IMG/VR virus record: IMGVR_UViG_3300044733_006041
Span: 1 to 38,817 of that record
Source of the DNA: a virus
Reading direction: 5' to 3' (one strand)
DNA length: 38,817 nt
Positions 1 through 38,817 of the stretch are shown here, in pieces; the stretch's first letter is position 1; each line of letters starts with the position of its first letter. The notes below the pieces were generated by a model. That model was not told the DNA's origin. It was given only the letters and a program-made list of their open reading frames with translations, and did not search any database. The position numbers and the translations under genes are program-made.

Positions 1-1068
1 CTATGTATTTATACACCCAAAAAGAGTTTTTGCAGAATTTAACCAACTAAATTTTTTAGCTGTTTCTACACCATTAATATTAGTAACAATTTTATTGTTA
101 TATACATATCTCATATAATCAATTATTTCGTCTTTTTGTTTATTATCAATTTTTGCCCAATTACCTTGTCCTACAAACGCTTTGCCATCGTAAGCTTTTT
201 CTGTTTCGTTTATATTTACAAGATAAGAGTTGTCTTCGTTACAAAACTCTGTATGAGCAGAATACTTTGTTGCTATTACTGGTTTATTCATACTCATCAT
301 TTCTAGTAGTTCTAAATTCCATCCCTCCGCTCTAGAAGGAAATAAGCCACAATCGGCATAATTAATAACTTCGGCTATTTCTGTATGAAATTTTGTTCCA
401 TTTAGTAGCTTTACTCTTTTATCGCTAGAATACATATTTTTCCATTGTTGTAATTCTTGTTCTGATGAATAGTTATTAGTATTTTCTGATGCTAATAAAC
501 AAAGTTCAACATCTGTTTCGTCAGGAAAAGCTTTCTGAAATAATTCTAATAATATATCGTGTCCTTTTCTAATTTCCCATTTACCTATGTTCATAAAAGT
601 ATATTTTTGTTTATTTGATTTTGTATACTTTGTACCATCAAATATATTTCTATCGACACCTAATGGTACCACTTTGATAGGCGTATCAATACCATTTTTT
701 TGTATAATGTCCTTGGCCCAATTGCAAGTTACCAATATTGTATCAGGTACTTTTAGGTGGGACAATTCTAAATTATTAAAGGTGTCTAGTTCAAAAAAAG
801 ATAGAGCATAGTAATGTCCTTTGCCGGTATGGTTGGCTAAATCGAATTGGTGCCAAATTTTTACAAATGGAGCGAACGGATCAAAATTTGTATGACTATT
901 CCTGTATAATTTTACTATCAGGTCATGATCATTTTTATCGTCTGCGCTTGGTTGTCCTATTGGAAAATAGGATATATTTTCATTGATAGAATACAAATTC
1001 TTAAGAATATTCCATGAAGCTATACCATATCCAGTAGAATTTATAGCACAAGAAAAGTTTATGTTCAT
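1..1068 (-). CDS. GT4-like glycosyltransferase
   Basis: Retaining GT-B glycosyltransferase, 355 aa, probably cytoplasmic, transferring a sugar from a nucleotide donor. The C-terminal Rossmann half begins near residue 157 with an IGKWEIRKG segment (GT4 proteins typically have GR/GKW..KG here). The donor-site signature PSRAEGWNLELLEMM lies at about 244-258, giving the E-x7-E pair E248/E256. It is the last gene of the long minus-strand operon, and its ATG overlaps the GMP reductase stop as ATGA. It ends with TAG at the window edge, so it is complete. The acceptor cannot be predicted. The GT4 family call is fairly firm. Confidence 0.85.
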   Translation of the reverse strand: MNINFSCAINSTGYGIASWNILKNLYSINENISYFPIGQPSADDKNDHDLIVKLYRNSHTNFDPFAPFVKIWHQFDLANHTGKGHYYALSFFELDTFNNLELSHLKVPDTILVTCNWAKDIIQKNGIDTPIKVVPLGVDRNIFDGTKYTKSNKQKYTFMNIGKWEIRKGHDILLELFQKAFPDETDVELCLLASENTNNYSSEQELQQWKNMYSSDKRVKLLNGTKFHTEIAEVINYADCGLFPSRAEGWNLELLEMMSMNKPVIATKYSAHTEFCNEDNSYLVNINETEKAYDGKAFVGQGNWAKIDNKQKDEIIDYMRYVYNNKIVTNINGVETAKKFSWLNSAKTLFGCINT

Positions 1069-2180
1069 TTGCGATTTATCCTTACAAATTTAGCGCATTT
1101 ATTAAAATCTTTTAGATATTTAGCTCCAATATATGTTCCACAACTTCTCAAACCACCAAGTATTTCTTGCACAATATCTTCGACTGGTCCTTTATACGGA
1201 ACTTTTTCTACTTTTCCTTCACTCGCTCTGTATGTTTTTTTACCTTCTCCGTGTTTTTGTTGAGCATAATGACTACTCATTCCATAAAACTTTAAAGATT
1301 TTTTTCTTTTTTCTGGTGGATCATAACCAGGATCATTTGGTTGCCACCATTCATCAACTACTTCTCTGTCGTTATTTACTATTGCGCATCTGTATTCGTA
1401 CTCCCATTCTCCTTCACAAGGATCTGTTCCAGAAAATAATGTTCCTAGCATTAGAAAATCAGCACCTCCACAAATGGCTTTGCATACATCTCCGCTGGTT
1501 CTACAACCGCCGTCGCTCATGATTAAACCTAGCCTACCGGTCTCTGTTTTAAGTCCATGTGCAGCATGACCACACTCATTAACACAGCTGAATGTGCCGT
1601 AGCCAACACCAGTAACCATTCTGGTTTGACAAAACTGGCCGGGACCGATCTGTATTTTACAAATATCCACTCCGCCATGAATAATTAGTTCTTCACAAAT
1701 TTCTGGAGTGGTTACATTACCAGCACAAATAATACTATCATTAAAAGTATTTCTAACATCTTTGCAAAACTTAACAAAACTTTCCATATATCCATTAGGC
1801 ACATCTATTACTATGTTTGGATTTTTACCTAATTTTTTCGATACAATTTTTAATTTTTCTATATCATCATAGGATTTTCCTATACTAATCCAAGCATAGT
1901 CTACCCCAGCCTCATTAAGAATATTAACTAGCTCGTTAGCATCATAATATTTATGTAAAGCTGTGATCATTTTGGATTTTGATAATCTTAAAGCCATATC
2001 TTTGGTGGTAAGAGGAACCATATTGGAGCATACTATAGGGATACCTGTCCATATTCTTGGGCTGTGATAAAATTTAAAATTCCTTTCAAGTACAACTTCT
2101 TTTCTACTCTCAAGCGTTGTTCGTTGTGGCACAATAAGAACATCATCAAAATCTAACTTAATATCTTGACTAATTAGCAT
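1065..2180 (-). CDS. guaC: GMP reductase (IMPDH/GMPR family)
   Basis: Predicted NADPH-dependent reductive deamination of GMP to IMP, 371 aa. The N-terminus (KLDFDDVLIVPQR) is typical of the family. The active-site loop GPGQFCQTR places the catalytic Cys at 184 with Thr186 two residues later, matching the GMPR Cys-x-Thr pair. GFYGMSS-like YGMSS (299-303) followed by YRASEGK (317-323) separates GMPR from IMPDH. An extra stretch at about 260-295 makes it longer than the human enzyme. ATG start, overlapping the upstream small ORF by 11 nt. It sits in a glycan operon, where it may shift purine or GDP-sugar pools. Family call strong; role inferred. Confidence 0.9.
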   Translation of the reverse strand: MLISQDIKLDFDDVLIVPQRTTLESRKEVVLERNFKFYHSPRIWTGIPIVCSNMVPLTTKDMALRLSKSKMITALHKYYDANELVNILNEAGVDYAWISIGKSYDDIEKLKIVSKKLGKNPNIVIDVPNGYMESFVKFCKDVRNTFNDSIICAGNVTTPEICEELIIHGGVDICKIQIGPGQFCQTRMVTGVGYGTFSCVNECGHAAHGLKTETGRLGLIMSDGGCRTSGDVCKAICGGADFLMLGTLFSGTDPCEGEWEYEYRCAIVNNDREVVDEWWQPNDPGYDPPEKRKKSLKFYGMSSHYAQQKHGEGKKTYRASEGKVEKVPYKGPVEDIVQEILGGLRSCGTYIGAKYLKDFNKCAKFVRINRK

Positions 2181-2385
2181 CTTTTATATACTCCATGAAA
2201 TCACTAATATCGTAACAAAACCATTCTTTAAAAGAATCAAAGCCCTTTTCTGTTACACAAATTTTTGAACCAACTAATAAGCCTCTGTGTTTGTAATATT
2301 TTAATGTCGCAACTATCGCGTCTTTGTAGTTATCTCTATCTATAATATATCTAATATGACCAGATTTAATATAGTATTTAGGCAT
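2170..2385 (-). CDS. small conserved phage-type protein (71 aa)
   Basis: Function unknown. I chose the ATG that overlaps the upstream stop by 8 nt (ATGCCTAA), giving a protein beginning MPKYYIKSGHIRYII. A longer reading from a TTG at 2436 would overlap the upstream gene by 59 nt and lacks a good ribosome site. The pattern K-Y-Y-x-K-S-G, a central amphipathic helix and V-T-E-K-G-F resembles a small protein I recall from several large phages, but I cannot name it. It lies between the deoxyribosyltransferase-like gene and GMP reductase and is probably translationally coupled to both. Confidence 0.6.
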   Translation of the reverse strand: MPKYYIKSGHIRYIIDRDNYKDAIVATLKYYKHRGLLVGSKICVTEKGFDSFKEWFCYDISDFMEYIKDAN

Positions 2386-2911
2386 TATTAAAAAATTGCC
2401 ATCTATTATGAGTTTGTATTTTTTCTGAAGAGTCAATATAATTCAAGTAATTTTTAACTTCGTCCCATGAAGATAATATCATCTCGTGCGGTATCGTTCC
2501 AAACAACCAATCTGGAGCATTGTTTTTTCCTTGTTCCATATGAATAATTACGGGTTTTTTACTTCTATTAGCTAAAAAAATCTCCTCATAAGTACCACAA
2601 GGATGCACATCTATATCAAGATTAACTATTAAAAAATCACTAATATCAACAAGTCTTAAGTCAACGCAACGAATATTCTTCATTATTTTTTTAAGCTCAT
2701 CATATTTTTCTTGTTGTTTTAATTTTGTTTTGTATGCATGAACAGTGTGATCTTCGTTACCATCTAAACATGGTTTCTTTATTGGATTAAATACCGTAAT
2801 GCCTAGATTCATAAGAAAAGGAGTTATATTGTCTCTCCATGTTGAGCCCCTATCTGGTACTCGATCCATAGCCCCTGCTAGATATACTCTCTGATTATAT
2901 AGTCTATTCAT
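2378..2911 (-). CDS. nucleoside 2-deoxyribosyltransferase-like protein
   Basis: 177 aa with the fold signatures of nucleoside 2-deoxyribosyltransferases and related N-glycosidases: YLAGAMD at residues 10-16 (nucleotide loop), DFLIVNLD near 92-99, and CGTYEE at 105-110, whose Glu would be the nucleophile. Members exchange bases on deoxynucleosides or hydrolyse N-glycosidic bonds of nucleotides. The start lies 1 nt after the stop of the 48-aa membrane protein. With GMP reductase two genes downstream, it makes a small purine-metabolism pair inside the sugar operon. Whether it is a transferase or a hydrolase cannot be told from sequence. Confidence 0.7.
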   Translation of the reverse strand: MNRLYNQRVYLAGAMDRVPDRGSTWRDNITPFLMNLGITVFNPIKKPCLDGNEDHTVHAYKTKLKQQEKYDELKKIMKNIRCVDLRLVDISDFLIVNLDIDVHPCGTYEEIFLANRSKKPVIIHMEQGKNNAPDWLFGTIPHEMILSSWDEVKNYLNYIDSSEKIQTHNRWQFFNNA

Positions 2912-2912
2912 T

Positions 2913-3059
2913 TTAGTCTATAAATAAATAAGTAAAAATATTCTTTGATGGTTTTACTCCAAGACTTGGATTTCTTTTGACCTGTTGCATATCGTTTAGT
3001 CCTTGGAATATACCACAAACTCCAGATATAATTATTCCAACTAATATAATATAATTCAT
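2913..3059 (-). CDS. small single-span membrane protein (48 aa)
   Basis: A 48-codon ORF reading MNYIILVGIIISGVCGIF then a polar tail ending NIFTYLFID. Its ATG overlaps the TGA of the upstream glycosyltransferase as ATGA, and its stop is 1 nt before the next ATG, exactly the spacing used across this operon. Residues about 3-18 form one hydrophobic segment long enough to span or dip into a membrane. No function is recognised. The gene-junction geometry is the main support that it is real. Confidence 0.65.
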   Translation of the reverse strand: MNYIILVGIIISGVCGIFQGLNDMQQVKRNPSLGVKPSKNIFTYLFID

Positions 3060-3790
3060 AATATTTTTCCTAAATATCCAAAATATTGACTTCTCATAGA
3101 GTTTACTTCACCAACCATCTCTTTTAATGTTTCCGGATTAGTTGAGCGACCAGTTGGATTTTCATAGTATAGACCAACCGGATGGTTGACCATCTTTATT
3201 GTAGCACCGCCAACGGCACAACGCAACCAAAAATCTCCGTCCGCTGCTGTTTTGTAGTTTTCATCAAAGTATCCAAATCTATCATGAAGACTTTTTTTCC
3301 ATAACGGCATACAATGAGGACTATTATTTCTTAAAAGATTCTCGAAACTATGTGGAAGATAAGGATAAATTTGAGTATAATTATTATCTATGTATTTTTC
3401 ATTAGCTTTGTGGGAAACGTATGTAAATCCGTATACTAAATCTAGTTCTTGGTCTTTATCGAATTGATGCAATAAGATCTCTAGTCCTTCTTTATTTTTA
3501 CGGTCATCAATGTTCCAGTTGCCGATAATAGATGACGAACATTTTTTTATCGCTATATTCCAACCAGCGTATAGTCCAGGATCATTGTTTAATTTAAAAT
3601 ATTGAATATTAGAATATTCTTGTATTAATGGTAATATATATTGTTCTTCATTTTCTGGAGAGTTACAATTTAAAAAAATAAATTCTATATCTTTAAAGAT
3701 TGTTTGTTCTATGAGATTATCCAAATAAGACTCTATGAACTTTTGTCCTTTATAGAAGGAACAAAAAATAGAACATTTATATTGTTTCAA
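3056..3790 (-). CDS. GT2 family glycosyltransferase, TTG start
   Basis: 244 aa GT-A enzyme. The N-terminus KCSIFCSFYKGQKFIESYLDN-type start matches GT2 (strand, then the nucleotide-binding loop). WNIDDRK near 93-99 supplies a D-D metal-binding motif, and AADGDFWLRC near 183-192 resembles the GT2 ED/D catalytic-base region. No in-frame ATG is near the N-terminus. A TTG at 3790 is preceded by AAGGAG ten bases upstream, so TTG is probably the real start, overlapping the rmlC-like gene by 14 nt. Substrate unknown. Confidence 0.85.
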   Translation of the reverse strand: MKQYKCSIFCSFYKGQKFIESYLDNLIEQTIFKDIEFIFLNCNSPENEEQYILPLIQEYSNIQYFKLNNDPGLYAGWNIAIKKCSSSIIGNWNIDDRKNKEGLEILLHQFDKDQELDLVYGFTYVSHKANEKYIDNNYTQIYPYLPHSFENLLRNNSPHCMPLWKKSLHDRFGYFDENYKTAADGDFWLRCAVGGATIKMVNHPVGLYYENPTGRSTNPETLKEMVGEVNSMRSQYFGYLGKIL

Positions 3791-4322
3791 GATATGGTAA
3801 CTCCTTATCTTTATCAGATAAAATAATATCCTGAATAGATATAGGTAATTGTATATTGAGTTTTGGGTCGGACCAATTTAAGCCGTGCTCGTGGTATTTT
3901 GAATGGTCATTGGTTGTCCAATAACTAAATATAGCTTGTGGTTTAGATAAACATAAAACACCATGAGCAAATCCTGGCGGAATATACATCATTAAATTAT
4001 TAGTTTCGCTGAGAGTATGAGTCACGTATTGTCCATATGTCTTTGATTCTTTACGAATATCAACAGCTATATCTAATATTGAACCAATTATACATCTAAC
4101 TAATTTTCCTTGTTGGAATGGATAGGTTTGATAATGCAACCCTCTTAATACTCCATAGTATGATAGTGCTGTCTTTTCTTGTACAAACTGCTGATCTATA
4201 TATGGCGTTAAGATTTTAGTATTAAATACTTCTGCAAGATATCCTCTATGATCAGTAAATTTATCATACTGAATCAGCAATATATCTATAATAGTATTAT
4301 CATGTATTACAGAAAGGTTCAT
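3777..4322 (-). CDS. rmlC: dTDP-4-dehydrorhamnose 3,5-epimerase-like (RmlC)
   Basis: 181 aa cupin-fold sugar epimerase, the usual RmlC length. It shows FTDHRGYLAEVF (about 22-33), VLRGLHYQ with the catalytic His63, the K73-containing QGKLVRC strand, LDIAVDIRKES, PPGFAHG (about 115-121) and SYWTTND with the catalytic Tyr134. It would invert C3 and/or C5 of a dTDP-4-keto-6-deoxyhexose. An RmlD-like reductase lies four genes upstream in the same operon, but no RmlA or RmlB is in this window, so the precursor would come from elsewhere in the genome or from the host. ATGA overlap with the upstream gene. Confidence 0.88.
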   Translation of the reverse strand: MNLSVIHDNTIIDILLIQYDKFTDHRGYLAEVFNTKILTPYIDQQFVQEKTALSYYGVLRGLHYQTYPFQQGKLVRCIIGSILDIAVDIRKESKTYGQYVTHTLSETNNLMMYIPPGFAHGVLCLSKPQAIFSYWTTNDHSKYHEHGLNWSDPKLNIQLPISIQDIILSDKDKELPYLETI

Positions 4323-4945
4323 TTTGTAGATTCCGCCACCAATATCCCCTGTCTTTCGCTGGTATTATTATATAATACATTAAACGTTTTTGGATTATTT
4401 AGTATATACTCTTTTGTATAACAGTTTTTAAAAGTTTCTGTATCGTCCAGAATGAATATTTTTGTTCTATCTTTGAGTTTTAAAAATTCTGCATACGTAC
4501 TATATTCTCCTCCATCCAAAATTAATAAATCAATAGTATTAGGTATTAAATATGTTACGTCAGGAGCTTGTGACAGTTCTGATACACTATGTTGTCTCCA
4601 CTGTAGTTGCAAGGATTTGCTATATAATCGAAAGAACCTATTGGATTCTTCGATACTCTCTATAGAGATTAAATCGTCAACTCCAGCTATTGTGCCATAT
4701 ACCAAATTTACATATTGTGTATATGTTGATAAATTATTTTGAGCTTGTAAAAATTGTTCTTTGTTAGCTTCTATAGACATAAATTTATTATTTTTTTTGG
4801 TATCTATAAAAGCATCTATAATGCATTTAGTTGAACCATAACCATTCCATGTTCCGATATCTACTATATTTATAATATCGGGTCTTGATGCATATTCATA
4901 TATTAAATTACCTAAAAAATTATTTCTATTAATTTGTCCTAGCAT
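4319..4945 (-). CDS. class I SAM methyltransferase-like protein
   Basis: 208 aa. NIVDIGTWNGYGSTKCI near residues 26-42 is a motif-I-like glycine loop, FMSIEANKEQF supplies the acidic residue after strand 2, and DLLILDGGEYSTYAEF near 140-155 resembles the post-motif acidic strand. This fits sugar- or small-molecule methyltransferases of the Methyltransf_24 type. It is followed after 5 nt by the radical SAM gene. The target is unknown; modification of a glycan residue is a reasonable inference from its neighbours. Confidence 0.65.
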   Translation of the reverse strand: MLGQINRNNFLGNLIYEYASRPDIINIVDIGTWNGYGSTKCIIDAFIDTKKNNKFMSIEANKEQFLQAQNNLSTYTQYVNLVYGTIAGVDDLISIESIEESNRFFRLYSKSLQLQWRQHSVSELSQAPDVTYLIPNTIDLLILDGGEYSTYAEFLKLKDRTKIFILDDTETFKNCYTKEYILNNPKTFNVLYNNTSERQGILVAESTK

Positions 4946-4950
4946 GTATA

Positions 4951-6330
4951 TTATTCCTTAGGAAAATTGGTTGGACTTCCATCTTTAGAATATTCAGAAT
5001 ACTTAGGCTTATAATTATCGCCCAGCCATCCTATAGTTTTTTCTAAAGCACCATTATGTTCTGGACTACCATCATAAAGATTAAAGTTGTGTAATGTTTC
5101 AGCGTGACCTATTCCGACTAGCTCGTCCCATAGTTCTGTGCCTGGAAATGGAATACAGTCGCTAATTTGCCAATGTACTTTATTATTGTTTTTTTGTCCT
5201 ATGGAAGCCAATTCCTGTAGCATACTTTGATCTCTTTTCCAAGATCCGTCTTTTTCTCCCGGAAGATTTTTCATTGTTGTAAAATGAAATTCCATATTAG
5301 AAAACCTAGTAACTAAATATTTTAGATTATCATATGCTAGCTGTGTATTCATATGTTTTTTAACATTATCAGATAGCTCTTGATTAAATGTCTCTACTCC
5401 AAATCTCATACCAACGCAACCAGAATCTACCATTTTATCATAAAGTTCCGGTTTGCTCGTATCTATCCTGCCCATCATAGTCCACGGCAGACCTATTTCT
5501 TTTAGACCATCACATATTTTTGATATTCTACCTGGGCCCAGATTCCATGTATCATCATCAAAAAAAATACTTCTAAGATTTTCTTTTAAAATATATTGCA
5601 TTTGTTTGATTTCATCTATTACCATAGCTGCTGATCTAGCTCTATATTGTCCATTATTAATAACATTTGGCCATTGACAATAAGTACATTTAAAAGGACA
5701 TCCTCTAGAAGCGCTGATGGTTAATTGTATGGGCTGTGTGGACATACTTGGATCATAGTAATTTTGTATATATTCTAATGGTCTATATGGAACAAAATTT
5801 TGTCCATTAGGTAAAGTGTCTATATTTTTTAGATGTTCAAATCTAAAGATTTGTTGTTCAATATTTGGATTTTGACAAATTTTAAGTGCTGGGATATCAT
5901 ACTCTCCAATTATACAATAATCTACATGATCCAATAACATACAGTCATTTGCATAAGTTTTCATATGTGGACCACAGTATACATTTACGCAATTTAATTG
6001 ATCCTTCAATTCTTTAGCTACTCCATCAACTATAGTAAAAGTAGGAGTTGCGACATCATAAAAAATAATATCTGGTTTAAGTGATATAATTTCTTGTTTA
6101 GTTATTTCTAAATTATTATGTTTAAGAGCTACTCCATCATAAAAATATACTTCAAAATCATGGCTTTCTACATATTTAGCTGCCCAGCCAAGCCAAAATG
6201 GAAATGGAGCATATCCATGGAAATGTCCTCCTGCATTAGTCCATGGCCATCTAGATCCAGCATTCGGTCCAGTATGTATTTGTCCATCAATATATTTTAT
6301 GTTGGGTATATTAGCAAATAAAATTTTCAT
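4951..6330 (-). CDS. B12-binding-domain radical SAM protein
   Basis: 459 aa. An N-terminal cobalamin-binding Rossmann domain (about 1-150, with IGEYD near 141-145) is followed by a radical SAM core with SASRGCPFKCTYCQWP. This gives the CxxxCxxC iron-sulfur ligands Cys211, Cys215 and Cys218. GVETFNQEL further on is the family GxE/SAM-contact region. Relatives methylate unactivated carbons or phosphinates, or rearrange carbon skeletons. In a glycan operon, C-methylation of a sugar or lipid carrier is plausible but unproven. ATG overlaps the upstream TGA as ATGA. Confidence 0.88.
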   Translation of the reverse strand: MKILFANIPNIKYIDGQIHTGPNAGSRWPWTNAGGHFHGYAPFPFWLGWAAKYVESHDFEVYFYDGVALKHNNLEITKQEIISLKPDIIFYDVATPTFTIVDGVAKELKDQLNCVNVYCGPHMKTYANDCMLLDHVDYCIIGEYDIPALKICQNPNIEQQIFRFEHLKNIDTLPNGQNFVPYRPLEYIQNYYDPSMSTQPIQLTISASRGCPFKCTYCQWPNVINNGQYRARSAAMVIDEIKQMQYILKENLRSIFFDDDTWNLGPGRISKICDGLKEIGLPWTMMGRIDTSKPELYDKMVDSGCVGMRFGVETFNQELSDNVKKHMNTQLAYDNLKYLVTRFSNMEFHFTTMKNLPGEKDGSWKRDQSMLQELASIGQKNNNKVHWQISDCIPFPGTELWDELVGIGHAETLHNFNLYDGSPEHNGALEKTIGWLGDNYKPKYSEYSKDGSPTNFPKE

Positions 6331-7226
6331 ATTAGTCTTTCTAGCCAGTCGATGATTGATGTTGTTCTATGTTTAAATGTATGATATTTTAAAACATGCA
6401 TATAACCATTTTCTCTAAAAGGAAGTGTTTCATCTGGATTATTTAGGTAAAAAGATATTTTTTCTCTCAAATCATAAAAACCTTCAGTAAATACTATAGA
6501 ATTAGAAAATTCATGATTCAAAAAAATAGATGAATCTGATATTATGAAACCCTTACATGCTAAAATATTAAAAATTCTAAAGTTGAATGATCCGTAATTT
6601 AAATGTTCAGTAAGATGAGCATTGAGGCAGATTTTTGCAGAAGAGTAGAGTGTGGCTTCATCTTCGACACTTATTTTACCGTGGCATAAATTTGAATTCC
6701 ATCCTTGTGGATTACCATAAATAACTAAGCCCATATCAGCTACACATAATAAATATTTATTTAAACTAACAGCATCTCGAATATTATTACCAACAAAACA
6801 AAGATTGTGGCGTAAATTATCAGCTGGTTGTTTTGGGTAAAATATCTCTTCATCTACAGCAAATTGACATACAAGACCATCACTGTGGCATTCATTTTTT
6901 AAACCATCGGACGGAAAGATGAAATTATTATAGTTGTTGACAACAGAATGGAACATACCTACTGTTCCGGGCCAATGCGGTTTTGGAAAAACGTTTTGTA
7001 AATATAATACTTTGTATCCACTAGTACATTCAACCAATGGACTAAAAGCAATACTAACATCATATGATGTGTCTGTTGATCCATTTAAGTAGATCTCAGA
7101 TACTCTGCTATCTCTGGACATATACTTGTGCCATGCCCTGGCAACCATTTCGTCGCCCTGTACATTAGCCCCATTGTTAGAGGTATTTAGGGACGATGTT
7201 GATGTTGATATAATATTAATACGCAT
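6327..7226 (-). CDS. CgeB-like GT-B glycosyltransferase
   Basis: 299 aa, GT-B type. The middle carries a LCFVGNNIRDAVSLNKYL segment (start of the C-terminal Rossmann domain, about 142-160). A C-terminal block (GSFNFRIFNILACKGFIISD, about 206-225) matches the donor-binding region of CgeB/Glyco_trans_1_2 proteins, where R-x-F-[ED]-x-x-A-C-G is typical. Here the usual acidic residue is replaced by Asn, which is slightly odd. It overlaps the RmlD-like gene by 11 nt and the radical SAM gene by ATGA. Confidence 0.75.
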   Translation of the reverse strand: MRINIISTSTSSLNTSNNGANVQGDEMVARAWHKYMSRDSRVSEIYLNGSTDTSYDVSIAFSPLVECTSGYKVLYLQNVFPKPHWPGTVGMFHSVVNNYNNFIFPSDGLKNECHSDGLVCQFAVDEEIFYPKQPADNLRHNLCFVGNNIRDAVSLNKYLLCVADMGLVIYGNPQGWNSNLCHGKISVEDEATLYSSAKICLNAHLTEHLNYGSFNFRIFNILACKGFIISDSSIFLNHEFSNSIVFTEGFYDLREKISFYLNNPDETLPFRENGYMHVLKYHTFKHRTTSIIDWLERLI

Positions 7227-8037
7227 AATTAGATTTTAGTCTTGATAGACCTGTGCGTATATCATCTGGCGAATGATTAAATAATGTAGCATATTTTTTA
7301 TTACATAATGATAAGTTATTGGGAAATCTATTATTAGTTGACTGTCCACCATATAGAATACTAGTGTCTCTACCAAATATAGTAGCGACTGTTGTGTATA
7401 AATCAAGTCTATTAACCACACTTGAACCAGCCAAATGAATTGTTCCTGTAAAATCTTCATTAATAAGATTTTTAATCATTTCTGCTAAATTCATAGCATA
7501 AGTTGGCGTGTTGTAAATATTTGTATAACACTCAATTTTTTGAGAACTGTCAAGTGATGATAGTAGTTTACTAAGCCATATACAACCATTTCCATAAACA
7601 CCAGAGGTTCTAATAACAATATAATTATCGTGTTGACGACTTATTAATTCTCCTTTTAATTTTGAGCATCCATAGATCGTGGTTGGTTTAGTTTCTGAAT
7701 CTTCTTTATAATTTCCACTAATTCCATCAAATACATAATCTGTTGATATATAAATAAATTTAGTTTGTGCATTAATTAAAGAAAATATATTAGAAATATA
7801 ATTAGCATTAATATCAAATGCTATATCTGGCTGCTTTTCGCAATATGGAACATCTTTTATTCCAATAGTATATATAATAGTATTAAATTGTGACCATGGC
7901 ACATTATTATATGTTTCAGAACGTGTTATATCGAAAGTATGTCTATTGGTTACGATAGTATTATCATATTGAGAAAAATATGAGTATAAATTTGAGCCAA
8001 TAAAACCATTGCCAAGAATTAAAATATTATTAGACAT
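7216..8037 (-). CDS. RmlD-like NAD(P)-dependent sugar reductase/epimerase
   Basis: 273 aa extended short-chain dehydrogenase. The dinucleotide loop ILGNGFIGSNL spans residues 7-17, the conserved ISTDYVFDG block is at about 97-105, and the catalytic pair is in YGCSK (Tyr122, Lys126). These features match dTDP-4-dehydrorhamnose reductase (RmlD), which completes dTDP-L-rhamnose. With the RmlC-like enzyme nearby it suggests synthesis of a deoxysugar donor for the many local glycosyltransferases. Starts with ATG; the ATGTCTAA overlap with the upstream gene end implies coupling. Confidence 0.8.
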   Translation of the reverse strand: MSNNILILGNGFIGSNLYSYFSQYDNTIVTNRHTFDITRSETYNNVPWSQFNTIIYTIGIKDVPYCEKQPDIAFDINANYISNIFSLINAQTKFIYISTDYVFDGISGNYKEDSETKPTTIYGCSKLKGELISRQHDNYIVIRTSGVYGNGCIWLSKLLSSLDSSQKIECYTNIYNTPTYAMNLAEMIKNLINEDFTGTIHLAGSSVVNRLDLYTTVATIFGRDTSILYGGQSTNNRFPNNLSLCNKKYATLFNHSPDDIRTGLSRLKSNYAY

Positions 8038-8818
8038 TATTTTGGATCCTATCTATCCAATAGTTAATAGATAATAAATTTAAATTATATTTAGTATTTA
8101 TAATTTTAAGATATTCTTGATTTATTAGACCATAATTTAGTATATCGTCAATAGTATTTAAAATAATAATAGGCAATTGTTTATATAACTTATATATTGC
8201 ATAATTATTAATATTAATAGTTACAGGTATTCTATTGCTGTATAGTACTTCCCATAATCTATGAGTATCAATACCATTACCAGCTGGACAAAGAACCATT
8301 TTATGGTCTTGTATTTTTTGAAACATATCATATAGACTTAATATTGGATTATCCAATGTAATATATTTTGATTGTTTGGCCATATCGTATATTTTTTGTC
8401 TGTATGCCGGATTTGTTGTAATATTAAAATTACAATATAAGAATTGAGTTGGTATATAGTTTTTGTCTAGATTTTGTAGTATAGATTCTTTTAGACCAGC
8501 CCTATCTGGATATCCTATTCCATGACCATCTCTTATTGAAAAATATTGATTTTCTAACCCAAGAGGAATGGGCTCTACCATATTGTTATAGGTAAGAGCA
8601 TTAACAGCATACCATTTTTTAATATTTTTTGGAGCTAAAGATACTATTTGGTCCGTTATGGGATAATCAGAGTTGCCTGTGATCAAAACAACTTCATTAT
8701 CTAATTTAGTAATAGTTTCAAAATCTTGTAAAAGATAATCTGTTTTACAAAAAAATACAGTTTTTCCATCATGTAAACTGGAAAGTTTATTATGTTCTAA
8801 AAAATCAGTATGGTTCAT
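8030..8818 (-). CDS. exostosin-like glycosyltransferase
   Basis: 262 aa from the ATG at 8818; a TTG at 8833 is a less likely start. The C-terminal half has KMVLCPAGNGIDTHRLWEVLYSNRIPV-type sequence (about 194-220), the donor-binding block shared by exostosin/GT47 and related proteins in which an H-R-x-W/E element precedes a P-V strand. PIPLGLEN near residue 90 is also typical. The central operon position and 14-nt overlap with the DUF6165-like gene support co-expression. Acceptor unknown. Confidence 0.7.
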   Translation of the reverse strand: MNHTDFLEHNKLSSLHDGKTVFFCKTDYLLQDFETITKLDNEVVLITGNSDYPITDQIVSLAPKNIKKWYAVNALTYNNMVEPIPLGLENQYFSIRDGHGIGYPDRAGLKESILQNLDKNYIPTQFLYCNFNITTNPAYRQKIYDMAKQSKYITLDNPILSLYDMFQKIQDHKMVLCPAGNGIDTHRLWEVLYSNRIPVTININNYAIYKLYKQLPIIILNTIDDILNYGLINQEYLKIINTKYNLNLLSINYWIDRIQNNV

Positions 8819-9182
8819 AAGATTTTTCTTCAATAAAACTAGATTCGCTCAGAATATTAATATCTTTTTTTATAGCAGCTCTTTTATCGTTTGTTATATA
8901 AACAGACCTAGCCAACTCTATAAATTCTTTATCAAATATTTTTTGTTTTTCTTTCAGTCTTATATGATCTTCAATATTCCATAATTCTTTATTTATTGTT
9001 TTTAAAGTAAAATAAAGCTGTTTAATTTGAATATTATCTAATAGATGTAAGCATTGTTGTTTTATGTATTCTAGTTCTTTAGTAATATTAGATAATTTAT
9101 CTGTTTCTTTGATGCAGTCGCTCTTGATTTCTAGTATTGTTAATTTATCTAAAATTTCACCATTTGATATTTGTATATTCAT
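8805..9182 (-). CDS. DUF6165-like protein
   Basis: 125 aa. The N-terminus MNIQISNGEILDKLTILEIK matches my memory of the DUF6165 pattern (S-x-G-E-L-x-D-K-x-T-I-L-E-I-K), followed by an all-helical, charged, probably coiled-coil body. I chose the ATG that overlaps the upstream TGA (ATGA) rather than a start four codons earlier. DUF6165 proteins are often found beside glycosyltransferases in polysaccharide loci, as here, but no activity is established to my knowledge. Confidence 0.65.
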   Translation of the reverse strand: MNIQISNGEILDKLTILEIKSDCIKETDKLSNITKELEYIKQQCLHLLDNIQIKQLYFTLKTINKELWNIEDHIRLKEKQKIFDKEFIELARSVYITNDKRAAIKKDINILSESSFIEEKSYEPY

Positions 9183-9823
9183 ACCACAATCCAATCTTTT
9201 TTCAAAATAAAATTGCTATGATTTTTACGTATAAAATTTTTATGATATACTAATTTGGTTTTTTTAGATGTTTCTATTCTATCTATTAGATGTATATAAG
9301 AAGAATTAATACAATGTATTTCTGTTGCATTCTGTATAAGATCTATATTATCAAAAAAATTACCATTATTACTATAATTTTTTTGTAAAGTATGATCTAT
9401 TTTTGTATAATCAAGCCTATCTATGCCATCCGAGCCCATATGACATAGAAAACCATAAGGTTCATTTGGTACAGGATTTTGTGATTTCGGTTTGTTTATG
9501 AAAAAATTATTCCAAGATAATTCGTATGGAAGACCAATTTGATAATAAAACACCTCGTCCCACATCAAATTTGAAGGAAAATTAGAATTTAATGATATTC
9601 CTAATCTAATATAGTTTGAATTTTGTAATCCAATATCGGTGGCCTCATTATCATTCTCTACACACAATATTTGTATATTAGAATTATCTTTATACATATA
9701 AGATACGTTTTGATAATTCTTATGTTTACAAAATAGTTTTATATTTTCTTTTGCCGCAATGGTTCTTATTAGTCCATTGCATATAATATGATCTCCTAAT
9801 CCTAGATGATGATGAATTATCAT
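9179..9823 (-). CDS. GT9/heptosyltransferase-like glycosyltransferase
   Basis: 214 aa, short for a GT-B enzyme. It opens with MIIHHHLGLGDHIICNGLIR, which matches the N-terminal glycine loop and start of the first helix in GT9 (ADP-heptose transferase-like) proteins. NATEIHCINSSYIHLID near 165-181 resembles the C-terminal donor-site strand in which a conserved Ser follows a short loop. It may be a reduced GT-B fold or act on a different donor. ATGA overlaps at both ends show it is embedded in the operon. Confidence 0.6.
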   Translation of the reverse strand: MIIHHHLGLGDHIICNGLIRTIAAKENIKLFCKHKNYQNVSYMYKDNSNIQILCVENDNEATDIGLQNSNYIRLGISLNSNFPSNLMWDEVFYYQIGLPYELSWNNFFINKPKSQNPVPNEPYGFLCHMGSDGIDRLDYTKIDHTLQKNYSNNGNFFDNIDLIQNATEIHCINSSYIHLIDRIETSKKTKLVYHKNFIRKNHSNFILKKDWIVV

Positions 9824-10602
9824 ATTTTATTTTTGATATTTTCTAGAATATTCTTTGCTTCATTTGGGTCTTTGCATCCATGAAAACAATAAAATTTAAC
9901 AGGGCAATTCAACTTTAAATACGATTCGTAGAGTTCAAAGCTGTTGTCTATATTATTAGATATATAATCTTTATATATAGTACTGTTTGGAAAAAAATTA
10001 TATCCTAGATCATAATTAACTTGGTATTTAGCCAATAAGCAGTTGAGTATTCCTTCGTCTTCTATGTATGGGATAGAATTATTCTTATGGAATAGATCAA
10101 TAGAATCTATGATTTCTTGTATGAAAGATTTATGATTTTTTATCACTAACCCACAAGCATATACATACTTCATGCTTGGCTGATTGGATGTAAACATATC
10201 AAGCATGTTTTTTAAATGATATTTATGTATAGGATTTTCAAAAGGATTGTGTGGATGTTTTGCAAATAGTGGGAACTGACATGAAGCTATACGATTAACA
10301 TTTTCATAGAATAATTTGTCTACTTCTGGTAGAGCAATCATATCTGCGTCTAACATTACTGTTAAGTCATAAGTACTATCTAATAGTGTTGACCATTTGT
10401 ATTTATAAAGATGGCTGTTTGTTATGATTCCAGTGTCTCTAATTTTTTTAGAAATAACTTGAGTGTTTTTAAAATCATAATCAAAATTTATACAGTTAAC
10501 AGTTATCGGATATTCGCTAAACGAGCAGATAGAGTCTATTAGAACCTCAACTAGCGACAACCAATTCCTGGTGCAGAAAGTGTTGAACCCAAAGTTGTTC
10601 AT
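9820..10602 (-). CDS. GT-A glycosyltransferase, GT8-like
   Basis: 260 aa. DLTVMLDADMIALPEVDKLF near 79-98 contains a D-x-D metal motif in the setting typical of GT8 and related nucleotide-diphospho-sugar transferases. CGLVIKNHKSFIQ near 150-162 fits the acceptor-side strand, and YCFHGCKDPNEAKNIL near the C-terminus offers the late His used as a metal ligand in GT8. No membrane segment or signal peptide. Overlaps both neighbours by ATGA. Donor and acceptor cannot be assigned. Confidence 0.7.
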   Translation of the reverse strand: MNNFGFNTFCTRNWLSLVEVLIDSICSFSEYPITVNCINFDYDFKNTQVISKKIRDTGIITNSHLYKYKWSTLLDSTYDLTVMLDADMIALPEVDKLFYENVNRIASCQFPLFAKHPHNPFENPIHKYHLKNMLDMFTSNQPSMKYVYACGLVIKNHKSFIQEIIDSIDLFHKNNSIPYIEDEGILNCLLAKYQVNYDLGYNFFPNSTIYKDYISNNIDNSFELYESYLKLNCPVKFYCFHGCKDPNEAKNILENIKNKI

Positions 10603-11249
10603 GATGTTATGTATTTCTGGTATTCTGGATGTCTATTATTGGACTCATCAAATACGTCTCCAACAAATTCTGTATTTTGTCTTGCTGTTGGAAATGGTTG
10701 TTTATCAAAAAATTCATCGTGTACTAATTTATCATCACCTATTAAAGGATACAATTCTTCTGTAAAAAATTTATAGTCAGTACCATAGTTATTTGTTTTA
10801 TTGAAAGATTCTAATAATATTTGCATAGGATATTTATTGTTATTTTTATATCCCCACATACCTCCAAGAATAGGAAATTTGTGATATGGATGATCTCTCA
10901 TAATATGAAAGGTTTTATTAGACTGTAACCATTCATCTACTGCATATTTTTCTCTCAGCGACAATCTACTATCGGTATCTCTAAAAATACTTACATTCAC
11001 ATCAATATCATACGATGCTTCGAATCTCCAAAACATACTTCTCCAATCACCTTTGACGTTTTTTTTAATAATTTGTGTATTGGAAAAAGATTCTAGTTCT
11101 TGTATTGTTTCAATTGGAACTTCCGAATCTATATAAAATCTACACATCCAATCAGAGTATATATCTTTAGCAAGTTCTGCATTTTTTATACTACCAAAAG
11201 TATATTTTGGATTATTGCCCCAAAGACTAAAGCTAATAATTTTATTCAT
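10599..11249 (-). CDS. putative GT-A-like glycosyltransferase
   Basis: 216 aa. Starts MNKIISFSLWGNNPKYTFG and continues with an R-D-T-D-S-R motif (about 89-94), resembling a DxD metal site, then RDHPYHKFPILGGMWG near 117-132. This S-L-W-G ... D-T-D-S-R ... H-P-x-H ... G-G-M-W-G combination recurs in uncharacterised proteins of bacterial capsule loci and large phages, as far as I recall. A glycosyltransferase role is inferred from the motif and neighbours and is not proven. ATGA overlaps with both flanking genes. Confidence 0.6.
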   Translation of the reverse strand: MNKIISFSLWGNNPKYTFGSIKNAELAKDIYSDWMCRFYIDSEVPIETIQELESFSNTQIIKKNVKGDWRSMFWRFEASYDIDVNVSIFRDTDSRLSLREKYAVDEWLQSNKTFHIMRDHPYHKFPILGGMWGYKNNNKYPMQILLESFNKTNNYGTDYKFFTEELYPLIGDDKLVHDEFFDKQPFPTARQNTEFVGDVFDESNNRHPEYQKYITS

Positions 11250-11803
11250 TTTACTGGATTATATACAGTAACAAAAAATTTGCCCCATATATCGTTAATT
11301 AGTTCGCTTATAAAGTTCCAATTACCACCAGCTAGTCCGCTACCGAATTTAGGACAATGAATTTCTATTTTTTCATTTTTGTTTACGAAACCAGTATTCA
11401 TATGAATATATTGAGAAACCTTATACATACTTTGTCCAAGAGCAAAATAATTCAATGGTCTGCTATTGTTGAAGTTCTTAACACCATTTTGAGCAATCAT
11501 ATTAACAAAAATTAATTTATGTCTATATTGAGGTTCCTCATAAACTTTTATAATTTGAGAATAACCTAGATTAGCAGATAAGAAGTTTCTACCAAGAAGA
11601 TGATAGTCAGCCTTGACTACCGGATATTTTTGACCAACTTGGTATGCGAATCCAGCATCAAATAGGTCGATATTATTACATACATGAGGAACAAAAACTG
11701 TTGCTCCATTTTCTTTTGAATGAACTCTTTGTTCGATTATGTCGAATATATTTTTATTTGAAAGAACATATGGTTCTTTTTTTAGCACTTTTTGATTAGG
11801 CAT
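11246..11803 (-). CDS. macro-domain protein (ADP-ribose binding)
   Basis: 185 aa, almost all one macro domain. VFVPHVCNNIDLFDAGFA (about 37-54) is the ligand-binding loop in which VNxxx usually appears, and CPKFGSGLAGGNWNFI (about 150-165) is the second, phosphate-binding loop. This resembles Poa1-like ADP-ribose-1''-phosphate phosphatases and de-ADP-ribosylases. The ATG at 11803 has AAGGA 8 nt upstream and is preferred to one two codons earlier. It may reverse host ADP-ribosylation or clear tRNA-splicing or NAD by-products. The link to the glycan operon is unclear. Confidence 0.8.
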   Translation of the reverse strand: MPNQKVLKKEPYVLSNKNIFDIIEQRVHSKENGATVFVPHVCNNIDLFDAGFAYQVGQKYPVVKADYHLLGRNFLSANLGYSQIIKVYEEPQYRHKLIFVNMIAQNGVKNFNNSRPLNYFALGQSMYKVSQYIHMNTGFVNKNEKIEIHCPKFGSGLAGGNWNFISELINDIWGKFFVTVYNPVK

Positions 11804-12032
11804 TTTCATTATCCTTTTTTCTTTCTTTTATCGCTAGTATATTACTATCTTTGTCAAAAGTAAAAAGATCAATAGGATCTATTATTTCTTCCGGGCTTAA
11901 CCATCTTCCATGTCCGGTTCTGAGATTAATACAAAGTTTTTTGCCGTCTTTTTTAAAGTCGCTAGTTGTTATAAAGTATTCATTACCTATAACAAAACAT
12001 TCTCCTGTTGATATTTCCTCTAAATATTTCAT
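11796..12032 (-). CDS. small conserved phage-type protein (78 aa)
   Basis: Compact beta-rich protein starting MKYLEEISTGECFVIGNEYF, with TTSDFKKDGKKLCINLRTG then RWLSPEEIIDPIDLF. The pattern (G-x-x-F at the start, an S-D-F-K strand, C-I-N-L, and W-L) looks like a small SH3- or OB-like domain seen in phages, but I cannot assign a function. The ATG at 12032 lies just after the upstream stop; a TTG two codons earlier would overlap it. Confidence 0.55.
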   Translation of the reverse strand: MKYLEEISTGECFVIGNEYFITTSDFKKDGKKLCINLRTGHGRWLSPEEIIDPIDLFTFDKDSNILAIKERKKDNENA

Positions 12033-12034
12033 GA

Positions 12035-12238
12035 TCAATGATTATAATATCTGTCCCAATCCTCCCATTCTTCTTCCTGATAACTTTCTTTTATTTTTTT
12101 TAGTTCTTTTTTTGATATATTTTTTCTTTTGTTTATATCATCTTCCTCAAAATAATTATCACCATTTTGGTGTTTTTTCTTAAATTTTTCTCGTCTTTTT
12201 TCTTTTTCGTTTGAAAAATCGTTATCGAAGTTATTCAT
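12035..12238 (-). CDS. small charged protein, first gene of the minus operon
   Basis: 67 aa from the ATG at 12238; longer readings would run through the promoter. It is very rich in Lys and Glu (DFSNEKEKRREKFKKKHQ, then KKELKKIKESYQEEEWEDW) and is predicted to be helical and partly disordered. No family recognised. It directly follows a strong promoter after a leader of about 25 to 30 nt without a clear Shine-Dalgarno sequence. Possibly a leader-type or regulatory protein for the glycan operon, but this is only positional inference. Confidence 0.5.
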   Translation of the reverse strand: MNNFDNDFSNEKEKRREKFKKKHQNGDNYFEEDDINKRKNISKKELKKIKESYQEEEWEDWDRYYNH

Positions 12239-12270
12239 AGTATTGTTTGTTTGACCGCTTGAACAGATGT

Positions 12271-12298
12271 ATAATACACCCAATCTCTGGTTTGTCAA
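12271..12298 (-). promoter_or_regulatory. sigma70-like promoter of the minus glycan operon
   Basis: Read on the minus strand: TTGACA (12293-12298), a 16-nt spacer, then TATTAT (12271-12276). Transcription would start near 12264 and feed the 19-gene minus operon. The -35 box matches consensus fully and the -10 box matches in four of six. Confidence 0.75.
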
Positions 12299-12321
12299 CA
12301 CTAAAATTAGCATTTCGTGTC

Positions 12322-12349
12322 TTGACAAAGATTCACATAGTACTATTAT
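12322..12349 (+). promoter_or_regulatory. sigma70-like promoter of the plus glycan operon
   Basis: TTGACA (12322-12327), a 16-nt spacer, then TATTAT (12344-12349), the same boxes and spacing as the divergent minus promoter 23 bases away. The start would be near 12356, which places the first gene's usable start codon after that point. Confidence 0.75.
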
Positions 12350-12390
12350 TGGTGCAGCTGGGTGGTATTATATTTCTTAGGTCTACAATA

Positions 12391-14046
12391 GTGATAAACT
12401 CTACTATAGTAACTGGTATATGGGATCTTAGTAGAGATTCTTTGTCTGAAGGATGGGGTAGAAATTATCAGCATTATATTGATAATTTTTCTAAATTATT
12501 ATCTTCTTTACCAGATGACACACCTTTGATGGTTTTTGGAGATCAAGAATTAGAAGATCTTGTCTTTAGGCATAGAAATAAAGAAAATACAAGATTCTAT
12601 ATACATAAAAAAGTTGATTTTGATGGAAATTTCTTTCCTTTTTTTAAACAAGTACAGCAAATAAGACAAAGTGATAATTGGTTAAATCAAGTTGGATGGT
12701 TAAGAGATAGTACTCAAGCAAAACTAGATTACTATAACCCTATGGTAATGAGCAAAATGTTTCTTTTGCATAATGCCAAGATATTTAATCCATTTAGTAC
12801 AGAGTATATATTTTGGTTGGATGGTGGAATAACTAATACTGTTCATCCTGGATATTTTAGCCATGATAAAGTTCTAAATAAATTAGAGCATATTGTTAAA
12901 AAATTTCTATTCATATGTTTTCCATATGAAACCACAACAGAAATTCATGGGTTCGATATCAATCAAATGAATCAAATTTGTGATGCTAGTGTTAACAGGG
13001 TAGCTAGGGGCGGATTTTTTGGTGGTCATATAGACTATATTTCTCAAGCTAGTAGTCTATACTATAGTTTATTGAGTCAAACTTTGAATAATAATCTTAT
13101 GGGAACTGAAGAGAGTATATTTACAATAATGACCTATAAAGATCCAGACACTTATACTTATGAACCTATTGAGTCAAATGGATTAATAAATACATTTTTT
13201 GAAAAACTTAAAAATAGCCAAACATTAATAGAAACTAAAGTTCAAAGTACCAGAAAACCTTTTAAAAATAATGATACGGTTTTATATATTAATGCTTTTA
13301 ATTCTCCAGACCAATTACAAATGGTATTAGATAGTTTTGAAAAATATGATAATAATTTTATTAAACAAACTAGTAAAATATTATTAAATAATTCGACTAA
13401 AGAAGAATTATTACCTATATATGATATAATATGCGATAAATATAATTTTAAAGAACATCTAAAATATGGAAATAAAGGAGTTTGTGGATCTCGACAGTTT
13501 GCAGCGGAACATTTTTCCGATTCTGGATCCAGATATATGATATTTTTTGAAGATGATATGCTTTTAGATTTTAATGGATTTTGTAATTTTGGTTTTAATA
13601 AAAATATTCATAATTTATTTAATCGCATTGTTAAAATAATGAAAAATGAAGAATATGATTTTCTTAAATTTACTTTTAGTGAATTCTATGGCCATAATGG
13701 AGAACAATGGAGTTGGCACAATGTTCCTGGAGAAAAAAGATTAAAATATTTTGGTCGTACTCAAAAAAAACCAAACACAAAGTTCTCTTGCATAAAATCC
13801 ATAGATGGTCTTCCTTATGCCGAGGGAGAGGTTTACTACAGTAATTGGCCTCATATTATAGATCAAGAAGGTAATCAAAAGTGTTTTCTTGATACAAAAT
13901 GGGATCATCCTTTCGAGCAAACATGGATGAGTCACATATACACTTTAACAATCGAGAATAAAGTAAAACCAGCAATTCTATTAGCTAGTCCAATAACACA
14001 TAATAGAGTCCATTTTTATGAATCAAATGAAAGAAGAGAAAATTGA
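12391..14046 (+). CDS. two-domain glycosyltransferase: HtrL/YibB-like plus GT-A-like
   Basis: 551 aa from a GTG at 12391; the open frame extends upstream but that part lies before the predicted transcription start. Residues about 1-265 resemble HtrL/YibB (STIVTGIWDLSRDS near the start, EYIFWLDGGITNTV near 146-159). The second half (about 300-551) starts VLYINAFNSPDQLQMVLDSF and has YMIFFEDDMLLDFNGF, a GT-A strand with an E-D-D metal motif. It may be a fused bifunctional enzyme making two linkages. First gene of the plus operon. The start is uncertain because the Shine-Dalgarno sequence is weak. Confidence 0.7.
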   Translation: MINSTIVTGIWDLSRDSLSEGWGRNYQHYIDNFSKLLSSLPDDTPLMVFGDQELEDLVFRHRNKENTRFYIHKKVDFDGNFFPFFKQVQQIRQSDNWLNQVGWLRDSTQAKLDYYNPMVMSKMFLLHNAKIFNPFSTEYIFWLDGGITNTVHPGYFSHDKVLNKLEHIVKKFLFICFPYETTTEIHGFDINQMNQICDASVNRVARGGFFGGHIDYISQASSLYYSLLSQTLNNNLMGTEESIFTIMTYKDPDTYTYEPIESNGLINTFFEKLKNSQTLIETKVQSTRKPFKNNDTVLYINAFNSPDQLQMVLDSFEKYDNNFIKQTSKILLNNSTKEELLPIYDIICDKYNFKEHLKYGNKGVCGSRQFAAEHFSDSGSRYMIFFEDDMLLDFNGFCNFGFNKNIHNLFNRIVKIMKNEEYDFLKFTFSEFYGHNGEQWSWHNVPGEKRLKYFGRTQKKPNTKFSCIKSIDGLPYAEGEVYYSNWPHIIDQEGNQKCFLDTKWDHPFEQTWMSHIYTLTIENKVKPAILLASPITHNRVHFYESNERREN

Positions 14047-14693
14047 TAAATAACGAAGAACTAATTAATATATTTACAAAAAATAAGTCTGTTACTTATT
14101 TTAATAAAAAATCTTCTGATGATGATCTTTTTCCATATTTAAATTATTGTTTAGATCATTCCTTAAAATTAAAAGACTATTTATTTATGGAATTAGGAGT
14201 GTTCACAGGAAATACATTTAGTTGTATAAGATCCTCACTACCAGAAGATATTAATCTATATGGTTTTGATACATTTACTGGACTACCAGAGGATTGGATG
14301 ATAAATGAAAAAGATATTCTATATACAAAAGGTACATTTGCTCTAGACTATATTCCGCATAGCACCTATAATACAGAATTTATAGTTGGAAATATAGAGA
14401 ATACAATGACTCCATTTCTTCAAAAACATGACAAAAAAATTTCTTTTGTACATTTTGATATGGATCTATATAATCCGACATTTTTTGCTTTAAAAGAAAT
14501 GCATAATTATTTTTTAAATGGTGCTGTTTTAGTATTTGATGATTTTTACAATTTACCTGGATGGGAAAATTATTCATTTAAAGCACTTTTAGACTATGTT
14601 AATTTTTATAATGTTGAATTCGAACCATTATCAACAGTAGGCTGGTACGACGGATGGGCTTCTGCTGCTATTAAAATAATAAATAGGATATAA
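14043..14693 (+). CDS. TylF/macrocin-O-methyltransferase-like enzyme, TTG start
   Basis: 216 aa class I SAM methyltransferase. FMELGVFTGNTFSCI near 48-62 is the SAM-binding loop, LYGFDTFTGLPEDW near 76-89 is characteristic of the TylF group, and VHFDMDLYNPTFFAL and VLVFDDFYNLPGW supply the metal-binding acidic residues. TylF methylates sugar hydroxyls. It begins at a TTG whose TTGA overlaps the previous stop, with GAAGAG just upstream; no ATG lies nearby in frame. Probably O-methylates a residue of the glycan made by the surrounding transferases. Confidence 0.8.
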   Translation: MINNEELINIFTKNKSVTYFNKKSSDDDLFPYLNYCLDHSLKLKDYLFMELGVFTGNTFSCIRSSLPEDINLYGFDTFTGLPEDWMINEKDILYTKGTFALDYIPHSTYNTEFIVGNIENTMTPFLQKHDKKISFVHFDMDLYNPTFFALKEMHNYFLNGAVLVFDDFYNLPGWENYSFKALLDYVNFYNVEFEPLSTVGWYDGWASAAIKIINRI

Positions 14694-14694
14694 T

Positions 14695-15969
14695 ATGAAA
14701 AATACAAAATTAAAAAACAATACTATATTTATACAAATAGCCTCTTATAGGGATCCTCAATTATTACCGACCCTTAAAGATATGCTAGAAAAAGCTAAGT
14801 ATCCAGAAAATCTAAGAATAGGAATATGTTGGCAACACTCTTCTCAAGATGAATGGGATAAACTAGACGATTATAAAAATGATTCTAGATTTAGAATTAT
14901 CGATGTTCCACACACGGATAGTCAAGGTGTATGTTGGGCAAGAAATAAGGTTCAATCCCTGTACCAAAACGAAAAATATACTTTACAACTCGATAGTCAC
15001 CATAGATTTGTACAAAATTGGGATTCTGAACTAATAGATATGCTAAAAAATCTTCAGAAAAAAGGACATAAAAAACCACTAATAACCTCTTATATTCCCA
15101 GTTTCGATCCTGACAATGATCCAGAAGCAAGAGTAAACGAACCTTGGAAAATGAATTTTGACAGATTTATACCAGAGGGAGCAGTATTCTTCCTTCCTGC
15201 TTCATTTGATAGTTCAGAAGATAAAACTAGTCCATTACCAGGTAGATTTTATAGTGCTCATTTTGCTTTTACAGTAGGAGATTTTTGTAAAGAAGTTCCT
15301 CATGATCCCAATTACTATTTTCATGGAGAAGAAATCAGTATCGCTGTTAGAGCATTTACGCACGGATACGATATTTTTCATCCTCATAAAGTACTTGTTT
15401 GGCACGAATATACAAGAAAAGGCAGAACCAAACAGTGGGACGATGATAAAATTTGGGGAGACAGAAATAGCAAGAGTCATCTAAGAAATAGAAAACTTTT
15501 TGAAATGGATGGAGAAAAAAGAGATATTGATTTTGGTCCTTATGGTTTTGGAAATGTAAGATCATTAAAAGATTATGAGTTGTATTCTGGTCTATGTTTT
15601 TCAAGAAGAGCAATTACAAAAAGAGTACAAGAACATAAACCACCACCAGATCCTGAAATAACTGATTTGGACTATGATTCTTTTCAATCTCATTTAATGA
15701 GTATATTTAAACATTGTATAGATATTCAATATGGACAAGTACCCGAGAACGATTATGATTTTTGGGCAGTTGCTTTTAAGAACGACAAGGGAGAAGACCT
15801 TTATAGAAAAGATGCAGATAAAGAAGAAATAGATAGAGTAAAAAACGATCCCGATGGATACTGTAAAATATGGAGAGAATTTCAAACTAATATTAAGCCT
15901 GTTAGCTGGATAGTTTGGCCGCATAGCATTAGTAAGGGCTGGGCTGATCCTATAATAGGATATCTATGA
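14695..15969 (+). CDS. GT60-like GlcNAc transferase (Skp1-GlcNAc transferase family)
   Basis: 424 aa. IFIQIASYRDPQLLPTL at about 11-27 and NLRIGICWQHS at about 39-50 are hallmark segments of the GT60/PF11397 GlcNAc-transferase family. TLQLDSHHRF near 96-105 carries the D-x-H metal motif, and YFHGEEISIAVRAFTHGYD near 208-226 is the catalytic-base region. Characterised members add GlcNAc to hydroxyproline of Skp1 in protists, and bacterial and viral homologues occur in surface-glycan loci. A 2OG-Fe(II) oxygenase is also encoded about 8 kb away. Good AGGATATAAT leader before the ATG. Confidence 0.85.
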   Translation: MKNTKLKNNTIFIQIASYRDPQLLPTLKDMLEKAKYPENLRIGICWQHSSQDEWDKLDDYKNDSRFRIIDVPHTDSQGVCWARNKVQSLYQNEKYTLQLDSHHRFVQNWDSELIDMLKNLQKKGHKKPLITSYIPSFDPDNDPEARVNEPWKMNFDRFIPEGAVFFLPASFDSSEDKTSPLPGRFYSAHFAFTVGDFCKEVPHDPNYYFHGEEISIAVRAFTHGYDIFHPHKVLVWHEYTRKGRTKQWDDDKIWGDRNSKSHLRNRKLFEMDGEKRDIDFGPYGFGNVRSLKDYELYSGLCFSRRAITKRVQEHKPPPDPEITDLDYDSFQSHLMSIFKHCIDIQYGQVPENDYDFWAVAFKNDKGEDLYRKDADKEEIDRVKNDPDGYCKIWREFQTNIKPVSWIVWPHSISKGWADPIIGYL

Positions 15970-16811
15970 TTAATTTAATATGGCAAACAAAAGATGGCGA
16001 TGAAACACAATTTGAATACCAGTATATTACAGAATATATATTTAAAGATATACAATATAATAAATATTTTGATAATAAATCTTATTCTACTGTATTAGAT
16101 AATTCTGTTATTATATATTCTAATAATACAAATATAATAGAAAAAAAATTTAATGATTATCTATCAAGATTTGATTCATTAAAATTCAGATATTATCTTT
16201 TACATCTCTCCAACGAAAATTTAAACCATGAAGCAGAGTATTACTCTAAAGCTCATAGAGTTTATCGTCAATATTATGACTCTACTCTTAATAAAGACAA
16301 CGTAGTTTTTATACCACTAGGATTTAAATCGGGTTATTTAAATAAAAATATTAATAATAGTTTTGTTAAACTTTATGATTTTATTTTTGTTGGACAAATT
16401 AAATCTGACAGAGAAGAACTTTGTAATATACTAAAAAATTATAAATCTTTTATTCATAATACGTATTCATGGAATTGTATATCTTCATTACCACCAGATA
16501 ATTGTTCAAAAGTTTACTCTGAAACAAAATTTGCTCCTTGTCCAATGGGCTGGGTAAATCCCGACTCTTTCAGAATTATGGAATCTTTAGAACATAATTG
16601 TATTCCAATACTTAAATCTTATTACAATAATTTTGATTATCATACAAAAGTTTGGGGAGATACTCCTATTCCACGAGTAGAATCATGGCAAGAACTAGAA
16701 AAATTTAGTAAACTTTCTGATATAGAATATCAAAAGTTACATAAGTCTGTTTTTGATTGGTACACAGAGTACAAAAGTAACTTTAGCAAACTAATAAAAT
16801 CAACATTATGA
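15966..16811 (+). CDS. exostosin (GT47)-like glycosyltransferase
   Basis: 281 aa. FIPLGFKSGY near 109-118 and FIFVGQIKSDREEL near 134-147 mark the second Rossmann half. FAPCPMGWVNPDSFRIMESLEHNCIPIL near 191-218 is the typical exostosin donor-site block (PxG.......R..E....G/NCIPV). Cytoplasmic, with no signal sequence. ATGA overlap at both ends, so translationally coupled with the GT60-like and GT2 genes. Acceptor unknown. Confidence 0.8.
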   Translation: MINLIWQTKDGDETQFEYQYITEYIFKDIQYNKYFDNKSYSTVLDNSVIIYSNNTNIIEKKFNDYLSRFDSLKFRYYLLHLSNENLNHEAEYYSKAHRVYRQYYDSTLNKDNVVFIPLGFKSGYLNKNINNSFVKLYDFIFVGQIKSDREELCNILKNYKSFIHNTYSWNCISSLPPDNCSKVYSETKFAPCPMGWVNPDSFRIMESLEHNCIPILKSYYNNFDYHTKVWGDTPIPRVESWQELEKFSKLSDIEYQKLHKSVFDWYTEYKSNFSKLIKSTL

Positions 16812-17566
16812 ATAAAAATTATAGTTTTGATATAGGAATTACCACATTTAGTTTAAGACTAGATATGCTTAAAAATCTAATAAAAGATATAAGATCTTTT
16901 ACTGATAATAATATTCTTTTATGTGTTAATGGAGAAAAAGATGGTAATTTCGACGATATGTATAGAAATTCAATATTAGATTTATCAAAAACATATAAAA
17001 ATATTTTTCCTATTTTTTTTATAGACCTAAGAGGTTTAGCAAAAATGTGGAATACAATCATAGTTCACGCTCTAAAAGACAATATTTTATTATTAAATGA
17101 TGATATAATTATACAAAGCAACAATATATTCGAAATCGTAGAACAACATATCTCTGCTAAAGAGTATAATGGACTTAGCATAATAAACGAAACTTTTTCA
17201 TTTTTTGTAGTTAATAAATATTTTATTCATGATCTAGGTTATTTCGATGAAAGACTTCTCGGTTTCGGAGAAGAAGATGGAGATATCAAGTATAGAATCA
17301 AACAAAAATATAATAAAAATATTGGTAAAATAAATTGTTCTGGTATAAATAATATTATTTCTGATATTAGGCATCCTGGTGTAAAAAACGGTATTGGTAA
17401 ATATTCTTTATTTAATAGAACCTATATATTTAATGAAAAATATAATTGTAATGGAAATATTTATTATTTTCCAGATAATATAGAGTGTGAAAAAAAAATA
17501 GAAGATTATAACTGTTATCCATATGAAAATTTTTATCTAACAAACAAACATAAATTATTTGAATGA
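16808..17566 (+). CDS. GT2-like glycosyltransferase
   Basis: 252 aa GT-A enzyme. FDIGITTFSLRLDMLKNLI starts the nucleotide-binding strand and helix, ILLLNDDIIIQ near 93-103 gives the D-D metal motif, and GFGEEDGDIKYRIKQ near 154-168 has the G-x-E-E/D-D-x-D acceptor/catalytic block shared with galactosyltransferase-type enzymes. The C-terminal 60 residues are Tyr/Asn-rich and unrecognised. ATGA overlap with the upstream gene. Confidence 0.8.
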   Translation: MNKNYSFDIGITTFSLRLDMLKNLIKDIRSFTDNNILLCVNGEKDGNFDDMYRNSILDLSKTYKNIFPIFFIDLRGLAKMWNTIIVHALKDNILLLNDDIIIQSNNIFEIVEQHISAKEYNGLSIINETFSFFVVNKYFIHDLGYFDERLLGFGEEDGDIKYRIKQKYNKNIGKINCSGINNIISDIRHPGVKNGIGKYSLFNRTYIFNEKYNCNGNIYYFPDNIECEKKIEDYNCYPYENFYLTNKHKLFE

Positions 17567-17570
17567 TAAT

Positions 17571-18299
17571 ATGTCTAAAAAAATATCTTTAAATATGAAA
17601 TTTTGGCATGATGGTCAACCTAATTCTACTAGACTAAGGAATGTTATATATTGTTGGAATGAGCTAAAAAAATTATCAAGATTTTTATTAGAAAATAATA
17701 TAGATATTAAAACAAATATTTATGATTTTTCAGAACATAAAATTCTAGAAGAAGCTATTCATATTTCATATCCTGTTGGAGAATATAAAAAATCTGAAAA
17801 AACTAATATTATTCTAAAAGATGAGTCTGCTTCTGATTTTTTTATGATGTTTGATAGTGATGCTTTTTTTGACGTAAAGGACTATCAAAAATTATTAAAT
17901 CTAATAGAATCATTAGAGCCTGGGGATGTTATTACTTTTGATTTAGGTAGATTGGATACTAATATAGAAAATTATTTAGTAAATAATATTTTTTATCCTG
18001 ATAAAGCTGATTGGAATTTTGCTTATTCTGGTGAAAAAATTCACGGACCTTTAGGAAGAGGCCACATAGGAGGTCTTGGTGGAGTATATTTATGTGACAC
18101 TAAGCTTTTGCTAAGTCTTGGTGGATTTGATGAAAAATATATAGGATGGGGAGGAGAAGATGGCGATATGTTAGGAAGAATTATGTATAGTAATATTCCT
18201 CATAAAATAAAACCAGAAAGAAATTTTTTCCCTTTTCATTTGCCTCATTTTATTGATTATGGTAATCCTAAATTTAGTAAAAGATTTGCTGATGAATAA
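17571..18299 (+). CDS. GT7-like (galactosyl-/GalNAc-transferase C-terminal type) enzyme
   Basis: 242 aa from the ATG at 17571, 4 nt after the preceding stop; a TTG at 17559 is possible but overlaps. FFMMFDSDAFFDVKDYQ near 91-107 gives D-x-D, and LGGFDEKYIGWGGEDGDMLGRI near 185-206 is the signature Glyco_transf_7C block (F-D-E-x-F/Y-x-G-W-G-x-E-D-x-D). Such enzymes add Gal or GalNAc in beta linkage. The GHIGGLGGVYL strand before it fits the fold. Substrate not determinable. Confidence 0.82.
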   Translation: MSKKISLNMKFWHDGQPNSTRLRNVIYCWNELKKLSRFLLENNIDIKTNIYDFSEHKILEEAIHISYPVGEYKKSEKTNIILKDESASDFFMMFDSDAFFDVKDYQKLLNLIESLEPGDVITFDLGRLDTNIENYLVNNIFYPDKADWNFAYSGEKIHGPLGRGHIGGLGGVYLCDTKLLLSLGGFDEKYIGWGGEDGDMLGRIMYSNIPHKIKPERNFFPFHLPHFIDYGNPKFSKRFADE

Positions 18300-19200
18300 A
18301 AAAGTACAAATAGAATGCTGGTGGACATCTTCAAAAGATATAACACAAAGAACACTCGATCAGTTCTCTTTTAATAACAATACTTCTGATATAGATTTTG
18401 TTACAGATAATAACTATGATTGGCTTGTTGTATGTGGAAAATTACCTCAAAATTTTAATTCTACAAATATAAATAAATCTAGAACTATCTTTTTTGTTAT
18501 GGAACCAAGTTGGTCACCAAATACAGATAAGGATGCGGCCAACTATAGCAAATATATTTGTACACATAATAAAAATATTTTTAACGATAAAAGTGCTATA
18601 TTTTTTGAAGAACCTAATTATATGTTTTATGGAGGAAGAGGAGATAGCGGATGGAATATTGATACAATCACTAAATCAATATTTAATAAAACCAAAAATA
18701 TTAGTTGTATTGTAACAAAAAGAGGTAATAGTTGGGGAACAAAAAATATTTACGATGAAAGGGTTGCTTTAGCTGATCTACTAAGTATAGATGATCATAT
18801 AGATATCTATGGTACTTTTTGGCCAAACAATGGTAAAAATATCCATGGAGAAATATGGAATAAATTTGTAGCTTTAAATGATTATATGTTTTCTATTGGT
18901 ATAGAAAATACATCAGAAAATAATTATATTACAGAAAAATTTTATGATTGCATATTAACAGACACAATACCAATATATTTTGGGGCTCCAAATATTTCTG
19001 ACTACTTCGATATGAATGGTATGGTATATTTAGATAACATATTCGATACTAATAGATGTGCAACTAAAATCAATAATATTTATGAAAATATTTATAATGA
19101 ATATAATTCTAAAATAGAATCATGTAAAAAAAATAAACTTACTTTTTTAACAAATCATAATATCATAAATAAAATTAAAGAAATAATTTATAATGAGTAA
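18292..19200 (+). CDS. GT10 fucosyltransferase-like enzyme
   Basis: 302 aa from the ATG at 18292, which overlaps the previous stop (ATGAATAA). The C-terminal third holds the GT10 signature: FSIGIENTSENNYITEKFYD followed by ILTDTIPIYFGAPNISDYF (about 202-240), the GDP-fucose-binding motif of alpha-1,3/4-fucosyltransferases. IVTKRG near 138-143 and the IDIYGTFWPNN segment near 172-182 also fit. GDP-fucose or a related GDP sugar is the likely donor, which gives the GMP reductase of the divergent operon a possible metabolic tie. No C-terminal heptad repeats. Confidence 0.88.
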   Translation: MNKKVQIECWWTSSKDITQRTLDQFSFNNNTSDIDFVTDNNYDWLVVCGKLPQNFNSTNINKSRTIFFVMEPSWSPNTDKDAANYSKYICTHNKNIFNDKSAIFFEEPNYMFYGGRGDSGWNIDTITKSIFNKTKNISCIVTKRGNSWGTKNIYDERVALADLLSIDDHIDIYGTFWPNNGKNIHGEIWNKFVALNDYMFSIGIENTSENNYITEKFYDCILTDTIPIYFGAPNISDYFDMNGMVYLDNIFDTNRCATKINNIYENIYNEYNSKIESCKKNKLTFLTNHNIINKIKEIIYNE

Positions 19201-20086
19201 TTATATCGTTACGGCAATTTATGATAATTTATTTGGAACAGATCTTGGTGGTCGTCCAGCAAGAGGAGATCACTACCGACATAGTTTGAAATCTATTGCA
19301 AAAATTGATAACGCAAAATTTAAAATTTTTACAGATGATGTTGATGGCATCAAAAATTTTATAGATACTAATATTAGTAATATTACATATAATATATATG
19401 ACTTTGATCTAAGAACCACAGAGTTTTCTGATAAAATTAACAAGATTAAAAATATAGAAGAAACTAAAAAATCTGTTAGATGTATAGAATTACAATATTC
19501 TAAATTATTATGGTTAGAATTAATTGCTAAAAATATAGATGATAATGATTATATTTTTTGGTTTGATGCTGGCTTATCTTATAGTGGTTTAATACCAGAA
19601 AAATATTTAGGAAAAAATACAGAAGGATATCATAGTTTTTATTATTATTCTAATTTATTTAATAATACTTTATTAGACAATATTATATCTTTCGCAGACG
19701 ATAGCATCTTTTGTGTTGCTAAAGACAATCTAAGATTTTTTTGGGACAATGGATTACCAGAAAAATGGTTTATTAATCATAAAAAAATAATAGATTATCA
19801 TATAATAGGCGGTTTATTTGGAGGTAAATGTAAAAATGTTAAAATTTTATGTGAATATTTTCGTGATTTAGCTAATAAATTATTAGACAATGAAAATATA
19901 TTATATAGTGAAGAAAATATATTAACTACAATTTATTTTAATTATACTTATCTTTTTAAACCAAAATTTTTTGATATATGGTGGCATGAAAATAATATTT
20001 CTGGAGTAATGCCAAAAGAAGAAGGTTTGGAGCTTCTAAAAAGAGTTAGAAGTTTTTATAGAGTTTTAGAGGATTTTATAGAATAG
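19193..20086 (+). CDS. HtrL/YibB-like putative glycosyltransferase
   Basis: 297 aa. YIVTAIYDNLFGTDLGGRPARG at the N-terminus and YIFWFDAGLSYSGLIP near 120-135 follow the same plan as the HtrL-like half of the first gene of this operon, with an (F)W-x-D-A-G metal/catalytic strand. GGLFGGKCKNVKILCEYF near 205-222 resembles the G-G-x-F-G-G block also seen there. Last gene of the operon; its ATG overlaps the GT10 stop by 8 nt and its 3' end overlaps the convergent subtilase gene by 11 bp. The exact activity of this family is not established. Confidence 0.6.
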   Translation: MSNYIVTAIYDNLFGTDLGGRPARGDHYRHSLKSIAKIDNAKFKIFTDDVDGIKNFIDTNISNITYNIYDFDLRTTEFSDKINKIKNIEETKKSVRCIELQYSKLLWLELIAKNIDDNDYIFWFDAGLSYSGLIPEKYLGKNTEGYHSFYYYSNLFNNTLLDNIISFADDSIFCVAKDNLRFFWDNGLPEKWFINHKKIIDYHIIGGLFGGKCKNVKILCEYFRDLANKLLDNENILYSEENILTTIYFNYTYLFKPKFFDIWWHENNISGVMPKEEGLELLKRVRSFYRVLEDFIE

Positions 20087-21008
20087 GATATACTATACCG
20101 TATCCTTGGTATTTTTTTATAGACTCAAATCTATGGTCACGTAACGGTTTGCACGATTGCTTAAAGACCTGTATGTAGTCTTGACTAGTATTTAAAATAT
20201 ATTTTTTATTTACATTATTATAACTTAATAGTAATGAAGCTAATCCAACCACAAATGGATTGCTCATACTAGTTCCACTCATTTTAGCATATTTATTTCC
20301 TGGAATACATCCCATGATATTATGGCCTGGAGCTAAAAAATCTAAACTATCACCACTACAAGAAAAAGGTGTTCTTTGTAAGTTCTCATCAATTGCTCCT
20401 ATAGCTATTGTATTTTCATATTTAGCCGGATACATAATATCAGCATCTGGACCACTATTTCCAGCAGCACAAAATATTATTTTCCCTTTATTACTAGCAT
20501 AATTTATAGCTTTTTCTATTTCTTTATTTGGTCCAGACGATCCTAGGCTCATAGTTAAAAAATTAACTTGTGGCTGATCAGACACCCAATATATTCCTTC
20601 CACAATAGATCCAACGCCACCGTTTCCGTTGTCGCCCAATACTTTTACTGGCATAATTTTAGTTTTTGGAGCGACACCAACCATACCATATCCATTATTC
20701 GATGCTGCTATTGTTGATGAAACATGGGTTCCATGACCATTACGATCAATAGGAAGATTATTTTTTTCAACAAAATTTTTACCTTCTATTAAATTTGATT
20801 TTATATCTGGGTGTTCCAAATCACAACCCGTATCTAAAACAGCACACACAACTCCATCTCCTTCGCTTAATTTCCATGCATTTATAATATCAAATTTTTT
20901 AATTTCCCAACCCATTGTTTGTGGATCAGTTGGAGATAATCCAAATAATGGCTCCGATACATATGGTAATAAACCTATTTTATTTTTTGAAAACCATTTT
21001 TTAAACAT
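20076..21008 (-). CDS. subtilisin-like serine protease (S8)
   Basis: 310 aa with an intact catalytic triad: Asp59 in VLDTGCDLEHPD, His92 in GHGTHVSSTIAA, and Ser247 in GTSMSNPFVVGLASLL. The oxyanion Asn184 is in AAGNSGPDAD. There is no signal peptide and no evident propeptide beyond the first 40 residues, so it may act in the cytoplasm or be carried in particles. Its ATG is 1 nt from the stop of a secreted-type S1 protease gene. Possible roles are host-protein turnover, prohead maturation or lysis; none is shown. Confidence 0.92.
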   Translation of the reverse strand: MFKKWFSKNKIGLLPYVSEPLFGLSPTDPQTMGWEIKKFDIINAWKLSEGDGVVCAVLDTGCDLEHPDIKSNLIEGKNFVEKNNLPIDRNGHGTHVSSTIAASNNGYGMVGVAPKTKIMPVKVLGDNGNGGVGSIVEGIYWVSDQPQVNFLTMSLGSSGPNKEIEKAINYASNKGKIIFCAAGNSGPDADIMYPAKYENTIAIGAIDENLQRTPFSCSGDSLDFLAPGHNIMGCIPGNKYAKMSGTSMSNPFVVGLASLLLSYNNVNKKYILNTSQDYIQVFKQSCKPLRDHRFESIKKYQGYGIVYPIL

Positions 21009-21009
21009 T

Positions 21010-21768
21010 TTATTCTTTCATTAATTCTTGTGTAGTATTTTCTATCCAGTCTTTATATACACTAACCCTTGTATGAGCGCTGACTGCTCCGTATTTTGAT
21101 TTTCCTTTATTGATTTTGTCTTCTATAACACCAGAATGTATACCGGCAAGATCATTTCCTATAAATAATCCGCCGCCACTATCTCCTGGAGCAATGATGA
21201 ATTCTAATTCTGTTTTATCTGTTTTTACCGATGGCGAACAAAATAGCAAATACTCATTTACTGCATCAATTATATTTGATCCTGCTCTTTTTTTACTTTC
21301 TTTACTAGGCAATATTCCGGTAATAAATGTTCCTGTAGAACCATATCCGGCTAAAGAACATATTGATCCATTTTCTTTGTCATCTTTATATATATTCGGA
21401 TACCAGTCTAACCCTATATCTCCAGAAACCAAACAAATTGCTATATCATGTCTTCCAAATTTTTCGTAATCATAATCTTTATGAACTACTATTTTTTTAA
21501 TTGGTAATAATTTTGTACTAAAAATTACAACAGCGGTTTTATTGTTATGAAATATATGAGCAGCTGTTACAACTATATTATTTTTGTATGCTACTACGGA
21601 TCCAGAATACGGCGTGTCGTCCTGTTTCCTGCCTATTATCTGTCCAATATATGGAAATTTTGATCCATAATTTATGTATTTTTCATCTGGAGTATTAGGA
21701 TCTATTGTGCCAGAAAAAGATAATGTTCCGTATACTATCGCTAATAATACCAAAAATATTTTTATCAT
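21010..21768 (-). CDS. trypsin-like serine protease (S1) with signal peptide
   Basis: 252 aa. An N-terminal hydrophobic segment (MIKIFLVLLAIVYGTLSFSG) looks like a Sec signal peptide. The chymotrypsin-fold triad is intact: His71 in VVTAAHIF, Asp108 in GRHDIAICLV, and Ser197 in PGDSGGGLF. YGSTG near 142-146 and GIHSGV after the Ser complete the fold. It is predicted to work in the periplasm or outside the cell, unlike its S8 neighbour. The first 74 bases overlap the 3' end of the HNH gene in another frame. Confidence 0.88.
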   Translation of the reverse strand: MIKIFLVLLAIVYGTLSFSGTIDPNTPDEKYINYGSKFPYIGQIIGRKQDDTPYSGSVVAYKNNIVVTAAHIFHNNKTAVVIFSTKLLPIKKIVVHKDYDYEKFGRHDIAICLVSGDIGLDWYPNIYKDDKENGSICSLAGYGSTGTFITGILPSKESKKRAGSNIIDAVNEYLLFCSPSVKTDKTELEFIIAPGDSGGGLFIGNDLAGIHSGVIEDKINKGKSKYGAVSAHTRVSVYKDWIENTTQELMKE

Positions 21769-22078
21769 AAAACTGACCCTTTAAGTTATAGGGTTTGTTA
21801 AGTACTTTTCTATAATACACCTCACTATCCTCTATAACATTCTTATTCCAACTATTCCAATCCATAAAATGTCCAAATACAAAGTGGCATGTTTTACAAA
21901 GAGTTATTAAATTATTATAATCTAATTCTTTTGTTTTATCTATACTTACTGGTATTATATGATGAACTTGTAAATTTTTATGTGTTCCACATGCCTGACA
22001 ATGAGTTTGTTTATTTAGATGATTATTTCTAACTGTTTTCCATTTTGATGATCTTGTAGATAATAGACTATACATCAT
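21695..22078 (-). CDS. HNH endonuclease
   Basis: 127 aa. A zinc-anchored HNH domain spans about 20-70: CQAC (27-30), HHIIP (39-43, the catalytic His), Asn56 in DYNNLITLC, and CKTCH (61-65). N-terminal basic residues WKTVRNNH probably contact DNA. It has the size of a free-standing phage HNH homing-type or packaging-associated nuclease, but it is not beside terminase genes here. The last 24 or so codons overlap the S1 protease start region. Confidence 0.85.
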   Translation of the reverse strand: MMYSLLSTRSSKWKTVRNNHLNKQTHCQACGTHKNLQVHHIIPVSIDKTKELDYNNLITLCKTCHFVFGHFMDWNSWNKNVIEDSEVYYRKVLNKPYNLKGQFYDKNIFGIISDSIRNIIFFWHNRS

Positions 22079-22088
22079 CTTTATTATG

Positions 22089-23096
22089 CTATAATACTTG
22101 AGAAGCTATTAGACACCCTTTTGCAACAGCATGAAGAGGATCATCAGCATGGATCACTTCTTTTATTGGTAGTGGAAAATTATTTTCTATTAATTTTTTA
22201 TGAAAAGTTTCTACATATCCTTTTGCTAGTGATGTTCCACCAGCTATAACTATTTTGAGAGGTTCTTTAAATTTTGGTAATGCTTTATGATTACTTAAAG
22301 CAACACTTAAATATTTTGTAGTATAATCTATTAATCTATCATAATAAGAGCATACTGCTTCTAAAACAGGACTCTCATTAGTTTGACCAATCACATAATC
22401 CCCTTGTTCTTTTTCTGCCTGAACGACACTATCTGGTTCTCCCATAGCAACAGATACCATACGATCTATCCAATCTCCTGATTTTGTTGTACTAAAAGTT
22501 ACCGTTGGTTCTCCATTGAGCATAACACAAACATTTGTCATACCGGCACCACAACTCACGCCTATTCCCGTATAATCGCTGTCCTCCAACCCAGCATAAC
22601 ACAATGCTTCTGCTTCATTAATTGCTCTAGCATCATAACCCTGTTCTGCCAAAATACTTTTTACAACATCTTCGTGATATCCAACATCAAAATCATCATC
22701 CTCTTGATCTACTGGCTGTGCTGGTTTGCAGAATATTAGTTTTTCACCTGGTTTTGATGCTGTCCCGACTACTTCTTTTAGTATAAAAGCCAATACTTTT
22801 TTTGCTTCTTTTTCTTTTGATGAAACAACACCTTTATACATTGGCCTTTTTGCGCTATCGTTTCTTTCAATAGCTTTTTCTATAGCATCTTTTCCTAATA
22901 GTATAAATGAATTATCACTATCTTTAATAAATATTTTACCGCTTAATCCTTTTTCGATCATTTTTGTTGCAACAGGAGTAGATGGCCTTATAACATAAAA
23001 AGCATCTCTAAACTCTTTATACTCTATATTTTCGTTTGTATTTTTAGCGAGAACTATGTAACTTGTTCCCACATCTAACCCAACTCCATCACTCAT
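22089..23096 (-). CDS. actin/ParM-like ATPase
   Basis: 335 aa with the five-motif actin/Hsp70 ATPase plan: phosphate-1 GLDVGTSYIVLA (6-17), connect-1 INEAEALCYAGL (159-170), phosphate-2 GIGVSCGAGMTNVCVML (177-193), adenosine motif IVIAGGTSLAKGYVETF (283-299), and a C-terminal connect-2-like HAVAKGCLIASQ. Such proteins polymerise to segregate DNA or organise the cell, or act as chaperone-type switches. The length matches bacterial actin-like filaments. No DNA-binding partner gene is obvious next to it. Strong AAAGGAG ribosome site before the ATG. Confidence 0.85.
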   Translation of the reverse strand: MSDGVGLDVGTSYIVLAKNTNENIEYKEFRDAFYVIRPSTPVATKMIEKGLSGKIFIKDSDNSFILLGKDAIEKAIERNDSAKRPMYKGVVSSKEKEAKKVLAFILKEVVGTASKPGEKLIFCKPAQPVDQEDDDFDVGYHEDVVKSILAEQGYDARAINEAEALCYAGLEDSDYTGIGVSCGAGMTNVCVMLNGEPTVTFSTTKSGDWIDRMVSVAMGEPDSVVQAEKEQGDYVIGQTNESPVLEAVCSYYDRLIDYTTKYLSVALSNHKALPKFKEPLKIVIAGGTSLAKGYVETFHKKLIENNFPLPIKEVIHADDPLHAVAKGCLIASQVL

Positions 23097-23149
23097 AACA
23101 ATCTCCTTTTAATAATTTACTTTTTATGACCAATATAAATACACCTTAA

Positions 23150-23158
23150 ATTATATCA
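23150..23158 (-). promoter_or_regulatory. extended -10 promoter candidate for the actin-like gene
   Basis: On the minus strand the sequence TGATATAAT forms a TGn-TATAAT extended -10 element. A start near 23143 would give a leader of about 47 nt before the AAAGGAG site of the actin-like gene. No convincing -35 box is seen. Confidence 0.45.
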
Positions 23159-23470
23159 TTATTCTTTTAGTTTTTTTAACTTACTTATAGAATTACTAAT
23201 ATTAGTGTCAGAAACAATAGTATTTCCTAAGTTATCATATTTTTTCTCTAAACTATTAGTATCAATTTTGCTAACAATTTTTTTCTCATCTATCTCAATT
23301 TTTTGAATAATATTTTTTTGTATATCTTTTTGAGCTATATCGCCAGTATTTTTTGTGTCATATACTATATTAATCTTAGATATTTTCCCGATAAAATATC
23401 CTAATATAAAAGTTAAGATATTTAATGTTAAAAATATTATCGTAATAATATAACTAATATCTAAATTCAT
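23159..23470 (-). CDS. single-span membrane protein with charged tail
   Basis: 103 aa. Residues about 7-28 (YIITIIFLTLNILTFILGYF) form one membrane span, followed by a Lys/Asp/Ile-rich tail of about 70 residues, probably helical and cytoplasmic. No family recognised. Its ATG overlaps the oxygenase stop as ATGA. It could anchor a partner at the membrane, for example the actin-like protein encoded just downstream, but that is speculation from position only. Confidence 0.6.
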   Translation of the reverse strand: MNLDISYIITIIFLTLNILTFILGYFIGKISKINIVYDTKNTGDIAQKDIQKNIIQKIEIDEKKIVSKIDTNSLEKKYDNLGNTIVSDTNISNSISKLKKLKE

Positions 23471-24318
23471 AATAATTCTTTTAATGGCCTAGAAAAATAA
23501 AGACTATAGTCTGGATCATTCTCTATACTCCAATATTCATTTTCTTGTCTTTGTATCCATCTTTCTAGATATTTAGGATTTTTACGAAAATGTTTCCAAT
23601 TTCTATTTATTATGTATGCTGGTGACGAATGAAACCAACTAACTATTGCTGCTCTATCAAAATTTGCTCCTATAAAACCATGAAAACTATTATGACTAAT
23701 CTCAAACATGAATAATCTATTATTTTTAGGTTCTATTGTTTTTATAAGCTTTCCACCATAACCATCGTATATCCCGGTTCCTCCACCATTAGTACTAATA
23801 TCATCATTATTGTTTAAATAATATAGTAATGCTATGCTTCTTATCATTTTAATACTATTGGTATTAACTATCGAATCATCGGTATATACGACACCGCCAG
23901 TTGTAATAAAAGAATCGTCTGTTGGCTTATTAGAAAAAGAACATATATTCATATCTCTATGTATGAATCCGTTTTTAGATGGAGCCTTATGAAAATGAGC
24001 AGAAGGTGAGATGAATTTGGATGTTTTTATATCAAATGTTTTTTCAACAAAATCTTGTAATTGTTGAGAAGCAAAAAAATCATAACCATTTTTTAAATCT
24101 TGTAGACCTAGTCCGGATATATAACCCTCGTAATCACTTGTTGCCCCAGGCTGATCCTTATATGGCTTTGTTCTTGCTATAAACTCTGGAAATTTTTTGC
24201 ATAAAGATTCGTATATTTCTTTATTAAATAAATTATCTATTATAACATAATTAAATGGATCATTGAATTTAGATATAGAAACATATTTAGATTCATAATG
24301 GTGTATATTATATTGCAT
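23467..24318 (-). CDS. 2OG-Fe(II) oxygenase (prolyl-4-hydroxylase-like)
   Basis: 283 aa. The iron ligands are visible: His120 and Asp122 in GFIHRDM, and His213 in HNSFHGF. Arg222 in FDRAAIVSWFH is placed to bind 2-oxoglutarate, and GGGTGIYDGYGGKL is the strand before the distal His. I start at the ATG at 24318; a GTG at 24369 would overlap the divergent cupin gene. Such enzymes hydroxylate proteins, nucleotides or sugars. A hydroxyproline acceptor for the GT60-like transferase is an attractive but untested link. Confidence 0.8.
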   Translation of the reverse strand: MQYNIHHYESKYVSISKFNDPFNYVIIDNLFNKEIYESLCKKFPEFIARTKPYKDQPGATSDYEGYISGLGLQDLKNGYDFFASQQLQDFVEKTFDIKTSKFISPSAHFHKAPSKNGFIHRDMNICSFSNKPTDDSFITTGGVVYTDDSIVNTNSIKMIRSIALLYYLNNNDDISTNGGGTGIYDGYGGKLIKTIEPKNNRLFMFEISHNSFHGFIGANFDRAAIVSWFHSSPAYIINRNWKHFRKNPKYLERWIQRQENEYWSIENDPDYSLYFSRPLKELL

Positions 24319-24337
24319 ATATTTATTAGGAGAGGAT

Positions 24338-24661
24338 ATGGATAAGTTAGGTAAAATTTGGGGTTTCACCTCAAAAATTTTTTCTAATGATAATCTATCT
24401 ATAGATCGTATAGAAATAATTGCTAATCAAAAATGTTCCAAACATCTTCATGAATATAAATATAATATGTTTTTTGTTGAATCTGGCAAGATAGTTGTTC
24501 ATAGATGGGAGAATAATGATCTTATTTCTACTGTACTAAATCCATACGATACTATAACAATATCTCCTAATATCTATCATCAGTTTGAGGCTTTAGAAAA
24601 TAGTACAGTATATGAGATATATTATACTAAATTAAATAACAATGATATTCTAAGAAATTAA
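24338..24661 (+). CDS. cupin-domain protein (WbuC/PMI-like)
   Basis: 107 aa single cupin barrel. CSKHLHEYKYNMFFVESGKI near 36-55 is cupin motif 1 (H-x-H followed by the E and G), and SPNIYHQFEALE near 81-92 is motif 2 with the late His. This resembles short sugar-phosphate isomerase or WbuC-type proteins of polysaccharide loci. AGGAGAGG precedes the ATG. Only 19 nt separate it from the divergent oxygenase start, so the two promoters must lie inside the opposing genes. Confidence 0.75.
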   Translation: MDKLGKIWGFTSKIFSNDNLSIDRIEIIANQKCSKHLHEYKYNMFFVESGKIVVHRWENNDLISTVLNPYDTITISPNIYHQFEALENSTVYEIYYTKLNNNDILRN

Positions 24662-24663
24662 TT

Positions 24664-25701
24664 ATGAATTTTAAAATAGTAAGTGGTTATACAAAAGATA
24701 CTCCATACGAACAAGAAGTTCAATTTTTGATAGAGTCTTTTAAAAAACATAATATTATTAATTATGAAATCATAGGATATACTAATCTTGGTAGTTGGAG
24801 CAAAAATTGTCAATATAAAGCATATATTATACAAGAACAGCTTAAAAAATACAATATTCCTATAGTATGGTTAGATGCAGATGCTGTGTTGTATGATTAT
24901 CCTAATCTATTTGACTCAATAGATAAAGATATTGCTTTTTGTGACTATTATGGTGGCGTTGCTTCTGGCACACTATATATGAAACCAACAGAAACAATAA
25001 TGAATCTATGTAAAGAATGGATATCTTTAAATAATAAGGATAGTAATGTATGGGATCAAAATAATTTAACAATTCTAATTAATAAATATAATATACCTTA
25101 TTATAAATTACCAGTCACATATTGTAAAATAGATTTTGCCAAATGTTCTGATAAGATTATTATTGGTCAAAATCAAGCTAGTAGAAGATTTAAAAAGTTA
25201 ATCAACTCAACAAACAATTCTGTTAAACCAGATATTAATTATAAATCTATAGCATATGCTTCTCATTTAAAACTACTAACTAAATATTTGATGTTAATAG
25301 ATAGCAATTCTACTGTTATTGAGACCGGTTGTGGATTTTTTAGCTCTCCTGTTATATCAGCAATCGCTGAATATAAAAATTTAAAATATTATATATATTA
25401 TAGCAATAATGTTTATAAAAATGAAATTGAAAAATTTATTAAAAATGCTATATATATTTATGTAGAAGATTGGTCAAAATGGTATCCAGAAATTAATGCA
25501 TCATTATATTTTCATGATAATGAAGAACTAGTTATTAATAGATATAAACAAATTAATAAAATTTTACCAAAAACAAAATATTTGATATTACATGACTATA
25601 GCACTTATTTTGAAAGACAATGTGATATGAGTCATTTTACTATAATTGAAGAATTCAAAGATTTAAATCCAAGCACCTGTGTAATTAAAGGGTCAATATG
25701 A
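24664..25701 (+). CDS. fused GT77-like glycosyltransferase and methyltransferase-like protein
   Basis: 345 aa with two parts. Residues about 1-180 are GT-A-like: QYKAYIIQEQL then PIVWLDADAVLYDYP, giving Asp-Ala-Asp at 71-73, as in GT77-type enzymes, and GGVASGTLYMK near 97-107. Residues about 200-345 look like a class I Rossmann domain with VIETGCGFFSSPVISA (218-233) as the SAM-type loop and an ILHDYS strand near the end. The second half lacks a clear acidic SAM ligand, so it may be degenerate. ATG is 2 nt after the cupin stop. Confidence 0.65.
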   Translation: MNFKIVSGYTKDTPYEQEVQFLIESFKKHNIINYEIIGYTNLGSWSKNCQYKAYIIQEQLKKYNIPIVWLDADAVLYDYPNLFDSIDKDIAFCDYYGGVASGTLYMKPTETIMNLCKEWISLNNKDSNVWDQNNLTILINKYNIPYYKLPVTYCKIDFAKCSDKIIIGQNQASRRFKKLINSTNNSVKPDINYKSIAYASHLKLLTKYLMLIDSNSTVIETGCGFFSSPVISAIAEYKNLKYYIYYSNNVYKNEIEKFIKNAIYIYVEDWSKWYPEINASLYFHDNEELVINRYKQINKILPKTKYLILHDYSTYFERQCDMSHFTIIEEFKDLNPSTCVIKGSI

Positions 25702-26321
25702 ATTATTTTCTATTGGCAAATAATAAAGATTTATCTGAAATTACTATAAATAAATTAAATTTAAATATAGATAAAGATTGCTTAGTATTATTTAATTTTC
25801 TTTTTCCATTAAAATTTGATAGGATCAAAAACTATCCTAATAAAATATGTATCTCTAGAAGACGACCAGTAAAAGACAGATTAGATAGTAAAATCTTACC
25901 AGGTATAAAAGAATATTATTGTAATATGGGTTTTATGAGAGAAAATCAACATCTATTTAAAGAGATTTATTTTTTAGGATGTCCACATAACATGGGTAAC
26001 AATTTTGAGGACTACAATAATCATATTAATCTTTTTAATTTTGATCAAGAAAAAATCAAATGCATAGACTATAATCCTGCTGAAATGGCAAAAAGATTAA
26101 ATTATCATAGAACAGGTATCAAGTATGAGGTTAGTACAGGAATTATAGTTAATGAATATCTACAAAATATAAAAAAGATAGAAGATAATATTATACTTGT
26201 TGCATTTAATTCTGGACTAACTAATTTTCATGATAAAGAATGGGAAACAGAATATTTCCAACAACAGATAGTAAATAAAAAATGTTATTGTATAGATAGT
26301 TATGGTATCTGTAATATTTGA
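25698..26321 (+). CDS. uncharacterised protein, possibly glycosyltransferase-like
   Basis: 207 aa. No firm family match. NYFLLANNKDL at the start, CISRRRPVKDR near 51-61, VSTGIIVNEYLQNI near 145-158 and ILVAFNSGLTNFHDKEW near 166-182 follow, loosely, the order of elements in sialyltransferase-like (GT29-type) proteins, where an S-T/S-G-x-x block precedes a hydrophobic strand ending in G-F. I treat that as weak. It is ATGA-coupled to the fusion glycosyltransferase, and its last 22 bases overlap the convergent epimerase gene. Confidence 0.5.
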   Translation: MNYFLLANNKDLSEITINKLNLNIDKDCLVLFNFLFPLKFDRIKNYPNKICISRRRPVKDRLDSKILPGIKEYYCNMGFMRENQHLFKEIYFLGCPHNMGNNFEDYNNHINLFNFDQEKIKCIDYNPAEMAKRLNYHRTGIKYEVSTGIIVNEYLQNIKKIEDNIILVAFNSGLTNFHDKEWETEYFQQQIVNKKCYCIDSYGICNI

Positions 26322-26929
26322 TTCTTATAGTAATTATTAATATTTAATATTATACCTAATAAGTATAAACTAAATTCTTTAACATATACACATCCATTAC
26401 TTTGTGATGGTATATTATTGGTATTTTTCCAGTAAAAATTATTATCTCTATATTCGAATCTATTTGTATAGTCGTTGTGTCCGTAGATAGCGCCCGGTCT
26501 AATTATGATAGAATCAATACTTAGTGATAGTACATATTTTTCTAATTCTTTTTTATTGTAACAATACCAGTAGTACGGATCATTTACATCTTGTTTGTTT
26601 AAAACATTATCATCTAGTACACTTTGAGTAGATATTAAAAGATATTTCTTACAGTTAATATACTGTATTGTGTTTTTATACTGTTCAACATTATAACATG
26701 AAAAATCTACCACTATATCAAAAAATTTATTCATAAGATTTGAACAAGACAATCCGTTGTTCCTATTGATATAGATATGTTCTAAATCTTTAAATATTGT
26801 TTTATTGGTTATTCCTCTATTTGCTAGTGATATATTAATATTAGTATTTTGTATGGTTGTTTCCACAAAGTCCCTGCCAACCATTTGTGTTCCACCAAGA
26901 ACTAGAATTTTTAAATTGCTATTATCCAA
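26300..26929 (-). CDS. NAD(P)-dependent epimerase/dehydratase-like, TTG start
   Basis: 209 aa, short for the family. ILVLGGTQMVGRDFVE (8-23) is the dinucleotide loop, LLISTQSVLDD near 96-106 replaces the usual S-S-x-x-V-Y strand, and YCYNKKELEKY offers a Tyr-x3-Lys pair. The substrate-binding half is shortened, so activity is uncertain; CSP41/UDP-sugar epimerase-like proteins are closest in pattern. It starts at a TTG within the DUF1501 stop (TTGGATAA) with AGGAGATATAA just upstream, so TTG use is convincing. Confidence 0.7.
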   Translation of the reverse strand: MDNSNLKILVLGGTQMVGRDFVETTIQNTNINISLANRGITNKTIFKDLEHIYINRNNGLSCSNLMNKFFDIVVDFSCYNVEQYKNTIQYINCKKYLLISTQSVLDDNVLNKQDVNDPYYWYCYNKKELEKYVLSLSIDSIIIRPGAIYGHNDYTNRFEYRDNNFYWKNTNNIPSQSNGCVYVKEFSLYLLGIILNINNYYKNQILQIP

Positions 26930-28196
26930 TTATATCTCCTAAAATTTTACCATTATCAATAATTTTAACAGGTCTATTTCCTGGAGCTATTAGATGTTTA
27001 TTATGATCAATGCCTAATAGATTATATAGTGTGGCGCCCCAGTCCTCTACACTCACCGGATCGTCCTGTGGTTCGCTTGCTGTGTCATTGCTGGAGCCGT
27101 ATACCAGTCCTTTTTTAATTCCGCCCCCTGCCATGACTATAGAAAAAACACGCGGCCAATGATCTCGTCCAGCGGTTGGATTTATTTTTGGAGTACGACC
27201 AAATTCTGTGGCAACACAAACCAGCGTTGAATCTAATAGGCCTTTTTCATCTAGGTCATTTATTAATGCAGAAAAAGCTTTGTCAAAAGATGGCAACTGA
27301 CTACCTATATTTAGTGCTATATTATCGTGGTGGTCCCATCCACCATAAGTTACATTCACGAATCTGACCCCGGCTTCCACTAACCTTCTGCTTAGTAGTA
27401 GTCTCATTCCTGCCGCAGTTTTACCATAAATTTCTTTGGTCTTATCGTCTTCTTTGTTAATATCGAATGCTTGTATAGCCTGAGACGAATTCATAATATC
27501 ATAAGCATTTTGATAAAAAGAATTCATAGAATCCAAAGAGTCGGACTTTTGCCTAACATTGAACTCTTTGTTGACTATTTCTAGCATTGCTTTTCTTTTG
27601 TCAAATCTATTTATAGATATTCCATCTGGTAGTGTTAAATCTCTAACTTTAAAGTTTGGATCTTCTGGATTTCCACCAAGACTAAATGATGAATAACTAT
27701 GACTAAGATATCCAGCACCAGCAAATTCATTAGGTACATTTGGTACTGTTATATATGGAGGTAAATTATTCCTGACTCCTAATTGTTGACTGACTACTGA
27801 TCCTAAACTCGGATACTGAATGGCTGGACTAGGACGATATCCAGTAAACATATTATTAGTTCCACGCTCATGTGCTGTTTCGCTATGAGTCATGGATCTG
27901 ATAATGCTAATTTTGTTCGCTATTTTTGCAGTTTCTGTTAAGTATTGACTAAAAAATATTCCAGGAATACTAGTTGATATACTATTTAAAGGACCCCTAT
28001 AATCAACTGGACTATTCGGTTTTGGATCAAATGTTTCTTGATGAGCATATCCACCCGGTAGATAAATATAAATCACTGACTGTGCTTTTGCTTCCTTCAC
28101 AGAAGGTTCTTCTGCTCTTAATTTTAGGTAGTCTCCAAGATTTAGTCCTAGATATCCTAAAACACCCGTATTTACAAAGCCTCTTCTGTTAAACAT
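26922..28196 (-). CDS. DUF1501 protein with Tat signal
   Basis: 424 aa. It begins MFNRRGFVNTGVLGYLGLNL, a twin-arginine signal, then VIYIYLPGGYAHQETFDPKP, SIIRSMTHSETAHERG and the C-terminal VCVATEFGRTPKINPTAGRDHWP block that defines DUF1501 (an alkaline-phosphatase/sulfatase-superfamily relative). ATG at 28196 has AAAGGATG upstream; ten further in-frame codons precede it but are unlikely to be used. The family is abundant in Planctomycetes, and finding it beside phage genes is unusual. The biochemical activity is not established; the fold suggests hydrolysis of a phosphate or sulfate ester. Confidence 0.88.
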   Translation of the reverse strand: MFNRRGFVNTGVLGYLGLNLGDYLKLRAEEPSVKEAKAQSVIYIYLPGGYAHQETFDPKPNSPVDYRGPLNSISTSIPGIFFSQYLTETAKIANKISIIRSMTHSETAHERGTNNMFTGYRPSPAIQYPSLGSVVSQQLGVRNNLPPYITVPNVPNEFAGAGYLSHSYSSFSLGGNPEDPNFKVRDLTLPDGISINRFDKRKAMLEIVNKEFNVRQKSDSLDSMNSFYQNAYDIMNSSQAIQAFDINKEDDKTKEIYGKTAAGMRLLLSRRLVEAGVRFVNVTYGGWDHHDNIALNIGSQLPSFDKAFSALINDLDEKGLLDSTLVCVATEFGRTPKINPTAGRDHWPRVFSIVMAGGGIKKGLVYGSSNDTASEPQDDPVSVEDWGATLYNLLGIDHNKHLIAPGNRPVKIIDNGKILGDIIG

Positions 28197-28227
28197 AAAA
28201 CATCCTTTTCTGGTTATATTATACACT

Positions 28228-28236
28228 ATTATAGCA
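28228..28236 (-). promoter_or_regulatory. extended -10 promoter candidate for DUF1501
   Basis: On the minus strand TGCTATAAT is an ideal TGn-TATAAT element, and a second TATAAT lies at 28218-28223. Start near 28221 or 28211, upstream of the AAAGGATG ribosome site. It sits immediately after the hairpin that probably ends ruvB transcription, so DUF1501 seems to have its own promoter. Confidence 0.55.
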
Positions 28237-28261
28237 AAATAGGTGGGACAAGCCCACCTAT
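28236..28261 (-). terminator. rho-independent terminator after the ruvB-like gene
   Basis: A perfect 9-bp stem, ATAGGTGGG (28239-28247) and CCCACCTAT (28253-28261), with a 5-nt loop. On the minus strand the stem runs into TTTT. It lies 37 nt past the ruvB stop and before the DUF1501 promoter, as expected for a terminator, although the T-run is short. Confidence 0.65.
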
Positions 28262-28298
28262 CTTGATTTAAATTGATTATCTAATTTAGATACTATTA

Positions 28299-29198
28299 TT
28301 AGTTAGTATAGTTTCCTATCACTCTGCCCTTTTGGGTTCGTGATATAAACTTTTTTCTAACCAAATATGGCTCTATGCTATTTTCAATAGTTTCTACAGC
28401 AATACCAGTAAGAGAAGATATTGCTTTTAAGCCTAATGGATTACCTTTATTGCTTAGTAGTAGATTCAAATACATTCTATCATAAGCATCCAATCCGTCT
28501 TTATCGATACCTTGAATACTAAAAATCTCATCTATAGATTCTGTAGAATTTGGATGACAGGTCTTGTAATTTTTATACCATTGTAATCTAGAGTTTAGAA
28601 TTCTAGGAGTTCCTTTGCTTCTTTTAGCGATCTCAACAAGATCAGTCTCATCAATAGAAATAGAGAGTTTATCACAGTTCGATCTTGCTAGTTTAGCTAA
28701 ATCAGTATCGTTATAAAAACTAAGATGTTCTTTGATACTGAATCTATCATAAAATGGTTGACTTAAACTACCACCGCTAGTTGTTGCTCCTACCAAAGTA
28801 AAAGCTGGAAGATCAATAGTTTCTGGTTTTTTCTCTAGAGTAATAGTTAATACAAAGTCTTCCATAACAGGATACAAAAATTCTTCAACAAGTTTTGGTA
28901 GCCTGTGAATTTCGTCGATAAATAGAACTGATCGTGGTGCAATTCCCATAAGATATGGAATAATATTTTTAACACTTCTGAGATTTGCCGCGTTGGTTGT
29001 GTACAGATTCACGTTCAATTCGTTGGCGATAGCACTCGCTATGGTAGTTTTGCCAAGGCCCGGTGGCCCATCTATTAAAGTATGTGGCATCACGGTTGAT
29101 GTTTTTAAACAGCCCGTCACGCTGACTTTTAGCCTGTTAATCACATCGTCTTGCCCAAGAATTTCGCTAAATTTAGTTGGCCTTATACCTTTAGACAT
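28299..29198 (-). CDS. ruvB: RuvB-like Holliday-junction branch-migration helicase
   Basis: 299 aa AAA+ ATPase with RuvB layout: Walker A GPPGLGKT (44-51), Walker B LFIDEIH (92-98), sensor 1 GATT (137-140), a likely arginine finger in PFYDRF (R152), sensor 2 SKGTPR (R199), and a C-terminal winged helix with LKAISSLTGI then ENSIEPYLVRKKFISRTQKGR. This last block is diagnostic of RuvB. It lacks about 30 residues of the bacterial N-terminus. It is coupled by an 8-nt overlap to a zinc-ribbon gene with a RuvA-domain-III-like end. Probably drives branch migration in phage recombination or replication. Confidence 0.9.
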   Translation of the reverse strand: MSKGIRPTKFSEILGQDDVINRLKVSVTGCLKTSTVMPHTLIDGPPGLGKTTIASAIANELNVNLYTTNAANLRSVKNIIPYLMGIAPRSVLFIDEIHRLPKLVEEFLYPVMEDFVLTITLEKKPETIDLPAFTLVGATTSGGSLSQPFYDRFSIKEHLSFYNDTDLAKLARSNCDKLSISIDETDLVEIAKRSKGTPRILNSRLQWYKNYKTCHPNSTESIDEIFSIQGIDKDGLDAYDRMYLNLLLSNKGNPLGLKAISSLTGIAVETIENSIEPYLVRKKFISRTQKGRVIGNYTN

Positions 29199-29616
29199 TT
29201 TTTATCTCCAATGATTTTAATGATAACTCAATAAGTTGTACGGCATTATCGGTTTGATTAATTAGATACGTTTTAGTTAGTATGTCTTTAGCCTCTTGGT
29301 TTTCAAAGCCATACTGAACCAGTATTTTAACACATTTGTTTAACAAGTCAACCGGAATTCTTAATTCAGATTTATTGTGTTCTATTGCATCCTCGTTTGC
29401 GTTAGGCTTTTGCTTTACTTTAGATTTATCACTATATTTGATTTTTATGTTGTCTATTGTTTTTGGCCTAAACACTGTTCCACAATCACAAACAATCTTG
29501 AAATTTTTGGTCTTGACTTCTCGTAAAAATAACCAATGATTAGCACCACAATTTTCAGACGGACATCTATATAGAAAAGAAGCATCAACCTCAATCGGTT
29601 TCAGGTGTTTCATCAT
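29191..29616 (-). CDS. zinc-ribbon protein with RuvA domain III-like C-terminus
   Basis: 141 aa. An N-terminal zinc ribbon uses Cys18, Cys23, Cys43 and Cys45 (YRCPSENCGANHW and IVCDCGTVF). A charged linker (about 55-85) leads to residues 91-137, which align by eye with the C-terminal RuvA domain that contacts RuvB: the phage LVQYGFENQEAKDIL corresponds to the RuvA pattern L-V-x-L-G-Y-x-x-Q-E-A. DNA-binding domains I and II of RuvA are absent. Its stop overlaps the ruvB ATG (ATGTCTAA). Likely a RuvB loader or regulator; this is inference. Confidence 0.6.
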   Translation of the reverse strand: MMKHLKPIEVDASFLYRCPSENCGANHWLFLREVKTKNFKIVCDCGTVFRPKTIDNIKIKYSDKSKVKQKPNANEDAIEHNKSELRIPVDLLNKCVKILVQYGFENQEAKDILTKTYLINQTDNAVQLIELSLKSLEIKNV

Positions 29617-30007
29617 CTTTTATCCAGAAAACAAAATCATTGATTTGTTCATCATAAGCGGACTCTATCATGCCCTTACTTGCTAATGATGATAGCATAT
29701 TACTAACTAGTCGTCCATTCATTTCTTCTATAATTTGTGAAAATATTTTTTCATCAATTAAGTATCTTGACTCATTTGTGATTTTATGTTTTTGTTCTTT
29801 AGCCAGACTCTTAACTATGACCAGAGATTCTTGCTGAGTTAAAATTTGATCCATTTCGTTAATGTCCTCCTGACTAATTTCTGTAATAAGTTTTGTAAAC
29901 TCGTCAGGATCATCTCCTATGCTTTTATCAAAACCATTGAATACTAGTTTTCTTGCTGACTTTGTAAACTCTTCTAAATCATCTATAATATAGTTTTGTT
30001 TACCCAT
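29591..30007 (-). CDS. conserved phage protein (138 aa)
   Basis: Acidic, mostly helical protein. YIIDDLEEFTKSARKLVF starts the first helix; LVSNMLSSLASKGMIESAYDEQINDFVFW near 99-127 looks like a winged-helix or small helical domain conserved among large phages in my memory. No function known to me. ATG follows a good GGAG site. The 3' end overlaps the zinc-ribbon gene by 26 nt, so the three genes from here to ruvB are probably one translational unit. Confidence 0.65.
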   Translation of the reverse strand: MGKQNYIIDDLEEFTKSARKLVFNGFDKSIGDDPDEFTKLITEISQEDINEMDQILTQQESLVIVKSLAKEQKHKITNESRYLIDEKIFSQIIEEMNGRLVSNMLSSLASKGMIESAYDEQINDFVFWIKDDETPETD

Positions 30008-30021
30008 ATCTTTCTCCGTAT

Positions 30022-30207
30022 TTATTTAAGTTCAAGTGTAACTGAAAAAATTGGCTTGTATATTTTTGTGGTAAAGTTTGATTCCTCTACAACTTTGATA
30101 CAAATATCTTCTAGAAAATTCAGCCTAGTTTCTATCTCTTTAATAGCATCTGTTCTAGAAAATCTGACTACTCTATCTGAGGATTGAAAATATAAGATAT
30201 ATTTCAT
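30022..30207 (-). CDS. small hypothetical protein (61 aa)
   Basis: MKYILYFQSSDRVVRFSRTD followed by a helix (AIKEIETRLNFLEDICI) and two strands (TTKIYKPIFSVTLELK), a beta-alpha-beta pattern. No family recognised. It sits 1 nt after the upstream stop and 14 nt before the next gene. Its real status rests on strand, spacing and balanced composition. Confidence 0.5.
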   Translation of the reverse strand: MKYILYFQSSDRVVRFSRTDAIKEIETRLNFLEDICIKVVEESNFTTKIYKPIFSVTLELK

Positions 30208-30208
30208 A

Positions 30209-30604
30209 TTAATTTAGGATATCAAATAATCCTTTGTAGTAATGTGGTTGTAATACAAAATGAACAGCATGACTTTGAATGTGGTTTAAGTACTCTCTGG
30301 CTAATCCAGCGTTAGCAAAGTACTCTTTTTTCCATATGGGTTGTTTCTGATAGTTAATCCCCAAATACTGGAAGTTTTTAGGCTTCTCAGTATTGGAGAA
30401 ATAACTATTCACAGGAAACGACTTTTTGGGAAAATTAACATACCACACATTTGATGATCCTTCGACTATATCATTTAGAGCATCATATAGCATTTTACCC
30501 CAAGCATCCCAAGCGGCTGGATCAAACTTGAAATAGTGCTTATATTTGTCTTGAGCATCGTCATAATCATGCTCATCGTTATAGTTGTCATCGTCTTGGT
30601 GCAT
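30209..30604 (-). CDS. hypothetical protein (131 aa)
   Basis: Starts with an acidic, disordered stretch (DDDNYNDEHDYDDAQDKY) followed by an aromatic-rich domain with WDAWGKMLYDALNDIV, NVWYVNFPKKSF and HAVHFVLQPHYYKGLF. No known family recognised. It lies between two small genes in the core phage block, with an AGG-containing leader. Possibly a structural or nucleic-acid-associated protein, but I cannot support either. Confidence 0.55.
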   Translation of the reverse strand: MHQDDDNYNDEHDYDDAQDKYKHYFKFDPAAWDAWGKMLYDALNDIVEGSSNVWYVNFPKKSFPVNSYFSNTEKPKNFQYLGINYQKQPIWKKEYFANAGLAREYLNHIQSHAVHFVLQPHYYKGLFDILN

Positions 30605-30609
30605 ACTAC

Positions 30610-30867
30610 TTACCTATAACTATATCTATTTTGATTGGCTGCATTTTTACGATTGCGTCCTCTACGACCCTTAAATCCTAGTCTCTTTATAATATTATTA
30701 ATCGTTTGACGAGTTAGATAATATCTATTACCATAAAACGAGTGGTCTACAAAATAATAGTAAAGTCCTACCGAAGATCCTGACTCATTCATCAATTCAA
30801 TAAATTTTTTCTTGGCTTCTTCATCAGTCAATAAAAGCTTTAGCAGAGGATTAATGTGTCTACCCAT
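30610..30867 (-). CDS. small basic helix-turn-helix-like protein
   Basis: 85 aa from the ATG at 30867, which follows AAGGAGAAAACAA; an earlier in-frame start would lack such a site. The core YYLTRQTINNIIKRLGFKGRR near 51-71 reads like a helix-turn-helix recognition pair, and the C-terminus GRRGRNRKNAANQNRYSYR is strongly basic. Likely binds DNA or RNA, perhaps as a regulator of the operon; no family name can be given. Confidence 0.55.
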   Translation of the reverse strand: MGRHINPLLKLLLTDEEAKKKFIELMNESGSSVGLYYYFVDHSFYGNRYYLTRQTINNIIKRLGFKGRRGRNRKNAANQNRYSYR

Positions 30868-30904
30868 TTGTTTTCTCCTTGTTTTATTATAAGGTTGTGT
30901 CAAA

Positions 30905-30926
30905 GGGTATAGAGTCTCCTATACCC
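30905..30926 (-). terminator. hairpin after the primase-like gene, possible terminator
   Basis: Perfect 8-bp stem GGGTATAG (30905-30912) and CTATACCC (30919-30926) with a 6-nt loop, about 15 nt downstream of the primase-like stop. On the minus strand it is followed only by TTTG, so termination may be partial or the hairpin may process or protect the mRNA. Confidence 0.45.
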
Positions 30927-30940
30927 CTGACACTAAACCC

Positions 30941-32089
30941 TCATCCGATACAAAACTTATCACTAAGTTGATTGGCCAAATCTTTTGCCGCACTACTAAG
31001 GAAACGATTATTACTAAAGTAGAGAGGCGTTGAGACTTGATTAAGGAACTCTACAACGGTCTTTAAAAGTTTGGTCTGCTGACCATCAAGGTTTATATCC
31101 TCGTCGGCAGACTCGCCCATAAGACTTGTAAGAGCGTCTGTCTCTTCGTCAAGATCGCCATCAATATCGCCATCAAGATCGCCATAACTTGGAGTAATCG
31201 ACACAGGATCTCCATACACACGTTCTGCTATAGCATATTTATCCAATCCTTTTGGACCCACGTTCTGTAACTCATTAAGAATTTTTGAAGCAACATCCAC
31301 TGTCACCGGAATGCCGGTCATATCAGACTGCTTATATGCTTTGGCATAACCCTTATACCATTCGTCACTGCATTTCTCAGGAATTATCTGTAGAGTAGCG
31401 GGTTGACCAGTAAGAGCAGACTTTAGATCGGCAACATTAATTGGTTGACCAGTGCTACCGGGAAGTAGACTTGTAAAATATGGAGCCTTCTTTTCCCATT
31501 CCTTACGCCACCAAGTATAAGGTACACGATAAATCTGATTGGGCTTAATCGCTCTTGGATCGCCATCAAAATAGTTGACCAACTTCTTTTGAAGACCATT
31601 CCAGAAAGTTTTGTTACTTCCAACAATTTTACGACTAGCATCATCAAAAATCCAGTAACACTGATAGCCATTACGAGTATCAACTACCCAACTAGGCTTA
31701 ACAGGAAACCCATTAATCTTTTTGAGGAATTGCTTTTTCTTATTCATAACAACGCTGGGCTTAAAATACTTTCCATCGCTATCACGACCAGCATCCATAT
31801 CGCAAAAGCAACAAGTAAACTGCTTGATAGCATACATTTTGCGACCACCGTTTACATAGAAGTAAACATCAGAATGATTATTTACATTTGCTTGCAAAGC
31901 ATCGTCAATATCATTCGTATGATTCATACTACTAATCTTCTTACGAGGATTCCCATTATAAACAAAGATATGATTTTGCCTAAAAGATTCTAGAAACTTT
32001 GCCCTACTACCACCTGGGGCAGAATGACCGCCAGCATTAACGCTGCAACTTTTATCAAACGGATTAAACCCAAGATTATCACTAAACAT
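30941..32089 (-). CDS. primase-polymerase-like (AEP superfamily) protein
   Basis: 382 aa from the ATG at 32089 (AAGGA upstream), or 414 aa from an ATG at 32185 that lies inside a tRNA-like sequence. In the longer numbering FCDMDAGRD near 128-134 is the AEP metal motif (D-x-D), TRNGYQCYWIF near 170-180 matches the S/T-G-x-G-Y-x-x-Y-W strand, and GDPRAIKPNQIYRVP near 208-222 carries the third motif of RepB/PrimPol-type primases. The C-terminal third is acidic with a G-D-L-D repeat. Probably primes phage DNA replication; no helicase domain is fused. Confidence 0.7.
   Translation of the reverse strand: MFSDNLGFNPFDKSCSVNAGGHSAPGGSRAKFLESFRQNHIFVYNGNPRKKISSMNHTNDIDDALQANVNNHSDVYFYVNGGRKMYAIKQFTCCFCDMDAGRDSDGKYFKPSVVMNKKKQFLKKINGFPVKPSWVVDTRNGYQCYWIFDDASRKIVGSNKTFWNGLQKKLVNYFDGDPRAIKPNQIYRVPYTWWRKEWEKKAPYFTSLLPGSTGQPINVADLKSALTGQPATLQIIPEKCSDEWYKGYAKAYKQSDMTGIPVTVDVASKILNELQNVGPKGLDKYAIAERVYGDPVSITPSYGDLDGDIDGDLDEETDALTSLMGESADEDINLDGQQTKLLKTVVEFLNQVSTPLYFSNNRFLSSAAKDLANQLSDKFCIG
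31148..31183. repeat. three tandem 12-bp units in the primase-like gene
   Basis: Units GTCAAGATCGCC, ATCAATATCGCC and ATCAAGATCGCC follow one another exactly. On the coding strand they give the peptide G-D-L-D-G-D-I-D-G-D-L-D, an acidic linker that slippage could lengthen or shorten in frame. Confidence 0.8.
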
Positions 32090-32158
32090 ATTTGTTATGT
32101 TCCTTACTGTCCTATAAACTATGTTGGGATAAGCACCACACCTATCATAATCAACAAA

Positions 32159-32204
32159 AGAGTGTTGGCGGGATCGAACCGCCATAGCCCAAATTGCTCA
32201 CTCC
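32159..32204 (-). other. tRNA-like element without an anticodon arm
   Basis: Minus-strand reading: a 6-bp terminal stem GGAGTG/CACTCT (one G-U), a 3-bp arm AGC-(7 nt)-GCT resembling a short D-arm, and a perfect T-arm GGCGG-TTCGATC-CCGCC with a consensus T-loop. The anticodon arm and variable loop are missing, so it cannot decode. It lies between rIIB and the primase-like gene and covers the upstream candidate ATG at 32185. It may be a decayed tRNA, an attachment-site remnant or a regulatory mimic. Confidence 0.5.
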
Positions 32205-32211
32205 ATTTTTA

Positions 32212-33063
32212 TCAAACATAATCCTGATCAGGATCATAGTCTTCATCTTCATCTTCATACTGATTCCAGTAATCATCATCATACTCGTCATACAACTGCT
32301 CTTCATCGTCATCATAAGAGTCTTCACTAAATTCAGCTTTGTAAAGAGGCTTTAGTAGTTCGCCTTGATATTCACCAACAACTTCATATCTACAAGTACG
32401 AAGTTTCTCATGATTACAATCACTAGGAATGCTGACTACATCCTTTGGATTGATCTTAACAATCATAATATGATCGCCACTATCAGCACTACCATAATTA
32501 GCCACATAGTTTAAAGCACCAGCATGAAGTCCCTGAGAGCAACCAACACTACGATTATCGTCAACCTTAGCCCTATTCATTTGGCAGACTTGTCCAACAT
32601 GATTGTCAAATGTACCAGCATACTTATCCATATAATCGCTACGAACAGCCTTGTATGCTAGAAAATGACCATCCTCAGTAATTGGCAGATGCTCATGCTC
32701 CAAGAAATCATACAGTTCCTTTTGACTCTGCATACTAGGATTCTCCATAAGATTATTCAAGAAGTTTACAAGAGGCTGAAACGGTAGTCCCTTACTCATA
32801 AACTCTAGAATACGCTTACTAATACTGCCATGAACTTCTTCACCATCAAACAGCACCTTGCCGTGCTTGACCTCAACCAGACCATCACTAAATGATGATA
32901 CTGCCTTTTCAATATCCACCAAATCTAGCAACTCATCATTAGTTGCTGTTGGTAGAGCCTCAAGAATCAACTTGTAATTAATATGATCAGGAATAACTTG
33001 ATAAGCCTTATTATTCAAGATCAGCGTTAAATTACCATCAACCCACATAAACGGAACGCTCAT
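32212..33063 (-). CDS. rIIB: rIIB-like protein
   Basis: 283 aa. LVNFLNNLMENPSMQSQKELYDFLEH near 99-124, LPITEDGHFLAYKAV near 126-140 and NRSVGCSQGLHAGALNYV near 171-188 follow the conserved core of phage rIIB-like proteins. The last 35 residues are almost all Asp, Glu and Tyr and look disordered. It follows rIIA directly, as in T4, where rIIA and rIIB affect exclusion by a lambda prophage. The exact biochemical role is unknown. The leader has CACAGGAAA and GAGGAG before the ATG. Confidence 0.82.
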   Translation of the reverse strand: MSVPFMWVDGNLTLILNNKAYQVIPDHINYKLILEALPTATNDELLDLVDIEKAVSSFSDGLVEVKHGKVLFDGEEVHGSISKRILEFMSKGLPFQPLVNFLNNLMENPSMQSQKELYDFLEHEHLPITEDGHFLAYKAVRSDYMDKYAGTFDNHVGQVCQMNRAKVDDNRSVGCSQGLHAGALNYVANYGSADSGDHIMIVKINPKDVVSIPSDCNHEKLRTCRYEVVGEYQGELLKPLYKAEFSEDSYDDDEEQLYDEYDDDYWNQYEDEDEDYDPDQDYV

Positions 33064-33086
33064 TTTAGTTCTCCTCTTTTCCTGTG
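33064..33086 (-). promoter_or_regulatory. rIIB leader with CACAGGAAA and GGAG elements
   Basis: Minus-strand CACAGGAAA (33078-33086), then AGAGGAGAACTAAA and ATG. The rIIA leader has the same CACAGGAAA block, 3-nt gap, GGAGA and ACT-A-A-A run. It probably sets ribosome binding and could be a shared translational control site. Confidence 0.5.
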
Positions 33087-33089
33087 AAA

Positions 33090-35744
33090 TTATTTGATCA
33101 AAACACCCAGACTATTTCGTAACTGTTCAATACCATTTTCATCAATAGTTAAAAACCATGCTGGCGGAGTATAGTAGCGATTATGATTTACTCTAAGCGG
33201 ATTAGAGGAACCTATTCCGTTCAATCCCCCATCAGCACTAGTCCCATCCAACGTACTACTCACAATATACTTGAGCATCGGCACCTTGTCAACCTCCGCT
33301 TTAAAGTTTTTTCTAAGATCACTACTTTTCGTTATCGACTCACAAAAATCTTTGGATTCTTGAGAAATTGATACTATCTTAGATGTATAATCTTCACTAT
33401 ACATAGTATTGATCTCACTCTTTAAGATATTAAACTCTTGAGTTTGTTTACGAATCTTCTCAGGATCAATACCATTCATATTATGTTTTGCTAATATTTT
33501 TGTCATAACAGCAAAGTATTCTGACTTCTTACAAAACTTCATATCAAAACTATTATGAATAACATGAGCAAAAAAGTAATGAATCATCCATTGATCGACC
33601 AGATTACAAAGTTCCGATCCACCAATATACTTATGATAATCAATACCAAAAATGCTTAGAATAGTAACCGCTATATGCCTATCTGCACGAATTCTATAGT
33701 AACCATAAGTCTCATTCTTCTCGTCTGCATTATACTGTTCAGTACAGTAGTCCACAATATTCTTATATGATCCAACTTCTCCGCAAAGTTTACTCATCAT
33801 ACTCTTTAATTGAGGCTTGATCCAAGCATTGAAATCAATAAGATTCAAATCTTTGATCTTACTAACAGCACTCTGCTTGATAGCAAGAATATTCTTGTCT
33901 TTCAATAGGTTATGAAGAGTGTGATTTTTATCTTTGATAATCTTATTAAGATAAGCAATAGACGGAAATCCTTCTACCGAAGCATACCTAATAATAGGAA
34001 TATAAATTGTCTCGTCTTGATCTTCAATAGTTTCGTAGGTATCTTCGTCTACTTCTCTTAGAAGATCGGACTCATTTATTCCATTACCAGACAATACTAG
34101 TTCATCGTTAGCGTCTGGACAATTAGCAATAACAAAAACCTCACCAGCACTAATCTTACCAAAAGAAACACTACTCTTGCGTGGTCCCTTACTGAGTAGA
34201 CTACGATAATCGGAAACATTAACTATATTGGTTTCTCCACCGATATCACTAATGATATCATCAAAACCTTCTGTAGAATCTTCTGGATGACTACTATCAA
34301 CCATAAGATAAGCAAAGCAATCATTTTGATTACAATACTTTGTCACAATCTTTTTGGCAGTTTCTTCACCCTTAACATCACAGCGGAAAAAGATCATTTT
34401 ACCACTCTTTTTGGTTCCGCTCCAATAGTATTGAGGAACTCCCTTGAGTGTTTCGTTATGGATTTTATCTGTTAGATAAACCATACGACGAGAACGATAA
34501 CCAGATGTTCTAAAATTAAAAACATACAACTGCTTATTTTTCTTGAACTTATATTCAAGATCTTTACCACTAGTTAATTCGTGGGTCTTGCCAGACTGGT
34601 CGGTCCATGATGCACCAGCGGTCCATCCACCAGCAAGATCGCTCAGATTATAATAAGTCTGATAAGCATCTACCAGATTAGTACACTGAGTAATCTTTTG
34701 AGTCATATCTTCTTTGAGTTGAAGATAAATATCTTGAGTTCTTTCACGCAAAACTTTAATAACATTTTTTGTGTACTGTAAACCTTCACGACTCACATCC
34801 ATTTCTAATTCACCAATATCAAAATTGATTTCAAGATACAAGCCGGACCCTAGAACCTCCTTGACTAGATTCTTCCAGTTATCCACATCAACCTTTTTGA
34901 AGGTACGATTCCATCTCTGGATAGCGTCATTGGAAGTGTCTTTTTCTGCTTCTCCAATAATCTTTGAACTATCAACAGGATAAGCAATATTACCCATGAT
35001 AGCAATAATACCACTATCAGCATTGTTGTATGCTGAAGGATATTGATCATTATTATTTGCTAGTCTACCAATCCTCCAGCCCTTACCATCAATAACAAAA
35101 TTGGTATAAGAGTACGAATGATCGGACAGATTCTCACCAAAACCACCCTCAATAATGGGCTTCATCTTGAAGTAATGGAAAATTCTTTTTGCTTTGGTAG
35201 TAAACTCGCCAAAGTCACACTGTTTAACAGCAAAACTAATTTCAAGACCATTGGGTTCCTTTGTTGGACTAATATCAAACAGATTAAGACTAGGAACACC
35301 ATTCTCGTCCATAGCAGCAATATAAGAATACTTAGTTCCGTTGTAATAAGATACTGTGCTAAAACTCTTGGTATAAGCAAACGGACTCTTACTACCTAAC
35401 CCAAGACAACCAACAAAATCATTACTATCGTTCTTGTTGCTTGCCCCATAAGTGGTATATAGTTCCTCCATATCTTGCTGACTAAGACCCGTACCATAAT
35501 CACGCACGGTAAAAGAAGGAACCGCTTGTGTTGGCAGAATAACCTTAAAAGGATTCTTATTACCAGCAGCAACATGAGCATCATAAGCATTTGTGCTTAG
35601 TTCACGAATAACTGCCATTACCTTATCGGAATACAGAGAGTCCGACAGGATTTTAAACATTTTGCTCGTTTGAGCAATAGTAAATTGATTACTGCTTTCC
35701 AAACCCCTACTATGAATTTCAACCGTTCGATCTGCAAGTTTCAT
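33090..35744 (-). CDS. rIIA: rIIA-like GHKL ATPase
   Basis: 884 aa. The N-terminal GHKL ATPase domain is clear: N-box VIRELSTNAYDA (45-56, Glu48, Asn52), G1 RDYGTGL (81-87), G2 GCLGLGSKSPFAYT (112-125), and a further NGLEISFAV strand near 164-172. The remaining 650 residues are probably transducer and coiled regions of the rIIA type. T4 rIIA is a membrane-associated protein affecting lysis and phage exclusion. It has its own strong promoter and GGAGACTTAAACG leader. Length is greater than T4 rIIA by about 160 residues. Confidence 0.85.
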   Translation of the reverse strand: MKLADRTVEIHSRGLESSNQFTIAQTSKMFKILSDSLYSDKVMAVIRELSTNAYDAHVAAGNKNPFKVILPTQAVPSFTVRDYGTGLSQQDMEELYTTYGASNKNDSNDFVGCLGLGSKSPFAYTKSFSTVSYYNGTKYSYIAAMDENGVPSLNLFDISPTKEPNGLEISFAVKQCDFGEFTTKAKRIFHYFKMKPIIEGGFGENLSDHSYSYTNFVIDGKGWRIGRLANNNDQYPSAYNNADSGIIAIMGNIAYPVDSSKIIGEAEKDTSNDAIQRWNRTFKKVDVDNWKNLVKEVLGSGLYLEINFDIGELEMDVSREGLQYTKNVIKVLRERTQDIYLQLKEDMTQKITQCTNLVDAYQTYYNLSDLAGGWTAGASWTDQSGKTHELTSGKDLEYKFKKNKQLYVFNFRTSGYRSRRMVYLTDKIHNETLKGVPQYYWSGTKKSGKMIFFRCDVKGEETAKKIVTKYCNQNDCFAYLMVDSSHPEDSTEGFDDIISDIGGETNIVNVSDYRSLLSKGPRKSSVSFGKISAGEVFVIANCPDANDELVLSGNGINESDLLREVDEDTYETIEDQDETIYIPIIRYASVEGFPSIAYLNKIIKDKNHTLHNLLKDKNILAIKQSAVSKIKDLNLIDFNAWIKPQLKSMMSKLCGEVGSYKNIVDYCTEQYNADEKNETYGYYRIRADRHIAVTILSIFGIDYHKYIGGSELCNLVDQWMIHYFFAHVIHNSFDMKFCKKSEYFAVMTKILAKHNMNGIDPEKIRKQTQEFNILKSEINTMYSEDYTSKIVSISQESKDFCESITKSSDLRKNFKAEVDKVPMLKYIVSSTLDGTSADGGLNGIGSSNPLRVNHNRYYTPPAWFLTIDENGIEQLRNSLGVLIK

Positions 35745-35769
35745 CGTTTAAGTCTCCAAGTTTCCTGTG
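35745..35769 (-). promoter_or_regulatory. rIIA leader matching the rIIB leader
   Basis: Minus-strand CACAGGAAA (35761-35769), CTT, GGAGACTTAAACG, ATG. It lines up with the rIIB leader over about 23 bases with few differences. GGAG is the likely ribosome site. Confidence 0.5.
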
Positions 35770-35779
35770 TGATACGCCA

Positions 35780-35808
35780 AGTATATCATCGACAATCGTG
35801 GTTGTCAA
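35780..35808 (-). promoter_or_regulatory. strong sigma70-like promoter of rIIA/rIIB
   Basis: Minus-strand TTGACA (35803-35808), 17-nt spacer, TATACT (35780-35785). Start near 35773 gives a leader of about 29 nt. It probably drives rIIA, rIIB, the primase-like gene and beyond. Confidence 0.8.
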
Positions 35809-35815
35809 GCGTTAA

Positions 35816-36121
35816 TTAAAAAGTTTCGTCGTTGTCGTTATTTTCTTCTCCATAAGACTCGTAATCCTCTGAGATATAATTATTTTCGTCATATGGCATC
35901 CACTCATCAGTATCGTCATATTCTATTTCTTCATCGTCTGGTTCATCTAAAATAATTTCAAATTCTTTTACCTTTTCTGCTATCTCATCCAATCTTCTAT
36001 TAATAAATTTAACAACCTTTTTTAGTTCCGATAAGTCTCTGCTATTAGATTCTTCTATTTTTAGAATTTGTTTATCTAGTTGTAGGATTTCTTTTAGCAT
36101 TCTTTCTATATCTTTTGACAT
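35816..36121 (-). CDS. acidic coiled-coil protein (101 aa)
   Basis: Residues about 1-58 are a heptad-like helix (IERMLKEILQLDKQILKIEE, then LKKVVKFINRRLDEIAEKV), and the rest is a highly acidic, disordered tail rich in Asp, Glu and Tyr. No family recognised. AGGAAAAG precedes the ATG, and a promoter-like sequence lies just upstream. The coil suggests oligomerisation, and the tail may mimic DNA, as some phage anti-host proteins do; that last point is speculation. Confidence 0.55.
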   Translation of the reverse strand: MSKDIERMLKEILQLDKQILKIEESNSRDLSELKKVVKFINRRLDEIAEKVKEFEIILDEPDDEEIEYDDTDEWMPYDENNYISEDYESYGEENNDNDETF

Positions 36122-36145
36122 AATCTTTTCCTATTAGATAGTTGC

Positions 36146-36174
36146 AATATCTAATACACCATTCTGATTGTCAA
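36146..36174 (-). promoter_or_regulatory. promoter candidate before the coiled-coil gene
   Basis: Minus-strand TTGACA (36169-36174), 17-nt spacer, GATATT (36146-36151; four of six matches). The -35 box contains the TGA stop of the upstream gene. A start near 36139 would suit the coiled-coil gene at 36121. Confidence 0.5.
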
Positions 36175-36500
36175 TAATATCTTTTATTAATGTTAGAATA
36201 CTCTTTTATGTCGCCATATTCCCTAATTTTTGTATCCTCATAAGGAGCGGCTATTCTTCTGTAGAATTCTTGCTTTATATTCTCTAGAACACCAGTGATC
36301 ATTGCTATTTTTGCATATGATTCTCTGCCCATCAAAGATGCAATGATTCTGGAAAATGAATAATTAATATCTCCAAGGATAGATGAAAAATCTTCATTAG
36401 TCATATTTCCATTTGTAGATTTTGGAATACCCAAACAAGTAATCATTTTATCTATACAAATATCTAACTCTTTTCTAATATCTTCTTTAATGTATGGCAT
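36171..36500 (-). CDS. conserved phage protein (109 aa)
   Basis: Starts MPYIKEDIRKELDICIDKM at an ATG preceded by GAGGAACCAG; the longer open frame upstream is in conflict with the neighbouring gene. Then GDINYSFSRIIASLM, SYAKIAMITGVLENIKQEFYRR and APYEDTKIREYGDIK. The combination R-R-x-x-A-P-Y-E-D-x-K-I-x-x-x-G-D is one I recall from many large-phage genomes with no assigned function. Overlaps the upstream kinase-like gene by 14 nt. Confidence 0.65.
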   Translation of the reverse strand: MPYIKEDIRKELDICIDKMITCLGIPKSTNGNMTNEDFSSILGDINYSFSRIIASLMGRESYAKIAMITGVLENIKQEFYRRIAAPYEDTKIREYGDIKEYSNINKRYY

Positions 36501-37020
36501 CTGGTTCCTCACATTTACAAAAATACTCGTAACAATAATAACACTGTGGACCCGGTTTTCCCAATCCCCAAGCATCACTAGAAGGATCAAAACTTTCTAG
36601 TCCAGTATCAATACAAACTAATTTATCATTAATCAATCCAATATTATATTGATGACAATCCCAAAAGTCTAAATTAGTATGATGCTTGATGTTGTCAACT
36701 AAGTCTTGTATTTTTTCTAGAAAATGAGTATATTTTTTACTCCATCTTGTAATTGGTTCTGTAATCATATATCCAGCAATTTCTGTTACAAAACCATATG
36801 AACTATATAAGGATAAATCTTTGATTGGTAATTTAACTACATCAGTATATGCTATTGGAGATAATCCATGCTTACTAAGTAGTTGTTGAAAAAATAATGC
36901 GGCCTTAGCATCTTTCTCGGATTTAAATTCTTTGAATCCTTTATTGGTTTCGTCAACCAAAGGATAAAAGTTGCAATATCCTCCCTCATCAAACCATTCA
37001 ATATCAATAGTGTAATTCAT
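36487..37020 (-). CDS. kinase-like protein with cysteine-rich tail
   Basis: 177 aa. LDFWDCHQYNIGLINDKLVCIDTGLESFD near 117-145 resembles the catalytic core of protein- and small-molecule-kinase folds: Asp121 and Asn126 in D-x-H-x-x-N, and Asp138 in I-D-x-G as the metal-binding residue. GFKEFKSEKDAKAALFF near 28-44 could hold the nucleotide Lys and the alphaC helix. The glycine-rich loop is not obvious. The tail CYYCYEYFCKCEE may bind zinc. Much shorter than typical kinases, so activity is doubtful; a pseudokinase is possible. Confidence 0.5.
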   Translation of the reverse strand: MNYTIDIEWFDEGGYCNFYPLVDETNKGFKEFKSEKDAKAALFFQQLLSKHGLSPIAYTDVVKLPIKDLSLYSSYGFVTEIAGYMITEPITRWSKKYTHFLEKIQDLVDNIKHHTNLDFWDCHQYNIGLINDKLVCIDTGLESFDPSSDAWGLGKPGPQCYYCYEYFCKCEEPDAIH

Positions 37021-37021
37021 T

Positions 37022-37267
37022 TTAGTAAGAAATTACTATGGGATATTCTCCAGTAATATTATACAAAAAATCTTTTGCCTTTTTAAGGTCAAAAAACTCC
37101 GCAATAAATACTAGAGAAGGACTAGGATTATTTTCTCTTTTTTCACCATATATTCTATAAAATGGATCGTCAATAGCCTTATACGAATTATCCACAAAAT
37201 CATTAACATTTTTTATTTCATCAATATATGTGCCACCATCATAATCGTTATATTCTCGCACTGTCAT
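37022..37267 (-). CDS. hypothetical protein (81 aa)
   Basis: I start at the ATG giving MTVREYNDYDGGTYIDEI. An ATG at 37336 lies 3 nt after the tRNA end with no ribosome site, and longer readings run through the tRNA. The body has a SLVFIAEFFDLKKAKDFLY helix pattern and ends YPIVISY. No family recognised. It lies 1 nt upstream of the kinase-like gene, so they are probably translated together. Confidence 0.5.
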   Translation of the reverse strand: MTVREYNDYDGGTYIDEIKNVNDFVDNSYKAIDDPFYRIYGEKRENNPSPSLVFIAEFFDLKKAKDFLYNITGEYPIVISY

Positions 37268-37338
37268 TAAAATAAAATGACTAATTGGAGATTTTGGATT
37301 ATAGTTAGGAACTCTTGCGCTACATAATGTGTTCATAA

Positions 37339-37421
37339 TGGGACTGGTGGGAGTCGAACCCACACTCCTAATAGGAAATGGATTTTGAGTCCATCGCGTA
37401 TGCCAATTCCGCCACAATCCC
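37339..37421 (-). tRNA. tRNA-Leu (CAA)
   Basis: Full cloverleaf on the minus strand: 7-bp acceptor GGGATTG/CAGTCCC (one T-G), anticodon stem ATGGA/TCCAT with loop CTCAAAA (anticodon CAA, reads UUG), a class II variable arm TCCT-ATT-AGGA, T-arm GTGGG-TTCGACT-CCCAC, and A as discriminator. CCA is not encoded. UUG reading may support the AT-rich phage codon use, including its TTG-rich genes. Confidence 0.93.
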
Positions 37422-37463
37422 GTTCCAACAAAATAGGGTTATATATCTTGTTGGATTTAAACA

Positions 37464-37745
37464 TCACGAATTATGAGCAGCCTTGAGCCTCTGAAATGTC
37501 TCGACCATAGCCTCAACATTATCAACCTTGCGAACAGGCTTAGACCTTTCCATCTCAGGAAGAATCTGTCCTCTTTCGGCAAGGGTTTTCTTGGTACGAG
37601 CATATCGACTCATAGTACTGTTCAACTTTTGACCAGTCTTAGCAGCAATTTCAGCATATGTCTTGCTCGAAAAAACTGCTTCAAGAAACATCTCGTCACT
37701 GCAACGAACGCGAGTCTGCTTAACGGAAGTAGTAACCTCTGCCAT
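37464..37745 (-). CDS. putative DNA-binding protein (93 aa)
   Basis: Basic, helical protein. SDEMFLEAVFSSKTYAEIAAKTGQKLNSTMSRYARTKK near 16-53 looks like a helix-turn-helix unit (TYAEIAAKTGQKLNSTMSRY), followed by a second basic helix. A strong GGAGG site precedes the ATG and a strong promoter is 84 nt upstream. First gene of the block; a regulator is plausible. No named family recognised. Confidence 0.6.
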   Translation of the reverse strand: MAEVTTSVKQTRVRCSDEMFLEAVFSSKTYAEIAAKTGQKLNSTMSRYARTKKTLAERGQILPEMERSKPVRKVDNVEAMVETFQRLKAAHNS

Positions 37746-37828
37746 AATTATCCTCCAAATATTCTTTAGTAACTCAAACGAACTTGGGCTTAGTCACCTG
37801 ACCAATACAACCCTTGCTCGTTCTTATC

Positions 37829-37857
37829 ATTGTACTCTCTAGTATCGGCTCTGTCAA
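37829..37857 (-). promoter_or_regulatory. strong sigma70-like promoter
   Basis: Minus-strand TTGACA (37852-37857), 17-nt spacer, TACAAT (37829-37834). It would drive the DNA-binding-like gene, then read into tRNA-Leu and the kinase-like genes. Start near 37822. Confidence 0.75.
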
Positions 37858-37902
37858 TGGCTCGACTTGAAAAATTCTTTTTTACGAGACATCGCCGTAA
37901 TC

Positions 37903-38817
37903 CTATTTATCGATAAAAATATTATCGAATTCTTCCTTCAAAAATGCTCTTATTTTTGCTGCGTTTGGGCTACTTTTTAGATTTTCATATAGTTTTTCTT
38001 GACTAGAATTTCTAAAATTTTCTATCTCCATTCCTTCACCGAAAGTTTTTTCCGCTTCTATTAAAAGAAATTTAATAGTATTTTTAAATTGAGGATATGT
38101 TTTCCAATATTCATTATCATGTTCCTTAACGGCCATAGCAAAACACATAGCATAAATACTAAAATCTAAACAACCGCTAACAGCATCAACTCTTTCATTT
38201 AGAATACCATTATTATAATCTTCAACTGCACTTTTGCTTCCTAATATATAAGAATTCCATTCATCAATAATATATGATGGCATATCATTCCAATCCACAA
38301 TATTTTTAACAAAGTAGAGATTATATCTGTATGATCTTAAGTCTGGTGGAATATATTTAGTAACTAAATGCATACTAATATTAGATTCTTCCAATACTAT
38401 ACAGCGAGAATTTAAAACATAAAAAACATTTAATTTTTTACTCAATGCTTTACTATATAAATTTCTAAGATGAGATGTTATACCATGAGAAGTTTCATGC
38501 ACATTGATTCTTCTACTATCTTGATCACCGTATGGTTTTTCAAAACTATGTGTTAATACATCTCCGTATATTGTATTTTCTTCAATTTTACGATACTTAT
38601 CAACCTCCGTAAATACTAATCCGCTTTTTTCTTTTGGTTTTGGTTTATTTTCTGGAATAGTTTTAGGTTTATCATCCGGCATAATAACCACAATAGTATT
38701 GTCTGGTTGATTATTTTCATAGTAGTAATAACCCAGTGCCGAACTTATAACTATTAGGGATAATATTTGTTTAGTTGTCATGATTAATAGATTGTAGCCA
38801 ATCCATGTAGTTATCAT
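37903..38817 (-). CDS. membrane-anchored protein with an HExxH motif, 5' end at window edge
   Basis: Up to 304 aa; the ATG is at the last base of the window, and an internal ATG at 38781 (MTTKQILSLIVISSALGYYYYEN) is also possible, so the true start may lie outside. One hydrophobic segment near residues 17-34 should anchor it, followed by a Pro/Lys linker (PKTIPENKPKPKEK) and a 230-residue domain. NVHETSHGITSHL near 105-117 has the H-E-x-x-H zinc motif of metallopeptidases; a third ligand is not certain. Ends with TAG. Possible cell-envelope peptidase; unproven. Confidence 0.6.
   Translation of the reverse strand: MITTWIGYNLLIMTTKQILSLIVISSALGYYYYENNQPDNTIVVIMPDDKPKTIPENKPKPKEKSGLVFTEVDKYRKIEENTIYGDVLTHSFEKPYGDQDSRRINVHETSHGITSHLRNLYSKALSKKLNVFYVLNSRCIVLEESNISMHLVTKYIPPDLRSYRYNLYFVKNIVDWNDMPSYIIDEWNSYILGSKSAVEDYNNGILNERVDAVSGCLDFSIYAMCFAMAVKEHDNEYWKTYPQFKNTIKFLLIEAEKTFGEGMEIENFRNSSQEKLYENLKSSPNAAKIRAFLKEEFDNIFIDK

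Follow-up and report, generated by a model that had tools for sequence, protein, structure and literature searches.

What is a tRNA-like fold without an anticodon arm doing at the downstream border of a viral rIIB gene? The question arises from 38,817 nucleotides of viral DNA, positions 1 to 38,817 of IMG/VR record IMGVR_UViG_3300044733_006041 (the window), in which rIIA (33090..35744; PHROG 612 RIIA, E=1.6e-113) lies upstream of rIIB (32212..33063; PHROG 609 RIIB, E=1.9e-72) and a primase-like gene follows (30941..32089, counted from its conserved start), all on the minus strand. Beginning 7 nt past the rIIB stop codon, on the strand of both rIIB and the primase-like gene, is an element (32159..32204) that the first-pass annotation had described as tRNA-like, devoid of an anticodon arm, and incapable of decoding, and for which it had proposed start-codon selection, an attachment site, or tRNA decay. 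The description and the position are both borne out by the analysis below, and the missing anticodon arm supports the inability to decode. Judged from the sequences of its relatives, the element appears to belong to an undescribed family of tRNA-like RNA structures (TLSs), and a literature search of incomplete coverage retrieved no description of a TLS at rIIB.

The window TLS, which we assign to class II, is defined as a whole (32159..32204, minus) by its sequence, its fold, and its conservation and covariation in relatives. It consists of the 5′ strand of an acceptor-like stem (GGAGTG; 32199..32204), a D-like arm of 3 bp with GG in its loop (AGC-AATTTGG-GCT; 32186..32198), a perfect T-arm (T GGCGG-TTCGATC-CCGCC A; 32166..32184), and the 3′ acceptor strand (CACTCT; 32159..32164), which pairs with the first; single A residues join the D-like arm to the T-arm and the T-arm to CACTCT. 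In relatives, the acceptor-like stem varies with compensation and both the D stem and the T-arm covary; the T-arm part of tmRNA models also matches here. A terminator search located a T-run (32156..32159) behind the acceptor stem. Unconstrained folding of the minus-strand RNA yields exactly three helices (acceptor-like, 3-bp D-like, and 6-bp T-arm) at −19.1 kcal/mol, compared with a mean of −13.8 kcal/mol for shuffled sequences (z = −1.9), which is only mildly unusual and, by itself, modest evidence. A descriptor combining a T-arm with 5/5 pairs, an acceptor with at least 6/7 pairs, and a D-arm with a GG loop matched the window twice, at this element and at a genuine tRNA-Leu gene, versus 0.03 matches in each window simulated with a first-order Markov model. 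A T-arm, an acceptor, and a GG-looped D-arm do not come together here by chance, and the tRNA-like structure of the element is nearly certain to be real. The tRNA-Leu (CAA; 37339-37421, minus) is the sole tRNA called in the window.

Relatives were collected in two scans of viral contigs. Searching with the primase-like protein yielded 80 loci, and a tRNA-like structure was found immediately ahead of the primase-like gene in all those with enough upstream DNA. Searching public contigs with an rIIB profile yielded 238 rIIB-bearing loci representing 108 distinct contexts, and a TLS lies no more than 260 nt past the rIIB stop codon in 223 of these loci and in 99 of the 108 distinct downstream contexts. 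TLS-bearing loci that have no primase-like gene nearby are also found (L087, L092, L096, L097, L112, L122, L147, L149, L170-L174, and L181). The TLS thus goes with rIIB, independently of the gene downstream. In seven of the 15 exceptions (L091, L232, L235, L242, L244, L245, and L265), an HNH-like gene separates rIIB from the TLS, which stays with the downstream gene; the inserted gene (L091 914-339, minus) encodes 192 aa and its HNH match (E=7e-4) is just below the cut-off. The true exceptions are L143/L144, L158, L160, L180, L184, L269, and the 595-kb uncultured phage LR756511 (L185). Strong plain stem-loops (−29 to −34 kcal/mol, z from −2.7 to −8.1) occupy the corresponding spot in L143, L158, L184, and L185, and no obvious structure was found there in L160 and L180. 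As a separate observation, a hairpin (CCTCGGAG...CTCCGGGG) ahead of the HNH-like gene seems to cover the region where the gene starts, an arrangement that recalls homing endonuclease genes under regulation.

The link to rIIB was also recovered irrespective of any protein, by scanning IMG/VR with patterns of four TLS sequence classes. All class II (9/9) and class III (26/26) matches lie beside rIIB, as do 35 of the 37 class IV matches, the other 2 being on contig stretches that show no rIIB but have the downstream gene order of the HNH-insertion loci. The class I pattern gave 17 matches beside rIIB and 9 elsewhere; the latter (L086, L088, L089, L095, L098, L101, L104, L106, and L107) were set aside as resembling ordinary tRNA genes or lying among them. 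The T-arm motif GGTTCGATYCC was counted in 12 large related records (105-233 kb), each of which has one to three copies, 21 in total: 12 at rIIB, 7 in tRNA-Arg or tRNA-Gly genes, 1 in an intron-split tRNA, and 1 in an unstructured context (L195). With this narrow T-arm pattern, no second TLS was found elsewhere in the 12 records. The odd T-arm of L187 turned out to belong to the 3′ portion of a tRNA that lies behind a group I intron-like sequence (L187 1621-1390, minus; 37.8 bits versus a cut-off of 50, at a contig end; related record G003). The nearest DNA in phage records is just an unrelated 75% match over 107 bases. Two rIIB relatives (L268, with a class III TLS, and L269) are on contigs binned with Chitinophagia and Flavobacteriales MAGs, a weak hint at Bacteroidota hosts.

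The gene following the TLS in the window deserves separate consideration, as the first-pass annotation had suggested that folding of the element might select its start codon. The protein has a weak PHROG match (DNA polymerase/primase, E=0.0012), and no relatives were found in the PDB or in phage records. An upstream candidate start (ATG, 32185-32183) does indeed lie inside the TLS, as had been claimed, and opens a longer ORF (30941-32185). This ATG is not conserved, and many relatives can be aligned only from residue 33, corresponding to the ATG at 32089; we reject start-codon selection because of this lack of conservation, and phages without the primase-like gene (L087, L092, L096, L097, L112, and L147) retain the TLS as well. 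Between the TLS and the gene is a second RNA hairpin (32120..32158, minus), composed of a 7-bp stem, a 5/1 internal loop, another 7-bp stem, and a 5-nt loop. It is of the type GATATTG-NNNNT-GATRNNN..NNNYRTC-C-CAATATC, with invariant TGAT and TCCC, is represented by 19 versions in relatives, and covaries (97.7% of cells paired versus 79.3% in shuffled alignments; score 0.627 versus 0.257; 0/500 shuffles). No Rfam family matched it. This hairpin is present where the primase-like gene follows the TLS and was not seen where the gene is absent; its probable role is that of an operator or leader element for the gene, possibly a translational operator. L112 has a TLS identical to that of the window but is missing the primase-like gene as well as most of the second hairpin (relative to window positions 32150-30941), so that the gene looks like a removable cassette. 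Other genes of the window, all on the minus strand, include a full-length RuvB-type helicase near the rII genes (28299-29198), with N, lid, and C domains; a DUF1501 protein (26922-28226; E=2.3e-110), unexpected in a phage; and an actin-like protein (22089-23096; Pfam Volactin, E=1.4e-61) approximately 79% identical to its counterparts in L094 and L096, which by sequence would be a conserved phage actin.

Whether the stems of the TLS are maintained by selection was assessed on 41 distinct cores, spliced because the middle region varies in length. The first-pass annotation had named conservation and compensatory change in relatives among the checks to make, and both are strong. In the cores, 96.3% of cells are paired versus 65.3% in shuffled alignments, a percentage inflated by the choice of acceptor and D registers by pairing and of T-arms by loop; the variety of pair types across the three helices does not stem from these choices. 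Two-sided changes occur in 14 of the 15 pairs (198 such cells versus 61 in shuffles), the covariation score is 0.851 versus 0.249, and none of 500 shuffles was as high for cells paired, two-sided cells, or score. Sliding the partner columns by 1-3 positions reduces pairing to 45-60%. Compensatory changes thus affect the acceptor, D, and T helices across dozens of distinct versions, and since the stems have co-evolved in dozens of relatives, the TLS must do something.

Members of the family share a 6-8 bp acceptor-like helix that abuts, directly or almost so, a 3-4 bp D-arm with a GG-containing loop, and a T-arm of 5-6 bp with the loop UUCGA(U/C)(U/C), the T-loop consensus and the D-loop GG having also served as search criteria. 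The part that varies is the anticodon position, where there is either no insert at all, a stem (short or long), or a second T-arm with a D-arm. It is empty in class II and in L065, occupied by CAATAG-AATA-CTATTG in L068 and by a 5-bp stem in L081/L097, by a conserved ATACTAGTTA linker in class III, by a long bulged stem in class IV, and often by a branched arm in class I. In class V (L008, L017, L019, L070, L071, and L133), the far end of the arm carries a second T-arm with a second D-arm behind it, so that the predicted product would be a double-elbow molecule, a tRNA-like head within a tRNA-like body. As parsed, almost every version has just 0-1 nt of linker between the acceptor and D stems (tRNA residues 8 and 9). 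The usual first acceptor pair is A-U or G-U, not G-C, and no encoded 3′ CCA was seen in the versions inspected. No fixed acceptor/T length could be read from unconstrained minimum free energy folds, whose geometry was too noisy. A class I (L122) or class V (L008) TLS accompanies rIIB cores that are 98% identical to that of the window, so the fold rather than the sequence is kept, and TLS sequences are exchanged wholesale.

The family is not accounted for by the known RNAs against which it was compared. At the window element, ARAGORN called no tRNA, the Rfam tRNA model (RF00005) gave no match at its cut-off, and no other Rfam family reached its own. The first-pass annotation had also suggested looking for a full tRNA at the site in related phages, and ARAGORN found none there in 60 relative loci; one relative, L020, barely passes the Rfam tRNA cut-off (29.3 bits versus 29). 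A tRNA anticodon arm with a 7-nt loop is absent in the window, and in relatives the arm is absent, short, long, or ended by a T-arm and D-arm. The elbow, in contrast to the two-residue linker (8, 9), which the TLS lacks, is that of a tRNA, with a UUCRANY T-loop and the D-loop GG (both also search criteria). Only the T-arm aligns to tmRNA models (7 bits versus cut-offs of 47 and 84), ARAGORN being negative for tmRNA as well, and tRNA-Sec (RF01852; cut-off 47) is the top sub-threshold match for L050, at 19.4 bits, and for L045, at 14.7 bits. Neither yjdF nor another Rfam riboswitch matched at the scanned TLS sites. The anatomy agrees with that of mascRNA/menRNA: a reduced D-arm with two G, an acceptor and T-arm, no linkers, and a location on the 3′ side of a longer coding or transcript unit. 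For annotators, this means that TLSs are not to be taken for degenerate tRNAs and that standard tRNA finders miss them.

We favor, at somewhat less than even confidence, the view that the TLS is a 3′-end or intercistronic punctuation/processing element of the rIIAB mRNA, read by RNase P/RNase Z. The TLS would presumably be transcribed in the sense direction within the rIIA-rIIB message, just past the rIIB stop codon, and its D-loop GG would meet the T-loop UUCGA to form an elbow, with the acceptor stem stacked on the T-arm. It would thereby retain the parts read by tRNA-processing enzymes while being free of the anticodon arm read by the ribosome; RNase P, and possibly RNase Z, would recognize the elbow and cleave at the acceptor stem, and the cut would separate the rIIAB message from the downstream sequence and set its 3′ end (“tRNA punctuation”). 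Position, structure, covariation, a single copy in the large records checked, and class exchange are observed; transcription within that message, recognition, and cleavage are what we infer. A promoter-like pair (TTGA-type and TAT(A/T)AT) behind the TLS in six contexts suggests a transcription-unit border, and the plain stem-loops that stand where the TLS is missing (L143, L158, L184, and LR756511) are as expected of a 3′-end element. Punctuation is favored because of the position at the rIIAB border, these stem-loops and promoter-like sequences, the mascRNA/menRNA anatomy, and the RNase P precedents discussed below. Against it count the seven HNH-like insertion loci, where the TLS remains with the downstream gene, the two loci (L160 and L180) without obvious structure at the spot, and the lack of an encoded CCA together with the A-U or G-U first acceptor pair; given the latter features, the TLS may be a modest RNase P substrate.

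The main rival is a cis-acting leader, in which the tRNA-like fold would contact the ribosome and raise or regulate translation of the next gene, be it the primase-like gene or one encoding 131 aa. The TLS does sit in the leader of the next gene, approximately 4-30 nt before the start codon in primase-less L087, L092, L096, L097, and L149, and it is beside the downstream gene that it is kept in the HNH-like insertion loci. There is also a precedent in the yjdF riboswitch, which folds like a tRNA, and in cis-tRNAs that increased translation 2- to 6.3-fold when grafted ahead of a Shine-Dalgarno site (PMC9142559). These leaders share with the TLS a tRNA-like fold with D-loop/T-loop association in the leader of a bacterial mRNA (PMC9142559), but yjdF is a ligand-sensing leader controlling the Shine-Dalgarno site (PMC9142559), whereas the TLS follows rIIB whatever gene comes next and matches no Rfam riboswitch, including the yjdF family. 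Moreover, the next gene changes while the TLS remains, the distance from TLS to start codon varies widely, and in six contexts a promoter-like sequence intervenes, so that the main transcript of the next gene may lack the TLS altogether. On balance, we consider a translational leader unlikely, albeit the strongest competitor of punctuation.

Alternatively, the T-arm and T-run might act as an intrinsic terminator at the end of the rIIAB operon, the tRNA-like fold being incidental. The sole terminator-like site in the 6.7 kb from 29500 to 36200 is in fact the T-arm with ACACTCTTTT, a run of at least 4 T soon follows the TLS in 73 of the 90 distinct versions, and several TLS-less relatives have strong hairpins at the spot, some of them T-tailed. 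The defining combination of a GC-rich hairpin and an immediate U-run is loosely present in the window. Yet the T-arm is short and the T-run begins several bases past it; the remaining 17 of the 90 versions have at most 3 consecutive T, and T-runs are common because the genomes are AT-rich. A terminator needs neither the covarying GG-looped D-arm nor the consensus T-loop, leaving the elbow unexplained, and we regard this reading as distinctly improbable. Slightly more doubtful still is a function in trans, with the TLS released as a stable small RNA that mimics tRNA or acts as a decoy for EF-Tu or for tRNA-modifying or tRNA-cutting enzymes: the elbow and acceptor bound by such proteins are retained, class V has two elbows, and the fold is conserved without sequence conservation, but strict linkage to one mRNA junction would not be needed in trans, and neither a promoter of its own nor a CCA end was identified. 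Finally, the decayed tRNA or integration site proposed in the first-pass annotation is very unlikely despite the tRNA-like T-arm and the true tRNAs elsewhere in these phages, given the extensive compensatory changes in all stems, a fold kept while sequence classes swap, the fixed place beside rIIB, the lack of a full tRNA at the site in relatives, acceptor sequences that differ among phages, T-arm motifs in the 12 large records that are the rIIB copy or nearly all real tRNAs, and the lack of a duplicate bordering a mobile segment; the TLS may descend from a tRNA, but it is not decaying.

Mammals and organelles are known to have tRNA-like elements that recruit RNase P for the formation of RNA 3′ ends. 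If the punctuation reading is true, a covarying family fixed at a single operon border across many uncultured phages would mean that phages evolved the same trick, and the TLS classes, with no anticodon arm, a short or long one, or a double elbow, would be a natural series of substrates with which to ask what tRNA-processing enzymes need. That a free-standing tRNA elbow, sometimes two, without a decoding arm serves as phage mRNA punctuation, with host tRNA-processing enzymes borrowed for the rIIAB 3′ end, is a possibility that we advance tentatively, at clearly less than even confidence.

Among known systems, the principle is provided by RNase P, RNase Z, and CCA-adding enzymes, which measure the elbow and the acceptor helix (PMC4810234). 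The 3′ tRNA-like structures of plant viruses of the TYMV type are likewise viral tRNA mimics with a true elbow, but they terminate the genome of an RNA virus (PMC4810234), whereas the TLS is internal to a DNA phage genome and has no encoded CCA. Plant mitochondrial t-elements are tRNA-like structures in precursor transcripts that an RNase P activity cuts, as proposed here, although they are organellar, unrelated in sequence, and associated with a protein-only RNase P (PMC4919922). Bacterial RNase P cuts phage M3 RNA, C4 antisense RNA, polycistronic mRNAs, and tRNA-like structures (PMC11143913); such sites lie in phage or bacterial transcripts, as the TLS, a putative RNase P target, would, but the review presents none of them as a conserved family with covariation at the border of a phage operon (PMC11143913). 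The closest anatomical parallel is found at the 3′ termini of human MALAT1 and MEN-beta, where the elbows of mascRNA and menRNA recruit RNase P and RNase Z (PMC11693755). Like the TLS, mascRNA and menRNA keep the acceptor and T-arm, have a small D-arm with two conserved G, lack the junction linkers, have an odd anticodon region, and stand at the 3′ end of a longer transcript (PMC11693755). They differ in belonging to human lncRNAs and in that cutting by RNase P and RNase Z is established for them and proposed for the phage TLS, and the phage family includes versions without any anticodon-like arm or with two elbows. The likeness is one of anatomy rather than descent, with no sequence relation claimed.
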